A stretch of DNA of 64,000 nt from Gemmatimonadaceae bacterium. GTDB lineage: Bacteria > Gemmatimonadota > Gemmatimonadetes > Gemmatimonadales > Gemmatimonadaceae. The position numbers and the translations under genes were made by a program. Of this stretch, positions 1 through 64,000 are shown piece after piece; within the stretch, counting starts at the first letter, position 1, and the number at the start of each line of letters is the position of its first letter. The notes beneath the pieces were generated by a model, which saw only the letters and a program-made list of their open reading frames with translations, was not told the DNA's origin and made no database searches. The stretch lies in NCBI GenBank assembly GCA_020846935.1, contig JADLCY010000004.1, positions 1 through 64,000 on the forward strand, read 5' to 3'.

Positions 1-101
1 AGGCCGAGCAGCTGCGTATAGACACTATCGACCAGGTACTGGCCAGCGAACTGCCCTAAGCGAGCACGCTCGCTATCGTCTCTAGCCGACCGTCGAGTCA
101 T
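1..101 (-). CDS. 5' part of a further cassette gene, cut by the window edge
   Basis: An ATG at 101-99 opens a frame that stays open for 33 codons to the edge. It is preceded by a strong ribosome binding site (AGGAAGGAG, 4-5 bases before the ATG), and the gene starts just downstream of the attC core at 120-126, as expected for the next cassette. The visible N-terminus begins MTRRSARDDSERARLGQFAG. Product not recognised; too little is visible to assign a function. Confidence 0.6.
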   Translation of the reverse strand, partial: MTRRSARDDSERARLGQFAGQYLVDSVYTQLLG

Positions 102-119
102 CAATACTCCTTCCTGTCT

Positions 120-215
120 GCATAACGTCAGCTTGTGCTGTGGACGCTCCAATAATGCGGCCGCGGAGCGGCCGCCATCAATAGCGCGGCCATCAGTCAC
201 CAAGCGCCGTTATGC
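120..215 (-). repeat. attC: attC site (96 bp) of the cassette ending at 210
   Basis: Bounded by GCATAAC (120-126) and GTTATGC (209-215). The outer arms pair (gcataacg/cgttatgc, then a mismatched stem), and the centre carries GCGGCCGC...GCGGCCGC as a short inner hairpin. The TAA stop of the adjacent gene lies inside the right-hand core. It closely resembles the site at 717-812 in length and sequence, which supports a shared attC family. Confidence 0.85.
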
Positions 216-689
216 CGCTCCCGGCCGCTCGCCCTCCACGAAGCCGTCCCACTTCCTCATCACCGCGCTCGCGAGCTCTAACGCGTCCCATTTCGTTCCG
301 TCGCTGAGGATGACTACGGACGTCCCGTTTCCGAGATTGCCCCCTGAGGGGTCGTACTCTAGCGCCTCCGATGGAGGGGCGGGCTGGCTTGGGGAACGAA
401 TGGTGTGATGCTTGTGCGAGTTGGCGAGATCGCGACACAGGCGCATCTCGGCGCTCGACTCGATGAATGCATCCAGATCGGACTGCTTCACGGCGCCGGA
501 ATCCGCGAGCCAGTCGCGCAGGTGAAACGCATTCTCGAAGAACGCGAACAGAAAGTCGTACCGGTCTGTGGGCGACGCTGCCAGCTGCAAGCGGGCATGC
601 CATCTCCTAGCACGGTCCAACTGGGCGCTCCAACCGCCCGGCATGTGGAGGCTCCAGCCCACCTCTGGACGCTTCCCACCAAAACTCAC
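210..689 (-). CDS. cassette-encoded hypothetical protein with R-x5-H motif
   Basis: A 159-residue soluble protein with no signal peptide. I chose the GTG at 689: further upstream the frame only translates the attC site at 717-812. The TAA stop lies within the attC core at 209-215, a typical cassette layout. I do not recognise a named family. The middle part reads FFENAFHLRDWLADSG and then MRLCRDLANSHKHH, where R-x5-H between helices is reminiscent of HEPN nucleases; this is only a motif resemblance. The C-terminal third looks beta-rich. Exact start uncertain. Confidence 0.65.
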   Translation of the reverse strand: MSFGGKRPEVGWSLHMPGGWSAQLDRARRWHARLQLAASPTDRYDFLFAFFENAFHLRDWLADSGAVKQSDLDAFIESSAEMRLCRDLANSHKHHTIRSPSQPAPPSEALEYDPSGGNLGNGTSVVILSDGTKWDALELASAVMRKWDGFVEGERPGAA

Positions 690-716
690 ACGAACCTCAT
701 CGAGTCGCGCTCGTCG

Positions 717-812
717 GCATAACGTTTGCTTGTGCTGCAGACACTCAATGAGATGCGGCCGCGCAGCGGCCGCTTCAACAGCGTGGCTGTCAGCCACCAA
801 GCATCGTTATGC
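717..812 (-). repeat. attC: attC site (96 bp) of the HNH cassette
   Basis: Bounded by GCATAAC (717-723) and GTTATGC (806-812), the same length as the site at 120-215 and similar to it along its whole length, including the central GCGGCCGC inverted pair. The stop codon of the HNH gene (807-809) lies in the right core site. The outer arms are complementary with a few unpaired bases, as in attC hairpins. Confidence 0.87.
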
Positions 813-1637
813 GGGGCGGCCGCGAACATAGTCCATATACGCTCGCGCGAACGCATGATGGTGGTAATGGCAGTCCTCGCAAAGCACCTGTAGATCCTTC
901 GGGAGTTCGGCTCCGCCCACACGGTCGTACGATACGTGATGAACGTGAAGGCCGGCATCTTGGTCGCCACACTCCTCACAGCGGAACCAGGCGTTCTTCA
1001 GCGCCCCCTCTCGCTTCGCTCTCCATACCGAACTCTTCAGGTACTCGGCGTAGGCTGCACGACGCTCGTTTGCAGCCTCGTCGGCAGGCAGGCCGGCAAC
1101 GGAACCTGGAAACACGAGGACACCGTTCTCGTTGACAAGCCATGATTCAACGTCGTCGCCAAAGTCGATGTCGCTAGCCACCATGGTCGCGGCGGAAGAC
1201 CAGCCACAACCGCACGCACCACACTGTGGACAGATGATGTTCAGCAGCGTACAGGCAGAGCACAGCGCATGAAGCTGACTGTCGACGGTAGCCTTGCAGT
1301 TGTAGCAATGGCTTGTACGCCGAGCAGGATCCACGGACCTTACGGACCCGAGGTACGGCAAGCCGCGACGCTTCAAGTCCTGGCGGTGTCGGACTCGAGG
1401 TACCCACTCGGGGCTTGCAGGAACGTGAGGACGCTTCGGCGGCGGCGGGGCTGACCGATCATTGCTGACGAGTCCGGTCTCTATTCGCGCCTTCTCTAAG
1501 CGCGCAGCCTCCAGAGGCGACGAGAAATCGACTGAGGTGTCGCGTCGCTTGAGCGGGACGTCAGGTGCGGCGGGTGCCTTGGGCTTCAGAGATGCCAAGT
1601 GGTCGCGGAGCTGCTCCTCGATGCTCTTGCCGACCAT
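807..1637 (-). CDS. cassette-encoded HNH endonuclease with zinc-ribbon cysteines
   Basis: A 276-residue predicted nuclease. The C-terminal quarter carries a zinc-finger HNH signature: CEECG, then HVHH, then LPKDLQVLCEDCH, which would bind a divalent metal and hydrolyse DNA phosphodiester bonds. Before it is a separate Cys cluster (CYNCK, CSAC, CPQCGACGCG) like a zinc ribbon, perhaps for DNA recognition. The N-terminal ~80 residues are charged and low in complexity. ATG at 1637 has a GGAGG ribosome site 7 bases upstream; the TAA stop is embedded in its attC. It may serve defence or a selfish function; substrate unknown. Confidence 0.85.
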   Translation of the reverse strand: MVGKSIEEQLRDHLASLKPKAPAAPDVPLKRRDTSVDFSSPLEAARLEKARIETGLVSNDRSAPPPPKRPHVPASPEWVPRVRHRQDLKRRGLPYLGSVRSVDPARRTSHCYNCKATVDSQLHALCSACTLLNIICPQCGACGCGWSSAATMVASDIDFGDDVESWLVNENGVLVFPGSVAGLPADEAANERRAAYAEYLKSSVWRAKREGALKNAWFRCEECGDQDAGLHVHHVSYDRVGGAELPKDLQVLCEDCHYHHHAFARAYMDYVRGRPA

Positions 1638-1649
1638 CAATCAACCTCC

Positions 1650-1765
1650 GCATAACGTTCAAGGTCAGCTGCGGCGGAATCCATAAGATCGCGCTGTGGA
1701 CACGAGCGCAGCGAGTGCCTCAGCGCGTACCATACCTCCGCCGTCTGCTGCAACGCCAGTTAGGG
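1650..1765 (-). repeat. attC: attC site (116 bp) of the secreted-protein cassette
   Basis: Bounded by GCATAAC (1650-1656) and GTTAGGG (1759-1765). Arms around gtcagctgcggcgg and ccgccgtctgctgc pair imperfectly; the longer middle makes this the longest site in the array. The stop codon of the neighbouring gene (1760-1762) lies in the right core. Confidence 0.75.
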
Positions 1766-2293
1766 CTCACGTGTTCGTGACGATCCGGCGGCCGCGCCCA
1801 ACCCGAGTCGCAGAGCCCAGCCGACGCCAGTTCCGTGGCCGCGGATAGGTAAGGCGTGTGCGCGTAGCTCGGTGGCGGCCACAAGGGCGCTCGCGAGGGT
1901 CCACGGGCGCCGGAGATAGAGAGCGGCCATCGGACGAGGGGTGTCATGCCGCTCCCTGACGCGAGCAATGGTTGCTCCCGCCGTCCAAGCCCGCTCAGGT
2001 AGGTGATCGCCAAACGCGAAGCCCGCGCCCACTTCAATCACGCGAGCATCGTGAAGATCACAGAATCCGTCGCACCCAGTCGCAATGCCGAAGCGCGACG
2101 AGCCCGCGCGAAACTCGACACGTTGGAATCGTAAAGCGGCGCTACCTCCGAGCGCAGCCACCGCACCTGCGCCCTGAACGCCTCCCCCTTCGAAGTGGCC
2201 GAGCGCTTCCGCCCGCCATTGCGCGGCGACCTGGCCGGGTACGCTGAGAACCGAAAGCGCGACGATGAAAGCGAGCTTCACAATGTGGGGCAT
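1760..2293 (-). CDS. cassette-encoded secreted protein, function unknown
   Basis: 177 residues with a clear Sec signal peptide (MPHIVKLAFIVALSVLSVPG then QVAAQW). I placed the start at the ATG at 2293 because it puts the signal peptide at the N-terminus; a GTG at 2356 is an upstream alternative. The mature part alternates small and aromatic residues (repeated Gly, Ala, and pairs such as RAGSSRFG, AGAGFAFG), as in small outer-membrane or beta-sandwich proteins, but I do not recognise the family. The TAA stop sits in attC. Confidence 0.65.
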   Translation of the reverse strand: MPHIVKLAFIVALSVLSVPGQVAAQWRAEALGHFEGGGVQGAGAVAALGGSAALRFQRVEFRAGSSRFGIATGCDGFCDLHDARVIEVGAGFAFGDHLPERAWTAGATIARVRERHDTPRPMAALYLRRPWTLASALVAATELRAHALPIRGHGTGVGWALRLGLGAAAGSSRTREP

Positions 2294-2422
2294 GCTGCTG
2301 GACGCGCCACCACGGCACGTCAACGACACGGACCTCACCGTAAAGGAAAGCGTCACACGCGGAAGTGGTGCTCGCGCGAACGCCGAAGTGCTCTCAAGGT
2401 GCCCGAGGCACTGCTCGGTGAG

Positions 2423-2522
2423 GCCTAACGGTCAGAATTGAGCTGCAAGGGCACCCAATAGGACGCGGCCGCAGGCCGCGAGTCCGCAGCGCAGCCCTTG
2501 CCAGCTCCAATTCCTGTTAGAC
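2423..2522 (-). repeat. attC: attC site (100 bp) of the GIY-YIG cassette
   Basis: The clearest attC here: GCCTAAC (2423-2429) and GTTAGAC (2516-2522) ends. The inner arms AGCTGCAAGGGC and GCCCTTGCCAGCT are complementary except for one extra base, and a second extra base occurs in the outer arm. Such unpaired extrahelical bases are what integrases use to choose the strand. The loop region has nested GCGGCCGC/GGCCGCG palindromes. Confidence 0.92.
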
Positions 2523-2525
2523 CGC

Positions 2526-3110
2526 TCACGCGGTAAGCGGTTCGACAGGAAAGCCGTGAAGCCTACGTGGACAACTCATCAATAGAGTGAACGGACGATC
2601 ATTCGCGCTGAAGCCGTGGCTTCGGTTCCCGGTGACCATGTCCTTCACGTTGCCACCTTGCTTCCGGAGGTGCTCCAGAAGCGCCGCCTCCGCACGCTTG
2701 TTCAATTGCTCAATATCGGGAAGCGGCGCAAGCCAGATCTCTAGATACTCGAGATACTCCCTGAGCACGGGAGCGCGTCGTTCCAAGTGTTCAAGATGCT
2801 CGATTGCGGAACGCCACCCGTCTCCCCGCCATCCGTATCCGCTCCAAACCCGCCGCACTTGGCCCCGCCGGCACTCGGGAATGCTCCAAGCGCTATACGA
2901 CCCACTTAACTGCCGCTGCAGGTGGTCCAGAAACCGGAGCCGGTAGGGCTTGCCGGTCTCGCCAACGTAGATGATCCACCCACCGTCGTCTTCCCCAGGG
3001 CCGACCCAGAGATAGAGGCCGCTCATTAATGCCGCTGCGCAATTGAAAACGAGCGGCTCTGGGCCGCCGATGAACCGGAATGGACCTTGAAAGCTCACAT
3101 CGATTTGCAT
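2526..3110 (-). CDS. cassette-encoded GIY-YIG-like nuclease
   Basis: 194 residues. Residues ~30-65 read GLYLW...WIIYVGETG followed by YRLRFLDHLQRQL, which matches the GIY...YVG core with the downstream Arg and His expected in GIY-YIG nucleases. The C-terminal half is helical and charged with no motif I recognise. GIY-YIG domains cut DNA in restriction, homing or repair enzymes; the target here is unknown. Starts at ATG 3110 without an obvious ribosome site; ends with TGA 4 bases before its attC. Catalytic assignment would need structural comparison. Confidence 0.75.
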   Translation of the reverse strand: MQIDVSFQGPFRFIGGPEPLVFNCAAALMSGLYLWVGPGEDDGGWIIYVGETGKPYRLRFLDHLQRQLSGSYSAWSIPECRRGQVRRVWSGYGWRGDGWRSAIEHLEHLERRAPVLREYLEYLEIWLAPLPDIEQLNKRAEAALLEHLRKQGGNVKDMVTGNRSHGFSANDRPFTLLMSCPRRLHGFPVEPLTA

Positions 3111-3141
3111 TTATGATCTGCGCCACGAAGGTCGATGAGCG

Positions 3142-3234
3142 GTGTAACGTGGAAGCTGAGCTGCAGCCGAAGGCATTAGTGCGAGCGGAGCGAGCATACC
3201 ATAGCTCGGCTGTCTGCTCCAGCGTGTGTTATGC
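3142..3234 (-). repeat. attC: attC site (93 bp) of the first cassette
   Basis: Bounded by GTGTAAC (3142-3148) and GTTATGC (3228-3234). The inner parts agctgcagccga and tcggctgtctgct are complementary with unpaired bases, and the central gcgagcggagcgagc forms a small hairpin. It is followed 6 bases on by the stop of the gene at 3241. Confidence 0.82.
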
Positions 3235-3240
3235 GGCGTC

Positions 3241-3615
3241 TCACTCGTATGGAAGCTCATCGGGTCCGCGGCCAACGTGGTCCGGCTCCGGATCTTGATC
3301 GAACTGCACTGCTTCGATTCCCTGCCTACCCTGTAGTACGGCCTTGGCTACCCGGTGCATTCCGTCCATGACAGCACCTCGCGATGACAGGATTATCGGG
3401 TACGATAGATCTGCCTGTTCGATCAGCCTCATGTGCCCGATCATCGCCTGCCAGCTTTGCCGCTCATTGTCGCCGGACCAAGATTCGGCAAGTTCTCGAA
3501 TCTCTGTCAGCGGGATCTGCTTCCGCGGCAGGTGGCGCGAAAGCTCGATCAAGCGGTCGACGTCCCAGGCCAAGAGGCCGCGGATGGAAGCCCAAAAGTA
3601 GTACTGCTTTCGCAC
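3241..3615 (-). CDS. cassette-encoded ParB/sulfiredoxin-fold-like protein
   Basis: 124 residues, no signal peptide. The C-terminal half has SYPIILSSRGAVMDGMHRVA then KAVLQGRQGIEAVQF, which matches the ParB/Srx-type core (substrate loop with D-G-x-H-R) used for CTP/ATP binding or nuclease activity. The N-terminal half is a helical segment rich in Arg and Trp. GTG at 3615 is used because no ATG is nearby; GAGG lies about 10 bases upstream. This is the cassette nearest the putative attI, so it is the one most likely expressed from an integron promoter. Function inferred from motif only. Confidence 0.7.
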   Translation of the reverse strand: MRKQYYFWASIRGLLAWDVDRLIELSRHLPRKQIPLTEIRELAESWSGDNERQSWQAMIGHMRLIEQADLSYPIILSSRGAVMDGMHRVAKAVLQGRQGIEAVQFDQDPEPDHVGRGPDELPYE

Positions 3616-3659
3616 GGCAGCGCTGCCTCATTCTAGGGTACGTGCCTTCGCGCCCGGCC

Positions 3660-3746
3660 GCATAACTACTTTTTCGGCTGCTTCGAGCCTACCGCCCAGC
3701 CTGCAAACCCGCAACGGCACGTGCCAGAAGCCCCCCGCCGTTAGCC
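3660..3746 (-). other. attI: putative attI recombination site
   Basis: A core site GTTATGC (minus strand, 3666-3660) marks the upstream boundary of the first cassette. The bases before it on the minus strand (CGAAAAAGTA) recall the A-rich run that precedes the core of known attI sites. Unlike the five attC sites, the flanking 80 bases do not fold into a good palindrome, which is expected for attI. A GTTAGCC-like word occurs at 3740-3746 but its arm does not pair convincingly. Confidence 0.5.
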
Positions 3747-4334
3747 TGCAAAGCCCGCGCGTTTGCAACGCCCCGGAATCTCCCGAAAACGCGTGCCCCA
3801 GCACCCGATTGAATCCAGGAACGGGTCCACCGCAGGGAGGGAAACCACACACCTGCAGCACCTTCGCCGTCTCGTACACCACGACACCACCCGCTCCGGC
3901 TCACGTCCCGCCATGTCGTGATATCTGGCCACGCGACCAATCCACGGCAGATACGCCTGCACTGTAGGCAATCAGCGGTGTCGCACGCACTGAGCGGAAC
4001 GCGCTGGCGCCACGCGCTACCCAGCACGCGCTGCCCGAACTGCCACGTTGCCATAGATGGCACAGCCATGGCTCAAACCGGGAGCCGCTGCGCCCTCACG
4101 ATCAGCCGCTCGCGACCGGTCCCGCGACGACGGCCCATCCGCACTACCTACGCCGTGCAGCCACGAGCGATCGCGGCCGTCCGAACGCCCGGCAAGGAAT
4201 GCCGCTCCCCGGGCAAAATGTCCGGCGGGCGCGCACATCGCTTCGACCGCATCACGTCGGCGACAGCAATCATCACGCGGCGTGCGTGTCATGGCCCACA
4301 CGTGCTGGCACGCGACTCGCTTGTCCTTGCGGTC
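3667..4334. other. gap without an intact gene; possible decayed integrase
   Basis: No convincing complete gene in about 670 bases. On the minus strand, 3971-3880 encodes a stretch resembling the N-terminal SAM-like domain of tyrosine integron integrases (TVQAYLPWIGRVARYH), and near 3765-3730 another frame gives a weakly similar continuation. The frame is broken and no catalytic domain follows. The remaining bases (about 4000-4330) hold only short frames with arginine-rich translations typical of non-coding high-GC DNA. Confidence 0.4.
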
Positions 4335-4844
4335 ATGATGACACGCCGCCACAGCCAGTACCGCTCGCGCCACGCGGCAATCTTTGGCGCCCTCCTCCTG
4401 ATGACGGCAGCCTGCGCCGATGGAGACGGGTTCACGCCAGTGGAGCCGCTGGCTCCGGCCGTGGCTGCGGTGCTGGACTCACTGCTCACCGATGAGTGGA
4501 GGGCCGGCGCGCGGTACCAACAGGTGATGCAGCGTTTCGGCACGGTGTCGCCCTTCCGAGAGATGGAACCGGTACAGGAGAGCCGCGCGGCGAGCCTGCT
4601 GCAGATCTATCGGTCCTACCCGGCCTTCCCACCGAGCCGCCCCACGGGCGCCGTTCAAGGCATCGAGATCTATGCCTCGCTCGAGGGTGCGTGCGAGGTG
4701 GCCCTGGAGGCGGAAACCGCAACGGTGCAGCGGTACGCGCGCGCGCTCGCGCTGAATCCGCCAGAGATGGTGCAGCGGATCCTCCGATTCAATCGCGCCA
4801 ATACACTCGCGTTCGAGGTGGTGGCAGCCGCGCGCTGCCGGTAG
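4335..4844 (+). CDS. DUF2202-like (ferritin-like fold) lipoprotein
   Basis: 169 residues. An N-terminal basic stretch and hydrophobic segment end in a lipobox (LLLMTAAC), so it is probably lipid-anchored in the envelope. The mature part, LLTDEWRAGARYQQVMQRFG, then EPVQESRAASLLQIYRSYP, then ACEVALEAETATVQRYARAL, has the spacing of helices seen in DUF2202 proteins, which adopt a ferritin-like four-helix bundle with regularly placed Glu/His or similar residues. Whether a metal site remains is unclear. The start is one of two adjacent ATGs (4335, 4338) with no strong ribosome site; long frame extension upstream is not plausible. Confidence 0.65.
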   Translation: MMTRRHSQYRSRHAAIFGALLLMTAACADGDGFTPVEPLAPAVAAVLDSLLTDEWRAGARYQQVMQRFGTVSPFREMEPVQESRAASLLQIYRSYPAFPPSRPTGAVQGIEIYASLEGACEVALEAETATVQRYARALALNPPEMVQRILRFNRANTLAFEVVAAARCR

Positions 4845-5227
4845 CCCGCCGGCATCGAGCTGACGGCGCGACCACGGCGTCGGCGAGGAGACTGCCGGGA
4901 ACGGCGCACCACGCACGCACCACGCTCGGCGCGGATCCCAGGTGGCCCGTATGTCCGGGGTTGCAAACACTCTCAGGTCAAGCAACTCGACTGCTCCCTG
5001 GGCCCGTACGGCCAGAACGGCCGAGTCTGGCCCGGACTTTGTACCTGCCAGCGCCCGCAGCACACGCTCGCCACATGCGACGGGGCAGGACGATGGTCGG
5101 GGGCAGTCCGGCAGCAGATGGTTAGAGGCACGCGCGTCGTGTCCCTGGCCGGTCGCCCGCCCCCGATGCACGGCACCGTACCGCGGACCCTTCCGGTGGC
5201 AGTGTGACACCTCAAGGAGGAGTCCCT
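4845..5227. other. intergenic region; only a ribosome binding site recognised
   Basis: About 380 bases with no supported gene. The last bases carry AAGGAGG (5213-5219), the ribosome site of the next gene, so the promoter and leader of that gene probably lie in this stretch. I see no terminator-like hairpin with a U-tract after 4844 and no other element. Confidence 0.4.
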
Positions 5228-6574
5228 ATGGTACGCGCAAGGGTAGTGTCCGCCGCGCTGTTGGCGGTGGTGACGGCATGCAGCGACAGCCCGCTGACGC
5301 CGGGAGGGCCGGTCGCGACGCGCCCGGCATTCGATGTGGGGAGCGCGGCGGCGTGTGGGGTCACCACGACGGTGAACCTGGAGCTGGCATCCAACGGACA
5401 ATCCGTTGGCACGGTGGAGGCGTGGAACGACGCCAACGATCTGCACGTGATCTTCACCGCGACGCTCGTGAGCGAGTGGCGGCTGAAGGAGTCGTTCGTG
5501 TGGGCCGGCGGCTCGGCGTCGAGCATTCCGTTGCTGCCGAACGGCACGCCACGGTTGGGGGTGTTTCCCTACCAGGCCTTCCACAATCCGAACGTCAGCA
5601 CGTACGAGTACGTGATCCCACTCAGCGCCGTGGGTGGTACGCCGGGCACCGACCTGGTCATCGCGGCGATCGGCATCGCGAAGCGTGGCCCGGCGACGGG
5701 CGTGGTGTACGGCGATGGCACGCAGATCAACCCGCCGGCCAGGCACGAGTACTTCGTCCACCCCGTGCAGCGCTGCGGCTCGCCGCCTCCGCCGCCGCCA
5801 GGCAAGGACATCGTGGTGTTCAACGACATTAACGTGTTCGATGGCAACGCCATGGTGAACGCGAACAACGTGAAGCTCGTGCAGAACCTCGCGAACTTCA
5901 CCACGGCCGGTCCGCGCAACTCGGCTACCGAGGTCGCGTGGGACCGCGGCCGGAACTCGGTCTGCAGCCCGGCCGGCAACGACGAGTGCAACAACACCAA
6001 CATGGCCTCCGCCCGCGCTGCGATCACCGGACAGGGCTTCAGCATGGTGGACATCACCTCGTCATCGGGAACGCTGGACGACCTCATCGCCAGTCAGGGA
6101 GCCAACTGGAAGTCACTCTGGCTGTGGACGCCCCTCGAGGCCTTCACCGTCGACGAAGTGAACGCGCTCAAGCAGTTCGCCGACGAAGGCGGGCGCGTGG
6201 TGTTCATCGGTGAATGGCTTGGCTACTACCCGCAGGCCGGCATCGACCTGGAGAACCAGCTGCTGCTGGACATGGGCGCCGTCATGACCAACACCGGCGG
6301 GGCCGTGAACTGCGGCTACAACACGTTGCCCGCGTCGTCCCTGCGTCCGCACCAGATCACCACCGGGCTCACCGATCTGACGATGGCCTGCTCGTCGGTG
6401 CTCCTGCCGGGGCCGAGCGACTTCCCGCTGTACTTCGACCTGTCCAACACGATGGTGCTGTCGGCCGTCGCGACGGTCGACGTAACCCCGATCTCCACCA
6501 GTCGGGTACGCGCGAACCGGCTGAGCTACGCAGCCTCGTTCCAGGATCTCAAGAAGTCGGGCAGTGGCCGGTAG
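5228..6574 (+). CDS. secreted lipoprotein, function unknown
   Basis: 448 residues. The ATG at 5228 follows AAGGAGG by 8 bases and gives a lipoprotein signal (VVSAALLAVVTAC). Residues ~30-170 form a beta-rich domain; a Pro run (PPPPPPG, ~190) links it to a C-terminal domain beginning KDIVVFNDINVFDG. That second domain has alternating strands and helices (FADEGGRVVFIGEWLGYYP) like ThuA/glutamine-amidotransferase-fold domains found in secreted proteins, with several Cys that may pair outside the cell. I cannot assign a reaction. Followed by a strong hairpin terminator. Confidence 0.7.
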   Translation: MVRARVVSAALLAVVTACSDSPLTPGGPVATRPAFDVGSAAACGVTTTVNLELASNGQSVGTVEAWNDANDLHVIFTATLVSEWRLKESFVWAGGSASSIPLLPNGTPRLGVFPYQAFHNPNVSTYEYVIPLSAVGGTPGTDLVIAAIGIAKRGPATGVVYGDGTQINPPARHEYFVHPVQRCGSPPPPPPGKDIVVFNDINVFDGNAMVNANNVKLVQNLANFTTAGPRNSATEVAWDRGRNSVCSPAGNDECNNTNMASARAAITGQGFSMVDITSSSGTLDDLIASQGANWKSLWLWTPLEAFTVDEVNALKQFADEGGRVVFIGEWLGYYPQAGIDLENQLLLDMGAVMTNTGGAVNCGYNTLPASSLRPHQITTGLTDLTMACSSVLLPGPSDFPLYFDLSNTMVLSAVATVDVTPISTSRVRANRLSYAASFQDLKKSGSGR

Positions 6575-6607
6575 CGGCCACCCGAGCGGGCAACACTGAG
6601 GGAGGAA

Positions 6608-6641
6608 ATGGGGGGCGGGCGCCACGGCGTTCGCCCCCCAT
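6608..6641 (+). terminator. hairpin terminator after the lipoprotein gene
   Basis: ATGGGGGGCG and CGCCCCCCAT are perfect complements separated by a short loop, 34 bases after the stop at 6574. There is no long U-tract, so it may be a weak or Rho-assisted terminator. Confidence 0.55.
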
Positions 6642-6808
6642 CGTCTGCAGGCACTTGCGGAAGGAGGGAAGGGAACCCCAACGCCTAACGCCCGTCGGTC
6701 TCTGACGCTCAGAAACATTGTCGTCGATACCGTCCAGCTTCAACAATCCGGGGCGCGACCTGCGGCGTACTGGTCTCGCACGCCACATCACCTCGGAGGT
6801 CGATCGCT

Positions 6809-7399
6809 GTGACGAATCGTACGACCATCATTGCTCTCGCCATTCTCGCCATGCCGGCGCCTGGCGCCGCACAGGCCACGGGCTCCATGTCCATGCCCTA
6901 CGATGCCCACGCCTCGCAGGCCGCGTTTCGCGTCGGCGACACCCGCGGGTGGACCATCGGTGCTCCGCACATCGACCTGAACGGCGGCCTTTTCCTGCTG
7001 CCGGAGAAGGACGGTACACCCAAGCTGCAGACCGGCTTTGTGAACGTCCGCGCCCAGGCGGGCCTCGGGACGCAGCACGTGCAACTCGCCGCCAACGCGA
7101 TCTTCGTTCCCAGGATCGGTGGGAGTCCGCAGTTCACCACCGTGCTGCAGGTCGTTCCGACGAGGCAGGAGAAGCTCGTGCACTTCTCCGTGGGCGCCGG
7201 CATGGTGAGTGGCGCCTTCGGGAGCTCCGATCGAGCGAATGCGTGGATCGAGTCCGTGCTGGCGCTGCGACTGCCCGTCCACGGCATCGCGCCGTTCGTT
7301 CAGGTCGGGGTGCCGCTCTACGACGACGCGCGCGCGCAGATCATGATCGGCGCCGCGCACCCCCTCATGCCCTATCGCTTCAAACTCTGGCATCGGTAG
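6809..7399 (+). CDS. small outer-membrane-like protein with signal peptide
   Basis: 196 residues starting at GTG 6809, 8 bases after GGAGGT. The signal peptide (TIIALAILAMPAPGAAQA) is followed by repeated amphipathic beta segments: VQLAANAIFVPRIGG, LVHFSVGAGMVSGAFG, SVLALRLPVHGIAPFVQVGVPLY, IMIGAAHPLMPYRFKLW. This pattern and the closing aromatic-basic residues fit a small outer-membrane barrel or barrel-like lipid-binding protein. No family recognised. It is convergent with the S9 peptidase gene, with a shared terminator between. Confidence 0.7.
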   Translation: MTNRTTIIALAILAMPAPGAAQATGSMSMPYDAHASQAAFRVGDTRGWTIGAPHIDLNGGLFLLPEKDGTPKLQTGFVNVRAQAGLGTQHVQLAANAIFVPRIGGSPQFTTVLQVVPTRQEKLVHFSVGAGMVSGAFGSSDRANAWIESVLALRLPVHGIAPFVQVGVPLYDDARAQIMIGAAHPLMPYRFKLWHR

Positions 7400-7460
7400 C
7401 GGAGCGGCGAGCGGGCACTCGGAAGGCCGTTGGTCCGCCTGCGTGCGTGCACGCAGCAAG

Positions 7461-7490
7461 AGGGGGAGGGCTCGCGTGAGCCCTCCCCCT
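7461..7490. terminator. bidirectional hairpin terminator
   Basis: A perfect 13-bp stem, AGGGGGAGGGCTC / GAGCCCTCCCCCT, with a 4-base loop between two convergent genes (6809-7399 and 7533-9749). Its symmetry suits termination from both sides. Confidence 0.75.
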
Positions 7491-7532
7491 TGCCGTGCCC
7501 TGGCAGTCCGGTGACCTCCAGCGACGCGGTCG

Positions 7533-9749
7533 CTATGGGCTGGTGGTCGCGGTCCGCTGCTCGGCGCCTTCCTCGAGCGTCTTGAGCACATCCTGCCACT
7601 TGAAGCCGCCCTTCCCGAGGATGTAGTGGTCCATCCACGCCTTCTCGGCCACGGACTTGAGCAGCTGATTGCGCGCGTCCGGAATGCCGTGAGACTGGCC
7701 GGGGTACACGAACAGTTCAGTCGGCACACCGAGCTTCTTGAGCGCCATGTGCAGCTCTTCGCTCTGCGGTCGCGGCACGCGCGGATCCCCATCGACGACG
7801 TGGATCATCGTCGGGGTCTTCGCTGCCGAGATGTAGCGGATCGGCGACTGCTTCCAGTACGGCTCGAAGTCTCCGTACGGGAGTTTGTTGCCGAGGTAGT
7901 GCATGCGCACGTACTGCATGTCCGACTGCGCGTACATCGAGATCCAGTTCACGGTGCCCGCGCCTGACGAAGCGGCCTTGAAGCGCGTGTTGTGGGTGAT
8001 GATCCAGTTGGTCCAGTGGCCACCGGCCGACCAGCCGAGCACGCCCATCTTGCTGGAGTCGACCAGTCCCTGGGCGATCAGGTGGTCCACGCCCGTCATG
8101 ATGTCTTCGTAGCCCTTCTTGAAGTAGTCGTTCACGATGCCCCACTTGTGGGCCTCGCCGTAGTTGGTCGAACCCCGGTAGTTGGGCTTGAGCACCATGT
8201 AGCCATCGCCGGCGTATGCCTGGGCGCCGTAGCCACCGTTGAAGCTCAACACATCGGCCGACTGCGGGCCGCCATGGATCGCGACGATGAGCGGATACCG
8301 CTTGCCGGCCTCGTAGCCAACAGGCTTCACGAGGATGCCGCAGGTCTGCTTCTTGTCGACCGAGGCCCAGCAGATCTCCTCCTCATCGCCGAGCTGGAAG
8401 TTCGCGACCTGCGGGTTGGCGTTGGTCACCTGCCGCCACGCGGATCGCGTCGCCACGTCGCCAACCTTGTCGACCACGAAGTGCACGGGCGGCGTCTTCG
8501 GGTCGGCGTAGGTGATGAGGATCTTGCCGCTCTCCTGATCGAGGGTCGCATTGAGCGCGGCCTTGACGTCAGTCACGGCCTTCACCGCGTTGCCGGCGAT
8601 ATCGAGCTGCATCAGCTGGTTGGTGGCGCGGACCCCGTCTCCGAAGTAGACGGTCTTCGCGTCCGGGCTCCACCAGCCAATCGTCACGTCACCGTCGTAG
8701 CCGCCGCCGAGCTTGGTCCACTGGCCGTTCACCGCGTCGATGGCGCGGGTGTAGACCTTGTTCGCCTTGAAGTACACGAAGTCGTCCGATGCCGAGAAGG
8801 CGATGGTGCGCCCATCGGGCGCGAAGGACAGGTTGCTCTCGGTGATCTCCTTGTTGTTGGTCAGCCGCTCCAGGTTGCCCGACTCGATGTTGAGCAGGTA
8901 GAGGTCGCCCGTGTTGTTCGCTTCGGTGACGGTGCGCGCGTAGCGATCGTTGGGCAGGGCGCGGATCCCGGCCCACTTTCCGTCATCTGAAAACGTCATG
9001 CCCTCGACAGAGAAGTCGCTGCTCTGCGTGAGGCGCTTCTCCTGGCCCGACGCGATATCGGCCATCCACAAGTGGTTGAGCGGCACGTCCTGATTGCGGA
9101 TGCGCACGTCAAACTTCTTCTCGAGGCGTTCCTTGTTGAGCTTGTCCACCGAGTCGGGTGACACGAAATAGACGCGACGCGAGTCGTGCGAGAGCTGCCA
9201 GTTGCCGATGGGCGTCGCGTGGCGCGTGAGCTGAGTGGCCTTGCCGTCGGCGAGCGCGCCGGCCGGGAGGGACCAGAGTTGCTGCTCGTCGGGCTTGCCG
9301 GCCGCGAAGATGAGCCGCTGGCCGTCACGCGTGAACTGGAAGTTGCCGACGCCGTCCTTCGCGTCGGTGATCTTCTGCGCCTCGCCGCCGTCCGGCGACA
9401 TCACGTAGAGCTGAGTCGTCGCGCCGTCGCGATTGGAGGCAAACACAAAGAGCTTCCCATCGCGCGTCCAGCGCGGCGTGTTCTCGTTCTTGTCCTTCGT
9501 GAACGTGAGCTGACGCGTGGTGGGCAAACCACCCGTGGTGCTCACGACGTAGATGTCGGTGTTGCGGCGCGCCTCCTTCCAGTTCGGCACGGACAGCGTG
9601 TACAGCAAGCGTGAGCCGTCCGGGCTCAGCGCCGGAGCGCCAGCCTGCTTCATGAGCTGCTGGTCGAGGAACGTCATCGGCCGCGGCGCCTGGGCGGCGA
9701 GGGCGGCGGGAAGGGCGAGCGCACACAGGGTGAACGTCGAACGGCGCAT
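7533..9749 (-). CDS. S9 family prolyl oligopeptidase/dipeptidyl-peptidase-like protein
   Basis: 738 residues with a Sec signal peptide (MRRSTFTLCALALPAALAAQA), so it acts in the periplasm or outside. Residues ~25-440 are WD40/PD40 propeller repeats (SPDG, DGK, SRDG, DSR). The C-terminal ~260 residues are an alpha/beta hydrolase with nucleophile elbow GWSAGG (Ser ~573), Asp in VDGDPRVP (~653) and His in GQSHGI (~686), the S9 catalytic triad. Such enzymes cleave short peptides, often after proline or to release dipeptides. Start chosen so that the signal peptide is N-terminal; an in-frame ATG 21 bases upstream is an alternative. Confidence 0.93.
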   Translation of the reverse strand: MRRSTFTLCALALPAALAAQAPRPMTFLDQQLMKQAGAPALSPDGSRLLYTLSVPNWKEARRNTDIYVVSTTGGLPTTRQLTFTKDKNENTPRWTRDGKLFVFASNRDGATTQLYVMSPDGGEAQKITDAKDGVGNFQFTRDGQRLIFAAGKPDEQQLWSLPAGALADGKATQLTRHATPIGNWQLSHDSRRVYFVSPDSVDKLNKERLEKKFDVRIRNQDVPLNHLWMADIASGQEKRLTQSSDFSVEGMTFSDDGKWAGIRALPNDRYARTVTEANNTGDLYLLNIESGNLERLTNNKEITESNLSFAPDGRTIAFSASDDFVYFKANKVYTRAIDAVNGQWTKLGGGYDGDVTIGWWSPDAKTVYFGDGVRATNQLMQLDIAGNAVKAVTDVKAALNATLDQESGKILITYADPKTPPVHFVVDKVGDVATRSAWRQVTNANPQVANFQLGDEEEICWASVDKKQTCGILVKPVGYEAGKRYPLIVAIHGGPQSADVLSFNGGYGAQAYAGDGYMVLKPNYRGSTNYGEAHKWGIVNDYFKKGYEDIMTGVDHLIAQGLVDSSKMGVLGWSAGGHWTNWIITHNTRFKAASSGAGTVNWISMYAQSDMQYVRMHYLGNKLPYGDFEPYWKQSPIRYISAAKTPTMIHVVDGDPRVPRPQSEELHMALKKLGVPTELFVYPGQSHGIPDARNQLLKSVAEKAWMDHYILGKGGFKWQDVLKTLEEGAEQRTATTSP

Positions 9750-9986
9750 GGGAGACTCCAGGTAGGGCAAGGCGATGGTCCGAAGGCAGCATGACCACTA
9801 CGCATCAATTCTTGCCCGCGTTCACTCCGGGTCAAGGCAACGAGACGTCGGTGCCGTGGGCGCGCACGCTGGCGGCCTCCCGGGCGGCAGGGCCAACTCC
9901 GGACAACCGGCGGGCCGTGGAACCCAGGAACCCCACGTGTCTCCCGTGTACAGAGGCATGAAGGCACGACTTTCACGGAGGGAACC

Positions 9987-10349
9987 ATGCGGGCAATGAT
10001 GATGCATTTCGCGCTGGGAGCGGCGCTCGCGACGGGGCTGGGCAAGCCCGTCGCCTATCGATATCCGACGGACGACGCCACGCTCAAGAAGGGCAGGACG
10101 GTCGTCGAGGTGCAGAACTCCGGCTTCCACGACGCGGTGATCTACGCGGTCAACGGTCTCCGCGTGCAGCGACTGGGCACAGTGACCGGGATGACGGTCA
10201 GTTCGCTGGCGATCCCCCGCGATCTGGCCTTCAACGGCACGTCACTGCGCTTTGCGGTGCATCCGATCGGGACGCGCAGCAACCAGGTGAGCGACGAGAT
10301 CCCGATCGAGGTCGGGGCGAAGGTCAACCTCTTCATCCCGCCGTTCTGA
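9987..10349 (+). CDS. small exported beta-rich protein, unknown function
   Basis: 120 residues beginning MRAMMMHFALGAALATGLGK, a possible signal peptide, with GGAGG-like upstream (acggaggga) 7 bases before the ATG. The rest alternates strands (RTVVEVQNSGFHDAVIYAVNG, LRFAVHPIGTRSNQVSDEIPIEVGAKVNLFIPPF) and may be a beta-sandwich. Not recognised. Divergent from the S9 peptidase gene on its left, and a weak hairpin follows at 10378. Confidence 0.65.
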   Translation: MRAMMMHFALGAALATGLGKPVAYRYPTDDATLKKGRTVVEVQNSGFHDAVIYAVNGLRVQRLGTVTGMTVSSLAIPRDLAFNGTSLRFAVHPIGTRSNQVSDEIPIEVGAKVNLFIPPF

Positions 10350-10377
10350 TGTTGGGCGAAGGACCCGCGTAAAGGCG

Positions 10378-10409
10378 TGAGGCGACTTCGCCGGTCGTCT
10401 CGCGCCTCA
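10378..10409. terminator. weak hairpin between convergent genes
   Basis: TGAGGCG (10378-10384) pairs with CGCCTCA (10403-10409), seven bases with an 18-base loop, between the genes ending at 10349 and 10455. A modest stem without a U-tract, so low confidence as a terminator. Confidence 0.35.
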
Positions 10410-10454
10410 TGCACGCGCGAGGAGTGCGTCGTCGACCGGTCGCTCTTCGGCGTG

Positions 10455-10922
10455 TCAGGGCCGCGGGCGCATCGTGGATGGGGCGCGTACCGCGACGACG
10501 CGCGCATGGACGCATTCGACGTCATCGGCGAACACGCCGAGTTCCACCACGACCTTGCGCTCGCTGACTTCGACGGCGCGCGAGCGCAACACGAGTTCAG
10601 GGCCGAGTGGCGTAGGGCGCCGATAATCCACATGGAGTGATGCCGTCACGAAGCGCGGCGTCTCGTCGCGGCCCGGCACGGCGCCCGCCGCAATCATCGT
10701 GGCGGCCGCCGCGGTCGCCATCGCGTGGCAGTCGGCCAGACAGGCAAGCAGTCCACCGTAGACAAAACCGGGGAGCGCGATGTGGTGCGGAGCTGGCTGG
10801 AAGCGCGCCACGCCTTCACCGTCCTGCCACTCGCTCCTGAGGTGCAGCCCATGGGTGTTGAGTCGGCCGCACCCATGGCAGTGCGCAAAATCGTCGGGAT
10901 ACAGATCCTGAATCGCGGTCAT
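10455..10922 (-). CDS. PaaI-type hotdog thioesterase
   Basis: 155 residues. Contains HCHGCGRLNTHGLHLRSEW, then ALPGFVYGGLLACLADC, and TASLHVDYRRPTPLGPELVLR, which are the strand-helix-strand core of single-hotdog acyl-CoA thioesterases of the PaaI/YdiI group; the His-Gly-Cys-Gly N-terminal segment is common in this subgroup. It probably hydrolyses acyl-CoA thioesters in the cytoplasm. Its ATG overlaps the stop of the upstream lipoprotein gene (ATGA), so the two are translationally coupled. Specific substrate unknown. Confidence 0.85.
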   Translation of the reverse strand: MTAIQDLYPDDFAHCHGCGRLNTHGLHLRSEWQDGEGVARFQPAPHHIALPGFVYGGLLACLADCHAMATAAAATMIAAGAVPGRDETPRFVTASLHVDYRRPTPLGPELVLRSRAVEVSERKVVVELGVFADDVECVHARVVAVRAPSTMRPRP

Positions 10923-11407
10923 CGTCGGTCGATCGGAGGGGATGCGGGTGGTGATCCGGGCGCGGGGCGCATGCGCGTGTACGGATAACCGTTGCAGCCG
11001 GTGCGCGGCTGCTCCGGCCGCGCCACGCTCACGGTTTCCGCGACGGCGCGGGTGGGTGCCTGCCACGCGCTGTAGCAGAATCCCCACTCGTATGGCGGCA
11101 ACGCGTTGAGCTGCACCCAGTCAATGCGCGTCCATCGTCCCGGGTCCGTGCGGTTGGTCGCGTCGTTGCGCGCGATGAGAAAGGCGCCACCGACCTCGAC
11201 ATGCACGACGTGATAGCGCAACGCGGGGTGCTGCTGCCACTCGCTCATCGAGATGGTGTAGCGATTGTCGTAGTCGTCAATGAACGTGCCTTGCATGAAT
11301 CCCGGGATGTCGGCAGCCCCCGAGCGGGTGCGGTGCGCGCACCCGGCGAGGGCGACCGACGCAAGGGCTGCGATCGAGACGAGGCGAGACACGGATGAAC
11401 TGGGCAT
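10919..11407 (-). CDS. lipoprotein of unknown function
   Basis: 162 residues with a lipoprotein signal ending LASVALAGC. The mature chain (FMQGTFIDDYDNRYTISMSEW, then RYHVVHVEVGGAFLIARND) looks like a small beta-rich envelope protein; conserved aromatic positions recall proteins that accompany lipocalin-like folds, but I cannot name a family. The stop overlaps the thioesterase start by four bases. Pro-rich, disordered C-terminal tail. Confidence 0.75.
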   Translation of the reverse strand: MPSSSVSRLVSIAALASVALAGCAHRTRSGAADIPGFMQGTFIDDYDNRYTISMSEWQQHPALRYHVVHVEVGGAFLIARNDATNRTDPGRWTRIDWVQLNALPPYEWGFCYSAWQAPTRAVAETVSVARPEQPRTGCNGYPYTRMRPAPGSPPASPPIDRR

Positions 11408-11532
11408 TGGCGCGCGCGAGAGCCGAACTATAGCAGCAATCGCGCGTGCACACGCCTGGCGTACAAGACCATACGAGGGCGTTGCGGTATGGGTGGAGGT
11501 CGCCGCACCATTGTGAGTCTCCTTTCGCCCTC

Positions 11533-12249
11533 ATGACTCGCCTTCAACTGCTCTCGGCGATGGCCGGCCTGTTCCTCGTCACCGCACCACTCGACGCCCA
11601 GTCCGCCGACGAGCGGCTGCGCACGGACTGGGCCTACCTGCAGCGCTATCGTGAGGCGAACGCCGCACTGCCGGCCCCTCGCGCCGACGAGTCGCGCGTC
11701 GTCTTCTATGGGAACTCGATCACCGAGGGCTGGGCGGGATACTTCGAGGCAATGTTTCCCGGAAAGCCATACATCGGTCGTGGAATCGGCGGGCAGACCA
11801 CACCGCAGATGCTCGTGCGATTCCGGCAGGACGTCGTTGCCCTTGCGCCGCGGGTCGTGGTCATTCTCGCCGGTACGAACGACATCGCGGGCAATACCGG
11901 CCCGGCCACCCTGGCGATGATCGAACAGAACATTGCGTCGATGACGGAGATCGCGCAGGCGAACGGAATACGGGTCGTGCTGTGTTCCGTGTTGCCGGTC
12001 TTTGACTATCCGTGGCGCCGCGGACTCGAGCCGGCCGGAAAGATCGTGGCCCTCAACACCATGATCCGCGCGCTCGCGGCCCGGCGAGGCGCGACGTACG
12101 TGGACTACCACTCCGCGATGGCCGATGAGCGCCTCGGGCTTCCCCGGGGCCTCGCGGCCGATGGGGTGCATCCCACCGAAGCGGGCTACCGCGTGATGGT
12201 ACCGCTCGTCGAGCGAGGAATCGCCCAGGCGCTGTTGGGGACCCGATGA
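11533..12249 (+). CDS. SGNH/GDSL-family hydrolase, secreted
   Basis: 238 residues with signal peptide (LLSAMAGLFLVTAPLDAQS). It has all SGNH blocks: GNSITEGW (Ser ~60, block I), GRGIGGQTT (Gly, block II), GTND (Asn, block III) and DGVHPTEAGY (Asp and His, block V). Such enzymes deacylate carbohydrates, lipids or peptidoglycan. Start at ATG 11533 puts the signal peptide first; longer upstream frame has no support. Convergent with the next minus-strand gene, three bases apart. Confidence 0.88.
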   Translation: MTRLQLLSAMAGLFLVTAPLDAQSADERLRTDWAYLQRYREANAALPAPRADESRVVFYGNSITEGWAGYFEAMFPGKPYIGRGIGGQTTPQMLVRFRQDVVALAPRVVVILAGTNDIAGNTGPATLAMIEQNIASMTEIAQANGIRVVLCSVLPVFDYPWRRGLEPAGKIVALNTMIRALAARRGATYVDYHSAMADERLGLPRGLAADGVHPTEAGYRVMVPLVERGIAQALLGTR

Positions 12250-12252
12250 TCG

Positions 12253-12822
12253 CTACGTGGGCGGGAGCTGCACGTCGAGTTCGGCGAGCGAGTTGATCGG
12301 GCGCGGCCAGTAGCGCCGCACACCCATGTACAGCAGCAACCCGAAGAGGCAAACCGGAAACACGGGAACGAGCAGCCTTCCCCACCAGGGTTCCTGCTCG
12401 AGAGCGACCAGGGAGATCACGACGGACGCGATGGCGATCAGTCCGGTGGCGACGATACCAAAGATCGCATCGGCTCTGGACGACCCTTGTTCGAGACAAT
12501 GCCGCCGACCGCGCTGCTCGAGACGTGCGGCCAGATCGCGCGTGGCGACTCCGTACTCTCGCCACGTTGCCACGAGGGGCACCAGGCGCAGTGGCTTCGG
12601 ATCCTCCCAGCGCCAGAGCCTGCTCTCGTAGCTTCGGGAGCGACCGTCGAGGTAGCCCACGCGCAGACGGATGATGTCATCGAGGCGAACGCTCAGCTTC
12701 CCGCCGTCCGCCCCGGTGAGGTCGACACAGTCTTCCGTGATCCGCACCAGGGCACACCCGCCAGCCAAGCCATGCGAACGGAGCTGCGACGTGAGGGCCA
12801 CTTCGTAGGTGACATCGAGCAT
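12253..12822 (-). CDS. two-pass membrane protein, function unknown
   Basis: 189 residues. Residues ~1-110 are a soluble, charged domain (VDLTGADGGKLSVRLDDIIRLRVGYLDG...). Two hydrophobic helices follow at ~122-145 and ~150-170 (IFGIVATGLIAIASVVISLVAL, LLVPVFPVCLFGLLLYMGV), with a short C-terminal tail. It may be a PH-like domain followed by a membrane hairpin. I do not recognise the family. Confidence 0.7.
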   Translation of the reverse strand: MLDVTYEVALTSQLRSHGLAGGCALVRITEDCVDLTGADGGKLSVRLDDIIRLRVGYLDGRSRSYESRLWRWEDPKPLRLVPLVATWREYGVATRDLAARLEQRGRRHCLEQGSSRADAIFGIVATGLIAIASVVISLVALEQEPWWGRLLVPVFPVCLFGLLLYMGVRRYWPRPINSLAELDVQLPPT

Positions 12823-12965
12823 GCGATGGAGAATGCTCGTGGAAACGGCCCGGTGTCCACCACGACGGCGAGAGTGGCGGGCGGCGACGACGGGCGAGAT
12901 ACTAGGCTGGCAGCTGGTCGCTCACGACGGGCGGCGGCGCACTCACCCTCCGCAGGAGTCCAGAC

Positions 12966-13169
12966 ATGTCCGTGGCCAAGGTCACCGAGATCATTTCGTC
13001 GTCGCCCACGTCCTTCGACGATGCGATCCACAAGGGCATCGAACGCGCCCACAAGACGCTGCGCAACGTGGAGGGCGCGTGGGTCGCGAGCATGAAGGTC
13101 GAGTGCAGCAACGGCAAGATCGTCGCGTACCGAGTCAACATGAAGGTCACTTTCGTGCTCACTGACTGA
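12966..13169 (+). CDS. dodecin (flavin-binding)
   Basis: 67 residues, the usual dodecin length. MSVAKVTEIISSSPTSFDDAI, then AHKTLRNVEGAWVASMKVE and the C-terminal YRVNMKVTFVLTD match the short strand-helix-three-strand dodecin fold that assembles into a hollow 12-mer storing riboflavin, FMN or FAD. A ribosome site (CAGGAGTCC) precedes the ATG. It stands alone, with a divergent gene on the left and a D-aminoacylase on the right. Confidence 0.92.
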   Translation: MSVAKVTEIISSSPTSFDDAIHKGIERAHKTLRNVEGAWVASMKVECSNGKIVAYRVNMKVTFVLTD

Positions 13170-13378
13170 TCGCTCGCAACGTCACCCCCGGCGCGCCGCC
13201 AAACCAGACACAGCGCGCCTGTGCCAGCGGGCTTGCAGGATCGCGAGGCGGAGGATCCTCTCCGTGTCGCCACCGTCACCGGCGTCGAGCGTCGATCCGG
13301 CGGGGCCGCCGCACGCCGGGTGTCGCTCCGCCGTGGGAGCCGATACCTTGGCGGCTCACCTGGTGACATGGGAGATAC

Positions 13379-14947
13379 ATGCCGTCCCTGGTTTCGCGTT
13401 TGCTGGTCGGGGCACTGGTGGTCGTACCGATCGGTGCGACGGCCCAGTTGCGAACGGATGTGTTGATCCGCGGTGGTCGCGTGATCGACGGCACCGGGGC
13501 CGCTGCGCGCGTCGCCGACGTCGGCATCACGGGCAACCGCATCACGTTTCTCGGTGATGCACGGGTGTCCGGCGTGTCGGCGGCGCGCACGATCGACGCG
13601 ACCGGCCTGGTCGTGACTCCGGGCTTCATCGACCCGCACACGCATACCGCTGCCGACCTCGCCAGTCCGCAGCGCGCGCGCCGGCACAACGCGGCGTACC
13701 TGATGCAAGGCGTCACCACGGTCGTGACCGGAAACGACGGTGGTGGCCCGGTGGACGTGGGCGCAGCGCTCGCCAGGTATGGCGCCGACAGCATCGGGAC
13801 CAATGCGGCACTCTTTGTCGGCTTCGGCACACTCCGCGGTCGCGTGCTCGGCGCGAGTAGCAGCGCGGCATCGCCGTCGCAGCTCGACGCCATGCGACGC
13901 ATGGTCGCGCGAGCGATGGACGGAGGCGCGCTCGGCCTCAGCACTGGCCTGTACTACGCACCGCAGAGCTACGCCTCGACCGAAGAGGTGATCGCCGTCG
14001 CCAGGGAGGCCGCGTCCCGTGGCGGCGTATACGATTCCCACCTGCGTGACGAGAGTTCGTACACCATCGGGCTCGTGGGCGCGGTCGCCGAGGCCATCCG
14101 CGTTGGTCGCGAGGCGCGAATGCCCGTGCACATCGCCCACATCAAGGCGCTTGGCGTCGACGTGTGGGGGCGGAGTGACTCGGTCATCGCCATGATCCGG
14201 GCGGCGCGCGCCGCCGGCCAGGACGTGACCGCAGATCAGTACCCATACCCCGCCAGCGGGACCGCCGTGGGGGCGGCGCTCCTGCCGCGCTGGGCGGAGG
14301 CGGGTGGGCGAGATTCCCTGCGCAAGCGTGCGGCCGATCCGGCCACTCGCGAGCGACTGCTCTCCGACATGCGCGAGAACCTTCGGCGACGCAACGGCGC
14401 AGGCGCGCTGCTCATTACCGAGAGCTCGCGCCGAGACATTGCCGGCAAGACGCTGGAGCAGATCGCCGCGGCACGCGGCGTGGAACCCGTGATCGCCGGG
14501 CTCGACATCATCCTTGGCGGCGACGCGTCGGTGGCGTCGTTCAACATGCATGAGGACGACATCGTGCACTTCATGCGCGAGGACTTCGTGATGACCGGCA
14601 GCGACGGTTCGGATGGTCACCCGCGCAAGTACGGCACGTATCCGCTCAAGCTTCGGACGTACGTGCTCGACAAGCACGTGATCCCGCTCGAGACGTTCGT
14701 GCGACGGAGCAGCGCAGATGTGGCGCGCGCGTTCGGCATTGCCAACCGCGGCACCCTCACCGTGGGCGCGTTCGCCGACGTCCTGGTGTTCGACCCGACC
14801 CGGGTACGCGAGCGCTCGACCTACGAATCGCCCACTCTCCTGGCCGAAGGCATGTCGTACGTGTTCGTGAACGGCGCAGCCGCCGTGGATGGTGGAAAGC
14901 TCACCACCGTGCTGGCCGGTCGCGGGCTCTGGCGCGGTGTGGAGTAG
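13379..14947 (+). CDS. N-acyl-D-amino-acid deacylase (D-aminoacylase), exported
   Basis: 522 residues with a signal peptide (LVSRLLVGALVVVPIGATAQ). The amidohydrolase fold starts DVLIRGGRVIDGTG; the metal-binding HTHT follows GFIDPHTHT (~85). Later blocks are GLSTGLYYAP, VYDSHLRDES, HIAHIKALG, MHEDDIVHFM and GSDGSDGHPR, all standard for D-aminoacylases, which remove the N-acyl group from D-amino acids. The stop is followed within 4 bases by the next gene's start, implying co-transcription. Full length for the family. Confidence 0.92.
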   Translation: MPSLVSRLLVGALVVVPIGATAQLRTDVLIRGGRVIDGTGAAARVADVGITGNRITFLGDARVSGVSAARTIDATGLVVTPGFIDPHTHTAADLASPQRARRHNAAYLMQGVTTVVTGNDGGGPVDVGAALARYGADSIGTNAALFVGFGTLRGRVLGASSSAASPSQLDAMRRMVARAMDGGALGLSTGLYYAPQSYASTEEVIAVAREAASRGGVYDSHLRDESSYTIGLVGAVAEAIRVGREARMPVHIAHIKALGVDVWGRSDSVIAMIRAARAAGQDVTADQYPYPASGTAVGAALLPRWAEAGGRDSLRKRAADPATRERLLSDMRENLRRRNGAGALLITESSRRDIAGKTLEQIAAARGVEPVIAGLDIILGGDASVASFNMHEDDIVHFMREDFVMTGSDGSDGHPRKYGTYPLKLRTYVLDKHVIPLETFVRRSSADVARAFGIANRGTLTVGAFADVLVFDPTRVRERSTYESPTLLAEGMSYVFVNGAAAVDGGKLTTVLAGRGLWRGVE

Positions 14948-14951
14948 CCCA

Positions 14952-17843
14952 GTGGCGTCGTCGCGGGCTGCCGTCCCTCGTGCAGCCCCTCGCATCTCGT
15001 GGATCCGGTGCGCCATGCTGGTGGTGCTCGGCATGACCGGCTCGGCGAGTCTGCATGCGCAGGTACCGCTGACGACGCGCCTCAACACGCTGCAGCATCC
15101 GCCCGGGTTGTCCTGGGACCGACTCGACGCGCCCCACTTCACGGTCATCCATCCGCGCCCGTTAGGCGCCGAGGCGCAGCGTGTGGCGAGGCTCCTCGAG
15201 GCGGCTTATCCATCGCTGCAGGCGAGTCTCGGCGCTGCACCGCCACGCATCCCGGTGGTGCTCGCCAATCAGTCGATGGTTGCCAACGCCTACGTCGCCT
15301 GGTCGCCGCGGCGCTCCCAATGGTACACCGCGCCCAATCCCACCGTGGACGCCTTCGGGCCCATGGAGTGGTTCACGCTCCTCGCCAGGCACGAGGGCCG
15401 CCACGTGGTCCAGCAGGAGGCGGTGCGCAGCGGCTGGGTTGGGTTGGCCGCGCGATTGTTCGGTGACAATACGCTTTCGACCCTGGGCAGCATCTACTTC
15501 CCAGCGTGGTTCTGGGAGGGCGATGCGGTTGGGATGGAAACGGCGCTCTCGGCGATGGGACGTGGCCGGCAGCCCGCGTTCACGGCGCGCATGCGCGCGC
15601 TCACCGCCGAGGGAGCGCCATACGAGTACTACCCGGCGTGGCAGGGGACGTATCGCACCGCGCTGCCCGATTGGTATGAGCAGGGATACGTCATCACGAG
15701 CTGGGTCCGTCGGCACTACGGTGACTCGGCGTGGCGGCGCGTCATCCGGCGTGCCACGCGCAATCCGCTGGCGCCGTGGGCGCTCAGCATGGCGCTCAAA
15801 CGCGAGACCGGACGTGCAATCCCGGCCGTTCATCGCGCCGCTGTCGCCGAGATCGATTCCATGTGGCGCGAGCAGCGCGCCGCGATCGCCGAAACGCCCG
15901 CCGAGATCAGATCGCCGGCCGCTCCCGACTATCGCGTCTGGTCGCAGCCGCAATACGCCGGTGATGGCAGCGTCATCGCCGCGTACTCCGACCTCAACAC
16001 CGTATCGCAGATCGTTCGGCTGCGCGGCGATCGTCGCGAGGTCCTGGTGGAGCGCGCGGGCCTCTTTGGCGACCTGCAGTTTCACGTGCGAGGTGATCGC
16101 GCGGTGTGGGCAGAATACGAAGCCGATTCCCGCTGGGGCGAACGCAGCTATCTCGTGCTCAAGCGCCTCGACCTTTCCACGGGCAAGGTCACACGCCTCA
16201 CCGACCGCTCGCGGTACTACGGCCCCCAGCTCTCCCCCGACGGGCAGCGCATCGTTGCCGTCGAGTTCACGCCCGAACGTCGCTCGCGCCTCGTGATCCT
16301 CGACGCGGCTTCGGGCGCGGTGATGCAGCGGCTGCCTGACGAGCGCGCGACGCTGGTCACGCCGACCTTCACGTCCGACGGGCGCGGCCTGTTGGTGGTG
16401 CGCATCGACGAGGTGCGAGGCAATGCGCTCGTCCGCGTGTCCCTCGACGGCGGGGCGGAGCGCACCCTGATCGACTACGTCCCGTGGGGCATTTCGCGAC
16501 CACAGGCGGTGCAGGATCTGGTGGTCTTCGGATCGCCGCGCTCCGGGCTCGACGGCATCTGGGCGGTGGACTCGCTCGGCGGTGCCACGTGGCGTGTGGC
16601 CTCGCGAAGGTTCGGGGCCAGCTGGCCCGCGCCGTCAGCCGACGGCAGGCGCCTACTCTTCTCGGACTACGGACCACGCGGATACGACATCGCCGAAGCC
16701 CCGCTCGATCGCTCGCGCTTTCAGCCCGCGTCGGACGTGCCCCTGCACGAGGTGCTCTTTGCCGATTCGGTGGTCGCGCAGGAGTCGCGCCTCGTCAGGG
16801 TCGTCCCCATCGAGGTCGAGACATTCCCCGTGCGCCCGTTCAGGGGCTGGTCGCGCGCGTTCGACTTTCACAGTCGAACCATCGCGCCGACGAGCGACGA
16901 CCTCAACACGGGCCTCGCCATCGAATCGCGCAATCTCCTCAACACCTTCGGCATGAACCTCGGTGTCACCTTCAACACCAACGAGCGCACATTCGCGGTG
17001 GAGACCGGGGCGAGCTATGCCGGGTGGCCCGTGATCGTCGACGGCAGTGCAAGACTCGGTTCTCGCACGTCGTCGTTTGTGGACAGCGCCGGCACTGCGC
17101 GCCGGTTTGGCTGGGACGAGCGCAGCGTGAATCTCGCGGCGAGGCTTCCGCTCACACGGCTCAACGGGCAGCGCCGGCAGTCGCTGGTCGCCACGGTGGG
17201 GGTCGGCCTCACCGACATTGCCAACCAGCCCGTGCGTTTCCGCTTCGACCAGAACGACGGCACGTTCATGCCGGTGTCGTATGTTCTGGCCGCGAGCCAC
17301 GTGCGTGCCGCGGCATTTCGGGACCTGTTCCAGACCGGCGTGAGCGCCTTCGGCGTGTATCGCCACACGCCAGAGTCGAGCGACACCGACAGTCACATCG
17401 CTGCGCTGCGCACCACGGCCATCGTGCCGGGAGTCTTTGCCAACCACGGCATCGTCCTCGAGGCCGGCCACGAAGAGCAGCGGCCGACCAATTATCGGTT
17501 CTCCAGCGAAGTGCCGTTTCCGCGCGGTTTCGGGCGTCGGTACGCCGATCGACTGACGCGCATCGGCGTGAGCTACGCCATGCCACTGTGGTATCCCGAT
17601 CTGGCAATCGGCCCGCTGCTCTACGTGCGCCGAGTGCAGGGTGCAGTGCTCGGCGACGCCGCTCGTGCGAGCGATCGTGCCAACACGCGCGTGGTGCAGT
17701 ACCGCGCCGTCGGTGGCGAAGTCACGGCCGACGTTGCCCCCTTTGGCACCCGCTCCACCATGCGGCTCGGCGTGCGCCTGATGCAGCGCCTCACGCAGGA
17801 CCGGAAGGCGGTCGCCGAGTTCGTCCTCACCCTCCCGCAGTAG
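14952..17843 (+). CDS. metalloprotease-motif/beta-propeller/outer-membrane-barrel-like protein
   Basis: 963 residues. GTG at 14952 (GGAG at 14941, 7-base gap) gives a signal peptide rich in Arg then LVVLGMTGSASLHAQ; the frame extends upstream into the previous gene but no better start is there. The N-terminal third has ARHEGRHVVQQEA, an HExxH-type zinc motif (His ~147), with WFWEGDA nearby as the third-ligand region; the middle is PD40-like propeller repeats (SPDGQRIVAVEF, SADGRRLLFSDYG). The last ~300 residues show alternating amphipathic strands like a transmembrane barrel. A protease-propeller-barrel fusion is unusual and the barrel is inferred. Confidence 0.75.
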   Translation: MASSRAAVPRAAPRISWIRCAMLVVLGMTGSASLHAQVPLTTRLNTLQHPPGLSWDRLDAPHFTVIHPRPLGAEAQRVARLLEAAYPSLQASLGAAPPRIPVVLANQSMVANAYVAWSPRRSQWYTAPNPTVDAFGPMEWFTLLARHEGRHVVQQEAVRSGWVGLAARLFGDNTLSTLGSIYFPAWFWEGDAVGMETALSAMGRGRQPAFTARMRALTAEGAPYEYYPAWQGTYRTALPDWYEQGYVITSWVRRHYGDSAWRRVIRRATRNPLAPWALSMALKRETGRAIPAVHRAAVAEIDSMWREQRAAIAETPAEIRSPAAPDYRVWSQPQYAGDGSVIAAYSDLNTVSQIVRLRGDRREVLVERAGLFGDLQFHVRGDRAVWAEYEADSRWGERSYLVLKRLDLSTGKVTRLTDRSRYYGPQLSPDGQRIVAVEFTPERRSRLVILDAASGAVMQRLPDERATLVTPTFTSDGRGLLVVRIDEVRGNALVRVSLDGGAERTLIDYVPWGISRPQAVQDLVVFGSPRSGLDGIWAVDSLGGATWRVASRRFGASWPAPSADGRRLLFSDYGPRGYDIAEAPLDRSRFQPASDVPLHEVLFADSVVAQESRLVRVVPIEVETFPVRPFRGWSRAFDFHSRTIAPTSDDLNTGLAIESRNLLNTFGMNLGVTFNTNERTFAVETGASYAGWPVIVDGSARLGSRTSSFVDSAGTARRFGWDERSVNLAARLPLTRLNGQRRQSLVATVGVGLTDIANQPVRFRFDQNDGTFMPVSYVLAASHVRAAAFRDLFQTGVSAFGVYRHTPESSDTDSHIAALRTTAIVPGVFANHGIVLEAGHEEQRPTNYRFSSEVPFPRGFGRRYADRLTRIGVSYAMPLWYPDLAIGPLLYVRRVQGAVLGDAARASDRANTRVVQYRAVGGEVTADVAPFGTRSTMRLGVRLMQRLTQDRKAVAEFVLTLPQ

Positions 17844-17857
17844 CCAATCGACCTCTC

Positions 17858-18469
17858 ATGCCGGTTCGCCCCGCGAGTCACTACGACAAAGCCTACTTCG
17901 ACAAGTGGTATCGTCAGTCACGCACGCGCGTGAAGTCGCGGCTCGATATCGATCGCCAGCTCGCGTTCGTCATCAGCGCCACCGAATACCTGCTCGAGCG
18001 GCCGGTGACGAAGGTGCTCGACGTTGGAGCGGGCGAAGGCAACTGGAGCGTCGCGCTCAGGCGTCTGCGGCCCCGAGCGAAGTACTTCGGTGTGGATCCC
18101 TCGACCTACGCGGTGGAGCGGTACGGAAAGCGCCGCAACATCCGCCTGGGCGGCTTTGGCAACGTCGGCACCCTGGGCCTGCCCGACGACTTCGACCTGA
18201 TTCTTTGCTGCGGCGTGATGAACTATGTGAGCGCCCGCGAGCTGGCGCGCGGGCTCGACGCGCTCACGTATCTCTGCGTCGGGGCCGCGTACTTCGAAAT
18301 CTTCAGCTCGGCCGATGACGCCACGGGCGACTTTACACGCTCGGCGGCCCGCTCTCCGGCGTCGTGGCGCCGCCTGCTGCGACGGACCGGGTGGGAAGCG
18401 CTCGGCATGCACCTGTACCTGCGCAGCGACATGGCCGGCATTGCCTCGGCGCTGGAGCGCGCGCGTTAG
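17858..18469 (+). CDS. SAM-dependent methyltransferase
   Basis: 203 residues, class I Rossmann methyltransferase: motif I VLDVGAGEGNWSVALR, a following acidic strand YFGVDPSTYAVERYG, and the LILCCGVMNYVS motif IV region. No signal peptide, so cytoplasmic. Its substrate cannot be told from sequence. It begins 14 bases after the barrel protein gene and ends in CGT-TAG-GC, one of the recurring octamer contexts noted in the findings. Confidence 0.88.
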   Translation: MPVRPASHYDKAYFDKWYRQSRTRVKSRLDIDRQLAFVISATEYLLERPVTKVLDVGAGEGNWSVALRRLRPRAKYFGVDPSTYAVERYGKRRNIRLGGFGNVGTLGLPDDFDLILCCGVMNYVSARELARGLDALTYLCVGAAYFEIFSSADDATGDFTRSAARSPASWRRLLRRTGWEALGMHLYLRSDMAGIASALERAR

Positions 18470-18542
18470 GCGTGCAGGCGCGCGATCGGTCCTCGTGCGT
18501 GCGGCGCAGGTCGAGTGACGATCATCAGGAGCGTATCGTCGC

Positions 18543-19334
18543 CTAACGCTTCAGGGAGTCGAGCGCGGGGAGCAGCGCGTCCTGCACCCAGCCGTTCTGC
18601 GGTTCGAGTGCCAGTGCCCGCTGGTAGGCCTGTCGGGCGTCGTCGACCTTCCCGTCCAGCGCCAGCACCTGACCCAGCCACCCAAACGCCTCGGCGTGGC
18701 CCCACGACGGCGCGGGCGACACTGGGTGGTCCGTTTCGAACAACTCGAGTGCCTTGCGCAGGTCGCGTTCCGCCTTGTCACGACCGCCGCCGAACATCCT
18801 GGGCTTGTAGATGGCGGAGACCCCGCGGAGCATCAGCACGCGCGGGTTTGCCGGATCGAGACGCATCGCCTCCTTGAACTCGTCGTTTGCCCGAGGGCCA
18901 AGTCGCATGACCGTCAGCATGCCACCAGTGCGGATGAGCTGACCAAGAATGGCGGCGCGCAGCGCGCGCGTCTCCGGCCAGTCGAGCACGGCCGCTGACC
19001 GCTCGAGCACATCGTTCGCCTCCTCGAGCATGGGCTTGATCTCGGATCCCCTGGCCCGGCGTGCCAGCATGAGGCTCGCCTTCCTGTAGAGGGCGTAGCC
19101 CTTGTAGTGCAACATCACTCCGCCCGAGGGCGTGATGGCGAGGACGCGATCGACCATGCCAATGGCTTGATCGAACGCCTGGATGTCCATGGCCATCGTG
19201 CCGCGGGCGATGAGTCCGGCGACCGAGTCGACCCAGGCCGGATTGTTCGGCGCCTGCGCAAGCGCCGCAGCGGGGCCAACGGCCAGGGCCAGCAGCGCGC
19301 TTACGAAGCAGTGTCGTGCAGCGAGGGCAGTCAT
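18543..19334 (-). CDS. exported TPR-type protein
   Basis: 263 residues with signal peptide (HCFVSALLALAVGPAAALAQA). The rest is helical with TPR-like pairs: MDIQAFDQAIGMVDRVLAI, the AVLDWPETRALRAAILGQ segment, and DPANPRVLMLRGVSAIYK, ending ARQAYQRALALEPQNGWVQDAL. TPR proteins form protein-protein scaffolds. The start (ATG 19334) sets the signal peptide first. Ends in CGT-TAG-GC. It is divergent from the Fur-family gene. Confidence 0.8.
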   Translation of the reverse strand: MTALAARHCFVSALLALAVGPAAALAQAPNNPAWVDSVAGLIARGTMAMDIQAFDQAIGMVDRVLAITPSGGVMLHYKGYALYRKASLMLARRARGSEIKPMLEEANDVLERSAAVLDWPETRALRAAILGQLIRTGGMLTVMRLGPRANDEFKEAMRLDPANPRVLMLRGVSAIYKPRMFGGGRDKAERDLRKALELFETDHPVSPAPSWGHAEAFGWLGQVLALDGKVDDARQAYQRALALEPQNGWVQDALLPALDSLKR

Positions 19335-19466
19335 GGCGCGTGCCGGATGAGGGTGGCTCCAAAATAGACAGGGCGATGGAAGCAGGTTACGCGTGTTGCG
19401 CCGCCGGGGTGTCGGGTAGTCTCGTGCCATCCGTCCAGTGGAATAAGGGCCGCGAGTGGCACCCAA

Positions 19467-19486
19467 TTGAGAATACGCTATCATTA
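19467..19486 (+). promoter_or_regulatory. candidate Fur-family operator
   Basis: TTGAGAATACGCTATCATTA, an AT-rich imperfect inverted repeat in otherwise GC-rich DNA, ends five bases before the fur-family start at 19491. Its TGAGAAT and TATCATT halves resemble Fur/Zur box halves (TGATAAT and ATTATCA), suggesting autoregulation of this regulator and the downstream ZIP gene. The match is partial. Confidence 0.4.
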
Positions 19487-19490
19487 GCAC

Positions 19491-19865
19491 ATGGAACGAC
19501 GCACCCGGCAACGGCAGGCCATCGAAGCGGCGCTCGCAGCGGCGGAACGTCCCCTGACGCCGGTCGAGGTCCTCGACGCGGCCCGGCACCACGTGCCGCA
19601 ACTGGGGCTCGCCACCGTGTATCGCGCGCTGCGCGCGCTGATCCAGGACGGGGCCGCTCACCTCGTGGAGATCCCCGGCACGCCACCGCGCTACGAAACC
19701 GCGCACCTCGGGCACCACCACCATTTCCATTGTCGTCAGTGCCATCGGTTGTACGAGGTCGAGGGATGCCCAGGCAACCTTGCCCGGTACGCGCCTCCCG
19801 GGTTTCGACTCGATGGGCACGACGTCGTGCTCTACGGGCGGTGCGCGCAATGCGGCGCGGCGTGA
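19491..19865 (+). CDS. Fur-family metal-dependent regulator, probably Zur-like
   Basis: 124 residues, typical Fur length. The N-terminal winged helix contains RTRQRQAIEAALAAAERPLTPVE and LGLATVYRALRALIQDG (recognition helix). The C-terminal dimerisation part has HHHHFHCRQCHRLYEV and YGRCAQCG, two CxxC pairs that hold structural zinc. Eight bases after its stop comes a ZIP transporter, so it most likely controls zinc or a similar metal. It may bind the AT-rich repeat just upstream of its start. Distinguishing Zur from Fur or PerR needs metal-site comparison. Confidence 0.88.
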   Translation: MERRTRQRQAIEAALAAAERPLTPVEVLDAARHHVPQLGLATVYRALRALIQDGAAHLVEIPGTPPRYETAHLGHHHHFHCRQCHRLYEVEGCPGNLARYAPPGFRLDGHDVVLYGRCAQCGAA

Positions 19866-19872
19866 GGCAGAC

Positions 19873-20619
19873 ATGACCTGGTCCGGCAGTCTCGCCGCCG
19901 TCGCCCTCATCTCGGCCATCCCCATGGCCGCGATGATGCTGGCGTCGTGGCGCGCGTCGCGCCTCGAACGGCTGATCCCTCGCCTGGTGCCCATCGCCGC
20001 GGGCGCGCTCGCGGGGGCAGCGTTCTTTCACCTCATCCCCGAGTCGTTGGCCGCCAAGGGCGGGCGCGGCACGTGGCTCCTCGGTCTCACGGGCTTTGCG
20101 GTGTTTCTCGTGGTCGACCGACTCGTGCATCGCGCGAGCGTCGAGGCGACCACCGGCTCGGCGTCGGCGCTCGGAGCCTCGGGCCTCCTGCCGCTCGCCA
20201 TGGCCGGCGATGCGCTTCACAACGTGATCGACGGCATGCTGATCGCCGCTGCCTACCTCGGCGATGCATCGCTTGGCATCCTCACGGCCGCGGCGATCGC
20301 CCTGCACGAGTTGCCCCGCGAGCTGGGAACGTTCGCGATCCTCGTCCGGGGTGGCATGAGTGTGCGCAGGGCGCTGGCGTTCAATGCGCTCACCGCGGCG
20401 GGCGCGGTGGCGGGAGCGCTCGCCACCCTCACGCTCGGGACGCGGGTGGCCGCGATCGGCACGGCACTCGTGCCGTTTGCGGCCGGGACGTTCGTCTACC
20501 TGGCTGGCGCGATCGCGCGCGCGGAGTACCAGGCCACGGCGTCACGCACCGATGGCGTGCGCAAGCTCGCGCTCGCGCTGATTGGACTGGTCGTCACCGC
20601 GGTGACGCTACGGGGGTGA
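19873..20619 (+). CDS. ZIP family metal permease
   Basis: 248 residues with about seven hydrophobic helices. Characteristic ZIP motifs are present: HLIPES in helix II, ALHNVIDGMLIAAA (helix IV, metal-binding His-Asn-x-x-Asp) and ALHELPRELGTFAILVRGG (helix V, His-Glu). ZIP proteins import zinc or iron. Start ATG 19873, with GAGGCAG just before, 8 bases after the regulator's stop, so the two are one transcription unit. Followed by a GC-rich hairpin at 20620. Confidence 0.9.
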   Translation: MTWSGSLAAVALISAIPMAAMMLASWRASRLERLIPRLVPIAAGALAGAAFFHLIPESLAAKGGRGTWLLGLTGFAVFLVVDRLVHRASVEATTGSASALGASGLLPLAMAGDALHNVIDGMLIAAAYLGDASLGILTAAAIALHELPRELGTFAILVRGGMSVRRALAFNALTAAGAVAGALATLTLGTRVAAIGTALVPFAAGTFVYLAGAIARAEYQATASRTDGVRKLALALIGLVVTAVTLRG

Positions 20620-20648
20620 GCGGGTGGGCGGGGCGGCGCGCCACCCGC
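20620..20648. terminator. hairpin between convergent genes
   Basis: GCGGGTGG (20620-20627) and CCACCCGC (20641-20648) form an 8-bp perfect stem directly after the ZIP stop and before the convergent pal gene end at 20734. A plausible terminator, without U-tract. Confidence 0.5.
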
Positions 20649-20733
20649 GATCTTCCCGGTTGCGGACGAAAAGGGGTGAAACGGAGGATCAGGCTTTCGG
20701 TACGCGGTCCGCGCCTTCGTGGATCCAGGTCGC

Positions 20734-21300
20734 CTAACGACGGGCCGGAGCGGTGACGCTGCCGCTCGTCACCTCGACCTCGGCGCGGCGGTTGCGGCGC
20801 CAGCACGACTCGTCGGCCTCGGTGCAGGCCGGGCGCTCCTCACCCATGGACACGATCGACACGCGTGTGTCCGAGATCCCGCGGTCAGTGAGGTATCGCT
20901 TGACGGTAGCGGCGCGGCGCTGGCCGAGTGCGAGGTTGTACTCGTCAGAGCCCCGTTCGTCAGCGTGGCCGGTGAGGCGAATGCTCACGCCCGGGTTGGC
21001 GACGAGTACGCCGAGCTTGCCGTCGAGCTGCGACTGGGCCTCGACGCTCAGGGCGTCCTGATCGTATTCGAAATAGATCACGCCGGTCAGCGTGGCGAGC
21101 GCGGCGGCAACCGCCGAGGCGTTGGCGTCGGCCGTCGGAGCCGGGGCGCTCGTCGCGGGTGAAGAAGTCGAGCCGGTGGCGGCCGGCTGAGAGGGCGTTG
21201 GTGCGGGCGTGGGCGCTGCGGTGGGTTTCGCCTTCTTGCACGCGCTAGCGAGCAGGACGAGACCGACGACGACAGTGAGGACGCGGCGCGAAGTCGACAT
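20734..21300 (-). CDS. pal: Pal-like OmpA-family peptidoglycan-associated lipoprotein
   Basis: 188 residues, lipobox LLASAC (Cys ~21), then an Ala/Pro/Thr-rich linker (~22-75) and a C-terminal OmpA domain: YFEYDQDALSVEAQSQL, LTGHADERGSDEYNLALGQRRA, and RNRRAEVEV. The Asp and Arg of these motifs bind diaminopimelate of peptidoglycan, tethering the outer membrane. Supports a Gram-negative envelope. No tol genes adjoin it. The start I chose is the ATG just before the signal peptide; 60 bases further upstream is another. Ends CGT-TAG-GC. Confidence 0.9.
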   Translation of the reverse strand: MSTSRRVLTVVVGLVLLASACKKAKPTAAPTPAPTPSQPAATGSTSSPATSAPAPTADANASAVAAALATLTGVIYFEYDQDALSVEAQSQLDGKLGVLVANPGVSIRLTGHADERGSDEYNLALGQRRAATVKRYLTDRGISDTRVSIVSMGEERPACTEADESCWRRNRRAEVEVTSGSVTAPARR

Positions 21301-21560
21301 GACCAGGGCAGTGAAAGGAAAGTTGACGTCCCGGCCGAAGGCTAAACCAATGCGCGACAACCCGTAAGTGCTGGTCAGGCTTTCATCTACGGTGCCGAGG
21401 CCGGCCGCTGTTTGGGGGACGGATTTCCGCGATGTTCCGTCACGCCCCGGCCGAACACATCGGGCGAAGCGCGGTAACCAGACCGCGCCGCCGGGTAGTA
21501 GCTTGAAAGCCCGTCAGGCGATCGCCCACCTGGCTGCGCTCAACCCCCCATCATCGTCAC

Positions 21561-21962
21561 ATGCCGTCTCGCCGCTCCGTACTTCGTCGTCTGGCCGCCG
21601 CGCTCGTGGTCGTTGCCTCCGTCGGCGCCATCGCCGCCGTGGCCCCGGCCTACGCATCCGCTCGCCTTCACCTGTACCTCGTGAAGTCGGAGCCATCCAA
21701 GGGCGACACGGTAGCGACACCAAAGGCCGTGAAGCTCTGGTTCTCCGAGGCGGCGACGATCGCGGTGACCACGGTGCGACTGACGGGTCCCGATGGCAAG
21801 AACGTGGCCCTCGGCAAGCCCACCTTTACCGGCGACGTCAAGCAGCCCGTGGAGGTGGCCGTGACCGGCGCCGTGAGCACCGGCCGGTACACGGTCGCCT
21901 ACAAGACCGCATCCGGGGATATGCATCCCGTTACCGGCGAGTTCACCTTCGTCGTTCGTTAG
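21561..21962 (+). CDS. copC: CopC domain copper-resistance protein
   Basis: 133 residues. Signal peptide (RRLAAALVVVASVGAIAAVAPAYA) then a CopC fold: LVKSEPSKGDTVATPKAVKLWFSEAA, TVRLTGPDGK, YTVAYKTASGDMHPVTGEFTFVV. The conserved N-terminal His after the cleavage (ARLHLYL) and the His-Pro near the end are copper ligands in characterised CopC proteins. Periplasmic copper carrier, paired with the CopD gene four bases downstream. Ends in CGT-TAG-GC. Confidence 0.9.
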   Translation: MPSRRSVLRRLAAALVVVASVGAIAAVAPAYASARLHLYLVKSEPSKGDTVATPKAVKLWFSEAATIAVTTVRLTGPDGKNVALGKPTFTGDVKQPVEVAVTGAVSTGRYTVAYKTASGDMHPVTGEFTFVVR

Positions 21963-21965
21963 GCG

Positions 21966-22838
21966 ATGGTCGAGGCAGTTACGGCGGCGAGTGTGGCCGC
22001 CGTCCTGCGCTGGATCGCGTTCGTGGCGGCGTCGATCGTCTGCGGCGTCACCGCGAGCCGCTTCCTGCTGCCGCGTGAGGGACCCCACCCCACCCAGCGG
22101 GTGGCAGCGCTGGTTCGGACCGCGGCGCTGGCGATCATCGCGACGCTCGCTGGTCGCATGGCGCAGCAGGCCCTGGCCTTTGCCGCGGAGCCTTCGGGTG
22201 CATGGGCGATGGTCCCCGTCCTGTTGGGAACACCCTGGGGATGGGCGTGGGCCGGCCAGGCCGCTGGCGCGATCACGCTCGCCCTTCGTCCGGGGCTGAT
22301 TGCCACGTCGTCGCGTGCCTTCGTGGCGTGGCTCGTGACCGGCGTTGTTGTAGCGGCGCCGGCCTTTCAGGGACACGCCTTCGGGGCGCCGCGGCTGAGC
22401 GGGTACGCGACGGCGGCCGACGTCGTGCACCTGGTCGCTGCGGGGCTCTGGATCGGTACGCTCTTCGTCATCGTCGTCGACCGGCTGCCCGGCAGCACGC
22501 CAGCGTCGGCGGGAGTGGTGATCCGGGCCTTTTCGCCCTGGGCCCTGACGAGCGCGGCCACGTTAGGCGCGACCGGCGTCTTTGCCTCATGGCTGCACGT
22601 GGGCACGCTGCCGGCGCTCTGGGGATCGAGCTATGGCCGCATGGTGCTGCTCAAGCTGTCGCTCGTCGCCGCGGTGGCCGTAGTCGGAGCCATCAACTGG
22701 CGGCGGCTCACTCCCGGGCTCCTGCGACCGGACGGCGTGCAACGGCTCGCGGCATCGGCCCGCGTGGAACTGGCGCTCGCTGCCGCGGTGTTTGCCGCCA
22801 CGGCCGTGCTGGTCGCCACGCCCCTGCCGGGCGAGTAG
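21966..22838 (+). CDS. copD: CopD family membrane protein
   Basis: 290 residues with about eight hydrophobic helices. The segment VVHLVAAGLWIGTLFVIVV and the later KLSLVAAVAVVGAINWRRL are typical of CopD, with His in the membrane (DVVHLVAAG, FQGHAFG) as possible copper ligands. It follows copC by 4 bases and would move copper across the inner membrane. One TTA leucine codon occurs inside a CGTTAGGC word (22561-22568). Confidence 0.85.
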   Translation: MVEAVTAASVAAVLRWIAFVAASIVCGVTASRFLLPREGPHPTQRVAALVRTAALAIIATLAGRMAQQALAFAAEPSGAWAMVPVLLGTPWGWAWAGQAAGAITLALRPGLIATSSRAFVAWLVTGVVVAAPAFQGHAFGAPRLSGYATAADVVHLVAAGLWIGTLFVIVVDRLPGSTPASAGVVIRAFSPWALTSAATLGATGVFASWLHVGTLPALWGSSYGRMVLLKLSLVAAVAVVGAINWRRLTPGLLRPDGVQRLAASARVELALAAAVFAATAVLVATPLPGE

Positions 22839-22870
22839 CCAACGCCAACCGTCGCGCCAGATTACTGCCC

Positions 22871-23662
22871 ATGCACCTGCGCTCCGGGCTCCTGCGGACG
22901 ACACCGGTTCTGGCTGCCCTGCTTGGCGCGCACGCCTGCGACCGGTTGAGAGGCGAGACGGTCCCGCCGCCGTTCGAGGTCATCGCGCGCTACCCGCACG
23001 ACACCGCGGCCTACACCCAGGGGCTCGTCTTCGAGAACGGTGCGCTCTACGAAAGCACCGGTCGCTACGGATACTCGCAGGTTCGCCGGGTGGACCTGCG
23101 CACGGGCTCGGCGCGCCGTACCGCTCGGCTCGGCGACGATCGCTTTGGAGAAGGTCTCGCGCTGCTCGACGGCAGGCTCTGGCTCCTCACGTGGGAATCG
23201 CGCGTGGGGTACGTGCTCGACGCTGCGACGTTGGCTGTCGTGGATTCGTTTGCGGTTGCGGGCGAGGGGTGGGGCCTGACGACAGACGGGCGGTCGCTCA
23301 TCATGAGCGACGGGTCGGATTCGTTGCGCGTCCTGTCGCCGATGACGAGGCAGGTCGAGCGCGTCGTGCACGTCACGCGCGACGGGTCGCCGCTGTCAAA
23401 GCTCAACGAGCTGGAGTTCGTGGATGGTGAGGTGCTCGCCAACGTCTACGAATCCGACTGGGTGGCGCGGATCGATCCCGCGACCGGTGTCGTGCGCGCA
23501 CTGATCGACCTGGCCGACCTCTACCCCCGGGACCAGCGCCGGCCCGGAGACGACGTGATGAACGGCATTGCCCGCGGCCCGCAGCCCGGCACGCTGCTGG
23601 TGACCGGAAAGATGTGGCCGTGGCTCTGGCACATCCGTCTCAAGCCCGCAGCGCAGAGGTAG
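22871..23662 (+). CDS. glutaminyl-peptide cyclotransferase (beta-propeller type)
   Basis: 263 residues. Signal or lipoprotein-like N-terminus ending GAHAC, then ARYPHDTAAYTQGLVFENGALYESTGRYGYSQVRRVDL, FGEGLALLDGRLWLLTWESRVGYVLD, LNELEFVDGEVLANVYESDWVARIDPATG and VMNGIARGPQPGTLLVTGKMWPWLWHIRL. This is the five-bladed propeller of bacterial/plant-type glutaminyl cyclases, which convert N-terminal Gln to pyroglutamate. Exported, and just downstream of copC-copD, although a functional link is not evident. Confidence 0.88.
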   Translation: MHLRSGLLRTTPVLAALLGAHACDRLRGETVPPPFEVIARYPHDTAAYTQGLVFENGALYESTGRYGYSQVRRVDLRTGSARRTARLGDDRFGEGLALLDGRLWLLTWESRVGYVLDAATLAVVDSFAVAGEGWGLTTDGRSLIMSDGSDSLRVLSPMTRQVERVVHVTRDGSPLSKLNELEFVDGEVLANVYESDWVARIDPATGVVRALIDLADLYPRDQRRPGDDVMNGIARGPQPGTLLVTGKMWPWLWHIRLKPAAQR

Positions 23663-23666
23663 GGGT

Positions 23667-24599
23667 TCACGGCACGACGTTGCTGGTATCGGCGAGCTTG
23701 CGGAGAATTTCCTCATAGTACGGCTTCTCGCGCAGCGAAGCGCGCGACCCCGGAAAGTAGACCAGGCTGAGCGAGGCACCGAAGTCGTTCATGTCGGTGA
23801 GCACGATGGCCACGCGCTGGTCGCTGGAGAGTCGCGTGTTGTCGATCATCGGCGTGCTGAAGAAGCCGAGCGGGAACTCGACGACGTTGCGGCTCGCCGC
23901 GGAGGCCGCGAGCGCGCCCTGCGTCGGGGTCTCGATCTCGAGGCCAACCTTGAGCTCGCGCCGTTCCAGGTCTGCACCGGTGAGCGAAACACGGAAGCGC
24001 CGGCGGATGCCGTCGAGTGTGAGTTCGACGTCCTCGAGCTGTTCGGTCCGTGAGCCGCTCGTGAGGCTGTCGCTGAACACGACCGTCCAGTCGAAGCGCT
24101 TGCCGCCTGCCTCGAGCACGATCATCTGCTTGCGCGTGACTTCGCGGGCGAGTTCGCTGAGGCGCTCTTCGTATCCGCGCTGGACGTCGCGCGACAGGCC
24201 GGAGCCGGCGATCTCGCGCTGGATGTGCTCGAACAGCGGCACGAGGTTCAGCGCTTCGTGAAAGTTCTGCGCGAGGAGCTCCATCTTGAGGAGCCTGGTC
24301 TCCAGCGTGGCCGACTTCGCGTCGAAGAAGGAACCGATGATGGACTGGAACATCTCCTTGCGCAGCGTGGCTTCCGACTCTTCACGCCGCGTCATCAGCT
24401 CCGAATAGAGCCGCAGCTTGGCCTCGTTGGACTGCTGGCGCTCGATGGTGCGCGAGCCCATGTAGCCCAGGCTGGCGACGGCGATGGCCGTGAGAAGGCC
24501 ACCAAGCGGCGAGAGCACGATCTGCAGAATGTCCCAGAAGTCCTTGTGATCGCGCGTGCGGACCGCGACCTCGGGCTCCTTTCCGCCGTTGCCGCTCAC
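23667..24599 (-). CDS. membrane-anchored protein of unknown function
   Basis: 310 residues starting at GTG 24599, two bases from the stop of the upstream gene. One transmembrane helix at ~25-47 (ILQIVLSPLGGLLTAIAVASLGYM) follows a short cytoplasmic N-terminus. Residues ~50-165 are helical and look like a coiled coil (QQSNEAKLRLYSELMTRREE...). The C-terminal half is beta-rich, probably outside or membrane-associated. I do not recognise the family. Context with the small secreted upstream gene suggests an envelope pair. Confidence 0.75.
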   Translation of the reverse strand: MSGNGGKEPEVAVRTRDHKDFWDILQIVLSPLGGLLTAIAVASLGYMGSRTIERQQSNEAKLRLYSELMTRREESEATLRKEMFQSIIGSFFDAKSATLETRLLKMELLAQNFHEALNLVPLFEHIQREIAGSGLSRDVQRGYEERLSELAREVTRKQMIVLEAGGKRFDWTVVFSDSLTSGSRTEQLEDVELTLDGIRRRFRVSLTGADLERRELKVGLEIETPTQGALAASAASRNVVEFPLGFFSTPMIDNTRLSSDQRVAIVLTDMNDFGASLSLVYFPGSRASLREKPYYEEILRKLADTSNVVP

Positions 24600-24600
24600 G

Positions 24601-24927
24601 TCAGACCCGCTTGAGGACGTAACCGCCGTCCTTGCGTTCGAGGATCAGGCGGTAGCGCGCCGGCTTCTCGAACACGACGACGTCCACGGAGGCCGCCTTG
24701 CCCTCGTAGGTCAGAGTCACGACGCACTTGCCGCTGCCCTTCGAGGCCAGGCGAAAGGATCCCGCGTCATCGGTCACGGCGCGCACGGTGTCCGCACCGC
24801 ACGCCATCTGGATGGGCGCCTTGGCGACGTACTTCTCGCCGATGCGGACGTCGCCGAAGATCTCGCCGGCGAGCGTCGTGGTCGTGGCCAGCACAAGGGC
24901 AGGCAGGAGGGGCATCAGAGCAGACAT
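24601..24927 (-). CDS. small exported protein with beta-sandwich/carboxypeptidase-regulatory-like domain
   Basis: 108 residues, signal peptide MSALMPLLPALVLATTTTLA. The mature part (IFGDVRIGEKYVAKAPIQMACG, TVRAVTDDAGSFRLASKGSGK, CVVTLTYEGKAASVDVVVFEKPARYRLILE) resembles a CarboxypepD_reg or Cna-B-like sandwich. Start at ATG 24927; a longer frame to 24963 exists. It ends two bases before the GTG of the next gene, so both are likely co-expressed. Confidence 0.7.
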   Translation of the reverse strand: MSALMPLLPALVLATTTTLAGEIFGDVRIGEKYVAKAPIQMACGADTVRAVTDDAGSFRLASKGSGKCVVTLTYEGKAASVDVVVFEKPARYRLILERKDGGYVLKRV

Positions 24928-25063
24928 CGGAAGCGATTGGGTAGGGAAAGAGGCACGGAGCATGGCGAACAGGCAATGGCGCCACGAACTGCGGAAATGT
25001 CACCCCTCGCCCATCGGAAAGTTGCGACAGCGATGCGCGGATTGGCTCCGGTAGCCGTCGCTC

Positions 25064-25459
25064 CTACCGGAGGTGCTCTGCGTCGTACGCGAGCTGATCC
25101 AGAACGTCCATGGATTCGTCATATCGGATCGTCCAGATGAGCAACCAGGCCTGCTCGACCCTGGCGCCAACGTCGGTCGGGAGCGAACGCAGGATCTCGG
25201 GCGGAAGCTCGGCGAGGGACGCCTTCAGGTCAAAAAGGATCTGTTTCGCTTCGCCGGTCATGGTCCCCGAGAGCGCGCGCCGAGCCGCGTGAATGTTCCA
25301 GTGGAGCCAGCCGACGGGGTCGCTGCTGCGGTCTGGTGCGGGCTCATCGGTGAGGTCGGGCAGGTCGACGGCCTGGGGGAAGGTCGCCTTGAACCGGGCA
25401 CGTTCCTCCGCCCACGGATCCTCGGGTTCAACACGTCGCGCAAACAGGCGACGAAGCAT
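25064..25459 (-). CDS. hypothetical cytosolic helical protein
   Basis: 131 residues. Start chosen as the ATG at 25459 (MLRRLFARRVEPEDPWAEE); the frame continues upstream but the translation there is Arg/Pro/Ser-rich non-coding type. Rich in Leu, Glu and Asp, largely helical: LHWNIHAARRALSG, QILFDLKASLAELPPEILRSL, VEQAWLLIWTIRYDESMDVLDQLAY. No signal peptide and no family recognised. Confidence 0.6.
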   Translation of the reverse strand: MLRRLFARRVEPEDPWAEERARFKATFPQAVDLPDLTDEPAPDRSSDPVGWLHWNIHAARRALSGTMTGEAKQILFDLKASLAELPPEILRSLPTDVGARVEQAWLLIWTIRYDESMDVLDQLAYDAEHLR

Positions 25460-25834
25460 CTCGAACACGGCTGTTTTCGGGAGGGAGTGGGTCTGCCGGG
25501 AACTCGACCGAGCGAATGTGCCGTTGGGACTCTCGCCGCGCCACGCAGTCGCGCCGCTGGTCGTGGGTCCGGTTGAGACCCCACGACCCAACGCGGCTCC
25601 CGCAGGAACACTTGACCGATGACGGGCTGTCGCTCCTGAGGCCGGTACCCGGTGGGCAGGGACGAACCGAGCTGCACCGGGCCATCTCAACGAAGCCCTG
25701 GGTGCGGCGCCCGGCCGCCTGACCCCGCCGCCGCAGCGGGCCTAACTCCCGTTGGCGTCCAGACTCCATAGATTTCGCGCGTTCCGTCATCGTGCTCGGC
25801 GCTCCGGGCCCACCCAAACGGAAGGAGCCCTCGA
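25460..25834. other. divergent intergenic region with a hairpin
   Basis: About 375 bases between genes reading away from each other. It should carry promoters for both. A hairpin with one bulge, GTCGTGGGTC (25560-25569) and GACCCCACGAC (25577-25587), lies in it; its role is unclear. I see no other gene or element. Confidence 0.35.
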
Positions 25835-26074
25835 TTGGCTGCTTACAAGACCGAGCAACGCTTCCTGGTGCACCGCGGGGTCGAGTGCCACTTCGTCTCG
25901 TACGAGGGTCAGGCCGCCAACCCCCGCAAGTCGCTCCCCGCTACGCCTCCGACGTGGTACTTCATGAAGTCCGGCAAGCGCTTCGCGGTCATGGAACAGG
26001 TCGCGGGCCAGAGCGAGGCGGAGGTGGATCGTCTGCTGCTGGGGTGGCTCGACTCGCTGGCTCTGGCTGGTTGA
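25835..26074 (+). CDS. small conserved-looking hypothetical protein
   Basis: 79 residues starting at TTG 25835, with AAGGAG seven bases before, a clear ribosome site. Sequence AAYKTEQRFLVHRGVECHFVSYEGQ then PTWYFMKSGKRFAVMEQVAGQSEAEVDRLLLGWLDSL. No signal peptide. Not recognised. Its strong ribosome site and coding-like composition support it as a real gene. Confidence 0.65.
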   Translation: MAAYKTEQRFLVHRGVECHFVSYEGQAANPRKSLPATPPTWYFMKSGKRFAVMEQVAGQSEAEVDRLLLGWLDSLALAG

Positions 26075-26280
26075 CGCACTCGAGCTGCACGGCGCGGACG
26101 GCTGCACGCAGCGGTTTGATTCACGTCGTCAAGGCCTCAGGGGTCTGACGGCGAGGAAGGACCGTTCGCCTTTCGGGCAGGTTCAGCGCTGGCCGCCCCG
26201 CGACTGCATTCGCGGACTATTCGAGCGGCCCCAATTCAACGCCTGGTGCGAATGGACGTCGATCGTCCCTTGCACGACAA

Positions 26281-26308
26281 GGCCCGCCGGACGCAAATCC
26301 GGCGGGCC
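26281..26308. terminator. hairpin terminator downstream of the TldE gene
   Basis: GGCCCGCCGGA / TCCGGCGGGCC, a perfect 11-bp stem with loop CGCAAA, between the ends of the gene 25835-26074 (plus) and the TldE gene (minus, ends 26330). Serves both directions. Confidence 0.75.
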
Positions 26309-26329
26309 TGATTCGTGCCACCGGCAGCC

Positions 26330-27742
26330 TCAAACGGCGTCCGACAGGCTCGTGAAGTTGAAGTCCCGCACCTTGATGGGCGGCACGATCACCGCCCCCC
26401 CCGCCTCGGTGCCGGCGAGGCGCTGCGGCCGACCCATCGCCTCGAGGTTGTTGAGCATGAAGAGCGGCGAGTCGTTGAAGCGGAAGTTCTTGAGTGACTT
26501 CGTGATCCTGCCGTTCTCGATCAGGAAGGTGCCGTCGCGCGTGAGGCCGGTGTAGAGGATCGTCCGCGGATCCACCTCACGCAGGTACCACAGGCGCGTC
26601 ACGAGCACGCCGCGTGGTGTGCCCGCGATCATCTGCTCGACGGATTGGTCACCACCCGTCATGCAGAACGACGTCGGCGCGCCAGTCGGTGCGACGCCCT
26701 TCTGCCTGGCCCAGAAGCGCGAGTAGTAGAGCGTCGCCAGCTTGCCGTTCTTCACGAACTCCTGCCGGCCAAGCGGCAGCCCGTCGCCATCCCATGGCTG
26801 CGCGCGCACCATGGGGTCGAACGGATCCGCATAGATGTTCACGCGCTCATCCACGATCTTCTCGCCGATCTTCGTGCCGCCGCCCTGTTTGACGAACGGC
26901 GATCGCCCTTCGTCGGTCGCGCGCGCGTCGGCGTAAAACCCGATGAGCTGGCACAGATCGCCCACGGCCTGCGGCTCGAGGATCACGGTGTAGCGCCCGG
27001 GCTCGATGGCCACCGGTCCGCGTGACAGCCGCGCCTTGTCGATGGCGCGCTGGCTCACGGCCGCAAAGTCCACCTGCTGGGCGTCGTTGTGCTCGGCGCC
27101 CGCCCAGCCGGATCCGGTGCCATCCTTCGTGCGCACGGTGACCGTGTAGTTGGCGCTCGTCGAGCGGTGGTACGCAAAGTTGCCCGCGCTGTTGCCGTAG
27201 GCGTTGAAGCCCACGTTGGTGATGAGGAACCCGGCAGCGGTGAGATCGCCGGCCCGGCGTGCCGGCTCGAGCGCGGTCAGCGCCACCTTCGCCCGTTCCT
27301 CGGCGCTCATGTTCGCCACGGAGTCGAAGTACGCCTCGACGGGCTGGAACTTCTGCGGGCCGAGCTGTGGCATGGCTTCCGGGTCGTCCGGTGCGAGCCG
27401 TGCGAGCTTTTCCGACTTCTCGACCGCGGCACGGATCGAAGCCTCGGTCAGCTCGTTGGTGGTCACCACGGCGTGTTTGGGCCCGAAATGGCTCTGGATT
27501 CCCAGGGTCATGTCGCCAATGCCGCCCGCGGTAGACATCTGATTGTCGGCAAAGCGGACGTTGGCCGCATAACCTCCGAACATCTGCACGTCGAAGGCTT
27601 CGGCCCTGGACATTCCCTTCACTTGCGCGACGAGCGCCTCGCATTCATCGCGCGAGAGGATGGCCGCGGACGGCGCCGAGCTCCCGTCGCGTTCGAGCAG
27701 ACGGCGGGGGCCGGAGAGGACGTCGATGATGTCGTGTCGCAT
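26330..27742 (-). CDS. TldE/PmbA-like peptidase subunit
   Basis: 470 residues, TldE/PmbA family, without the HExxxH motif of TldD. Features: FADNQMSTAGG, the TGLTRDGTFLIENGRITKSLKNFRFNDSPLFML C-terminal block, and GGTKIGEKIVDERVNIYADP. TldD and TldE form a heterodimeric metallopeptidase that trims modified peptides. It lies 15 bases after the stop of TldD and is thus the second gene of the pair. It has no evident signal peptide of its own, so it may be exported by piggy-backing on the Tat-signalled TldD, or act inside. Confidence 0.88.
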   Translation of the reverse strand: MRHDIIDVLSGPRRLLERDGSSAPSAAILSRDECEALVAQVKGMSRAEAFDVQMFGGYAANVRFADNQMSTAGGIGDMTLGIQSHFGPKHAVVTTNELTEASIRAAVEKSEKLARLAPDDPEAMPQLGPQKFQPVEAYFDSVANMSAEERAKVALTALEPARRAGDLTAAGFLITNVGFNAYGNSAGNFAYHRSTSANYTVTVRTKDGTGSGWAGAEHNDAQQVDFAAVSQRAIDKARLSRGPVAIEPGRYTVILEPQAVGDLCQLIGFYADARATDEGRSPFVKQGGGTKIGEKIVDERVNIYADPFDPMVRAQPWDGDGLPLGRQEFVKNGKLATLYYSRFWARQKGVAPTGAPTSFCMTGGDQSVEQMIAGTPRGVLVTRLWYLREVDPRTILYTGLTRDGTFLIENGRITKSLKNFRFNDSPLFMLNNLEAMGRPQRLAGTEAGGAVIVPPIKVRDFNFTSLSDAV

Positions 27743-27757
27743 GGGATGATGGCTCCG

Positions 27758-29377
27758 TTACGCCTTGCGGCCCGTGTTGATGACGTTGACCTGGCGGAAG
27801 CGCGCCGGCACGGAGCCGTGGCTCACCGCGTTGACCTGACCCGGCTGCCCCTTGCCGTCGAAGAACGAGCCCCAGACCTCGTAACTCCTGCGTCCGCCGA
27901 TCATGTCCATGGAGTTCCAGAACTCGGGTGTACGGATCTGGTAGGCCACGTCCTTGAGCATCCCGACGATCTTGCCGCCGCGGATCTCGTGGAAGAGCTG
28001 GCCGCCAAACTGCGCGTTGTAGCGCTGCTGGTCGATGGAAAACGAGCCGTCGCCGACGATCGCGATGCCACGATCGGTCTGCGCGATAAGGTCCTCGAAC
28101 GACAGGTCGCGCTCGCCGGGAAGCAGCGACACGTTGGGCATGCGCTGGAACTGCACGCTCGACCAGTTGTCGGCGTATGAACAGCCGTGCGATCGGGTGG
28201 GCCTGCCGTTCTTGTCGTACCACCACCTGAGCCACGGCGCCTGCTCGCGTGTGGTCTGGTAGTCGTTGACGACTCCGCCCTTGATGATGAGGAAGTCATC
28301 GGGCTGCACGCCGTCGTCGTCGTACCCGATGGTGGAGAGCGCCCCGGGCTGCGAACGATCGCCCTGGATGTTCATGAAATCCGGGCCGTACCTGAACGTG
28401 CCAAGGTGTTTCTCGGGCGGCGCAACGAAGGACGTGCCGGCGTAGTTGGCCTCGTATCCCATCGCGCGATCGAGCTCCGTGGGGTGTGCGATGGCCTCGT
28501 GAATGGTGAGCCACAGGTGCGAAGGATGCAGCACGAGGTCATAGCGGCCCACGTCCACCGGCTTTGCCTTGAGCTTTTCGCTCGCCTCTTCGCCCCACTT
28601 GCGCGAGTTCTCGACGAGATTTGCCTGCTGCACCCACTCATACCCTCGCCCAACGGGCGGCAGCGTGTTGCCGCGGTTCTGGAAGTCGGTAAAGTCCGAC
28701 GAAACCGCCGTGAACTGCTGCTGCAGCGCGCTTTGCACGACGGTCTGCGCAATCACCGAGCCGTCGGTGTTGGCGTAATTGCGCTCCATCCGACGAAAGA
28801 AGAGGCCGCTGAACACGTACTTCACGTTCGGCGCCTTCATGCCCTCGGTGTTCGCGCGAATCAGCAGGTCGGCCTTTTCCTCGATCGGAATGGTGAATGG
28901 ATCGATGGTAAAGGCACTCTTCCAGGTGGCGTTGGGGTGCGCCGGTGCCGCAGCCAGCTCCACGGAACGGTCACGGGCCACGCGGTTGGCCCTGGCGATC
29001 GCCGCGGCTTCGCGGGCCGCGGCGGCAACGCCAGCCTTGGTCAGGTCGCGTGAGGCAGCAAAACCCCACGTGCCGTCGACGAGGGCACGCACGCCAACGC
29101 CGATCGAATCCGTATCGACGACGTTGAGGATCTGCTTTTCGCGTGTGAACACGAAGTTCTGCTGGTAGCGCCCGATGCGCGCGTCAGCGAACGACGCACC
29201 GGCCAAGGTGGCGGCGCCGAGTGCTTCGAGGAGCAGCTCCTTGACCGAAGCGTCCATGGCATCTGGCGGGGCGGTCGCCAGTGGCGTGGCCGCCTGCGCC
29301 CGGGAGAGTGCGCCCCCGATCGCCACGGCGCCGGCGGCGGCGGTTCCCTGTTTCAGAAAGTCGCGACGAGATGACAT
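27758..29377 (-). CDS. TldD-like metallopeptidase with Tat signal peptide
   Basis: 539 residues. N-terminus MSSRRDFLKQGTAAAGAVAIGG is a twin-arginine signal. The catalytic motif is LTIHEAIAHPTELDRAMGYE (HEAIAH, His ~293), the HExxxH of TldD, with FSIDQQRYNAQFGGQLFHEIRGGKIVGMLKDVAYQ downstream. Standard TldD is cytoplasmic; a Tat leader implies a folded, metal-loaded export. The partner TldE gene follows directly. Full length for the family with N-terminal leader. It is divergent from the spermidine-synthase-like gene. Confidence 0.9.
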   Translation of the reverse strand: MSSRRDFLKQGTAAAGAVAIGGALSRAQAATPLATAPPDAMDASVKELLLEALGAATLAGASFADARIGRYQQNFVFTREKQILNVVDTDSIGVGVRALVDGTWGFAASRDLTKAGVAAAAREAAAIARANRVARDRSVELAAAPAHPNATWKSAFTIDPFTIPIEEKADLLIRANTEGMKAPNVKYVFSGLFFRRMERNYANTDGSVIAQTVVQSALQQQFTAVSSDFTDFQNRGNTLPPVGRGYEWVQQANLVENSRKWGEEASEKLKAKPVDVGRYDLVLHPSHLWLTIHEAIAHPTELDRAMGYEANYAGTSFVAPPEKHLGTFRYGPDFMNIQGDRSQPGALSTIGYDDDGVQPDDFLIIKGGVVNDYQTTREQAPWLRWWYDKNGRPTRSHGCSYADNWSSVQFQRMPNVSLLPGERDLSFEDLIAQTDRGIAIVGDGSFSIDQQRYNAQFGGQLFHEIRGGKIVGMLKDVAYQIRTPEFWNSMDMIGGRRSYEVWGSFFDGKGQPGQVNAVSHGSVPARFRQVNVINTGRKA

Positions 29378-29608
29378 GGGTCACGTTGGTAGTGGAGTGG
29401 ACGTCCGGAGCGGCCCCGGAATCTGGCGGGTCGACCTCGGGTGGATGCATCCGTTGGGGGGCGTACGTTCGAAAGGGCCGCGGAGTGACAGATCAGGGGG
29501 ACGGATGGAGGATGGGCGGATCGACAGGTGGCGCGCGCGCGGAGCGATGGACGGATCGACGGCCACGTCTGCCGATGGCGAGGTGAGGGCGACACATTCC
29601 CTCGGCCA

Positions 29609-32005
29609 ATGCGCATCCCCAGCACACCAAGCGCCTGGACGCCGGCCCGAGCCAATCTCGTGCTCGGGCTCTTTGCCGTCCTCATCTTCAGCAACGCGAC
29701 GCTGCTGTTCGTCGTGCAGCCGATGTTCACCAAGCTGGTCCTGCCGCTGCTTGGTGGCACGCCGGCGGTATGGAACACGTGCCTCATGTTCTTTCAGGCC
29801 GCGTTGCTGGTGGGCTACCTGTATGCACACGCCACGAGCAAGCGTCTGACGCCGCGCGCGCAGGGCATGCTGCACCTGGCCCTCATGCTGCTGGCGCTGG
29901 TGTTCCTCCCGCTCGGCGTGCCGTCAGGCATCGAGCCGCCGCCGGGGATGGCGGCGCCGGTGGTGTGGCTGCTCGTGCTCCTCACGATCACGCTCGGGCT
30001 TCCGTTCGTGCTGCTCTCGGCAGGCGCTCCGATGTTCCAGCGATGGCTCGCGGCCACGTCACATCCGGCGGCGGGCAATCCGTATGTGCTGTACGTCGCG
30101 AGCAACCTGGGGAGCTTTGCCGCGCTGATCGCGTATCCGACGCTGATCGAGCCGGTGCTGCGGCTGGGACAGCAGCGGATGTATTGGGCATACGGGTACT
30201 ACGGCCTCGTGGCGTTGGTGGGGCTCACGCTCTGGCTGACGCTCCGGACGCTGCGGGAAAAAGACACGAGCGGGGATGTGATGGTGCCGCGAAACCCGGG
30301 ACGCGGTGAAAGATTGAGCTCGGGGGGGCCCCCCATGGCCTCCATGGCCTCACAGGAATCCCCGACCCCAGGCGCCGTCCCCACTTCTCCACAGGCACCA
30401 GCCTCGGTCAGTGCGCTCCCCGATCGTGACGACTTCGATGTCCCCACCACCGCGCCATCGATCATCCCGACCAAGGCGTGGCGACTGCGCTGGGTGCTGC
30501 TTTCCTTCGCGCCATCGTCGCTACTGATCGGCGTCACCACGTTCCTCAGCACCGACGTCGCCGCCGTCCCGCTGCTCTGGGTCGTACCGCTCGCGCTCTA
30601 CCTCCTCACCTTCGTGCTCGTGTTCGCCGAGCGCCCGTTGCTCGGCCGCAGGTTCATGCTGGTGTTTCAGCTGCTCGTGGCGCTCGCGCTGCTGGTGATC
30701 ATCGGCATGACACCCACGCGGCTCCGGCTCGCGCACCTGGCGCTGCACCTCATCGGATTCTTCGCCACCGCGATGGTCTGTCATCGCGAGCTGGCCGACT
30801 CGCGACCGCGCGCCGACCACCTCACCGAGTTCTACCTGTGGATGTCGGTCGGTGGGTTGTTGGGTGGAGTGTTCAACGTCGTCCTTGCGCCGCTCATGTA
30901 CGATCGGGTGCTGGAATACCCGTTTGCTCTCATCGTCGCGCTCGGCCTCAGACCCGTGGCGACGCGACAGGATACGGGGCTGCGCGCGATGCTGCTCGAT
31001 CTGGCCCTGCCGGTCGGCCTCTATCTCGCGCTGCTCGCGTCCTTCCAGATCCAGGTGCCAGCCGGCCGTACCGGGACCGTGGCCATGTGGACGCTGTTCA
31101 CGATCGCCGCACTCGTCCTCGCGACGTTCCACCGCCGACCGCTCCGGCTCGCGCTCGGTGCCGCCGCACTCTTTGTTGCCGTTGACGGGCGCGGCCGCAC
31201 CCAGGATGCCGTGTACCAGGAGCGGAGTTTCTTTGGCGTCTATCGGGTGCATCGCTGGGACAACGCGCTGGTGCTGCAGCACGGCACGACGACGCACGGC
31301 GCGCAGAGCCTGCGTGCCGACACGCGTCGTGAGCCGCTGACCTACTACGCGCGGCGCGGGCCCCTGGGTGATGCCTTCTCGGTCCTCACCGACACCATGA
31401 CGCTGCGCAACGTCGCCCTGGTCGGTCTCGGGACCGGAACGACGGCGTGCTACTCACGGCCGTTCGAGATGTGGACGTACTACGAAATCGATCCCGTCAT
31501 TGCGCGGATGGCGACCAGCGGGCGGCTCTTCACCTACATGAGCCTCTGTGGACCGACGCACCGCGTCCGGCTGGGGGACGCGCGGCTCCGCCTGAGGGAA
31601 GCCGCGGACTCCTCGTACGACCTCATCGCGCTCGACGCATTCAGCAGTGACGCGATCCCCGTACACCTGATGACGCGGGAAGCGCTGCAGCTCTACCTGA
31701 GGAAGCTCAAGCCGAACGGCACGATCCTCTTCCACATCAGCAATCGGTACCTCGATCTCGAGCCGGTGGTCGCGCGTCTGGCTCGTGATGCGGGCCTCGC
31801 CGCCGCAGAACGGGACTACGATCCCACGAGCGAGGAAAAGCTGCGGCTGTTCTATGCGTCGCGCTGGATCGCGCTGTCACGCGAGTCCGCGATCCTCGCC
31901 CCGCTCGTCGCCGATCACGGTTGGCGCATCCTGCAGGCGGACACGACGCTCCGTCCCTGGACCGACGACTACTCCGACATCGTGAGTGTTCTCAAGGGCC
32001 AGTAA
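29609..32005 (+). CDS. polytopic membrane protein with C-terminal spermidine-synthase-like domain
   Basis: 798 residues. The N-terminal half has many transmembrane helices (LVLGLFAVLIFSNATLLFVVQP, QAALLVGYLYAHA, LHLALMLLALVFLPLGV and others); a ~65-residue Pro/Ser-rich linker (~225-290) splits the membrane part. The C-terminal part is a Rossmann-like domain: VALVGLGTGTTACY, EIDPVIARMA, VRLGDARLRLRE, YDLIALDAFSSDAIPVHLMTREAL, typical of spermidine synthase-like proteins. ATG 29609 chosen; a longer frame starts at 29528. The active-site Asp (DAFSSD) remains, but a polyamine function is not assured. Confidence 0.82.
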   Translation: MRIPSTPSAWTPARANLVLGLFAVLIFSNATLLFVVQPMFTKLVLPLLGGTPAVWNTCLMFFQAALLVGYLYAHATSKRLTPRAQGMLHLALMLLALVFLPLGVPSGIEPPPGMAAPVVWLLVLLTITLGLPFVLLSAGAPMFQRWLAATSHPAAGNPYVLYVASNLGSFAALIAYPTLIEPVLRLGQQRMYWAYGYYGLVALVGLTLWLTLRTLREKDTSGDVMVPRNPGRGERLSSGGPPMASMASQESPTPGAVPTSPQAPASVSALPDRDDFDVPTTAPSIIPTKAWRLRWVLLSFAPSSLLIGVTTFLSTDVAAVPLLWVVPLALYLLTFVLVFAERPLLGRRFMLVFQLLVALALLVIIGMTPTRLRLAHLALHLIGFFATAMVCHRELADSRPRADHLTEFYLWMSVGGLLGGVFNVVLAPLMYDRVLEYPFALIVALGLRPVATRQDTGLRAMLLDLALPVGLYLALLASFQIQVPAGRTGTVAMWTLFTIAALVLATFHRRPLRLALGAAALFVAVDGRGRTQDAVYQERSFFGVYRVHRWDNALVLQHGTTTHGAQSLRADTRREPLTYYARRGPLGDAFSVLTDTMTLRNVALVGLGTGTTACYSRPFEMWTYYEIDPVIARMATSGRLFTYMSLCGPTHRVRLGDARLRLREAADSSYDLIALDAFSSDAIPVHLMTREALQLYLRKLKPNGTILFHISNRYLDLEPVVARLARDAGLAAAERDYDPTSEEKLRLFYASRWIALSRESAILAPLVADHGWRILQADTTLRPWTDDYSDIVSVLKGQ

Positions 32006-32064
32006 CGCACGAGGTGGGGCGCGCCGCTCGACGACACCTGCGAGGCGTCGCTCGCCGGGCGCTT

Positions 32065-32856
32065 TTACTCCGGGACGCCCGACCCCTGGAACTCCTTCAG
32101 CAACAGCGTGATGCTGCCAAAGGCGACATGTGTCTCCATGCGCACCATCATGTGGCGATCATCGTCGGTGAACCATACTTCGGCGCGACCATTCTGCCCG
32201 AAGATCCCGAGCGACTTGAACGTCGGGCGTACAACGATGGAATGGAACTCGCCGGCCGGCACTCTCACCTTCTCCTTGCGCAGCACGGCGAGCGTCACGG
32301 GGTTGCTCGTCGGCTTGTAGTATCGGTCGAATGCGTATGTCTTGCCCAGCTCGAGCGGCACCGTGCGGGCGAAGAAGAGAAACGACGCCTGGTCGAGTGG
32401 CTGGGCGACCGATGGATGTTCCCCGCGGTCGATCTCCTGCAGCCCTCCCCCGTTCTTCGACGGTCGCCAGTCCGTCTCGCGATACACCTTGCGATCGGGA
32501 AAAATCTCGGCAACGCGGCGCTCTTCCTTGCCGCCCTGTTGGGTCTCCAACCGATAGCGCAGGGCGTGAAACGTCTCGACGTCGACCCAGCTCTCGAGCG
32601 TGTTCTGCACCCGAAACCCCGGGATGCCGGCCCGGAGCTCGAGTCGGAGGTGCCACGCTGGCGTGCCACGAATCGTGTCGATGCCCGCTACGAACATGCG
32701 GCCGCTCCCAACCGTCAGCGGACCGAACTTCACGTCGTAGCTCATGGACTCGCCGACGCCAAACGGCACGCTGTAACGGGTCCCTTGGGCGGCGAGCACA
32801 GGCGCAACGACGAGCGCGCTCGCGGCGATCGCGAGGAAAGAACGGAGACGAGTCAC
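32065..32856 (-). CDS. DUF3108 exported protein
   Basis: 263 residues; signal peptide (FLAIAASALVVAPVLAAQ). The mature sequence, YSVPFGVGESMSYDVKFG, VGSGRMFVAGIDTIRGTPAWHLRLELR, IPGFRVQNTLESWVDVETFHALRY and the ending VWFTDDDRHMMVRMETHVAFGSITLLLKEF match DUF3108, a beta-barrel-like periplasmic family. GTG start overlaps the stop of the upstream YjbR gene (GTGA). Function unknown. Confidence 0.85.
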   Translation of the reverse strand: MTRLRSFLAIAASALVVAPVLAAQGTRYSVPFGVGESMSYDVKFGPLTVGSGRMFVAGIDTIRGTPAWHLRLELRAGIPGFRVQNTLESWVDVETFHALRYRLETQQGGKEERRVAEIFPDRKVYRETDWRPSKNGGGLQEIDRGEHPSVAQPLDQASFLFFARTVPLELGKTYAFDRYYKPTSNPVTLAVLRKEKVRVPAGEFHSIVVRPTFKSLGIFGQNGRAEVWFTDDDRHMMVRMETHVAFGSITLLLKEFQGSGVPE

Positions 32857-33299
32857 AGAGGGAGGTCGTGAAGACGAGGAATATACCGGAGCTGGCCCGG
32901 CGTCCGTCCCCTACCCGGTGCGGTCCGGCACGGTTCCCGCAACTGCGCCCTGAGGCGGACGGGAGCGATCGATGCGTATCCGTCACGCAACAGGTCGGCG
33001 ACCACGTCCCAGTCGGGGGACTCCTCCAGATGGACACCGATCCAGCCCGACGGCCCCACATGGGGTGCTACAAAGAACCGCGCCGCGTCTGACGCGATCA
33101 GCAACTGCTGGTTGGTGGCCGTGCACTTGATCCATGCCGAATGCCGGCCGCCGCCGTGGTGATTGCCGGAATGCGCGTACATGGCAAACAGTTTGTTGCG
33201 CACGCGGAACGTCGGCTCGCCCCATGCTTCGACCTCATGAGCTTCGGGGAGCGCGAGGGCCAGCTTGCGAAGTCGCGCCAGCGGTCGAGGAATGGGCAT
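32853..33299 (-). CDS. MmcQ/YjbR-family DNA-binding-like protein
   Basis: 148 residues: RKLALALPEAHEVEAWGEPTFRVRNKLFAMYA, then WIKCTATNQQLLIASDAARFFVAPHVGPSGWIGVHL. This is the YjbR (DUF419) fold of a small beta-sheet with two helices, seen in standalone proteins with suspected nucleic-acid binding. Its stop overlaps the DUF3108 start, and it is the first gene of that two-gene operon. Confidence 0.85.
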   Translation of the reverse strand: MPIPRPLARLRKLALALPEAHEVEAWGEPTFRVRNKLFAMYAHSGNHHGGGRHSAWIKCTATNQQLLIASDAARFFVAPHVGPSGWIGVHLEESPDWDVVADLLRDGYASIAPVRLRAQLREPCRTAPGRGRTPGQLRYIPRLHDLPL

Positions 33300-33627
33300 T
33301 GGCCGCGGGGTTGCGGTCGTCCATCAGGGAAACTCACGAGCGCCGCTGACCGCGCGCTGCGCGTGACTCGACTTTCCCGCGGGGGAGTACTCAAGCAATC
33401 GGCATCCCGACTCCCAGCGCTCCGGGGACGAGTGGCGGCGCATCGACATCGGCGAATCCTCGATGTGCCAGGTCGGGCCGCAGCCTCCGGGAGAAAGTAC
33501 CCGCAGCAGAGTCACGCCGCTGAGCAGGCCCGTTCACGCGCTCGTCCGCACGAGGACCGACGATCGTCGATTGCCTCGCGCCGTCCGTGGTGCCAGCTTG
33601 GCCCGCCCCCCGTCCCTGCAGGAATTC
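33300..33627. other. divergent intergenic region
   Basis: About 330 bases with no supported gene. The frame of the downstream hydrolase stays open from 33463 but the translation before 33628 is Arg/Pro-rich and unlike coding sequence. A run with several GC-rich hairpins is visible (gccgctgaccgcgcgctgcgcg) but no clear terminator, promoter or tRNA. Confidence 0.35.
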
Positions 33628-34557
33628 GTGGCCCATTCCACCACCCGCCTCCCCGTCTCCACGCTCGCCAGCGGTTTCGAGCTTGGTCTCACGATCCATG
33701 ACGTGACCAGCGGCCGGCCCGGACCGCGCGTCGGGATCTCGGCGATGATCCACGGCGACGAACTCGATGGCTGGCTCATCATCCGCGAGTTCCTGCGCGC
33801 GATGGATGAAGGTTTGCTGCGCGGCTCGCTCCGCCTGCTCCCGGTCGCCAACCCGCTCGGCATGGAGGCGATCGCGCGCAACACGCCGACTGACACGCTG
33901 GACATGAACCGGCTCTTTCCCGGGGCTCCGGACGGATGGCTCTCCGAGCAGCTCGCGCATGTGATCACCACCGGTTTCCTCGACACGATCGACGTGCTGA
34001 TCGACATCCACGCCGGCGGCACGTTTCCGTGGGTCGACTACTGCTACGTCGGCAACGACCTCGAACTCTCGCGTGCCTTCCTTCCGGCCGTGCTGTACCG
34101 ACCGTCGTCGTGGTATCCGGGCACGAGCGCCTCGCACGCCATCGCGCGCGGCATCCCCACCACGGTGATCGAGATCGGCGGTGGCTATCGCGATCAGGCC
34201 GGCCACATCGCCAATGGATTGCGCGGCCTGCGCAACATGCTGCGACATCTCGGGGTCATGGCCGGCGACGTGGAACATCGCCCGCGCCAGCTGCTGCTCA
34301 CTGAGATGAAGGTGATGCGACCGCAGCAGGGCGGGGTGTGCGTGCCGCGCGGGCGGCTCGTGCCGGGCGAGTGGCTGGAGGCGGGCCACGTGCTCGCCGA
34401 CATCGTGTCGCCCTACACGTTCGACGTGCTGGAGACGATGGTCGCGCCCTGGCAGCGCAATGTGGTCGTGCTCACGCGCAACTATGCGACGCGCATCCAC
34501 CCCGGTGACTATGGCTTCATGATCGGCAACGGCGACTCGGCGACGTGGCTCGACTGA
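33628..34557 (+). CDS. aspartoacylase/succinylglutamate desuccinylase (AstE/AspA) family hydrolase
   Basis: 309 residues from GTG 33628 (AGGA 5 bases before). Zinc site: ISAMIHGDELDGWL (His and Glu, ~42-45) and DVLIDIHAGG (third ligand His ~130), with NRLFPGAP, VIEIGGGYRD, and the C-terminal VVLTRNYATRIHPGDYGFMIG. These carboxypeptidase-like enzymes remove acyl groups from N-acyl amino acids or act as amidases. Substrate unknown. Its last bases overlap the next gene's start by 13 bases, so they are co-transcribed. Confidence 0.85.
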   Translation: MAHSTTRLPVSTLASGFELGLTIHDVTSGRPGPRVGISAMIHGDELDGWLIIREFLRAMDEGLLRGSLRLLPVANPLGMEAIARNTPTDTLDMNRLFPGAPDGWLSEQLAHVITTGFLDTIDVLIDIHAGGTFPWVDYCYVGNDLELSRAFLPAVLYRPSSWYPGTSASHAIARGIPTTVIEIGGGYRDQAGHIANGLRGLRNMLRHLGVMAGDVEHRPRQLLLTEMKVMRPQQGGVCVPRGRLVPGEWLEAGHVLADIVSPYTFDVLETMVAPWQRNVVVLTRNYATRIHPGDYGFMIGNGDSATWLD

Positions 34558-35288
34558 AGGCCTGCATCTGCCTGTGGGTCGCGGTGGTTCTCACCGCGCC
34601 ACGCACACTGCCAGCTCAACGCGAGTCACTGCCGGCCGACTCGGTGGCCATCGACGTGGACGTGCGCCCTTCGCAGTCCCTCGTGAGCGCCCGCTACTGG
34701 TTCGCGCGGCCGGTGCGTGCCCTCGACCTGGTCCATCTCACCAACTCCTGCACGTCGATCCGTGACCTGCGAGCCACGCGCAACGGCCTCGTTGCCGGAC
34801 TCACGAGCGACACCACGCGTCCCTGGGTCGTGTGGCACGATACGTCCGAGGTGGCCGACGCCGAGGGGTCGTTGACGTATGCGTTCACCTATCGGGTCGA
34901 CCACGGTCCCGCGGCGCGTCTGGCGCTGCCGATGGTCCTGCCTGACCGGCCGCTCGACGCACGGAACGCGCCGGTCACTCCCAAGGTGCGGCTGTCGGTC
35001 CGCATCGAGGGCGAGCCGTCCAATGCGCCCGAGTTCCCGCGGTTCGTACGAGAGCCGGACGGCCGTTGGTCCGCGGCCCTGATCGCCGTGCCGGCCACCA
35101 TCGTCGTGCGCGGCGCATTGCGCGAGGACCAGACGCCCTGTGACGACGCCATCCGCATGGAGGGCAGCAACGGCGGGTTTGTGACGCGATTGTCAGCGTT
35201 CATCGGAACGCTCGCGCTCTGGATACCGCTCTACTTCTGGTGGGCCACGCGCAAGCGACGCGGCGACAACGAGCCGGAGACCGCATGA
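34545..35288 (+). CDS. exported membrane-tethered protein of unknown function
   Basis: 247 residues, GTG at 34545. Signal peptide (CICLWVAVVLTAPRTLPAQ), an extracytoplasmic beta-rich domain, then one transmembrane helix at ~215-235 (RLSAFIGTLALWIPLYFWW) and a basic tail RKRRGD. Contains a paired Cys region (LTNSCTSIRDL, PCDDAIR). It sits between a hydrolase and a sodium:solute symporter with overlapping ends (ATGA at 35285-35288), so it may serve that transport unit. Family not recognised. Confidence 0.7.
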   Translation: MARLKACICLWVAVVLTAPRTLPAQRESLPADSVAIDVDVRPSQSLVSARYWFARPVRALDLVHLTNSCTSIRDLRATRNGLVAGLTSDTTRPWVVWHDTSEVADAEGSLTYAFTYRVDHGPAARLALPMVLPDRPLDARNAPVTPKVRLSVRIEGEPSNAPEFPRFVREPDGRWSAALIAVPATIVVRGALREDQTPCDDAIRMEGSNGGFVTRLSAFIGTLALWIPLYFWWATRKRRGDNEPETA

Positions 35289-36709
35289 GCGCCACCACGT
35301 TCTTCGCCGCGGTCACGGCGTACATCGTCCTCGTGTGCGGCATCGGGCTCTGGAGCTTTCGCCGCGCCAGTTCCTCCGAGGGGTTCCTTGTCGCGGGCCG
35401 GAGCCTCGGTCCGATCCTCGGAGGTGCGACGCTCATGGCGAACCAGGTGAGCGCGGGCGCCACGATCGGCATGGTGGGATTCCACTACTTCTCGGGCATC
35501 AGCTACGCGTGGACGTGGCCACTCGTCTGGCTGGGCTGGCTCGTCGCAGCGGTGTTCGTGGCCCCAAAGATCCGAAACATCAAGGGCCTCACGCTCCCTG
35601 ACTACTTTGCCGCGCGCTACGACAGCCCGGCCGCCCGAGCCGTCGCGGCCGTCTTCATCCTCATCGCCTACACGGTGATGCTGTCTGCGCAGTATCAGGC
35701 AGGCGGCCTGCTCTTTCAGCTCGTGGGCGGGCTGCCCTATGGACAGGCGCTCCTCCTCGTGGCGGGAATCACCACCGTCTATACGGTGCTGGGCGGCATG
35801 TACGGCAACGCCCACGTCGGGTTGCTCAAGGCGGCGCTGCTCCTCGGCGCGTACGCGCTCGCGGTGCCGTTCCTGTGGCAGCACGTGGGCGGCGCCGAGA
35901 GCATCGGGAATGCGCTCCACGCGCTCGATCCGCGACTCACCGGCAACTGGTTCGGTTGGCGCCAACTGTTCGCGATCTCGTTCGCCATCGGACTCGGCAT
36001 TGCCGCGGCTCCGTATGAGATCTCCGCGATCTACGCGATGCAGAGCCGTCGAGCGGCGCGACTGGCGATTGGATGGTCGTTCGTGTTTCAGGGGTGCATC
36101 GGCGTCGGCATCCTGCTCTTTGGCCTCGCGACCCGCGTCGCCGTACCCCAGCTACCCAACCCGGACCTGGGCACGCCCATCCTCGGGATGTCGCTGCTTC
36201 CGGGCTGGATAGGCATGTTGGTTCTCCTCGCCGCGGTCGTGACACTGACGCGAACCGGGGGCGCGATTCTGCTGACCGCGGCGTCCGCGGTGTCCCACGA
36301 CCTCTACGGCAAGCTGCTGCGGCCAGATGCCGACGACAGGACCCGGGTATTCGTGGGGCGGCTCGCGGTGGTGGTCTTCAGCGCGATTCCAGTCGTGCTC
36401 GCCTGGCGACCGTTCGACCTCGTGAACTTCATCGTCATCTATGCGGCCAAACTCACGGTGTCGTTCCTGTTCGTGCCGGTGGTGCTGGGCCTGCATTGGC
36501 GCGGTGGGACGCGGGCCGGCGCGTTGGCATCCATGATCGGTGGGCTGAGCACCTGTCTCCTGGCCAGCGTCGTGGGTCGCCCGTACTTCTTCGGGTTCGA
36601 TCCGGCCGAGGCAGGCGTGTTGGTGAGCGCGGTCGCATTCATTGGGGTCAGCGCCCTCACCCGTCCCGTCGCCGCGGACCGGCTCCGCGTCTTCTTTCCG
36701 TCGGGGTGA
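35285..36709 (+). CDS. sodium:solute symporter family protein
   Basis: 474 residues, 12-13 hydrophobic helices. Matches the SSS fold: FFAAVTAYIVLVCGIGLWSFRRASSSEGFLVAGRSLGP, VSAGATIGMVGFHYFSG, KGLTLPDYFAARYDSPAARAVAA, LSAQYQAGGLLFQLVGG, LGGMYGNAHVGLLKAAL and LTRTGGAILLTAASAVSHDLYG. These use the sodium gradient to import organic acids, sugars or amino acids; substrate unclear. Starts in ATGA overlap with the previous gene. Confidence 0.9.
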   Translation: MSATTFFAAVTAYIVLVCGIGLWSFRRASSSEGFLVAGRSLGPILGGATLMANQVSAGATIGMVGFHYFSGISYAWTWPLVWLGWLVAAVFVAPKIRNIKGLTLPDYFAARYDSPAARAVAAVFILIAYTVMLSAQYQAGGLLFQLVGGLPYGQALLLVAGITTVYTVLGGMYGNAHVGLLKAALLLGAYALAVPFLWQHVGGAESIGNALHALDPRLTGNWFGWRQLFAISFAIGLGIAAAPYEISAIYAMQSRRAARLAIGWSFVFQGCIGVGILLFGLATRVAVPQLPNPDLGTPILGMSLLPGWIGMLVLLAAVVTLTRTGGAILLTAASAVSHDLYGKLLRPDADDRTRVFVGRLAVVVFSAIPVVLAWRPFDLVNFIVIYAAKLTVSFLFVPVVLGLHWRGGTRAGALASMIGGLSTCLLASVVGRPYFFGFDPAEAGVLVSAVAFIGVSALTRPVAADRLRVFFPSG

Positions 36710-36760
36710 GTTGCGGCGGTAGCCTCTGGCTGGCATGATGGTCGCACACCGGAGGTACCG

Positions 36761-37624
36761 ATGCAGACCTCGCCTGCTGCGCCACCCACCGAAACCCGCA
36801 AGCCGCGCGACGACGAGATCGATATCCACGGGCTCACCCACGTGGGCAAAGTGCGCGACGACAACCAGGATCACTTCCTGATCTGCTCGCTGCGCAAGCA
36901 CCTCGACGTGCACAGCACGAGCCTGCCGGCCGATGAGCTGGCGGGCGTGAAGACGGACCGACTGGCCTTCATTGCGATGGTGGCGGATGGCGTGGGTGGT
37001 GGGGTTGGCGGCGAGGAAGCGAGTCGCTTCGCATTGCGCGCCGTGTCCGAGTACGTCACGCAGAGCGCGCACTGCTACTACACGGCCGATGCATCCGACG
37101 ACGAGGCGTTCCGGGAGACGCTCGAGGAGGCGGCCACGCGCGTGCACGAGGCGTTGCAACGTGCGTCCGAGGGGCGCACGCGGGCGACGACGCTCAGCCT
37201 CCTGCTCGGCGTGTGGCCGCGCCTGTACCTGCTGCAGGTGGGCGACAGTCGCTACTACCTGTGGCGGGACCGGCGGCTCACCCAGGTGTCGCGGGATCAG
37301 ACGATCGCGCAGGACCTGATCGATGCCGGTGTATTGCGTCGCGGCGACCGGCTCGGCCGACTGGCGAACACGCTGTCGAGCGCGATCGGCGGGCCGACGT
37401 CGCGGCCCGAAGTGACGGCCGTGGAGAACTCCTGGGGATGCGTGCATCTGCTGTGCAGCGACGGGCTCACGAAACACGTGAGCGACGAGCGCATTGCCGA
37501 GGTGCTCTCGACGATGACGTCGGCCCGCCAGGCGTGCGAGCAGCTGCTCGCCGAGGCGTTAGGCGCCGGCGGCACGGACAACATCACGATTCTCGTGGGT
37601 CGGACGCTGCGGCATGGCGCGTGA
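36761..37624 (+). CDS. PP2C-type protein phosphatase
   Basis: 287 residues. Motifs: THVGKVRDDNQDHFLI (metal-binding Asp), VADGVGGGVGGEEASRFAL, RATTLSLLLGVWPRLYLLQVGDSRYYLWRDRRL, LTQVSRDQTIAQDLIDAGV, VHLLCSDGLTKHV and LGAGGTDNITILVGR (final Asp). Mn/Mg-dependent serine/threonine phosphatase of the signalling type, cytosolic. Its stop overlaps the next gene start by about 11 bases. TTA leucine codon within a CGTTAGGC word at 37557. Confidence 0.92.
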   Translation: MQTSPAAPPTETRKPRDDEIDIHGLTHVGKVRDDNQDHFLICSLRKHLDVHSTSLPADELAGVKTDRLAFIAMVADGVGGGVGGEEASRFALRAVSEYVTQSAHCYYTADASDDEAFRETLEEAATRVHEALQRASEGRTRATTLSLLLGVWPRLYLLQVGDSRYYLWRDRRLTQVSRDQTIAQDLIDAGVLRRGDRLGRLANTLSSAIGGPTSRPEVTAVENSWGCVHLLCSDGLTKHVSDERIAEVLSTMTSARQACEQLLAEALGAGGTDNITILVGRTLRHGA

Positions 37625-39248
37625 GCCCCACGTGTCGGACCCCACGCGGCGGTCGTTCGTCGCCGCAGGGACGGTGGCACTCGCCAACGTGGCGATCGCC
37701 CGGCGCATGCCGGTGCAGGCGCCCACGTACGACCTCGTGGTACGCGGCGGGACGGTGTTTGACGGCACCGCGAGCGCTGGTCGCGAACTCGACGTCGCGA
37801 CGCGTGACGGTCGCATGGCCGCGATTGGCCCAGGCCTTCCCGGCCGCGGCCGCGACGAGATCGATGCTCGGGGTCGCGCGGTCGCGCCGGGCTTCATCGA
37901 CATCCATTCCCACGGTGATGGCTCGCTCGACGACGACCCGCGCGCGGAGTCGGTGATCCGACAGGGCATCACCACGATCATCGTGGGGCAGGACGGGTCG
38001 TCGCGTGGCGAGGATCCTGGCCAGCTGCGCCCCTGGCGCGAGCGGCTCGAACGCTCCAGGGTGGCGGTGAACGTTGCCACGATGATCGGGCTGGGATCGG
38101 TGCGCGGCGCCGTCGTCGGTGACGTCGATCGACCGGCCTCACCAACCGAGCTGCAGCGCATGGTGCGGATGGTGACTAGCGCCGTGGAGCAGGGAGCGTG
38201 CGGCGCGTCGTCGGGCCTCGAGTACACGCCCGGCGCGTTCGCGGGCCGCGAGGAACTGATCGCGCTCTGTCGTCCGCTCGCGGCCCGGCGGCTGGTCTAC
38301 GCGACGCACATGCGCAACGAAGACGATCAGCTGCTGGACTCGATCGATGAGTCGATCGCGGTCGCGGTGGGCGCGGGGTGCGGGCTCCAGGTGTCGCACC
38401 TCAAGACGCAGGGGCCGCGGAACTGGTCGCGGCTCGGCGATGCGTTTGCGCGTATCGAACGCGCGCGGTCCACCGGGCTCGACGTGGCGTTCGATCGTTA
38501 CCCCTACATCGCCTACCAGACGGGCCTCACGAACATCTTCCCGGTTTGGAGTCGCGACGGGGGAACTAACGCGTTCCTCGCGCGCCTCGACGATCCATCG
38601 GTGCGCGATCGCATTCGCGCCGAGGCGCTCGCAAAGGTCGACCTCATCGGTGGCTGGGATCATGTGATGGTCGCTTCGGCGCGCGCCGTCGAGGATCGCG
38701 CGGCCGAGGGCAAGCGCCTGGGGGCGTATGCCGCATCGCTTGGCGCCGATCCGTATGCCACCGCGGTCGCGATGCTCAGGCGCAATCGTGCGAGCGTGGG
38801 CATGGTGGGCTTTGCGATGAGCGAGGAGAACCTCGATCGCATTCTCGCGCATCCGGCCGGCATGGTGTGCAGCGACGGTGGAGCGTATGCGATCGAGGGG
38901 CCGACACGACGCGGGAGTCCGCATCCGCGCGGTGGTGGTTCGTTCCCCCGCGTCCTTGGGCGCTACGTCCGCGAGCGCAAGGCGCTCACGCTCGAGCAGG
39001 CGATCCACAAGATGACAGCGTTTCCCGCGTCGCGGGTCCGGCTCTCCGACCGCGGTCGACTGGCGGTGGGACACGCAGCCGACCTCGTGGTGTTCGATCC
39101 GGGTCGCGTCGCCGACACGGCGACCTATGAGCAGCCGTTCCAGTATCCGGTGGGCATATCCCTCGTCGTCGTGAACGGCCAGGTGGCCCTGCGAGATGGT
39201 GAGCGCATCGGTGCGCACGCCGGTCGTCCACTGTCCGCTTCGTCCTGA
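37614..39248 (+). CDS. N-acyl-D-amino-acid deacylase-type amidohydrolase
   Basis: 544 residues. N-terminus DPTRRSFVAAGTVALANVAIARR looks like a Tat-type leader (RRSFVA). Fold marks: YDLVVRGGTVFDGT, GFIDIHSHGDGSL (metal His-x-His), TTIIVGQDGSSRGE, YATHMRNEDDQLLDS, LQVSHLKTQGPRN, FAMSEENLDRILAHPAGMVCSDGGAYA and PHPRGGGSFPRVLGRYV. A second, diverged member of the family seen at 13379. Probable exported deacylase; the exact substrate is unknown. Confidence 0.88.
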   Translation: MAREPHVSDPTRRSFVAAGTVALANVAIARRMPVQAPTYDLVVRGGTVFDGTASAGRELDVATRDGRMAAIGPGLPGRGRDEIDARGRAVAPGFIDIHSHGDGSLDDDPRAESVIRQGITTIIVGQDGSSRGEDPGQLRPWRERLERSRVAVNVATMIGLGSVRGAVVGDVDRPASPTELQRMVRMVTSAVEQGACGASSGLEYTPGAFAGREELIALCRPLAARRLVYATHMRNEDDQLLDSIDESIAVAVGAGCGLQVSHLKTQGPRNWSRLGDAFARIERARSTGLDVAFDRYPYIAYQTGLTNIFPVWSRDGGTNAFLARLDDPSVRDRIRAEALAKVDLIGGWDHVMVASARAVEDRAAEGKRLGAYAASLGADPYATAVAMLRRNRASVGMVGFAMSEENLDRILAHPAGMVCSDGGAYAIEGPTRRGSPHPRGGGSFPRVLGRYVRERKALTLEQAIHKMTAFPASRVRLSDRGRLAVGHAADLVVFDPGRVADTATYEQPFQYPVGISLVVVNGQVALRDGERIGAHAGRPLSASS

Positions 39249-39259
39249 CTCCCAGCCAG

Positions 39260-42211
39260 ATGCTCCTGCATCTTCCACGTCCCGCCGCCTCAGGCGCGCT
39301 CCTCGCCGCCCTCGCCCTCACGCCTGCCGCGCCGGCGCCGGGGCAGGCGCCAGCGGTCATCGATGTCACGGTCACGGAGGGCACGTCGATGTCGGTGGCC
39401 GCATCGCGCGACGGGCGCCAGCTCGCCATCGACCTGCAGGGGAGCATTTGGGTCATGCCGAGCAGCGGTGGGCGCGCGCAGCGCGTCACCGACGAGTACA
39501 ACGATGCGAGGCAGCCCACGTGGTCGCCGGATGGCCGCGTGATCGCCTTTCAGGGATATCGCGACGGTGGCTATGACATCTGGGCCGTCGACGCGGACGG
39601 GACGCACCTCAGGCAGCTCACGTCGGGACCCTTCGACGATCGTGAACCCACCTGGTCCGCCGACGGCCGTTTCGTCGCGTTTGCCTCGGACCGCGGCGGT
39701 TCCTACGACATCTGGCTGCTCACGGTGGCCACCGGCGCCCTGCGTCAGGTGACGCGTGACCCCGGCGAGGACTACATGCCCACCTTTTCGCCCGAGGCTG
39801 ACGAGATCGCGTTCGTGAGCACGCGGCAAGGAGCGCCAGCGGTCTATGCCGTGCAGGTGTCGACGGGCGCCGAGCGGAGGCTCACGACGACGAGCGGGCG
39901 ATACGACGCCCCGTCGTGGGGCCCCGGCGGCGAGATCGTCGTTCACAACACCGCGCAGGGCGCGAGCCGATTCGAGCACAACGGCAAGCCGATCACCGCG
40001 GACGAAAACGTGTTCGCGTTCCGCGCGGGCTGGCTGTCGCCCGGCGAGATCGTGTACGTCGCGGATGGCCACATCCGGCGACGCTCGATTGCCAGCGGTG
40101 TGTCGGCGACGATCGACTTCTCGGCCACGCTGCAGGTCAGGAGGGCGGCGCTCACGCCGCGCCGGCGGGACACGCAATCCCGGGTGCCCCGCCGCGCGCT
40201 CGGTGTGGTGGCTCCTGTCGTCTCGCCCGACGGGCGCCAGGTGGCCTTTGCCGCGTTAGGCAACCTGTACCTCATGCCCGTGGGCGGCGCGCCGCGCAAA
40301 CTCACCGACGACCCATGGCTGGACACCGAACCCGCGTGGTCACCCGACGGTCGGTATCTCGCCTGGTCGTCCGATCGCGGCCGTGGGACGCTGCTCGACC
40401 TGTGGGTGTACGACACGCAGACCGGGACGTCGCGACAGCTCACCCGGGAGGGCACCTCGGCGATGGGTGCGGCGTGGTCGCCGGACGGCACGCGCATCGC
40501 CTTCCTCGACGTCGACGGGATCTGGCGCCGGGCCAACGTGTCCGTGGTGGACGTTGCGACAGGCACCGTGACGCAGATCCACCCCTCGCTCTTCGGGCCC
40601 GGCGCGCCCACCTGGTCACCGGACGGCCGTCGCGTGCTGGTCGCCGCACTCGTGGCGTATTCGACGCGCTTTCGCGAGGGCACCAATCAGCTGCTCTCCA
40701 TTCCGGTCGATGGTGGGCAACCGACCGTGTACACGCCGGTGGAGCACCTCTCCATCGACTCGCGTGTGGGTGCGGGACCGGCGTGGTCGCCCGATGGGCG
40801 CCGCGTCGCACTCATCTATGAAGGGGTGCTCGCCGTGGTCCCGGTGGACGCCAGCGGTCGTCCCGTGGGACCGCCGCGTCGCCTGACCAACGAGATTGCG
40901 CACGCGCCATCATGGACCGGTGATTCGCGATCGATCCTGTATCAGTCCAACGAGCGCCTGCGCCTGCTCGACGTGGAGACCGGCGCGGTGCGGGACGTGC
41001 CCGTCGCGTTGAGCTATGCGCCGTCGATCCCGACCGGCCAGGTCCTGGTGCATGCGGGCCGGCTGATCGATGGCCGCAGCGACCGCGTACGCACCGACGT
41101 CGACGTGCTGATCCGCGGCAACCGGATCGAGCGCGTGGTGCCGCATGCAACGCATCCGGCCGGTGTGCGCGTCGTCGATGCCTCCGGGCTCACGGTCATG
41201 CCGGGACTCATCGAGTACCACACGCATCTGCAGAAGGACCTCGGCGAAGCGTCGTACCGGGCTTACCTCGCCTTTGGCGTCACCACGGTGCGAAGCCCCG
41301 GGAGCACGCCCTATGAAGCCGTGGAAGACCGCGAAGCCGTGGATGCCGGTGTGCGGCCTGGTCCTCGGCTCTTTGTGACCGGCTACCTCATGGAATGGAA
41401 CCGCGTCTACTACAAGATGGCGGTGGCCGTGTCGAGCCATGCGCACCTCGATCTGGAGCTTGCGCGTGCGAAGGTGCTCGAATTCGACATGCTCAAGAGC
41501 TACGTCCGGATGCCCGACCTGCAGCAGAAGCGCATCATCGAGTTTGCGCACCGGATGGGCGTGCCCGTCTCGTCACACGAGGTATTCCCCTCGACCCTGT
41601 CCGGCATCGACGCGACCGAGCACACGACCGGCACGAGTCGTCGCGGGTACTCACCCAAGGCCGCGACGCTGCAACGTTCGTACGCCGACGTGGCTCAGCT
41701 CTTCGCCGCATCGGGAGTGCCACTCACGCCGACGCTCGCCCTCAGCGGCGGCGGTCTGCGACGCCTCCTGGAACGCGACACCACGCTGCGGCACGACTCG
41801 CGCTTTCGCCTGTACCCGGAGTGGCTGCAGGCGCAGCTCGCGGCCGGCGGGGCAGGCGGGGCGCCACCGGGCGCCGTGGACGCCAACGCCGGCGGGCGCA
41901 TGGTGATGGGGCTCATGCGGGCCGGAACGCGCATCGTGGCCGGCACCGACACACCGAACGCGGCGACGCTGCACGGCGAGCTGTTCACGTACGTCCTGGC
42001 CGGCATGACGCCGTTCGAGGCGCTGAAGACCGCGACGGTCAACGGCGCCGCGCTGCTCGGGCTGGACGCAGGAACCATCGAAGCAGGTAGACTCGCCGAC
42101 CTCGCCATCGTGAACGGCAACCCATTAGAGGACATCTCGGCGACGACGCGCGTGCGGTATACCATCGCCAACGGTCGCGTGTTTTCCGTCGATGATCTCG
42201 TGAAGCCATGA
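39260..42211 (+). CDS. TolB/PD40 propeller-amidohydrolase fusion, exported
   Basis: 983 residues with a signal peptide (PAASGALLAALALTPAAPAPGQA). Residues ~60-600 are repeated PD40 blades (TWSPDGRVIAFQG, TWSADGRFVAFAS, AWSPDGTRIAFLD, AWSPDGRRVALI). Residues ~600-980 form an amidohydrolase: VLVHAGRLIDGRSDR, LTVMPGLIEYHTHLQ, VTTVRSPGSTP, IVAGTDTPNAATLHGEL, LLGLDAGTIEAGRLADLAIV. This fusion recurs in secreted proteins that may process imides or dipeptides; substrate unknown. Its stop overlaps the sulfatase ATG (ATGA). Confidence 0.9.
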   Translation: MLLHLPRPAASGALLAALALTPAAPAPGQAPAVIDVTVTEGTSMSVAASRDGRQLAIDLQGSIWVMPSSGGRAQRVTDEYNDARQPTWSPDGRVIAFQGYRDGGYDIWAVDADGTHLRQLTSGPFDDREPTWSADGRFVAFASDRGGSYDIWLLTVATGALRQVTRDPGEDYMPTFSPEADEIAFVSTRQGAPAVYAVQVSTGAERRLTTTSGRYDAPSWGPGGEIVVHNTAQGASRFEHNGKPITADENVFAFRAGWLSPGEIVYVADGHIRRRSIASGVSATIDFSATLQVRRAALTPRRRDTQSRVPRRALGVVAPVVSPDGRQVAFAALGNLYLMPVGGAPRKLTDDPWLDTEPAWSPDGRYLAWSSDRGRGTLLDLWVYDTQTGTSRQLTREGTSAMGAAWSPDGTRIAFLDVDGIWRRANVSVVDVATGTVTQIHPSLFGPGAPTWSPDGRRVLVAALVAYSTRFREGTNQLLSIPVDGGQPTVYTPVEHLSIDSRVGAGPAWSPDGRRVALIYEGVLAVVPVDASGRPVGPPRRLTNEIAHAPSWTGDSRSILYQSNERLRLLDVETGAVRDVPVALSYAPSIPTGQVLVHAGRLIDGRSDRVRTDVDVLIRGNRIERVVPHATHPAGVRVVDASGLTVMPGLIEYHTHLQKDLGEASYRAYLAFGVTTVRSPGSTPYEAVEDREAVDAGVRPGPRLFVTGYLMEWNRVYYKMAVAVSSHAHLDLELARAKVLEFDMLKSYVRMPDLQQKRIIEFAHRMGVPVSSHEVFPSTLSGIDATEHTTGTSRRGYSPKAATLQRSYADVAQLFAASGVPLTPTLALSGGGLRRLLERDTTLRHDSRFRLYPEWLQAQLAAGGAGGAPPGAVDANAGGRMVMGLMRAGTRIVAGTDTPNAATLHGELFTYVLAGMTPFEALKTATVNGAALLGLDAGTIEAGRLADLAIVNGNPLEDISATTRVRYTIANGRVFSVDDLVKP

Positions 42212-43710
42212 AGACTGTACCGTCCCTGCTCGCCGCAGTGCTGTTCGCCACCAGCGTGGGCGCTCAGCCCCGGACGCGGCCAAACATCGTGTTCATCTTC
42301 AGCGACGACCACGCCACCGCATCGATCGGCGCCTACGGGTCACGGTGGAACCAAACGCCCAACCTCGACCGCATCGCGCGCGAGGGCATGCTCTTCAAGA
42401 GTGCGTTCGTCACCAACGCCATCTGCGGCCCCAGTCGTGCGACGGTGCTCACCGGACAGTTCGGACATCTGAACGGCGTGCCGACCAACAACGACTCGCT
42501 GCATCCCACCACGCTCACGTTCCCGCGACTCCTGCGGGCGAGTGGGTACCAGACGGCCCTCGTCGGCAAGTGGCACCTCACGACACGGCCCGAAGGGTTC
42601 GATCACTACGAGATCCTTCGCGGCCAGGGCACCTACTACAACCCGGTGTTCTTCCGGTCCAGGGACACGACCCGGTTCGAGGGCTATACGACCGACGTCA
42701 TCACCGACCGCGCCCTGGCCTGGCTCGCGCAGCGCGATCAGCGCAAGCCGTTTCTCCTCATGCTGCAGCACAAGGCGCCGCACCGGCCGTGGGATCCCGG
42801 CCCGGCGCATCTCGACCAGGAACGCGATCGCTATTTCCCCGAGGCGTATTCACTCTTCGACGACTACGCCACACGCGCCCGACCCGCGCGCGAACAGGAG
42901 ATGACCATCGCGCGCCACCTCACGGATCGCGACCTCAAGTTCACGCCGCCCGCGGAACTCACGTCATCGCAGCTCGATCGCTGGAATCGCACCTACCTGC
43001 CGCTCAACCAGGTCTTCCGCGACTCGGCCCTCACCGATTCCGCCCTCGTGCGCTGGAAGTTCCAGCGCTACCTCGGCGACTACCTCCGCACCGTGCAGTC
43101 CGTCGACGACAACGTGGGCCGCGTGCTCGCCTGGCTCGATGAGAGCGGGCTCGCGAACAACACCATCGTCGTGTACTCCTCCGACCAGGGGTTCTTTCTT
43201 GGCGAGCACGGATGGTTCGACAAGCGCTTCATGTACGAGGAGTCGATGCGCACGCCGCTCATGATCCGGTGGCCCGGTGTCGTGCGTCCGGGTTCCGTGA
43301 ACGCGGATCTCGTGCAGAACCTCGACTACGCGGAAACGCTGCTCGAAGTCGCCGGGGTGCGCGTGCCAAAGGCGATGCAGGGGAGAAGCCTGGTGCCTCT
43401 GCTCCGGGGACGCCGTCCCGTCAACTGGCGTGACGCGCTGTACTACCAGTACTACGAGTATCCCGCCGAGCACATGGTGCGGCGCCACTATGGGGTGCGC
43501 ACCAATCGCTTCAAGCTCATTCACTACTACGAGATCGACGAATGGGAACTGTTCGACCTCGAGCGCGATCCGTTCGAGATGAAGAACGTCTACGCGGTGC
43601 CCGAGTACCGGCACACGATCTACGCGTTGAAGCGTAAGCTTGGTCAGTTGCGCTCGGAGTATCGCGTGCCGGCCGTGGACCACGTGCCGTACCCCGAGGC
43701 GCGCCGGTGA
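42208..43710 (+). CDS. exported sulfatase (arylsulfatase family)
   Basis: 500 residues with signal peptide (LLAAVLFATSVGA). Metal site NIVFIFSDDHATASIGAYG (Asp-Asp). The sulfatase signature is ICGPSRATVLTG (C-x-P-S-R, Cys ~73), where Cys becomes formylglycine. Also GKWHL, FLLMLQHKAPHRPW and VVYSSDQGFFLGEHGWFDKRFMYEESMRTPLMIRWPG. It hydrolyses sulfate esters on sugars or lipids. No formylglycine-generating enzyme is seen here. Ends overlapping the next gene by four bases. Confidence 0.92.
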   Translation: MKTVPSLLAAVLFATSVGAQPRTRPNIVFIFSDDHATASIGAYGSRWNQTPNLDRIAREGMLFKSAFVTNAICGPSRATVLTGQFGHLNGVPTNNDSLHPTTLTFPRLLRASGYQTALVGKWHLTTRPEGFDHYEILRGQGTYYNPVFFRSRDTTRFEGYTTDVITDRALAWLAQRDQRKPFLLMLQHKAPHRPWDPGPAHLDQERDRYFPEAYSLFDDYATRARPAREQEMTIARHLTDRDLKFTPPAELTSSQLDRWNRTYLPLNQVFRDSALTDSALVRWKFQRYLGDYLRTVQSVDDNVGRVLAWLDESGLANNTIVVYSSDQGFFLGEHGWFDKRFMYEESMRTPLMIRWPGVVRPGSVNADLVQNLDYAETLLEVAGVRVPKAMQGRSLVPLLRGRRPVNWRDALYYQYYEYPAEHMVRRHYGVRTNRFKLIHYYEIDEWELFDLERDPFEMKNVYAVPEYRHTIYALKRKLGQLRSEYRVPAVDHVPYPEARR

Positions 43711-44384
43711 TCGACCCGCGCAGCGACGCCAAAGTCATCGACTCGTGGCACGTGAACGCCGACGCATGGACGCAGGCCGTTCGCGAGGAGCAGATCGAGA
43801 GCCGGCGACTCGTGACCGATGCCGCGATCGTCGACGCGGTGCTGGCGCTCCGTCCAGCCACCGTGCTCGACCTCGGATGTGGCGAGGGTTGGTTGGTGCG
43901 TGCACTCCGTGCGCGCGGCGTCGCGGGCACGGGCGTCGACGCCGTCCCCGCTCTCGTCGAACAGGCGCGTCAGGCCGGTGGTGGCATCTTTGAAGTCGTC
44001 ACGTATGAGGCGATCGCCTCCGGACGGTGGTCGACGACAGCTGACGTGGTCGTCGCCAACTTCTCACTGATCGGGCACGAGGCGGTGACGCGACTCCTGC
44101 ATCGCGTACCCGCGCTGCTCCATTCGGGCGGCGCGCTCGTCATCCAGACCCTGCATCCCATGGTCGCGTGCGGCGACCTGCCCTATGCGGACGGCTGGCG
44201 CGACGGATCGTGGGCGGGATTCTCCAGCGTGTTCACCGATCCGGCGCCGTGGTACTTCCGGACGATCGGGAGCTGGCTCGCGCTGCTCGACGCATGCGGC
44301 CTTCCGTTCGTACGCCTGCGCGAGCCTTTGCATCCCGCGACGGCGAAGCCGGCTTCGCTCATCCTGACGGCGCTGGCTGGCTAG
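43707..44384 (+). CDS. SAM-dependent methyltransferase
   Basis: 225 residues, GTG start overlapping the sulfatase stop (GTGA). Class I motifs: VLDLGCGEGWLVRALRARG (I), GVDAVPALVEQARQAGG (II) and VVVANFSLIGHEAV (IV). It resembles small-molecule methyltransferases of the UbiE/Methyltransf_11 kind. Cytoplasmic, substrate unknown. Last gene of the tightly linked run from 36761. Confidence 0.88.
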   Translation: MIDPRSDAKVIDSWHVNADAWTQAVREEQIESRRLVTDAAIVDAVLALRPATVLDLGCGEGWLVRALRARGVAGTGVDAVPALVEQARQAGGGIFEVVTYEAIASGRWSTTADVVVANFSLIGHEAVTRLLHRVPALLHSGGALVIQTLHPMVACGDLPYADGWRDGSWAGFSSVFTDPAPWYFRTIGSWLALLDACGLPFVRLREPLHPATAKPASLILTALAG

Positions 44385-44466
44385 GGCCACCGGCGGTCGA
44401 TAACATTTGCGACGCTGTTCCACCGCGCCGGCGGCTTGCGCCGAGGCGCACATCGGAGACGTTCGG

Positions 44467-47400
44467 ATGACCTTCAGGCCTGTTCGATGGCGTGCCGCGG
44501 TGCTGGCCATCGCGGCAATCGTTCCCACACTTGGTGCTGCCCAGGGCGCCACCGGGTCGGTACGCGGACGCGTGACCGACGCCGCGAGCGGTCGCGGGAT
44601 TGCCGACGCGCAAGTCACCGTGGCCGGCACACGCGTCGGTGCGATGACCAATGCCAACGGCGAGTATGCGCTCGCGCAGGTTCCGGTCGGCGCGCGCAGC
44701 ATCTCGGCGCGACGCCTCGGCTTCAGTCCCGCTTCGCTCGACATCACGCTGGCGGCCGGCGGAACCGCAACAGCGGACTTTGCGCTCCACGTGAGCGCGG
44801 TCAACCTCTCGGAGGTCGTCGTCACCGGGTCCGGCACGCCCACCGAACGGCGCAAGCTCGGGACGAGCGTGGCGGCGGTCGACTCCACCATCATCGGTCG
44901 TGCGCAAGCGGTAACGGTGGACCAGGCACTGCAGGGCAAACTGCCCGGTGCGCAGATCACGCAGAATTCCGGCAGCCCGGGCGGCGGAGGCATTTCGGTG
45001 CGCCTGCGTGGCGTGAACTCGTTCATTTCCGGTTCCGATCCGCTCTACATCGTCGACGGCATCATCATCGACAACGGCTCAGCGCAGATGGCGGATCTCG
45101 GCGGTCGATCGAATCCGCAGAACCGCCTGGCCGACCTCAACCCTACCGACATCGAGCGAATCGAAGTGATCCGTGGCGCGGCTGCCGCGGCGCTTTACGG
45201 TTCGCGCGCCAACAACGGGGTGGTGCAGATCTTCACCAAGCGCGGCACGATCGGACGTCCGCGCTTCAACTTCACGTCGCGATACGGGTCGGCCGAGCTG
45301 CGTGAGCAGCAGCCTTTCAACCTGTACCCGTTCGACCAGGCCGGCCGCCCGATCGCGAGGTTCAACTACCAGGACGACATCTTCCATCGCGCCGCGCAGC
45401 ACGAGCTGAACCTGACCGTCGAGGGTGGCAACGATCAGACTCGCTACTTCGTGAGCGGCAATCGGTCCGACGAGGACGGCATCCTCCGGTCGACGTCCTC
45501 GCAGCGGACGGGTGCGCGGGTGAACCTGCAGCAGCAGCTCTCGTCGCGGCTCATCGGCAACGTGACCGCGAACTACGTCACGACAAAGAACCAGCTGCAG
45601 GCCTTTGGCGAGAACAACAGCTACGGCATCATGGGCTCGCTCTTCTTTGCCCCCACGCAAGTGGACTTCCGTCCTGTCAACGGCATCTACCCGCTCCCGC
45701 CGTCGCTCGGCACCAATCCGCTGCTCGCCATCGATCGCATCCGCAACCCGCAGGTGATCGAGCGGTTCATCGGGTCCACCAAGCTCACGTGGACGCCGGC
45801 CACGCGTCTGCTGTTCGACTACACCATCGGCATCGACAACATCGGCGCCGAGCAGCGCCAGTTCGTCCCGCGCGGCGCCGTACTCGGCACCGCTCCCGAC
45901 GCCACCGGGCGGTCGCAGTCGATCTTCCAGAACAACCGCGTGGTCAACCAGGACGGCGTGGGGACCTACACGTGGCCCACGCTCGCCGGACTCGAACTCC
46001 GCACCACCGCCGGATTCAACTACACCGCGCAGCAGATCCGGACCACGAATGCGATCGCCAACGGTCTCGGCCCGGTGGGAGAGCTCATCAGCGCGGGATC
46101 GGTCTTCAACGCCGCGCAGAGCGACGTGCAGCTGCGCACGCTGGGCTTCTACGGTCAGCAGGAAGTGTCCATCGGTGATCGGCTCTTCCTCAACGGTGCG
46201 GTGCGCTACGATGCGTCGAGCACGTTCGCCCCGGACGAGCGCTGGCAGGTCTTCCCGAAATTCTCGGCGTCGTACGTGGTGACGGACGCGCGACCCGGCA
46301 TGTTCAACAACCTGCGCGTGCGTGGAGCACTGGGGTGGGCGGGCAGCCAGCCCGGCATCGTGAACGCCTATTCGCAGTTCATCAGCTTTGCACCGGCCGC
46401 GTTCGCCGGGCGTCCCGGGTTTGCCAACGACATCACGTTCGGCAACCCGAGCCTGCGCAACGAGCGCGCGCGGGAATGGGAGGTTGGCGCCGAAGTGGGT
46501 GTGCTTGGCGGACGAGTGGGCGCCGAAGCGACGTACTACGATCGCCTCGTCGACGATCTGCTCTTCTTCCGGCCGCTCCCCACGAGCACTGGCTTTTCGC
46601 GGCAGTTCTTCCCTATCGGCTCGATGTCGAACAAGGGGTTCGAGCTGCTGCTCCGCACCAGCAACGTCGACATGCCGCGCCTTTCGTGGAACTCGACGTT
46701 CACGTTCACGAAGAACACCAACCGCGTCGAACGCCTGGCGATCCAGGACTTCCAGTCGGCGGGCGGCTACCCCAACCGCATCCGCACGGGTGAGCCGGCT
46801 GGCGTGTTCTATGGGTCGTATGCGGCGCGCAACTGCGTCACGGGCGCGCTGCTCCTCGACTCCCTGGGTCGGTATCGGCGCAGCAACCAGGCGGTCGACA
46901 TGGGGGCAACGCCTGCGCAACGCCGGGCCATTTCGGGTGGCACCTGCAACGATTCGCTGAACCGCGTCATCGGCGATCCCAACCCTGCCTGGATGGGTTC
47001 GTTGCTCAACGAGTTCACGATCGCGCGGAAGCTGCGGGTGCGCATGCTCCTCGATGGCGTGTTCGGCAACGACATCATGAACCTGTCGACGCGCGCGCAG
47101 AATGCCGGCATCGCCTCCAACTCAAAGGAGTTCGAGCGCGAGCTGCTGCCCTATGGCGATTCGCGCAAGCTGCCGCCGGGCTACAATGCGCGCACGCAGG
47201 GCATCTTCGAGTACTGGATCGAAGATGGCACGTTCGTGAAGCTGCGCGAACTGTCGGCGAGCTACACGCTCGACCTCCCGTCGGTGAAGCGCGTGTTCCG
47301 GGACGGCGTCGAGTTCACGCTGTCGGGCCGCAACCTGTGGGTGTGGACCGACTACAGCGGCTACGATCCCGAACTCAACCTCTTCGGCACCAACGCCGGC

Positions 47401-47502
47401 GGCATCGGCTCGGTGCAGACGACCGCAGCCGACCGGGGCTTCGACTTTGGTGGCTATCCCATCCCTCGCGTGTGGTCGATCTCCGCACGCGTCACCTACT
47501 GA
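44467..47502 (+). CDS. SusC/RagA-type TonB-linked outer-membrane protein
   Basis: 1011 residues. ATG at 44467 with GGAGA 8 bases upstream, signal peptide (AAVLAIAAIVPTLGAAQG). Residues ~27-110 are a CarboxypepD_reg-like domain (VRGRVTDAASGRGIADAQVTVAG). The plug domain (~115-260) includes the SusC motif ISVRLRGVNSFISGSDPLYIVDG and AAAALYGSRANNGVVQIFTKRG. The rest is a 22-strand barrel ending WSISARVTY, with the C-terminal aromatic residue. Imports oligosaccharides or peptides with SusD. The SusD gene follows by 7 bases. Confidence 0.93.
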   Translation: MTFRPVRWRAAVLAIAAIVPTLGAAQGATGSVRGRVTDAASGRGIADAQVTVAGTRVGAMTNANGEYALAQVPVGARSISARRLGFSPASLDITLAAGGTATADFALHVSAVNLSEVVVTGSGTPTERRKLGTSVAAVDSTIIGRAQAVTVDQALQGKLPGAQITQNSGSPGGGGISVRLRGVNSFISGSDPLYIVDGIIIDNGSAQMADLGGRSNPQNRLADLNPTDIERIEVIRGAAAAALYGSRANNGVVQIFTKRGTIGRPRFNFTSRYGSAELREQQPFNLYPFDQAGRPIARFNYQDDIFHRAAQHELNLTVEGGNDQTRYFVSGNRSDEDGILRSTSSQRTGARVNLQQQLSSRLIGNVTANYVTTKNQLQAFGENNSYGIMGSLFFAPTQVDFRPVNGIYPLPPSLGTNPLLAIDRIRNPQVIERFIGSTKLTWTPATRLLFDYTIGIDNIGAEQRQFVPRGAVLGTAPDATGRSQSIFQNNRVVNQDGVGTYTWPTLAGLELRTTAGFNYTAQQIRTTNAIANGLGPVGELISAGSVFNAAQSDVQLRTLGFYGQQEVSIGDRLFLNGAVRYDASSTFAPDERWQVFPKFSASYVVTDARPGMFNNLRVRGALGWAGSQPGIVNAYSQFISFAPAAFAGRPGFANDITFGNPSLRNERAREWEVGAEVGVLGGRVGAEATYYDRLVDDLLFFRPLPTSTGFSRQFFPIGSMSNKGFELLLRTSNVDMPRLSWNSTFTFTKNTNRVERLAIQDFQSAGGYPNRIRTGEPAGVFYGSYAARNCVTGALLLDSLGRYRRSNQAVDMGATPAQRRAISGGTCNDSLNRVIGDPNPAWMGSLLNEFTIARKLRVRMLLDGVFGNDIMNLSTRAQNAGIASNSKEFERELLPYGDSRKLPPGYNARTQGIFEYWIEDGTFVKLRELSASYTLDLPSVKRVFRDGVEFTLSGRNLWVWTDYSGYDPELNLFGTNAGGIGSVQTTAADRGFDFGGYPIPRVWSISARVTY

Positions 47503-47509
47503 CCGGCGG

Positions 47510-48880
47510 ATGACGACGATGACCAATCTCCGCCGCACGGGCGTGATGCTCACGGTTGCCCTCACGACCGGGTGCAACCTCGACCTCCAGAACCCCAACT
47601 CTCCGACGCAGGAACAGGTCACCACGAGCGTGGACGGCGTGATCGCCCTCGCGACCGGGCTGCAGGGGCGCTTTGCCAGCTCGTATTTCAACTACGCCTA
47701 CATGGCGGGACTCGTGACCGACGAGTTCGCGGCCACGAGCGCGTCGCTCATCTCCATCAGCGACGCCGAACAGGGCGCGGTGCCCTCAGGCACGGGCGTT
47801 GCCGAGAACGTGTTCAATTCGATCTATCGCACCGTGCGCACGGCCGACGATCTGCTGGCCGGCTCAGTCGCGCTTGCTTCACAGATCGACCCAGGCACGC
47901 GCAGCGGCCTGCGCGCGCTGGCGTTCACGCTCAAGGCCGAGGCCCTCGGTGAAGCGCTGCAGTCGTACCAGAAGATTCCGATCCGCACGTTTGGCGTGAC
48001 GGCGCCGACCTACGTCGCGCGGGCAGAGGCCCTGCCGTACGTGCGCGCCCTGCTCGACTCGGCGGCCCAGGAGATCACCGCCACGCCGCCCAGTGGCTTC
48101 TTCAACACGAACATTCTGACACCGGGCGTGAACCTGACGAACGTACTGAACCTGTTCCGTGCACGGTACGCGCGCATGGCGAACGACCATGCGACGGCCC
48201 TGGCGGCGGTCAACCAGGTCGCCCGGACGGGTCCGGCCGCGTTCTCCCTGCTCGCGTTCCCGGCGCCGGCGGTCAATCCCTACGCCAACGTCACGGGCGG
48301 CACCAACGGCATCGCACCACGGCGGCAATGGCGTCTGTCGATGTCGCCGCAGGATCAGCGCTTCGGCTACTTCGTAATTCCTTCCACGACGGCGACCGGT
48401 CGCGTCGGCGCCCTCATCGATCCGTGGAATCGTTATGCAAACGCGCAAGCGCCGCTGCCGGTCTACTTTCCCGACGAAGCGCTGTTGATCAAGGCCGAAG
48501 CCCTGGCGAATCAGTCGCAGCTTGCTGCCGCGCAGGCCGCGCTCGACTCGGTGCGTACCGACTGCACCGGTGGGCGCGGGCTCGATGATCCCAAGGCCTG
48601 CCTGACGCCGTTGGCGGGAAGCCTGACGCAGGCCGAGTTGCTGACCGAGATCTACGTGCAGCGCCGCTACGAGCTGCTGGGCACCGGGCTGCGGTGGGAG
48701 GACGCGCGCCGCCGCAGCGCGATTCGCGGGCCGACCGCGGCGCCCGGCGTTCCGTCCGACGGACAGCGCTGCTGGCTGCCGTACGCGCTGGGTGATCGCA
48801 ACGCCAATCCCAACGCCACGTTTGCCGCCTTTCCGGACCCCACCGAACCGTCGACCTTCCCGTCGGGGTGTGCCCTCTGA
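47510..48880 (+). CDS. SusD/RagB-like lipoprotein
   Basis: 456 residues, lipoprotein signal (VMLTVALTTGC). Helical TPR-rich SusD fold: QEQVTTSVDGVIALATGLQGRFASSY, FNSIYRTVRTADDLL, LRALAFTLKAEALGEALQSYQKIP, LPVYFPDEALLIKAEALANQS, EIYVQRRYELLGTGLRWEDARR. Surface ligand-binding partner of the upstream SusC; shorter than many family members, so a small or specialised ligand may be bound. A second ATG lies 9 bases downstream. Confidence 0.88.
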   Translation: MTTMTNLRRTGVMLTVALTTGCNLDLQNPNSPTQEQVTTSVDGVIALATGLQGRFASSYFNYAYMAGLVTDEFAATSASLISISDAEQGAVPSGTGVAENVFNSIYRTVRTADDLLAGSVALASQIDPGTRSGLRALAFTLKAEALGEALQSYQKIPIRTFGVTAPTYVARAEALPYVRALLDSAAQEITATPPSGFFNTNILTPGVNLTNVLNLFRARYARMANDHATALAAVNQVARTGPAAFSLLAFPAPAVNPYANVTGGTNGIAPRRQWRLSMSPQDQRFGYFVIPSTTATGRVGALIDPWNRYANAQAPLPVYFPDEALLIKAEALANQSQLAAAQAALDSVRTDCTGGRGLDDPKACLTPLAGSLTQAELLTEIYVQRRYELLGTGLRWEDARRRSAIRGPTAAPGVPSDGQRCWLPYALGDRNANPNATFAAFPDPTEPSTFPSGCAL

Positions 48881-49668
48881 TGCCGACCTCCCTCATGATG
48901 ACGCAACATCGAATGCGGTTGCTCGCCCTTGCCGCCGCCGTGACACTGTCGGGCGCCGCATGCGGCACGACCGACGCTGCCGCGCCGCTTGCCCCGTCGG
49001 GACCGCAGGGACGCGTGCGCCTGGTGAACCTGATCAACGACCCGGCTCGCCTGCCGGTGAACGCGATCCTCGAACGTGTCCCGTTTGGCGTCAACCTCGG
49101 GTACACGCAGACCACACCGTTCACGCTCGCCGCGCCCAACAACGCGCCGTACGCGGCCGTGCTGGCTGGCGCGCGCAGCATCGTGCTCAAGCGGACGGCG
49201 GACACCAGCGTGGTGGTGGGTACGCTCGCGTTCACCGTGAACGCGGACCAGGACAAGACCATCTACGCCGTGGGTGGTGTGGGTGGATCGGCTGTGACCG
49301 CGCTGGAGACCGTGGATGACAACCAGACCCCGGGTGCCGGGCAGGTGCGCGTGCGGTTCGTGAACCTGAGCCCAACGGCTGGCGCGGTGGATGTGTTCAT
49401 CACGGCGGCGGGGGCCGATCTCGCCGCAGCCACGCCCGCGTTTACCGGGGTGGCCAACCGGGCCGCGTCGACCTACGCGTCCGTAGCAGCTGGCACGTAC
49501 ATGGTTCGCACGGTGCCGACCGGTACGGCGGCGGCGGCCCGGAACGGTGCGGTCAACATCACGCTCGCCGCGGCGGCATATCCGGCGCTCGCGGCGCGCA
49601 CGTTCGTCGCGGCGGAGAACACCACGGGCGGAGCGCCGCTCCGTCTGTTCGGGTTGACGGATCGCTGA
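48880..49668 (+). CDS. DUF4397-domain lipoprotein
   Basis: 262 residues; lipobox after LAAAVTLSGAAC. Two DUF4397-like beta-sandwich repeats: GRVRLVNLINDPARLPVNAILE and GQVRVRFVNLSPTAGAVDVFITAAGADL, with SVAAGTYMVRTVPTGT, each with the R-V-x-x-N-L start. The start overlaps the SusD stop (TGATG). Likely surface lipoprotein working with the SusCD pair. A hairpin terminator follows at 49691. Confidence 0.82.
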   Translation: MPTSLMMTQHRMRLLALAAAVTLSGAACGTTDAAAPLAPSGPQGRVRLVNLINDPARLPVNAILERVPFGVNLGYTQTTPFTLAAPNNAPYAAVLAGARSIVLKRTADTSVVVGTLAFTVNADQDKTIYAVGGVGGSAVTALETVDDNQTPGAGQVRVRFVNLSPTAGAVDVFITAAGADLAAATPAFTGVANRAASTYASVAAGTYMVRTVPTGTAAAARNGAVNITLAAAAYPALAARTFVAAENTTGGAPLRLFGLTDR

Positions 49669-49690
49669 TCGGGAGTGGACCGTAACGTGC

Positions 49691-49715
49691 GAGGCCCGGG
49701 GATCTCCCGGGCCTC
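49691..49715. terminator. hairpin terminator between convergent genes
   Basis: GAGGCCCGGG / CCCGGGCCTC, perfect 10-bp stem with loop GATCT, 22 bases after the DUF4397 gene and before the convergent Uma2-family gene. Confidence 0.72.
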
Positions 49716-49798
49716 GCTGCGTTCGTAGCTCCTCCGGTGCTCCCGCGAGCCTGAGCCGAAGATCCAGTCTGATCGGCGCGCCGCGACCGGTGGCGAGC

Positions 49799-50374
49799 TC
49801 AGTCGAAGAGCGAATCGAGCCGACAGGTGAACCCCGGCAGCAGCGCCTCGCCGTCGAGCGCCTCGTCGCGCGCGAGTTCTGCCTGCGAGCCGTCCGCCCG
49901 ATACACGCGAGCACGCTGCCGGATCGGATCGATCACCCAGACCATCGCACATCCCGCTTTCAGCCAATCCGCCGCCTTCTCCAGCACCTCGCCGGGCCGG
50001 TCGTCTGGCGAGAGCACCTCAACCGCGAGATCCGGCGCGAGCTCCGGAAAACCACGAGTCGACGGTGCCAACAGGCGCTCCGTTCGAATGAATGCCGCAT
50101 CCGGCGCGCGAACGGTGTCGGGGTTGCGGAACAGCGTAAAACCCGTCTCCGCGGCGAACACGCGCCCAAGCTGCCGCCCACGGCAATGTTCGAAGAGCGC
50201 TGCGCCGATACGCATGGCCACATCGCCGTGCTGGTAGCCCGCCGGCTCGCGCACGATCAACCGGCCGCGCACCAGCTCCGTGCGCTTGTCCGGCAGGTTG
50301 AGCGCCAGCAGCTCCTCGGCAGTCATCAGCGCCGCAGCCGTCATGCGGTCAATATGCCGGATGGTCTCGGCCAT
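49799..50374 (-). CDS. Uma2/DUF820 family putative restriction-fold endonuclease
   Basis: 191 residues. Motifs: TAEELLALNLPDKRTELVRGRLIVREP, FAAETGFTLFRNPDTVRAPDAAFIRTERL, LAPDLAVEVLSPDDRPGEVLEKAADWLKAGCAMVWVIDPIRQRARVYRADG. The APDAAFI...AVEVLSPDD arrangement is the PD-(D/E)xK core of DUF820/Uma2 proteins. Start between two ATGs (50374 chosen; 50344 also possible). Such genes are often mobile and of unknown target. Confidence 0.82.
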   Translation of the reverse strand: MAETIRHIDRMTAAALMTAEELLALNLPDKRTELVRGRLIVREPAGYQHGDVAMRIGAALFEHCRGRQLGRVFAAETGFTLFRNPDTVRAPDAAFIRTERLLAPSTRGFPELAPDLAVEVLSPDDRPGEVLEKAADWLKAGCAMVWVIDPIRQRARVYRADGSQAELARDEALDGEALLPGFTCRLDSLFD

Positions 50375-50414
50375 GGCCAGCACGCTAGCGTTCAGCGTCA
50401 CGCCACCGTCACGC

Positions 50415-51023
50415 ATGAGCGCACCCACCATCGTCAACGTCGGTTTCCGCTCCACCAACTTCTGGGTCGTGAGCGTTGGCACCTCACGTCTTCTTGTCGA
50501 CCTCGGCTGGCCGGGAATGTTCACGTCGCTCCAGGCGAACCTCGACCGCATGGGCGTTCCCCTCAGGGAGATTCGCTACGGCCTCGCCACGCACTACCAC
50601 ATCGACCACGCCGGCGCGGCCCAGGATCTCAAGCAGCGCGGCATGCGGCTCATCGTGACGCCCGAACAACAGGCCCACATTCCGCTCATGAGGCAGTGGA
50701 TCAAGCCGGGTGAGCCCTACACCGAGATCACCACCCACGACAACACGCAGGTGCCGCTCGACCAGAGCCGCGCGTTCCTGCGCGACATCGGTATCGACGG
50801 CGAGATCGTGCACACACCCGGCCACTCCGACGATTCGGTAACGCTCGTGCTCGACACCGGCGCCGCGTTCACCGGCGACCTCACCATGGAAGCCATGGTG
50901 GGCGCCGAAGACCCGAGCGTCATCGCCCGCAGCTGGCAGGCATTGCGCGATCGCGGTGTCACCACGATCTACGGCGGACACGGGCCGATTCATCCGATCC
51001 CGCCACCGCTCGATCGCGGCTGA
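50415..51023 (+). CDS. MBL-fold metallo-hydrolase
   Basis: 202 residues. HYHIDHAGAA (~58-65) is the HxHxDH zinc motif. Later IDGEIVHTPGHSDDSVTLVLDTGAAFTGDL includes GHSDD (His) and the metal-bridging Asp of FTGDL, and YGGHGPIHP near the end gives the final His. Could be a glyoxalase II, lactamase or lactonase type; the substrate is not determined. Divergent from the Uma2 gene, only 40 bases between starts. Confidence 0.87.
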   Translation: MSAPTIVNVGFRSTNFWVVSVGTSRLLVDLGWPGMFTSLQANLDRMGVPLREIRYGLATHYHIDHAGAAQDLKQRGMRLIVTPEQQAHIPLMRQWIKPGEPYTEITTHDNTQVPLDQSRAFLRDIGIDGEIVHTPGHSDDSVTLVLDTGAAFTGDLTMEAMVGAEDPSVIARSWQALRDRGVTTIYGGHGPIHPIPPPLDRG

Positions 51024-51101
51024 CGTTGGCGCGTTTGCCCCAAGGGGATAACGTTCCCCGACGGCGCGGGCTCGAGCGCCTGCCATCCCAATCATGCACG
51101 C

Positions 51102-52472
51102 ATGGCGACCAACGTCCACGACAGCATCCTCGGCACCATCGGCCACACGCCGCTCGTCCGGCTCAATCGGGTCACGCGCGAAATCCCGGCAACGGTCTAC
51201 GCCAAGGTCGAAACCTTCAACCCTGGCCACAGCATCAAGGACCGCATGGCGGTCCGCATGGTGGAAGACGCCGAGCGGAACGGCCTGCTCAGGCCCGGGG
51301 GAACGATCATCGAGGGCACGAGCGGCAACACCGGCATGGGCCTCGCCATTGCGGCCATCGTGAAGGGCTATCGCTGCATCTTCACCACCACCGACAAGCA
51401 ATCGAAGGAAAAGGTCGACGCGCTGCGCGCGTTTGGCGCGGAGGTGATCGTGTGCCCGACCGATGTCGAGCCGGAGGACCCGCGTTCGTACTACTCCGTG
51501 TCGTCGCGGCTCGAACGCGAGGTGCCTAACGCATGGAAGCCGAACCAGTACGACAACCTGAGCAACTCACAGGCGCACTACGAGACCACCGGGCCCGAAC
51601 TCTGGGGCCAGCTCGATGGCCGCATCGACCATCTCGTGGTGGGCGTCGGTACCGGCGGCACCATCTGCGGCACCGGCCGGTTCCTCAAGGAGCGCAACCC
51701 AAAGCTCAGGGTCTGGGGCATCGACACGTACGGATCGGTCTTCAAGAAGTACAAGGAGCAGGGCGTGCTCGACCGGCACGAGATCTATCCGTATGTAACC
51801 GAAGGGATCGGCGAGGACTTTCTGCCACGGAACGTCGACTTCGACGTCATCGATCACTTCGAAAAGGTCACCGACCGCGACGCGGCCATCTTCACCCGCG
51901 AGATCGTGCGCCAGGAAGGCATCTGGGTCGGCAACTCCGCGGGTTCGGCCGTCGCCGGACTGCTGCAGCTCAAGGATCGGTTCAAGGCGGGCGAGGTGGT
52001 GGTGGTGATCTTCCACGACCACGGCACACGCTATCTGGGCAAGATCTTCAACCCCGACTGGATGCGCCGCATGGGCTACGAAACCGTTGCCGGCCCCACC
52101 GCGCGGAGCCTGGTGCAGAACAAGCGCGTGGCCGACATCGTGGGACTCGAACAAACCGCCACCGTCGCCCAGGCCGTGGCGCGCATGAGCGAGAACGACT
52201 TCTCGCAGATCCCGATCACCAAGGAGCACCGCATCGTGGGTTCGCTGCGCGACACGCATGCCTACGCCAGCATCGTCGCGGATCACGCGGTGCGCGACCA
52301 GCCGGTGTCCACCATCATGCAGAAGGCATTCCCATACGTGGACATCGAAACGCCGATCGAACTGCTCGCCCCGATGATCACGCCCGAAACGCCTGCGCTC
52401 CTGGTGCGCGACTTCGCCGCCGACAAGACCTGGGTGATCACGGGCTACGACATCCTGCAGGCAATGCGTTAG
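51102..52472 (+). CDS. pyridoxal-phosphate cysteine/cystathionine beta-synthase with CBS domains
   Basis: 456 residues. The N-terminal ~320 residues carry the fold II PLP domain: IGHTPLVRLNRVTREI, FNPGHSIKDRMAVRMVEDAE (PLP Lys ~44), IIEGTSGNTGMGLAIAA, VGVGTGGTICGTGRFLKERNP and WVGNSAGSAVAGLLQLKD. A pair of CBS-like domains follows (ADIVGLEQTATVAQAVARMSENDFSQIPI; DQPVSTIMQKAFPYVDIETPIELLAPM). This arrangement fits cystathionine beta-synthase; a cysteine synthase is the alternative. Ends CGT-TAG-GC; CGTTAGGC also occurs on the minus strand at 51524-51531. Confidence 0.9.
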   Translation: MATNVHDSILGTIGHTPLVRLNRVTREIPATVYAKVETFNPGHSIKDRMAVRMVEDAERNGLLRPGGTIIEGTSGNTGMGLAIAAIVKGYRCIFTTTDKQSKEKVDALRAFGAEVIVCPTDVEPEDPRSYYSVSSRLEREVPNAWKPNQYDNLSNSQAHYETTGPELWGQLDGRIDHLVVGVGTGGTICGTGRFLKERNPKLRVWGIDTYGSVFKKYKEQGVLDRHEIYPYVTEGIGEDFLPRNVDFDVIDHFEKVTDRDAAIFTREIVRQEGIWVGNSAGSAVAGLLQLKDRFKAGEVVVVIFHDHGTRYLGKIFNPDWMRRMGYETVAGPTARSLVQNKRVADIVGLEQTATVAQAVARMSENDFSQIPITKEHRIVGSLRDTHAYASIVADHAVRDQPVSTIMQKAFPYVDIETPIELLAPMITPETPALLVRDFAADKTWVITGYDILQAMR

Positions 52473-52511
52473 GCAGTCCACGATCGACACTCACCTCTCA
52501 CCACGAACCAC

Positions 52512-53321
52512 ATGCGCCGTTCATTCCTTCTCCTCGCCCTCGCGGCCTGCGCGCCAGGCGCCGAGCGCGCCGACAGCGCCACGGCCGCCGTGCCGCCGGG
52601 CGTTGCCTCGCGTGAGGTGGCATACCAGGAAGGCGCCACCTCGCTCAAGGGCTATATGGCGTGGGACTCGTCGCGCACCACGCCGCGACCGGGCGTCATC
52701 GTCGTGCACGAGTGGTGGGGCCACAACGAACACGCACGCAACGCCGCGCGAAAGCTGGCCGAAGCGGGCTATGTGGGATTTGCACTCGACATGTACGGCG
52801 ACGGCAAGAACACCACGCACCCGGACTCGGCGGCGGCGTTCGCGGCCGCCGCCGCGTCGAATATCGAGTCCCTCACCGCCCGGTTTGCGGCGGCGATCGC
52901 GCAGCTCAAGGCGAATCCCGGCGTGGACTCCACGCGCATTGCGGCCATCGGCTACTGCTTTGGTGGCGCCGTGGTCCTTGGCATGGCGCGCTCCAGCGCG
53001 GATCTCGATGCCGTTGCCTCGTTTCATGGCGCGCTGCCGCCCGACGCGCCCATCGACTCCGGGTCCGTGAAGGCGCGCATTCTCATACTGAATGGAGCCG
53101 CGGACCCGATGGTGCCGCTGGATCAGGTGCAGGCCTTCGCCGACCGGCTCACCAAAGCCGGGGCCTCGGTGGAGCTGGTCAACTACCCGGGCGTCATGCA
53201 CAGCTTTACCAACCCGCGCGCCGATAGCGTCGGCATGCAGGGCTTGAGGTACGACAGCGCCGCTGACCAGCAGTCATGGGCGGCCCTGCTCAAGATGCTC
53301 GGCGAAGTCTTCCCGGGCTGA
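52512..53321 (+). CDS. dienelactone hydrolase family lipoprotein
   Basis: 269 residues. Lipobox-like LLALAAC, then REVAYQEGATSLKGYMAW and RPGVIVVHEWWGHNEHARNAARKLAEAGYVGFALDMYGDG. The nucleophile is the Cys of AAIGYCFGGAVV (~152); Asp in GAADPMVP (~198) and His in PGVMHSF (~229) complete the triad. Dienelactone hydrolases open lactone or ester rings. Envelope-anchored version, 40 bases after the CBS gene. Confidence 0.88.
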   Translation: MRRSFLLLALAACAPGAERADSATAAVPPGVASREVAYQEGATSLKGYMAWDSSRTTPRPGVIVVHEWWGHNEHARNAARKLAEAGYVGFALDMYGDGKNTTHPDSAAAFAAAAASNIESLTARFAAAIAQLKANPGVDSTRIAAIGYCFGGAVVLGMARSSADLDAVASFHGALPPDAPIDSGSVKARILILNGAADPMVPLDQVQAFADRLTKAGASVELVNYPGVMHSFTNPRADSVGMQGLRYDSAADQQSWAALLKMLGEVFPG

Positions 53322-53475
53322 CCCCGGGCAGGCCTCGGCCGCACACGTCCTGGATCATCGGTGAACCACGCGCACGGCGCTCACTCCCGTGCGCGTGCGC
53401 CGATCGGAGGGGCCTGACAGCTCCCCGCGCTCGGCTGCGCAATGCTGAAGGAAACCACCACTGCCAAGGGTCCAG

Positions 53476-55794
53476 ATGCCGTCCATCAGCTGCCGACACG
53501 TTCGTGCCGTCCTGCTCCTCCTGTTCGCCACGATCGTTGCCGCATGCGGTGGCGGTGGCGACAAGGGCGGGCCCACGCAGCCGCCAGGCAACACCGGCAC
53601 GTTGACTCTGAGTGCCGGGACCCCGGCGGTCCAGCTGAGCACGGGCGGTTCGGCAACCGCGGCGGTGTCGATCGTACGCGGCGGCGGATTCTCCGGTACC
53701 GTCACCCTCGCCCTGAGCGGCTTGCCAACCGGCGTCACCGGTGCCTTCAATCCTCCGAGTCTCGACGCCAGCACCAGTGCAAGCACGCTGACGCTCACTG
53801 CAGCGGCCAACGCGGCGCCGGGCCTGGCCACCATCACCATCACCGCATCGGGGACGGGTGTCACGTCGTCCACAACGACCGTGCAGGTGGTGGTCACGCA
53901 GCCAACGATCGCCATCTCGCTCACTCCGGCCACGCTCTCCATCACCGCGGGCCAGGCTGGGTCCACGGTGGTGAACATCGTGCGATCGGCCGGCTTCACC
54001 GGTGCGGTGACGCTCGCGTTGATCAACCCGCCGACCGGCGTCACTGGCGCGTTTGCACCGTCGCCGACCACGGCGATCACCTCGACGCTCAGTCTCAACG
54101 TCGCCTCGTCGGTCGCCGCAGGTAACCAGACCCTCACGATCCGTGCGTCGGCCACCGGCGTGCAGGACGTGACCGCAACGCTCACGCTGACCGTGGTCGC
54201 TTCGGGCCCGGTGGGCTTCAGTGTCGCGATCGATCCCGTCGAGTTCGAACTCCCGGCGGGCCGAGGGTGGAGTGCGAACGGCATCGTGTCCATCCAGCGC
54301 GCCAATGGGTTCGCCGGCCCGGTTTCCGTGTCGATCCAGGGCCTCAGCTTTCCGGCCGTGGTGGCGGTGACGCCCGCGCAGATCGCTGCCAATCAGGTCG
54401 CGACCAATGCGCTGGCCCTCGCTGTCGATCAGGCCACACCGGGCCTCTACACCGGCACCGTCCGCGTCTCCGCTCCGGGTTTTGCCGACCAGACCGCGCA
54501 GGTCCGGTTCCGCGTGTCGTTGCCTTCGACCGGCAGTATCACGTGGACGTATTGTCGTGCCGATCGCGTGCCCAAGTGGTTTGCCGTGCGTGACGGCAAT
54601 GGCGCGTGGAAACACATCGTGCCGGCAGGCCCGGCAGCCGCGACCGCCAGCGATCCGACGCGGTTCTCCTTCGACATCAGCAGCAGCACGGCGTCGGTGG
54701 CACTCGTCAGGCTCGGCGAAAAGACGAGTGCGTCTCCGCTCATCGAGGGCCACCACTGGGAGGTGTATTACCTCTCGCGCCAGGAAGTCATCGACGCCGC
54801 GACCGCCGAGTGCGTCGACAACCGCGACACATCACCGCGCACCATCACCGGCACCGTGACCGGGTATCAGTCGTTCGACGCGATCATCGCCTCCACCAGC
54901 CGCCGCGGCAACGCATTTGTAGGCAGCACGGGGCCGCTCTCCACCACGTTCACCGCGCAAAACCAGCCCGCGGGACCGTTCGACCTCCTGCTCACCCGTT
55001 CGAGCGCCGTCGGCCTGCTTCAGGACCTCGCCGTCCGCTCGCTCGTCCTGCGGCGCGGGCTCGATCCTGCGACGGGTGTGCCGATCGCCCCGATCGACTT
55101 TGCCACGCAGGGCGTTGCCCCGGCGAGCGCGACGCTCACGTTCGCCAACCTCAATGGCGAGAACTTCACCAACGCCATGACCTTCCGCACCGTGGCGGGG
55201 CTCAACGCCTGGTTCGTCGCCAGCGGGCAGTTCGCGTCGGCCACCCGTACGTGGTATGGCGTGCCGGCGGCACAGCAGATCGCGGGCGACCTGCATCAGA
55301 TCACGGCGACGACCGCCAGCACCACGGCGCGCCGCCAGATCATCCACTTCTCGACGGGCGTGGCCAACCGCACGCTCACCTTTGGTACGCCGCTCGCCCA
55401 ACCAGCGGTTTCACCGGTGTTCACCACGCCTGGTGCTATCAATGCCGCCGGCATCCTGGCGCCGGAGTATGCGTCACGTGTGGCGATGTACTATCGCGAG
55501 CAGGCCGCGGACCCGCGGACCCTCATCGTGGTGGCCACGCGCGGATTCCTTGGCGGCTCGACGCAATACGACGTGAGCGTCCCGCAGCTGCCGGGTACGA
55601 CGGGCTTCATGAACTTCTGGTACCCGCGTCGCGGGAACACCGTGCGATGGACCGTCACCGGTGGTGAGGGGTCCACCGGCGAGGCACTCAGCGATTCGTT
55701 CTGCGTGATCCAGGGCTACTGTCCCGTGAAACCCGTCGCCGGCGTCACGTACCTCTCGGCGCAGGCGACCGGGACAGTGGGAATTCCGCAGTAG
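53476..55794 (+). CDS. Ig-like repeat lipoprotein
   Basis: 772 residues; lipobox LLFATIVAACGGGG. Residues ~40-360 are three tandem ~100-residue Ig/BACON-like repeats, each built as SAGTPAVQLSTGGSATAAVSIVR-like, then GFSGTVTLALSGLPTGVTGAF and LTITASGTGV. The remaining ~400 residues are beta-rich with Cys pairs (TWTYCRADRVPKWF, DSFCVIQGYC) and look like a novel surface domain. Probably an adhesion or binding lipoprotein; no catalytic motif seen. Long antisense frames there are shadows. Confidence 0.8.
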   Translation: MPSISCRHVRAVLLLLFATIVAACGGGGDKGGPTQPPGNTGTLTLSAGTPAVQLSTGGSATAAVSIVRGGGFSGTVTLALSGLPTGVTGAFNPPSLDASTSASTLTLTAAANAAPGLATITITASGTGVTSSTTTVQVVVTQPTIAISLTPATLSITAGQAGSTVVNIVRSAGFTGAVTLALINPPTGVTGAFAPSPTTAITSTLSLNVASSVAAGNQTLTIRASATGVQDVTATLTLTVVASGPVGFSVAIDPVEFELPAGRGWSANGIVSIQRANGFAGPVSVSIQGLSFPAVVAVTPAQIAANQVATNALALAVDQATPGLYTGTVRVSAPGFADQTAQVRFRVSLPSTGSITWTYCRADRVPKWFAVRDGNGAWKHIVPAGPAAATASDPTRFSFDISSSTASVALVRLGEKTSASPLIEGHHWEVYYLSRQEVIDAATAECVDNRDTSPRTITGTVTGYQSFDAIIASTSRRGNAFVGSTGPLSTTFTAQNQPAGPFDLLLTRSSAVGLLQDLAVRSLVLRRGLDPATGVPIAPIDFATQGVAPASATLTFANLNGENFTNAMTFRTVAGLNAWFVASGQFASATRTWYGVPAAQQIAGDLHQITATTASTTARRQIIHFSTGVANRTLTFGTPLAQPAVSPVFTTPGAINAAGILAPEYASRVAMYYREQAADPRTLIVVATRGFLGGSTQYDVSVPQLPGTTGFMNFWYPRRGNTVRWTVTGGEGSTGEALSDSFCVIQGYCPVKPVAGVTYLSAQATGTVGIPQ

Positions 55795-55802
55795 CAGCGA
55801 TT

Positions 55803-55840
55803 CGGCCCCGTCCCAGATGGCGTCTCTGCTCACGGGGCCG
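55803..55840. terminator. hairpin between convergent genes
   Basis: CGGCCCCGT (55803-55811) and ACGGGGCCG (55832-55840) pair perfectly, with a smaller inner CAGA/TCTG pairing. It follows the Ig-like lipoprotein stop and abuts the end of the DUF1801 gene at 55841. Confidence 0.65.
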
Positions 55841-56266
55841 TCAGGCCCGCATCGTGGACTTCCTGGCGGGCTGCGCCTTGCCCTGCCTGTTGACCACGAT
55901 CGCTGCGCGAACCAGAGCCTTGAACGCAGCTGCGTCGACCACCGCGCCCTCGCGAATGTCGATCGCTCGGCGAACGCGGCCTTCCAGGCTCGCGTTGAAG
56001 AGGCCCCGGGGGTCGGGGAGCGAGGCACCCTTGGGGAAGGTCAGCTTCACAGTCGACTTGTACGATTCGCCGGTGCAGATGATGCCATCGTGTGACCAGA
56101 CCGGGTTGGCCCACTTCCATTCCTCCACGACGTCCGGATCGGCAGCCTTGATCAGCGCTCGCACCCGAGCGAGTGTCTCTCCCCTCCAGTCATCGAGCTC
56201 CGCGATGCGTCTGGAGATGTGCGCCGATGCGGGCTGATCCGGGCTCGGCGCTGACTTCTTCATCAT
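55841..56266 (-). CDS. DUF1801-family protein
   Basis: 141 residues. RIAELDDWRGETLARVRALIKAADPDVVEEWKWANPVWSHDGIICTGESYKSTVKLTFPKGASL is the conserved DUF1801 pattern (Trp-Lys-Trp, then a Gly-rich loop with Lys). Of unknown biochemical role, often stress- or RNA-related in the literature sense of predictions only. Starts at one of two adjacent ATGs (56266/56263), 34 bases after the ABC-F stop. Confidence 0.82.
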   Translation of the reverse strand: MMKKSAPSPDQPASAHISRRIAELDDWRGETLARVRALIKAADPDVVEEWKWANPVWSHDGIICTGESYKSTVKLTFPKGASLPDPRGLFNASLEGRVRRAIDIREGAVVDAAAFKALVRAAIVVNRQGKAQPARKSTMRA

Positions 56267-56300
56267 GCGTGACCTCTGGGCGGTGGACGGTACATCCCGG

Positions 56301-57926
56301 CTACGCGCCCACCGGAGCCGCTCGACGCGCGCGGTGCTCTTCCCATTCGATGAACGGCCCATCGAAGTCCGTCAGGTGCGCACCGTCGAATGCCCAGACG
56401 CGCGTCGCCACCTCACGAAGAAAGGCGCGATCGTGACTCACCAGCAACACCGACCCTTCGTACTCATCGAGCGCATCCTCGAGCACCTCGATGTTCTCGA
56501 CGTCGAGATGGTTGGTGGGCTCATCGAGGATCAGCAGGTTCGCGTGCGAGAGCGTCATGAGGGCGAGCGCCATCCGGGCGCGCTCGCCACCGGAGAGCGT
56601 CCGGATCTCGCGAAAGATCTCCTCGCCGCTGAATCCAAAGGCGCCCAGGCAGTTCTGCACCTGGCCCCGGTTCCAGAGCGGCCGCTTGTCCTGGATCGCG
56701 TCTGAGAGTGACTTGTCGAGCGGAAGGTCGGCCAGATCCTGCCGGAACCACGCCGCCGTGATCGACCCGCCGATCCGTGCTTCGCCGCCGGCCGGCGCGC
56801 GGTCGCCAATGATGGTCGAGATGAACGAGGACTTGCCGGCGCCGTTCGGCCCGACGAGTGCCACGAAATCGTTCCGGCGCAGCACCGCCGAGAAGTCCTT
56901 CACGAGCACTCGGCCCGGCACTTCCACGCGCAGATCCCGGATCGCGATCACCTGATCGCCACCCCGTTCGGCCGGCTCGAACTGGAGCGACATCGCCGCC
57001 GGATCTCCCGGCGGCGGCGCGAGCCGCGGCAGCCGCTCCAGTCGCTTGCGCTTGCCCTTGGCCTGGAACGAGTTCACCCCTGCAATGTTGCGACGGATGT
57101 ACTCCTCCTCCTTCTTCACGTAGGCGCGTTGCCGCTCCAGCTCCCGTTCTCTCGTCAGGCGCCGTTCGGCGCGCTGCGGGACAAACTGGGAGTAGTTCCC
57201 CTTGTACCACTCGCTCGTCCGCCCTTCCACATGCACGATGTGCGTGGCAATCGCGTCGAGGAACGCACGGTCGTGCGAGACCACGATGACCGTTTCGTTC
57301 GCCTCGAGGAGCCACTCCTGAAGCCACGTCGTCGTGTCCAGATCGAGGTGGTTCGTCGGCTCGTCGAGCAGGAGCAGGTCGGCCGGTGCGATGAGCTGTG
57401 CGGCGAGGCCGACACGCCCGCGCTCTCCGCCAGAGAGCGAGGCCACCGAGCGCACCTTCGACTCCTCGGCGTCAAAGCCCAGGCCCTGGAGCACCGCGTC
57501 GACCCGCGCGTGGTAGACGTAGCCGCCAAGGTCCGCGAACCGCTCCTGATCGTGCCCGAACTGCTCGAGGAACGCCTCGGTGACTCGATCTCCGAGTTCG
57601 CCCATCTCGATGGCCTGTTCCGCCAGGCGCTGCTCGAGTGCAATCACCTCCCGCCACGCGGCCGCCCCAGCATCCCAGACCGTCGTCGCACCCTCGAACG
57701 CACGATGCTGGTCCAGCAGCGCATGCCGCAGGCCGGGTTTGCGCGCGACGCTCCCGGTCGTGGGTTTGAGTTCGCCGGTGATGAGCCTGAAGATCGACGA
57801 CTTGCCCGCGCCGTTGCGGCCGATCACGCCCCACCGTTCGCCTTCGCCGACGGTGAACGTGACGTTCTTGAAGAGTTCCGTGGCGCCGAAGGAAACGCCG
57901 ACGCCGGCAAGCGAAAGTAGGGTCAC
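56301..57926 (-). CDS. ABC-F family ATPase (ribosome-associated)
   Basis: 541 residues. Two ABC domains: first Walker A GVIGRNGAGKSS (~36) and LSGGERGRVGLAAQL with LLLLDEPTNHLDLDT; second VALVGPNGAGKSS (~340) and LSGGERARMALALMTL with LLILDEPTNHLDVEN. A charged linker (~235-300) joins them, and there are no transmembrane helices, as in ABC-F proteins that act on ribosomes. Start GTG at 57926 gives MTLLSLAGVG; a TTG 48 bases upstream is possible. Full length for the family. Confidence 0.93.
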   Translation of the reverse strand: MTLLSLAGVGVSFGATELFKNVTFTVGEGERWGVIGRNGAGKSSIFRLITGELKPTTGSVARKPGLRHALLDQHRAFEGATTVWDAGAAAWREVIALEQRLAEQAIEMGELGDRVTEAFLEQFGHDQERFADLGGYVYHARVDAVLQGLGFDAEESKVRSVASLSGGERGRVGLAAQLIAPADLLLLDEPTNHLDLDTTTWLQEWLLEANETVIVVSHDRAFLDAIATHIVHVEGRTSEWYKGNYSQFVPQRAERRLTRERELERQRAYVKKEEEYIRRNIAGVNSFQAKGKRKRLERLPRLAPPPGDPAAMSLQFEPAERGGDQVIAIRDLRVEVPGRVLVKDFSAVLRRNDFVALVGPNGAGKSSFISTIIGDRAPAGGEARIGGSITAAWFRQDLADLPLDKSLSDAIQDKRPLWNRGQVQNCLGAFGFSGEEIFREIRTLSGGERARMALALMTLSHANLLILDEPTNHLDVENIEVLEDALDEYEGSVLLVSHDRAFLREVATRVWAFDGAHLTDFDGPFIEWEEHRARRAAPVGA

Positions 57927-58137
57927 GCGAAGCGAGAGGAGGCCCGGGGAACGATGCAGGTCGCGCGCGCTCAAGTCCGAACGCGCGCGGCACCGGGTAA
58001 ACTAACCTGACCGCAGTGCTCCCCTCGACGGTGGAACCCGGGGAAGGATCCACAGAGCCTCGGAACGCAGGCTTCGCGCCCCTTCAGCGCCGGCAAGCGT
58101 GTCGCGGGCTGTCCCGGCAGTAGCTGGCATACCGCTG

Positions 58138-58722
58138 TTAGTCCCGGCGAGCCCTCGTTTGTCGCCGGGAGATGGAAAGTGACGGCACCACGATGATGCG
58201 TCTGGAATTGATTCCGAGCGCCGACCGGTCGTGGAACACCCCCACCTCCGGCATGAAGGCATACTCCTCATTCCCCACCTTTGCCCCGAACGCCACGCCG
58301 ATCGTCGGCCAGTCGGAGACCGCGCCTCGTCGCAGGGGCACCACCTGGCTCATGCGCAGTGCGCCGTATGGCGTGATCGCTTTCGGCACCAGCTCCGAGG
58401 CGGACACATGCAGGATCAGTTCCCCATACAGGTGGTTGCCGCCGTTCACGACCCCGCCGCCGAGGGTATAGGCTCGCCAGATGCTGCTCTGTTCGTCGAA
58501 CTGACGCCGCTTCATGTTCACGATCAGGCCACTCAGGCTCGGCATCCGAACGCCCACGTCCATCGCCTCATCGACGCCGTAGCGATACTCCAGGTCCATG
58601 CCCCCACGCGGCGCGTACTTGCGGCCGGAGTCGCCGCGCAACTCGTATCCATGCGGCATCAGGAAGCTTGACTGGGAGAGCACCATGCTGCCTGGCTCCA
58701 CGGTCTGCGCAGTCTGTCCCAC
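58138..58722 (-). CDS. predicted lipoprotein with problematic start
   Basis: 194 residues from GTG 58722. Beta-rich domain: LEYRYGVDEAMDVGVRMPSLSG, YTLGGGVVNGGNHLYGELILHVSAS, TIGVAFGAKVGNEEYAFMPEVGVFHD, like an outer-membrane or barrel protein. In the same frame upstream lies ETRSTRLAHLGLLALTGC, a textbook lipoprotein signal, but it contains no ATG, GTG or TTG; a CTG at 58791 is the only candidate. So the true start may be CTG 58791 or a frameshift may have removed it. Confidence 0.55.
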   Translation of the reverse strand: MGQTAQTVEPGSMVLSQSSFLMPHGYELRGDSGRKYAPRGGMDLEYRYGVDEAMDVGVRMPSLSGLIVNMKRRQFDEQSSIWRAYTLGGGVVNGGNHLYGELILHVSASELVPKAITPYGALRMSQVVPLRRGAVSDWPTIGVAFGAKVGNEEYAFMPEVGVFHDRSALGINSRRIIVVPSLSISRRQTRARRD

Positions 58723-58884
58723 GGCATACGGGATGCACCCGGTCAGGGCGAGCAGGCCCAGATGGGCGAGGCGAGTGGATCGCGTTTCCAGCGTTGTGCT
58801 GGCCCTTCCGCATCGTGAGCGGGCGACTTCGTGATCCAGGCGGCTTGGAACTCGACGCGATGGTGGGCGACCGCATTGCTCAAG

Positions 58885-60033
58885 CTACTTCTTGATGGCG
58901 TAGGCGACCTCGAACCCCGTGTGATACAGGCGGTCGGTGTCCACGGCCGCCGTGTAGGTGCACTGCCCCGGAGTGCCGAAGCCCCCGCAGGCTCGCCAGG
59001 CGACTTCGCCCGTTGACGCGCGCACTGCGGCCAAGTGCCCGCCCGCATGTGTAATGAAGACCAAGCTGTCGTCGGCCACCAGCGGATCGGTGGCTGAGCC
59101 TCGCTGCGTATTCATACGCCACCGCTCGGCACCGGTTGCGAGATCCAGCCCGACGATCGTTCCGAACGATGAGCCCAGCACCACGATGGAGCCCACCACC
59201 GCGGCAAACCTCGTGTCGCCAAGATCATCGCGCACGACGTGTGGTGCACGCCACCGCTCCGTCCCGGTGAGCTCGTCCACGGCGAGGACGTAGCCGTCGT
59301 CCATCGCCGTCACGATCACCAGACCACCGCCGACCGCCACGTTCCCGAGGCATCGCGAGGTGCGGAGCGGCCGACGAACGCGCAGTGGGCGTTCCCAAAG
59401 CACTGTGCCCGTGGCGCTGGCGAGGGCAACCAGCACACTGGTCCAGTCGCTCGACAGACACCCGAACACCCGGCCCCGCGCATAGACCGGGTCGTAGGCG
59501 ACGTTAGTGTCTCCCGAGATCGGTTGCACCCGCCAGATCGTTGCGCCGGTCCTCGCGTCGATCGCGACAAACTGGCCGTTGCTGGACCCGCCGAACACCG
59601 TGTCACCGTGCGCCGTGGGATTCGACTGGGCCAGCACTACCCCCGGCAGCCCCACGCGCCACGCGGGGGCACCCGTGCGCCGATCGAAGGCCCACAGATC
59701 CACATCGGTGACGACCACGTTCGGGCCCGCGACCACTGTCCCGAAGCCCAAGGTCGCGCCCCCCGGCGCACCGATCGTGCGTCGCCAGCGCTCACGCCCG
59801 CTCCGCTTGTCCACGGCAAGGACTTCGTGGTTTCGCCCCAGAAAGAACGCGCTGGAGTCGTCGAACGAAGCCAGCCCTTGGCCGACGAGTGGCACCGACC
59901 ATAGGTAGTCGCCGGGGTTCCGCGCCGGGGCGGGCCCTCCGTCGCCGGGAGGCAGGACACCCTCGCGCGAGCAGCCCTCGGCGCCGGCGAGCGCGATTGC
60001 GAGCAGGGCAGCTCGCCACAGGCCGCAGTGCAT
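58885..60033 (-). CDS. PQQ-like beta-propeller lipoprotein
   Basis: 382 residues; lipobox LAIALAGAEGC. About seven repeats of the PQQ/pyrrolo-quinoline-like blade follow: LAVDKRSGRERWRRTIG, WAFDRRTGAPAWRVGL, VAIDARTGATIWRVQP, GTVLWERPLRVRR, LAVDELTGTERWRAPH, GLDLATGAERWRMNT, AAVRASTGEVAWRACG. Such propellers are BamB-like or substrate-binding folds. ATG 60033 gives the signal directly. It is 4 bases after the stop of the alpha/beta hydrolase gene. Confidence 0.85.
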   Translation of the reverse strand: MHCGLWRAALLAIALAGAEGCSREGVLPPGDGGPAPARNPGDYLWSVPLVGQGLASFDDSSAFFLGRNHEVLAVDKRSGRERWRRTIGAPGGATLGFGTVVAGPNVVVTDVDLWAFDRRTGAPAWRVGLPGVVLAQSNPTAHGDTVFGGSSNGQFVAIDARTGATIWRVQPISGDTNVAYDPVYARGRVFGCLSSDWTSVLVALASATGTVLWERPLRVRRPLRTSRCLGNVAVGGGLVIVTAMDDGYVLAVDELTGTERWRAPHVVRDDLGDTRFAAVVGSIVVLGSSFGTIVGLDLATGAERWRMNTQRGSATDPLVADDSLVFITHAGGHLAAVRASTGEVAWRACGGFGTPGQCTYTAAVDTDRLYHTGFEVAYAIKK

Positions 60034-60037
60034 ATGC

Positions 60038-61147
60038 TTATGGAACCGCGAGTGGACCTCCGGAACGCAGCAATCCGGCCATTCGCTGATAGACGAGATC
60101 TGATGAGGTCTCACCGAAATGATTTGGCCCGTCGGGAACGGTCAGCAGGCCTCCACCAGGGTAGATCGCCTTCTCCAGCCCCACTACCGAATCCCCTACA
60201 CACGAGTACGGCACGCCCGTGTACAACTCGCAGTACACCTCGTCCAGATTCCACAACGCCATCGTCCCGTACAGCCACTCGAACGCAAAGAAGTGGGCCT
60301 GATACTCCATGGCCAGGTTCCCGGGATTGCGATAAAGCAGATAGTGCCAGTACGTCGCCTCGTACAGATCGGCCAGCGCATACTGAACGTAGGCACAGCC
60401 CGTTTGGCTCATCCACAGCCCGCACAAGTACCCGCCGATCTGCGGCACGACCGACATGATCCCGTGCCGCCCCTGCGGCATCTCGGTGGCCTCTCGCGTC
60501 AGCGTGGTATCGTGATTGAGGTTCGCGTTGAAGGCCGACCCCGGTGCCATCTGGGTGCGGAGTTCACCGCTCATCAACCCGAGGAATCCATCCACGACGA
60601 AGGCCGTGGCCTGCGCCAACACGCCAGTGTAGGTCAGCGCTTCGATCCACACCAGCGTCGTCTGGTTGTCCGCTCCACCCAGGATGGTATTGAAGTGGCT
60701 GATCGGGTGCGCGAGTTCCACCCCCGTGCTCATCACGAGCCCGGCCACCGCACCTGCGTTGCCGAACAGCGGCGCACCGCCGTGCGGGGTGCCCACCGTC
60801 ACGATGCCTCGGTGCGTCGCCGGGGAATACCGACTCGCCATGCGGCTGGCGATGCCTCCGTTGCTGTGCCCCACGAAGATGCCCCCGTTCGGCCACCCGG
60901 CGGTATTGTACGCCAGCACCACGCCCTGCGCCTCGTATGTCGAATTGTCGGGCAGGTTCGGCCGATACACCTGGATGCGCGAGCCAAACTCCTGCACCAG
61001 GCGCTGCTCGGTGAGTTGCCATGTGCTGCCTGACGAGTTGAACCCATGAATCAGGCCAATGCGCTGCTGCGCGTCCGCTGTACGCGACGCCAGCGCGACG
61101 GCCATCGCGAACGCCGCGCGGGCGCTCAGCATTCGGGAGGCGATCAT
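60038..61147 (-). CDS. secreted alpha/beta-hydrolase, lipase-like
   Basis: 369 residues with signal peptide (RAAFAMAVALASRTADAQ). The hydrolase core has GLIHGFNSSGSTW (oxyanion region) and IFVGHSNGGIASRM (nucleophile Ser), VTVGTPHGGAPLFG, and the C-terminal DGPNHFG with the candidate His. Similar to PGAP1/LipA-like triacylglycerol lipases, but a longer helical insert is present. Its start overlaps the stop of the upstream gene (ATGA). Confidence 0.82.
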   Translation of the reverse strand: MIASRMLSARAAFAMAVALASRTADAQQRIGLIHGFNSSGSTWQLTEQRLVQEFGSRIQVYRPNLPDNSTYEAQGVVLAYNTAGWPNGGIFVGHSNGGIASRMASRYSPATHRGIVTVGTPHGGAPLFGNAGAVAGLVMSTGVELAHPISHFNTILGGADNQTTLVWIEALTYTGVLAQATAFVVDGFLGLMSGELRTQMAPGSAFNANLNHDTTLTREATEMPQGRHGIMSVVPQIGGYLCGLWMSQTGCAYVQYALADLYEATYWHYLLYRNPGNLAMEYQAHFFAFEWLYGTMALWNLDEVYCELYTGVPYSCVGDSVVGLEKAIYPGGGLLTVPDGPNHFGETSSDLVYQRMAGLLRSGGPLAVP

Positions 61148-61968
61148 CGGTAGTCTCCGGATACGCGGCGAAGCACAGGATTGATCAGGCGAATCTCCAC
61201 GGTGCGGCGCGTTGCTCCCCCACCGGGATCCGCCGTCTCGTGCCGCGAGTACGTGCGCACGAGTTCCCCACCACGAATCGCCTGGTAGCCATAGTGCGTC
61301 CGCGCCACGAGCTGCTGACGATCGATCAGATTCTCCTCCACCACCACCCCGCTGCCAGGATCGACCGAAACTTCCAGCAGACGCGATCCGATGGGCAGCA
61401 CGTACCGGTCATACCCACCACGCGCGGTGACCCTGGCCGCCCCCGCGGCCAACAGATCCCGCACCGAGGCACCGGATCCTTTCTGATACACCACGCTGCC
61501 TAACCACGCATCGGGATCGACCGCTCGGCTCGACGGAGCGCTCGCGGACGGCTTGGACCGGAACAGCTGGGGGACGTACTTCGCGGCCGCAGGCGCCGGC
61601 GCACCCGTTGGCGCCTGTCGCCACGCCGGGTTCAGATCGAGCGCCTCGCCCCTGGCGTTGCGCACGACCACGTCGCCGAACGCATCGCTCAGCTCGAGGC
61701 TGGCGGGCAGTGAGTCTGATGTGGCTGGGGCCGCCCACGTGGCCGGCGCATGCGCGATCGTGGTAAGCCAGCCACCACGGGGGTCGCGACGCCGAGTCAT
61801 CCTGAGTCGTCGGGCGGGACTCGAGTCGGTGCGAGTCCTGGTGACCCGGATCAGCCGCACTTCGTATTCCGTCGCGAACTCGAGGACGGAGTCGGCGCTC
61901 ATCACGAGCGCTGCGGGATCAACGGACAGCGAGCGCTGCGGTGGCGCGTCGCCGACACAGGCTACCAC
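61144..61968 (-). CDS. predicted envelope protein, function unknown, uncertain start
   Basis: 274 residues from GTG 61968. In-frame sequence upstream gives AYRRLLWLPWVVAC, a lipoprotein-like signal, but there is no ATG in that frame; the nearest ATG (62066) reaches it only if a (CT)9 tract at 62045-62062 is one repeat shorter. The mature protein is acidic-basic mixed with a Pro/Ala linker and a beta-rich C-terminal part. Family not recognised. Its stop overlaps the lipase-like gene start. Confidence 0.6.
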   Translation of the reverse strand: MVACVGDAPPQRSLSVDPAALVMSADSVLEFATEYEVRLIRVTRTRTDSSPARRLRMTRRRDPRGGWLTTIAHAPATWAAPATSDSLPASLELSDAFGDVVVRNARGEALDLNPAWRQAPTGAPAPAAAKYVPQLFRSKPSASAPSSRAVDPDAWLGSVVYQKGSGASVRDLLAAGAARVTARGGYDRYVLPIGSRLLEVSVDPGSGVVVEENLIDRQQLVARTHYGYQAIRGGELVRTYSRHETADPGGGATRRTVEIRLINPVLRRVSGDYR

Positions 61969-62044
61969 CCACGGTAGCCACAGAAGCCTGCGGTATGCCC
62001 AGTATCGCCCACCCCACGGCCGAGCCTGCTCTCCCTCTCCCGTC

Positions 62045-62062
62045 CTCTCTCTCTCTCTCTCT
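62045..62062. repeat. (CT)9 dinucleotide microsatellite
   Basis: Nine CT units (AG on the minus strand), directly after an ATG preceded by GGAGGA on that strand. Changing the number of units by one would shift the frame into the predicted envelope gene at 61144-61968. Confidence 0.75.
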
Positions 62063-62238
62063 CCATTCCTCCACCCCGTGAACGCGACGCGCCGAGTGTA
62101 GGCGCGTCGTGTTCACCTGTCAATGCCGATCATGCGGATGAGGACGGCATCGAGGCCGACGAGCTCTGCTGGCTGCATGCTGTTGACAGTTTGCCTCACC
62201 TCGCACACACCCGCGCCCGCGCATGACGCTCGGCCGCA

Positions 62239-64000
62239 CTACATCAAATTGCACCCCTCGCTCCTGGCGCAGGCCGGATCGATCCGCGGGAGACGGAGCC
62301 GAGCCAGTTCCGCGTTCACCGCGGCCAGATCCACCCGCCACACCTCGGCCAGGCGTGTCGTGTAGCCCTTGAGTTCGGTCTCGAGAATCCCAAAGATCTC
62401 CGGCATGTAGGTGGTGGGCCGCCCGTCACCGCGCTCCGACATCGACAGCAGGTTCGCGAGCCGGTTGTTCACCTTGATCGGGAAGTTGAGCGGATCCTGG
62501 CCGCTCTGGTTGCGCACCTGGTACACGTTCTCCTCCACTTGCGAGGAATTTGTCCGCAGCGTCTCTCCCTTCGCTTTCAGGGCCGCGTCATCGGACTTCT
62601 TCAGGCGATCGTCGAGCTGTGACTTCACGCGGCGAATGGCGATGACTGCGTTGTTCGCCTCGGTCACCTTGTCGCGCACCTGACGGCCAAACAGGTACTG
62701 CGCGCGCAAGTCGGCGTCGGTGACGTCGGTGAGCCACGGATTGCGGCGCACCACGAGGGGAGCGCTCACCGTGTGCGCGTCGGCGGTGAGGCGCGCGGTA
62801 TAGCGTCCGGGAGGCAACGCCGGGCCGTTGGTGCCCGCGCCCCAGAGGATCATTCCCGGAAAGCTGCTGGCGCTCGCCGAGCGTCCGTCCCAGGCCAAAC
62901 GGTTCATGCCTGCCACGTTGGAGAGCGGAGGCGGTGCGCCAAAGCGACCACCGCCTTGCGGCGCGTTGGTTGAGTCGCGACGCGGTGGCGTCGTGTCATT
63001 CTCCCAGGATCGCAGCACGGCGCCGGTGGAATCCATGATCTCGAGCACGGCGCGCTTTGCCGGCGCCTTGAGCCACCAGCTCAACACGGCACCCGGGCCC
63101 GAGCGCACCGCCGGCGGTGGCGTGAACATGTGTGCGTCCTTCGCCAGCACCGCGGGCTCGTATTGACGCAGCGGGGCGATGTTGTCGAGCACCCAGAAGC
63201 TGCGACCGTGCGTGGCGATGACCAGCTCGTTGCCTTCGACGATGAGGTCGGCCACGGGAACGTCGGGTAGTCCCGGGTTGAGTTCACTCCAGTTCGCTCC
63301 GTCGTCATACGAGATGTAGACGCCGTGTTGCGTGGCGGCGTACAGCAGGCCGCGACGCGTCGGGTCTTCGCGGACCGCGTGAACATAGGCGTCCTCGCGG
63401 ATGCCGTTCACGATCTTCGTCCACGTGCGCCCGAAGTCCGTGGTCCTGAAGATGTATGGGCGCAGATCGTTGAGCAGTGGCTTGCGCACCGAGATGTTCG
63501 CCGTGCCCGGCGAGAACACCGACGCATCGATCTGGCTCACGCGGCCGAAGTCGGGCATGTCGGGCGGCGTCACGTTGCGCCACGTCTTCCCGAAGTCGCG
63601 CGTCACGTGCACCAGGCCGTCGTCTGAGCCCGTCCAGATGAGGTTCGCGTCCTTCTTGCCGGGGCCCACGGAGAAGATCACGCCGTACACCTCGGGGCCG
63701 TTCATATCGCCGGTGATCGGGCCGCCGGACTTCTCCTGCGTCTCCGGCGCGTGGCGCGTGAGGTCGCCGGAGAGCTTCATCCACGTCTTGCCGCCGTCAC
63801 GCGTGCCCCACAGGCGCTGCGACGACACGAACAGGAGCGAAGGGTCGGCCTTGGAGAAGATGATCGGGAACGTCCACTGCCAGCGCTCCTTGATCTCCTT
63901 CGAGGGCTCGCCAGAGTAGAACCATGGATAGGGATTCACTTCCCGCGACGTATTGAGCCTTCGATTGAACTTGTCGACGTACGCGCCGTTGTTCGTGCCC
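62239..64000 (-). CDS. BNR/sortilin-type repeat protein, 5' end beyond the window
   Basis: At least 587 residues; the frame is open to the edge (VDKFNRRLNTSREVNPYPWF leads into the visible part). It has repeated BNR/Asp-box blades: GTRDGGKTWMKLSGDL, HVTRDFGKTWRNVTPPD, RTTDFGRTWTKIVNG, ISYDDGANWSELNPGL, ending FWVLDNIAPLRQYEP. A C-terminal beta-sandwich and helical segment follow (APAKRAVLEIMDSTGAV, TADAHTVSAPLVVRRNP). VPS10/sortilin-like exo-alpha-sialidase fold proteins of this sort are often secreted. Signal peptide is outside the window. Confidence 0.85.
   Translation of the reverse strand, partial: GTNNGAYVDKFNRRLNTSREVNPYPWFYSGEPSKEIKERWQWTFPIIFSKADPSLLFVSSQRLWGTRDGGKTWMKLSGDLTRHAPETQEKSGGPITGDMNGPEVYGVIFSVGPGKKDANLIWTGSDDGLVHVTRDFGKTWRNVTPPDMPDFGRVSQIDASVFSPGTANISVRKPLLNDLRPYIFRTTDFGRTWTKIVNGIREDAYVHAVREDPTRRGLLYAATQHGVYISYDDGANWSELNPGLPDVPVADLIVEGNELVIATHGRSFWVLDNIAPLRQYEPAVLAKDAHMFTPPPAVRSGPGAVLSWWLKAPAKRAVLEIMDSTGAVLRSWENDTTPPRRDSTNAPQGGGRFGAPPPLSNVAGMNRLAWDGRSASASSFPGMILWGAGTNGPALPPGRYTARLTADAHTVSAPLVVRRNPWLTDVTDADLRAQYLFGRQVRDKVTEANNAVIAIRRVKSQLDDRLKKSDDAALKAKGETLRTNSSQVEENVYQVRNQSGQDPLNFPIKVNNRLANLLSMSERGDGRPTTYMPEIFGILETELKGYTTRLAEVWRVDLAAVNAELARLRLPRIDPACARSEGCNLM

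Follow-up and report, generated by a model that had tools for sequence, protein, structure and literature searches.

A chromosomal cassette array with attI and a centrally deleted integrase gene in a genome of the Gemmatimonadaceae

In chromosomal integrons of the Treponema denticola type, the integrase gene intI is read towards attI, and in T. phagedenis integron remnants without intI have been reported (PMC3607928). A codirectional layout is also known from the 'inverted' sub-clade of the soil/freshwater IntI clade, for which Gemmatimonadota were not among the modelled taxa (PMC8352920). Gemmatimonadota appear in a list of integron-bearing phyla (PMC8618304). Our literature search returned mention of Gemmatimonadota integrons at the level of such a listing; subscription papers lay mostly outside the search, and an earlier description is possible. 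Codirectional chromosomal integrons, integrase loss and integrons of Gemmatimonadota are already on record, to which the present array adds a multi-platform twist.

We analysed the first 64 kb of contig C4 (the window, which starts at the first base of the contig) in a genome of 4.52 Mb in 15 contigs. The features at its left end are listed in Table 1. On the minus strand they follow in the order intI remnant, attI and cassettes 1 to 6, and we are highly confident that this end of the window is a codirectional ('inverted-integrase') chromosomal integron array with a deleted intI. The tandem attC sites have RYYYAAC-like and GTTRRRY-like core sites with paired arms, lie at the 3' ends of small genes, and these genes point in one direction. 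In attC structure, core sites and tandem cassettes the array resembles class 1 and Vibrio-type integrons, whereas their intI is read away from the cassettes and that of the window towards them. As in the Treponema denticola type, intI, attI and cassettes are read in one direction, with attI beyond the 3' end of intI; in contrast to that type, the array belongs to another phylum, one genome has several platforms, and intI has been centrally deleted while attI was kept. The layout is also that of the 'inverted' IntI sub-clade, and here every relative in which attC could be detected next to intI shows it. With at least two attC sites and no intact intI nearby, the array can be classed as a CALIN (IntegronFinder's term for an attC cluster without integrase), from which it differs in still having attI and part of intI.

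Table 1. Features of the integron array and its chromosomal flank in the window.
Feature	Position	Strand	Description
Start of cassette 6	1..119	-	ATG after plausible ribosome-binding site; cut by end of contig C4
attC of cassette 5	120..215	-	R'' GCATAAC ... R' GTTATGC; R3 E 3.1e-10; fold z -3.9/-4.3
Cassette 5 gene	210..716	-	about 168 aa; no confident family
attC of cassette 4	717..812	-	R3 E 1.9e-9; fold z -5.8/-7.1
Cassette 4 gene	807..1640	-	HNH endonuclease, PF01844, E 5e-7
attC of cassette 3	1650..1765	-	R3 E 1.2e-12; fold z -2.5/-1.8 only
Cassette 3 gene	1760..2356	-	up to 198 aa; signal-peptide-like stretch near start; no family
attC of cassette 2	2423..2522	-	R3 E 6.5e-14; fold z -5.3/-3.9
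Cassette 2 gene	2526..3110	-	194 aa; GIY-YIG-like motif by eye only; no Pfam match
attC of cassette 1	3142..3234	-	closest to attI; R3 E 1.9e-18; poor fold alone
Cassette 1 gene	3241..3615	-	124 aa; no family match; ParB/sulfiredoxin-like motif by eye only
attI	3660..3746 (about)	-	core GTTATGC (minus strand, 3660-3666) and part upstream of core
intI remnant	3747..4036 (about)	-	5' part and 3' tip of gene; central part deleted
Lipoprotein-like gene, chromosomal flank	4304..4843	+	72% to G003:C419:9098-9640; conserved in congener G003

The preliminary description of this DNA had proposed five attC sites, each abutting the 3' end of a minus-strand gene. We scanned both strands of the 64 kb with a covariance model (R3) trained on 26 attC sites, all of them outside the window, on other contigs of the genome and in relatives. 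The scan returned five sites, all on the minus strand, and all of the proposed sites scored, with exactly the coordinates given before (E 2e-18 to 2e-9). Besides these five, no match below E 0.4 was found in the 64 kb on either strand, the next being the antisense of 717-812 at E 0.42. The training sites had first been detected with a model (R1) that included the window sites, so that the origins of the two sets are not wholly independent; many of the 26 adjoin intI genes, which is independent support. A regular-expression scan missed four of the five sites because their GCATAAC-like cores depart from the pattern used, and Rfam gave no match within the window.

Covariation was analysed in the paired arms of the 26 outside sites. 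The results showed that 88.9% of the cells were paired, compared with 74.2% after shuffling, and that changes on both sides were seen in 78 cells, compared with 25.9 in shuffles; the signal was lost once one arm was slid by a single column. In the inner helix (columns 13-30 with 81-94), 11 of the 14 pairs had changed on both sides. The 5' arm is broken by single unpaired positions, as expected of attC sites, which carry extrahelical bases. Folding, by which the earlier proposal could also be checked, bore it out in part: as single sequences, the sites of cassettes 5, 4 and 2 had clear folding energies (z -3.9 to -7), that of cassette 3 was weak, and that of cassette 1 was not distinguishable from its shuffles. 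The paired structure of the last two is thus shown by the family model and not by their own folding energy.

The first cassette begins at the core of attI. Of the parts of a complete integron, an attI adjoining the first cassette is recognised by homology, which is also what sets its limits, and an intact intI beside the array is missing. Over 87 bp, the attI of the window is 82% identical to the copy behind the intact intI on contig C15; identity is 85% to the copy on C13 and 79% to that at the end of C1. The intI remnant was found by similar comparisons: a truncated intI with attI near the right end of C1 aligned with the window over 397 bp (63%, E 8e-25), positions 3905-4012 matched the 5' part of the C15 intI (109 bp, 72%, E 9e-13), and positions 3656-3773 on the minus strand matched its 3' tip together with attI (118 bp, 75%, E 6e-21). 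The preliminary description had seen a chromosomal cassette array without intact integrase and had suggested a search of the flank for intI. The array is supported and the window indeed has no intact integrase, but the attI and the remnant had been overlooked, as had the common reading direction of the parts and the intact sister integrons of the genome.

Two intact intI genes were found in the genome, three platforms with the window type of attI and a deleted intI, and one further broken intI. Against a cut-off of 265 bits for the integron-integrase profile, the intact gene on C15 scored 437.6 bits and a second, distant one on C1 at 748 kb scored 345.5 bits. A centrally deleted intI lies on C1 at 933.7 kb, and the attI copy at the right end of C13 is accompanied by its own partly deleted intI. 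At the sister platforms on C4, C13 and the end of C1, attI and cassettes were kept and the middle of intI was lost. Since the 3' ends of the deletions differ between C13 and the end of C1, central parts of intI were probably lost at least twice, in separate events; the deletion of the window may be shared with C13, the alignment being ambiguous. On C8, at 141.6-142.5 kb (L011:9580-10500), there is also a frame-broken and more distant intI with no clear array adjoining.

By analogy with known integrons, attI (core 3660-3666) would be the site at which an integrase inserts cassettes, cassettes would be excised or shuffled at attC sites folded from single-stranded DNA, and their genes would be expressed from a putative promoter upstream of the intI remnant. 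With the local intI centrally deleted, service to the array could at best come in trans, from the intact sister integrases, of which the one on C15 would be the first candidate because its attI is about 82% identical. That the C15 integrase serves the dispersed platforms on C4, C13 and the C1 end in this way is a tentative and rather unlikely proposal. If it is true, several cassette arrays in one genome depend on a single recombinase, and the loss of an integrase is streamlining and not the death of an array. With four sister platforms of one attI type and one intact integrase, recombination in trans can be tested directly.

The array may instead be a frozen relic, an attC cluster with a dead attI on which no integrase acts any more, and to this we give somewhat less than even credence; the identity of the locus is the same in both readings, and they differ in present activity. 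The heavy decay of the intI remnant argues for a relic, as do the decay of three platforms of the genome and the broken frame of the further intI on C8. However, attI is better conserved among the sisters (79-85%) than the intI remnant (63-72%), the fit of all five attC sites to the family model is complete, and the genome has an intact intI with the matching type of attI. The first two of these sequence features would also speak for service in trans.

A sixth cassette, cut at the left edge, had been noted before and was borne out; as the cut is the end of contig C4, the array runs on past the window. Minus-strand attC sites forming the tail of an array lie at the right end of C8. In the congener G003, one contig carries the C8 segment (threonine dehydratase, tRNA-Cys) followed, after about 2.7 kb free of attC, by the homologue of the flank gene, so that the corresponding site there is without an array. 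From the array tail and this synteny, the array of the window is most likely situated between the C8 chromosomal segment and position 4036 of C4, with ordinary chromosome to its right; both its probable length and the join to C8 are drawn from synteny in one relative, with the contig ending at position 1. Within the array tail, a transposase gene (C8:421088-422389, L068:13088-14389) adjoins a weak attC at C8:422573 and precedes an intact attC at C8:424052.

The same evidence bears on the idea that assembly has divided a single integron into the window array and the C15 intI. The two contigs have the attI type in common and each breaks off within an array, but the array of the window is bounded on its right by an attI and an intI remnant of its own, and synteny links the left end of C4 to the right end of C8, which makes such a split very improbable. 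Seven of the 30 contig ends lie in integron parts, namely heads at C15, C1 and C13 right and C4 left and tails at C14 left and C8 and C5 right (1e-5 by a rough, post hoc binomial estimate), and arrays seem to break this assembly. The arrays may vary within the population that was sampled, or may be long and have stayed unassembled; a search for exact overlaps between contig ends found none. Practically dismissible is the suggestion that chance or repeat-family palindromes (REP-like elements, terminators) mimic attC: GC-rich hairpins are common in such genomes and two of the window sites have a long similarity in common, but it is refuted by the scan with the outside-trained model, which matched only five sites in 64 kb, and by the adjoining attI and intI remnant, and in relatives such sites adjoin intI. 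A genome-wide scatter of the palindromes away from short genes, which would have spoken against the original proposal, was not seen; at least 25 matches at E up to 0.01 were found in the 4.5 Mb, from 150 scored candidates per genome, and most of them stand in groups next to small ORFs or intI genes.

The codirectional layout of the window, with remnant and cassettes on the minus strand and attI between them, recurs on C15, where the attC lies on the intI strand beyond the 3' end of intI and attI directly follows the stop codon. In relatives, about 18 loci have detectable attC near intI, and at all of them attC lies on the strand and on the 3' side of intI. Among named records of other phyla, the codirectional layout was found in Acidobacteriota, Rokubacteria, Krumholzibacteriota, Myxococcota and Actinomycetes, and the classical divergent layout in Pseudomonadota, Verrucomicrobia and Desulfuromonas. 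On an intI tree, a quick one with many open forks and with layout scored only where the model sees attC, the layout requires 2 changes, compared with 9.1 for shuffled labels. In several relatives (L041, L049, L054, L062, L063) we also found short inverted repeats TTAGGCTGC...GCAGCCTAAC 3' of the intI stop codon, possibly attI or regulatory elements.

Each attC site in the window stands behind the 3' end of an ORF on the minus strand, as had been proposed. The cassette genes are accessory, consisting of an HNH nuclease and small proteins of unknown function; a confident family was obtained for cassette 4 only, and PADLOC returned weak domain matches on the cassette proteins. No homologue of the cassette 2 protein was found in 36 relatives, as is usual for cassettes, and its single-sequence AlphaFold model, with a pLDDT of 32, was uninformative. 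The array at the C1 end contains a GIY-YIG protein and a MazE/PemK-like toxin-antitoxin pair, both common cassette cargo.

Integron integrases matching at E 1e-60 or better were found in 91 of 249 good genomes and 51 of 106 genera of Gemmatimonadota. The phylum is common in soil and little studied, and with more than a third of the good genomes carrying an integron integrase it holds a large, little explored cassette pool. A search of the genome for 16S found none, and RpoB was compared instead. It shares 78% identity with its counterpart in G026 (same family) and 61% with the one encoded on a named Gemmatimonadota chromosome, and comparison with other phyla gives 47-51%; the host thus most likely belongs to the Gemmatimonadota. 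G026 has about 15 attC sites in 40 kb, counted by hand. In G020, also of the same family, about 82 attC sites, likewise counted by hand, lie on the intI strand within 45 kb (G020:C3:810839-856168, L186-L188), with intI at 856836-857774, forming a large codirectional chromosomal integron. A record named Gemmatimonas phototrophica (L109, L160) looks misnamed: its RpoB is 58% identical over part of the protein and is without the longer form of other Gemmatimonadota, and in the tree its intI falls together with a cyanobacterial one.
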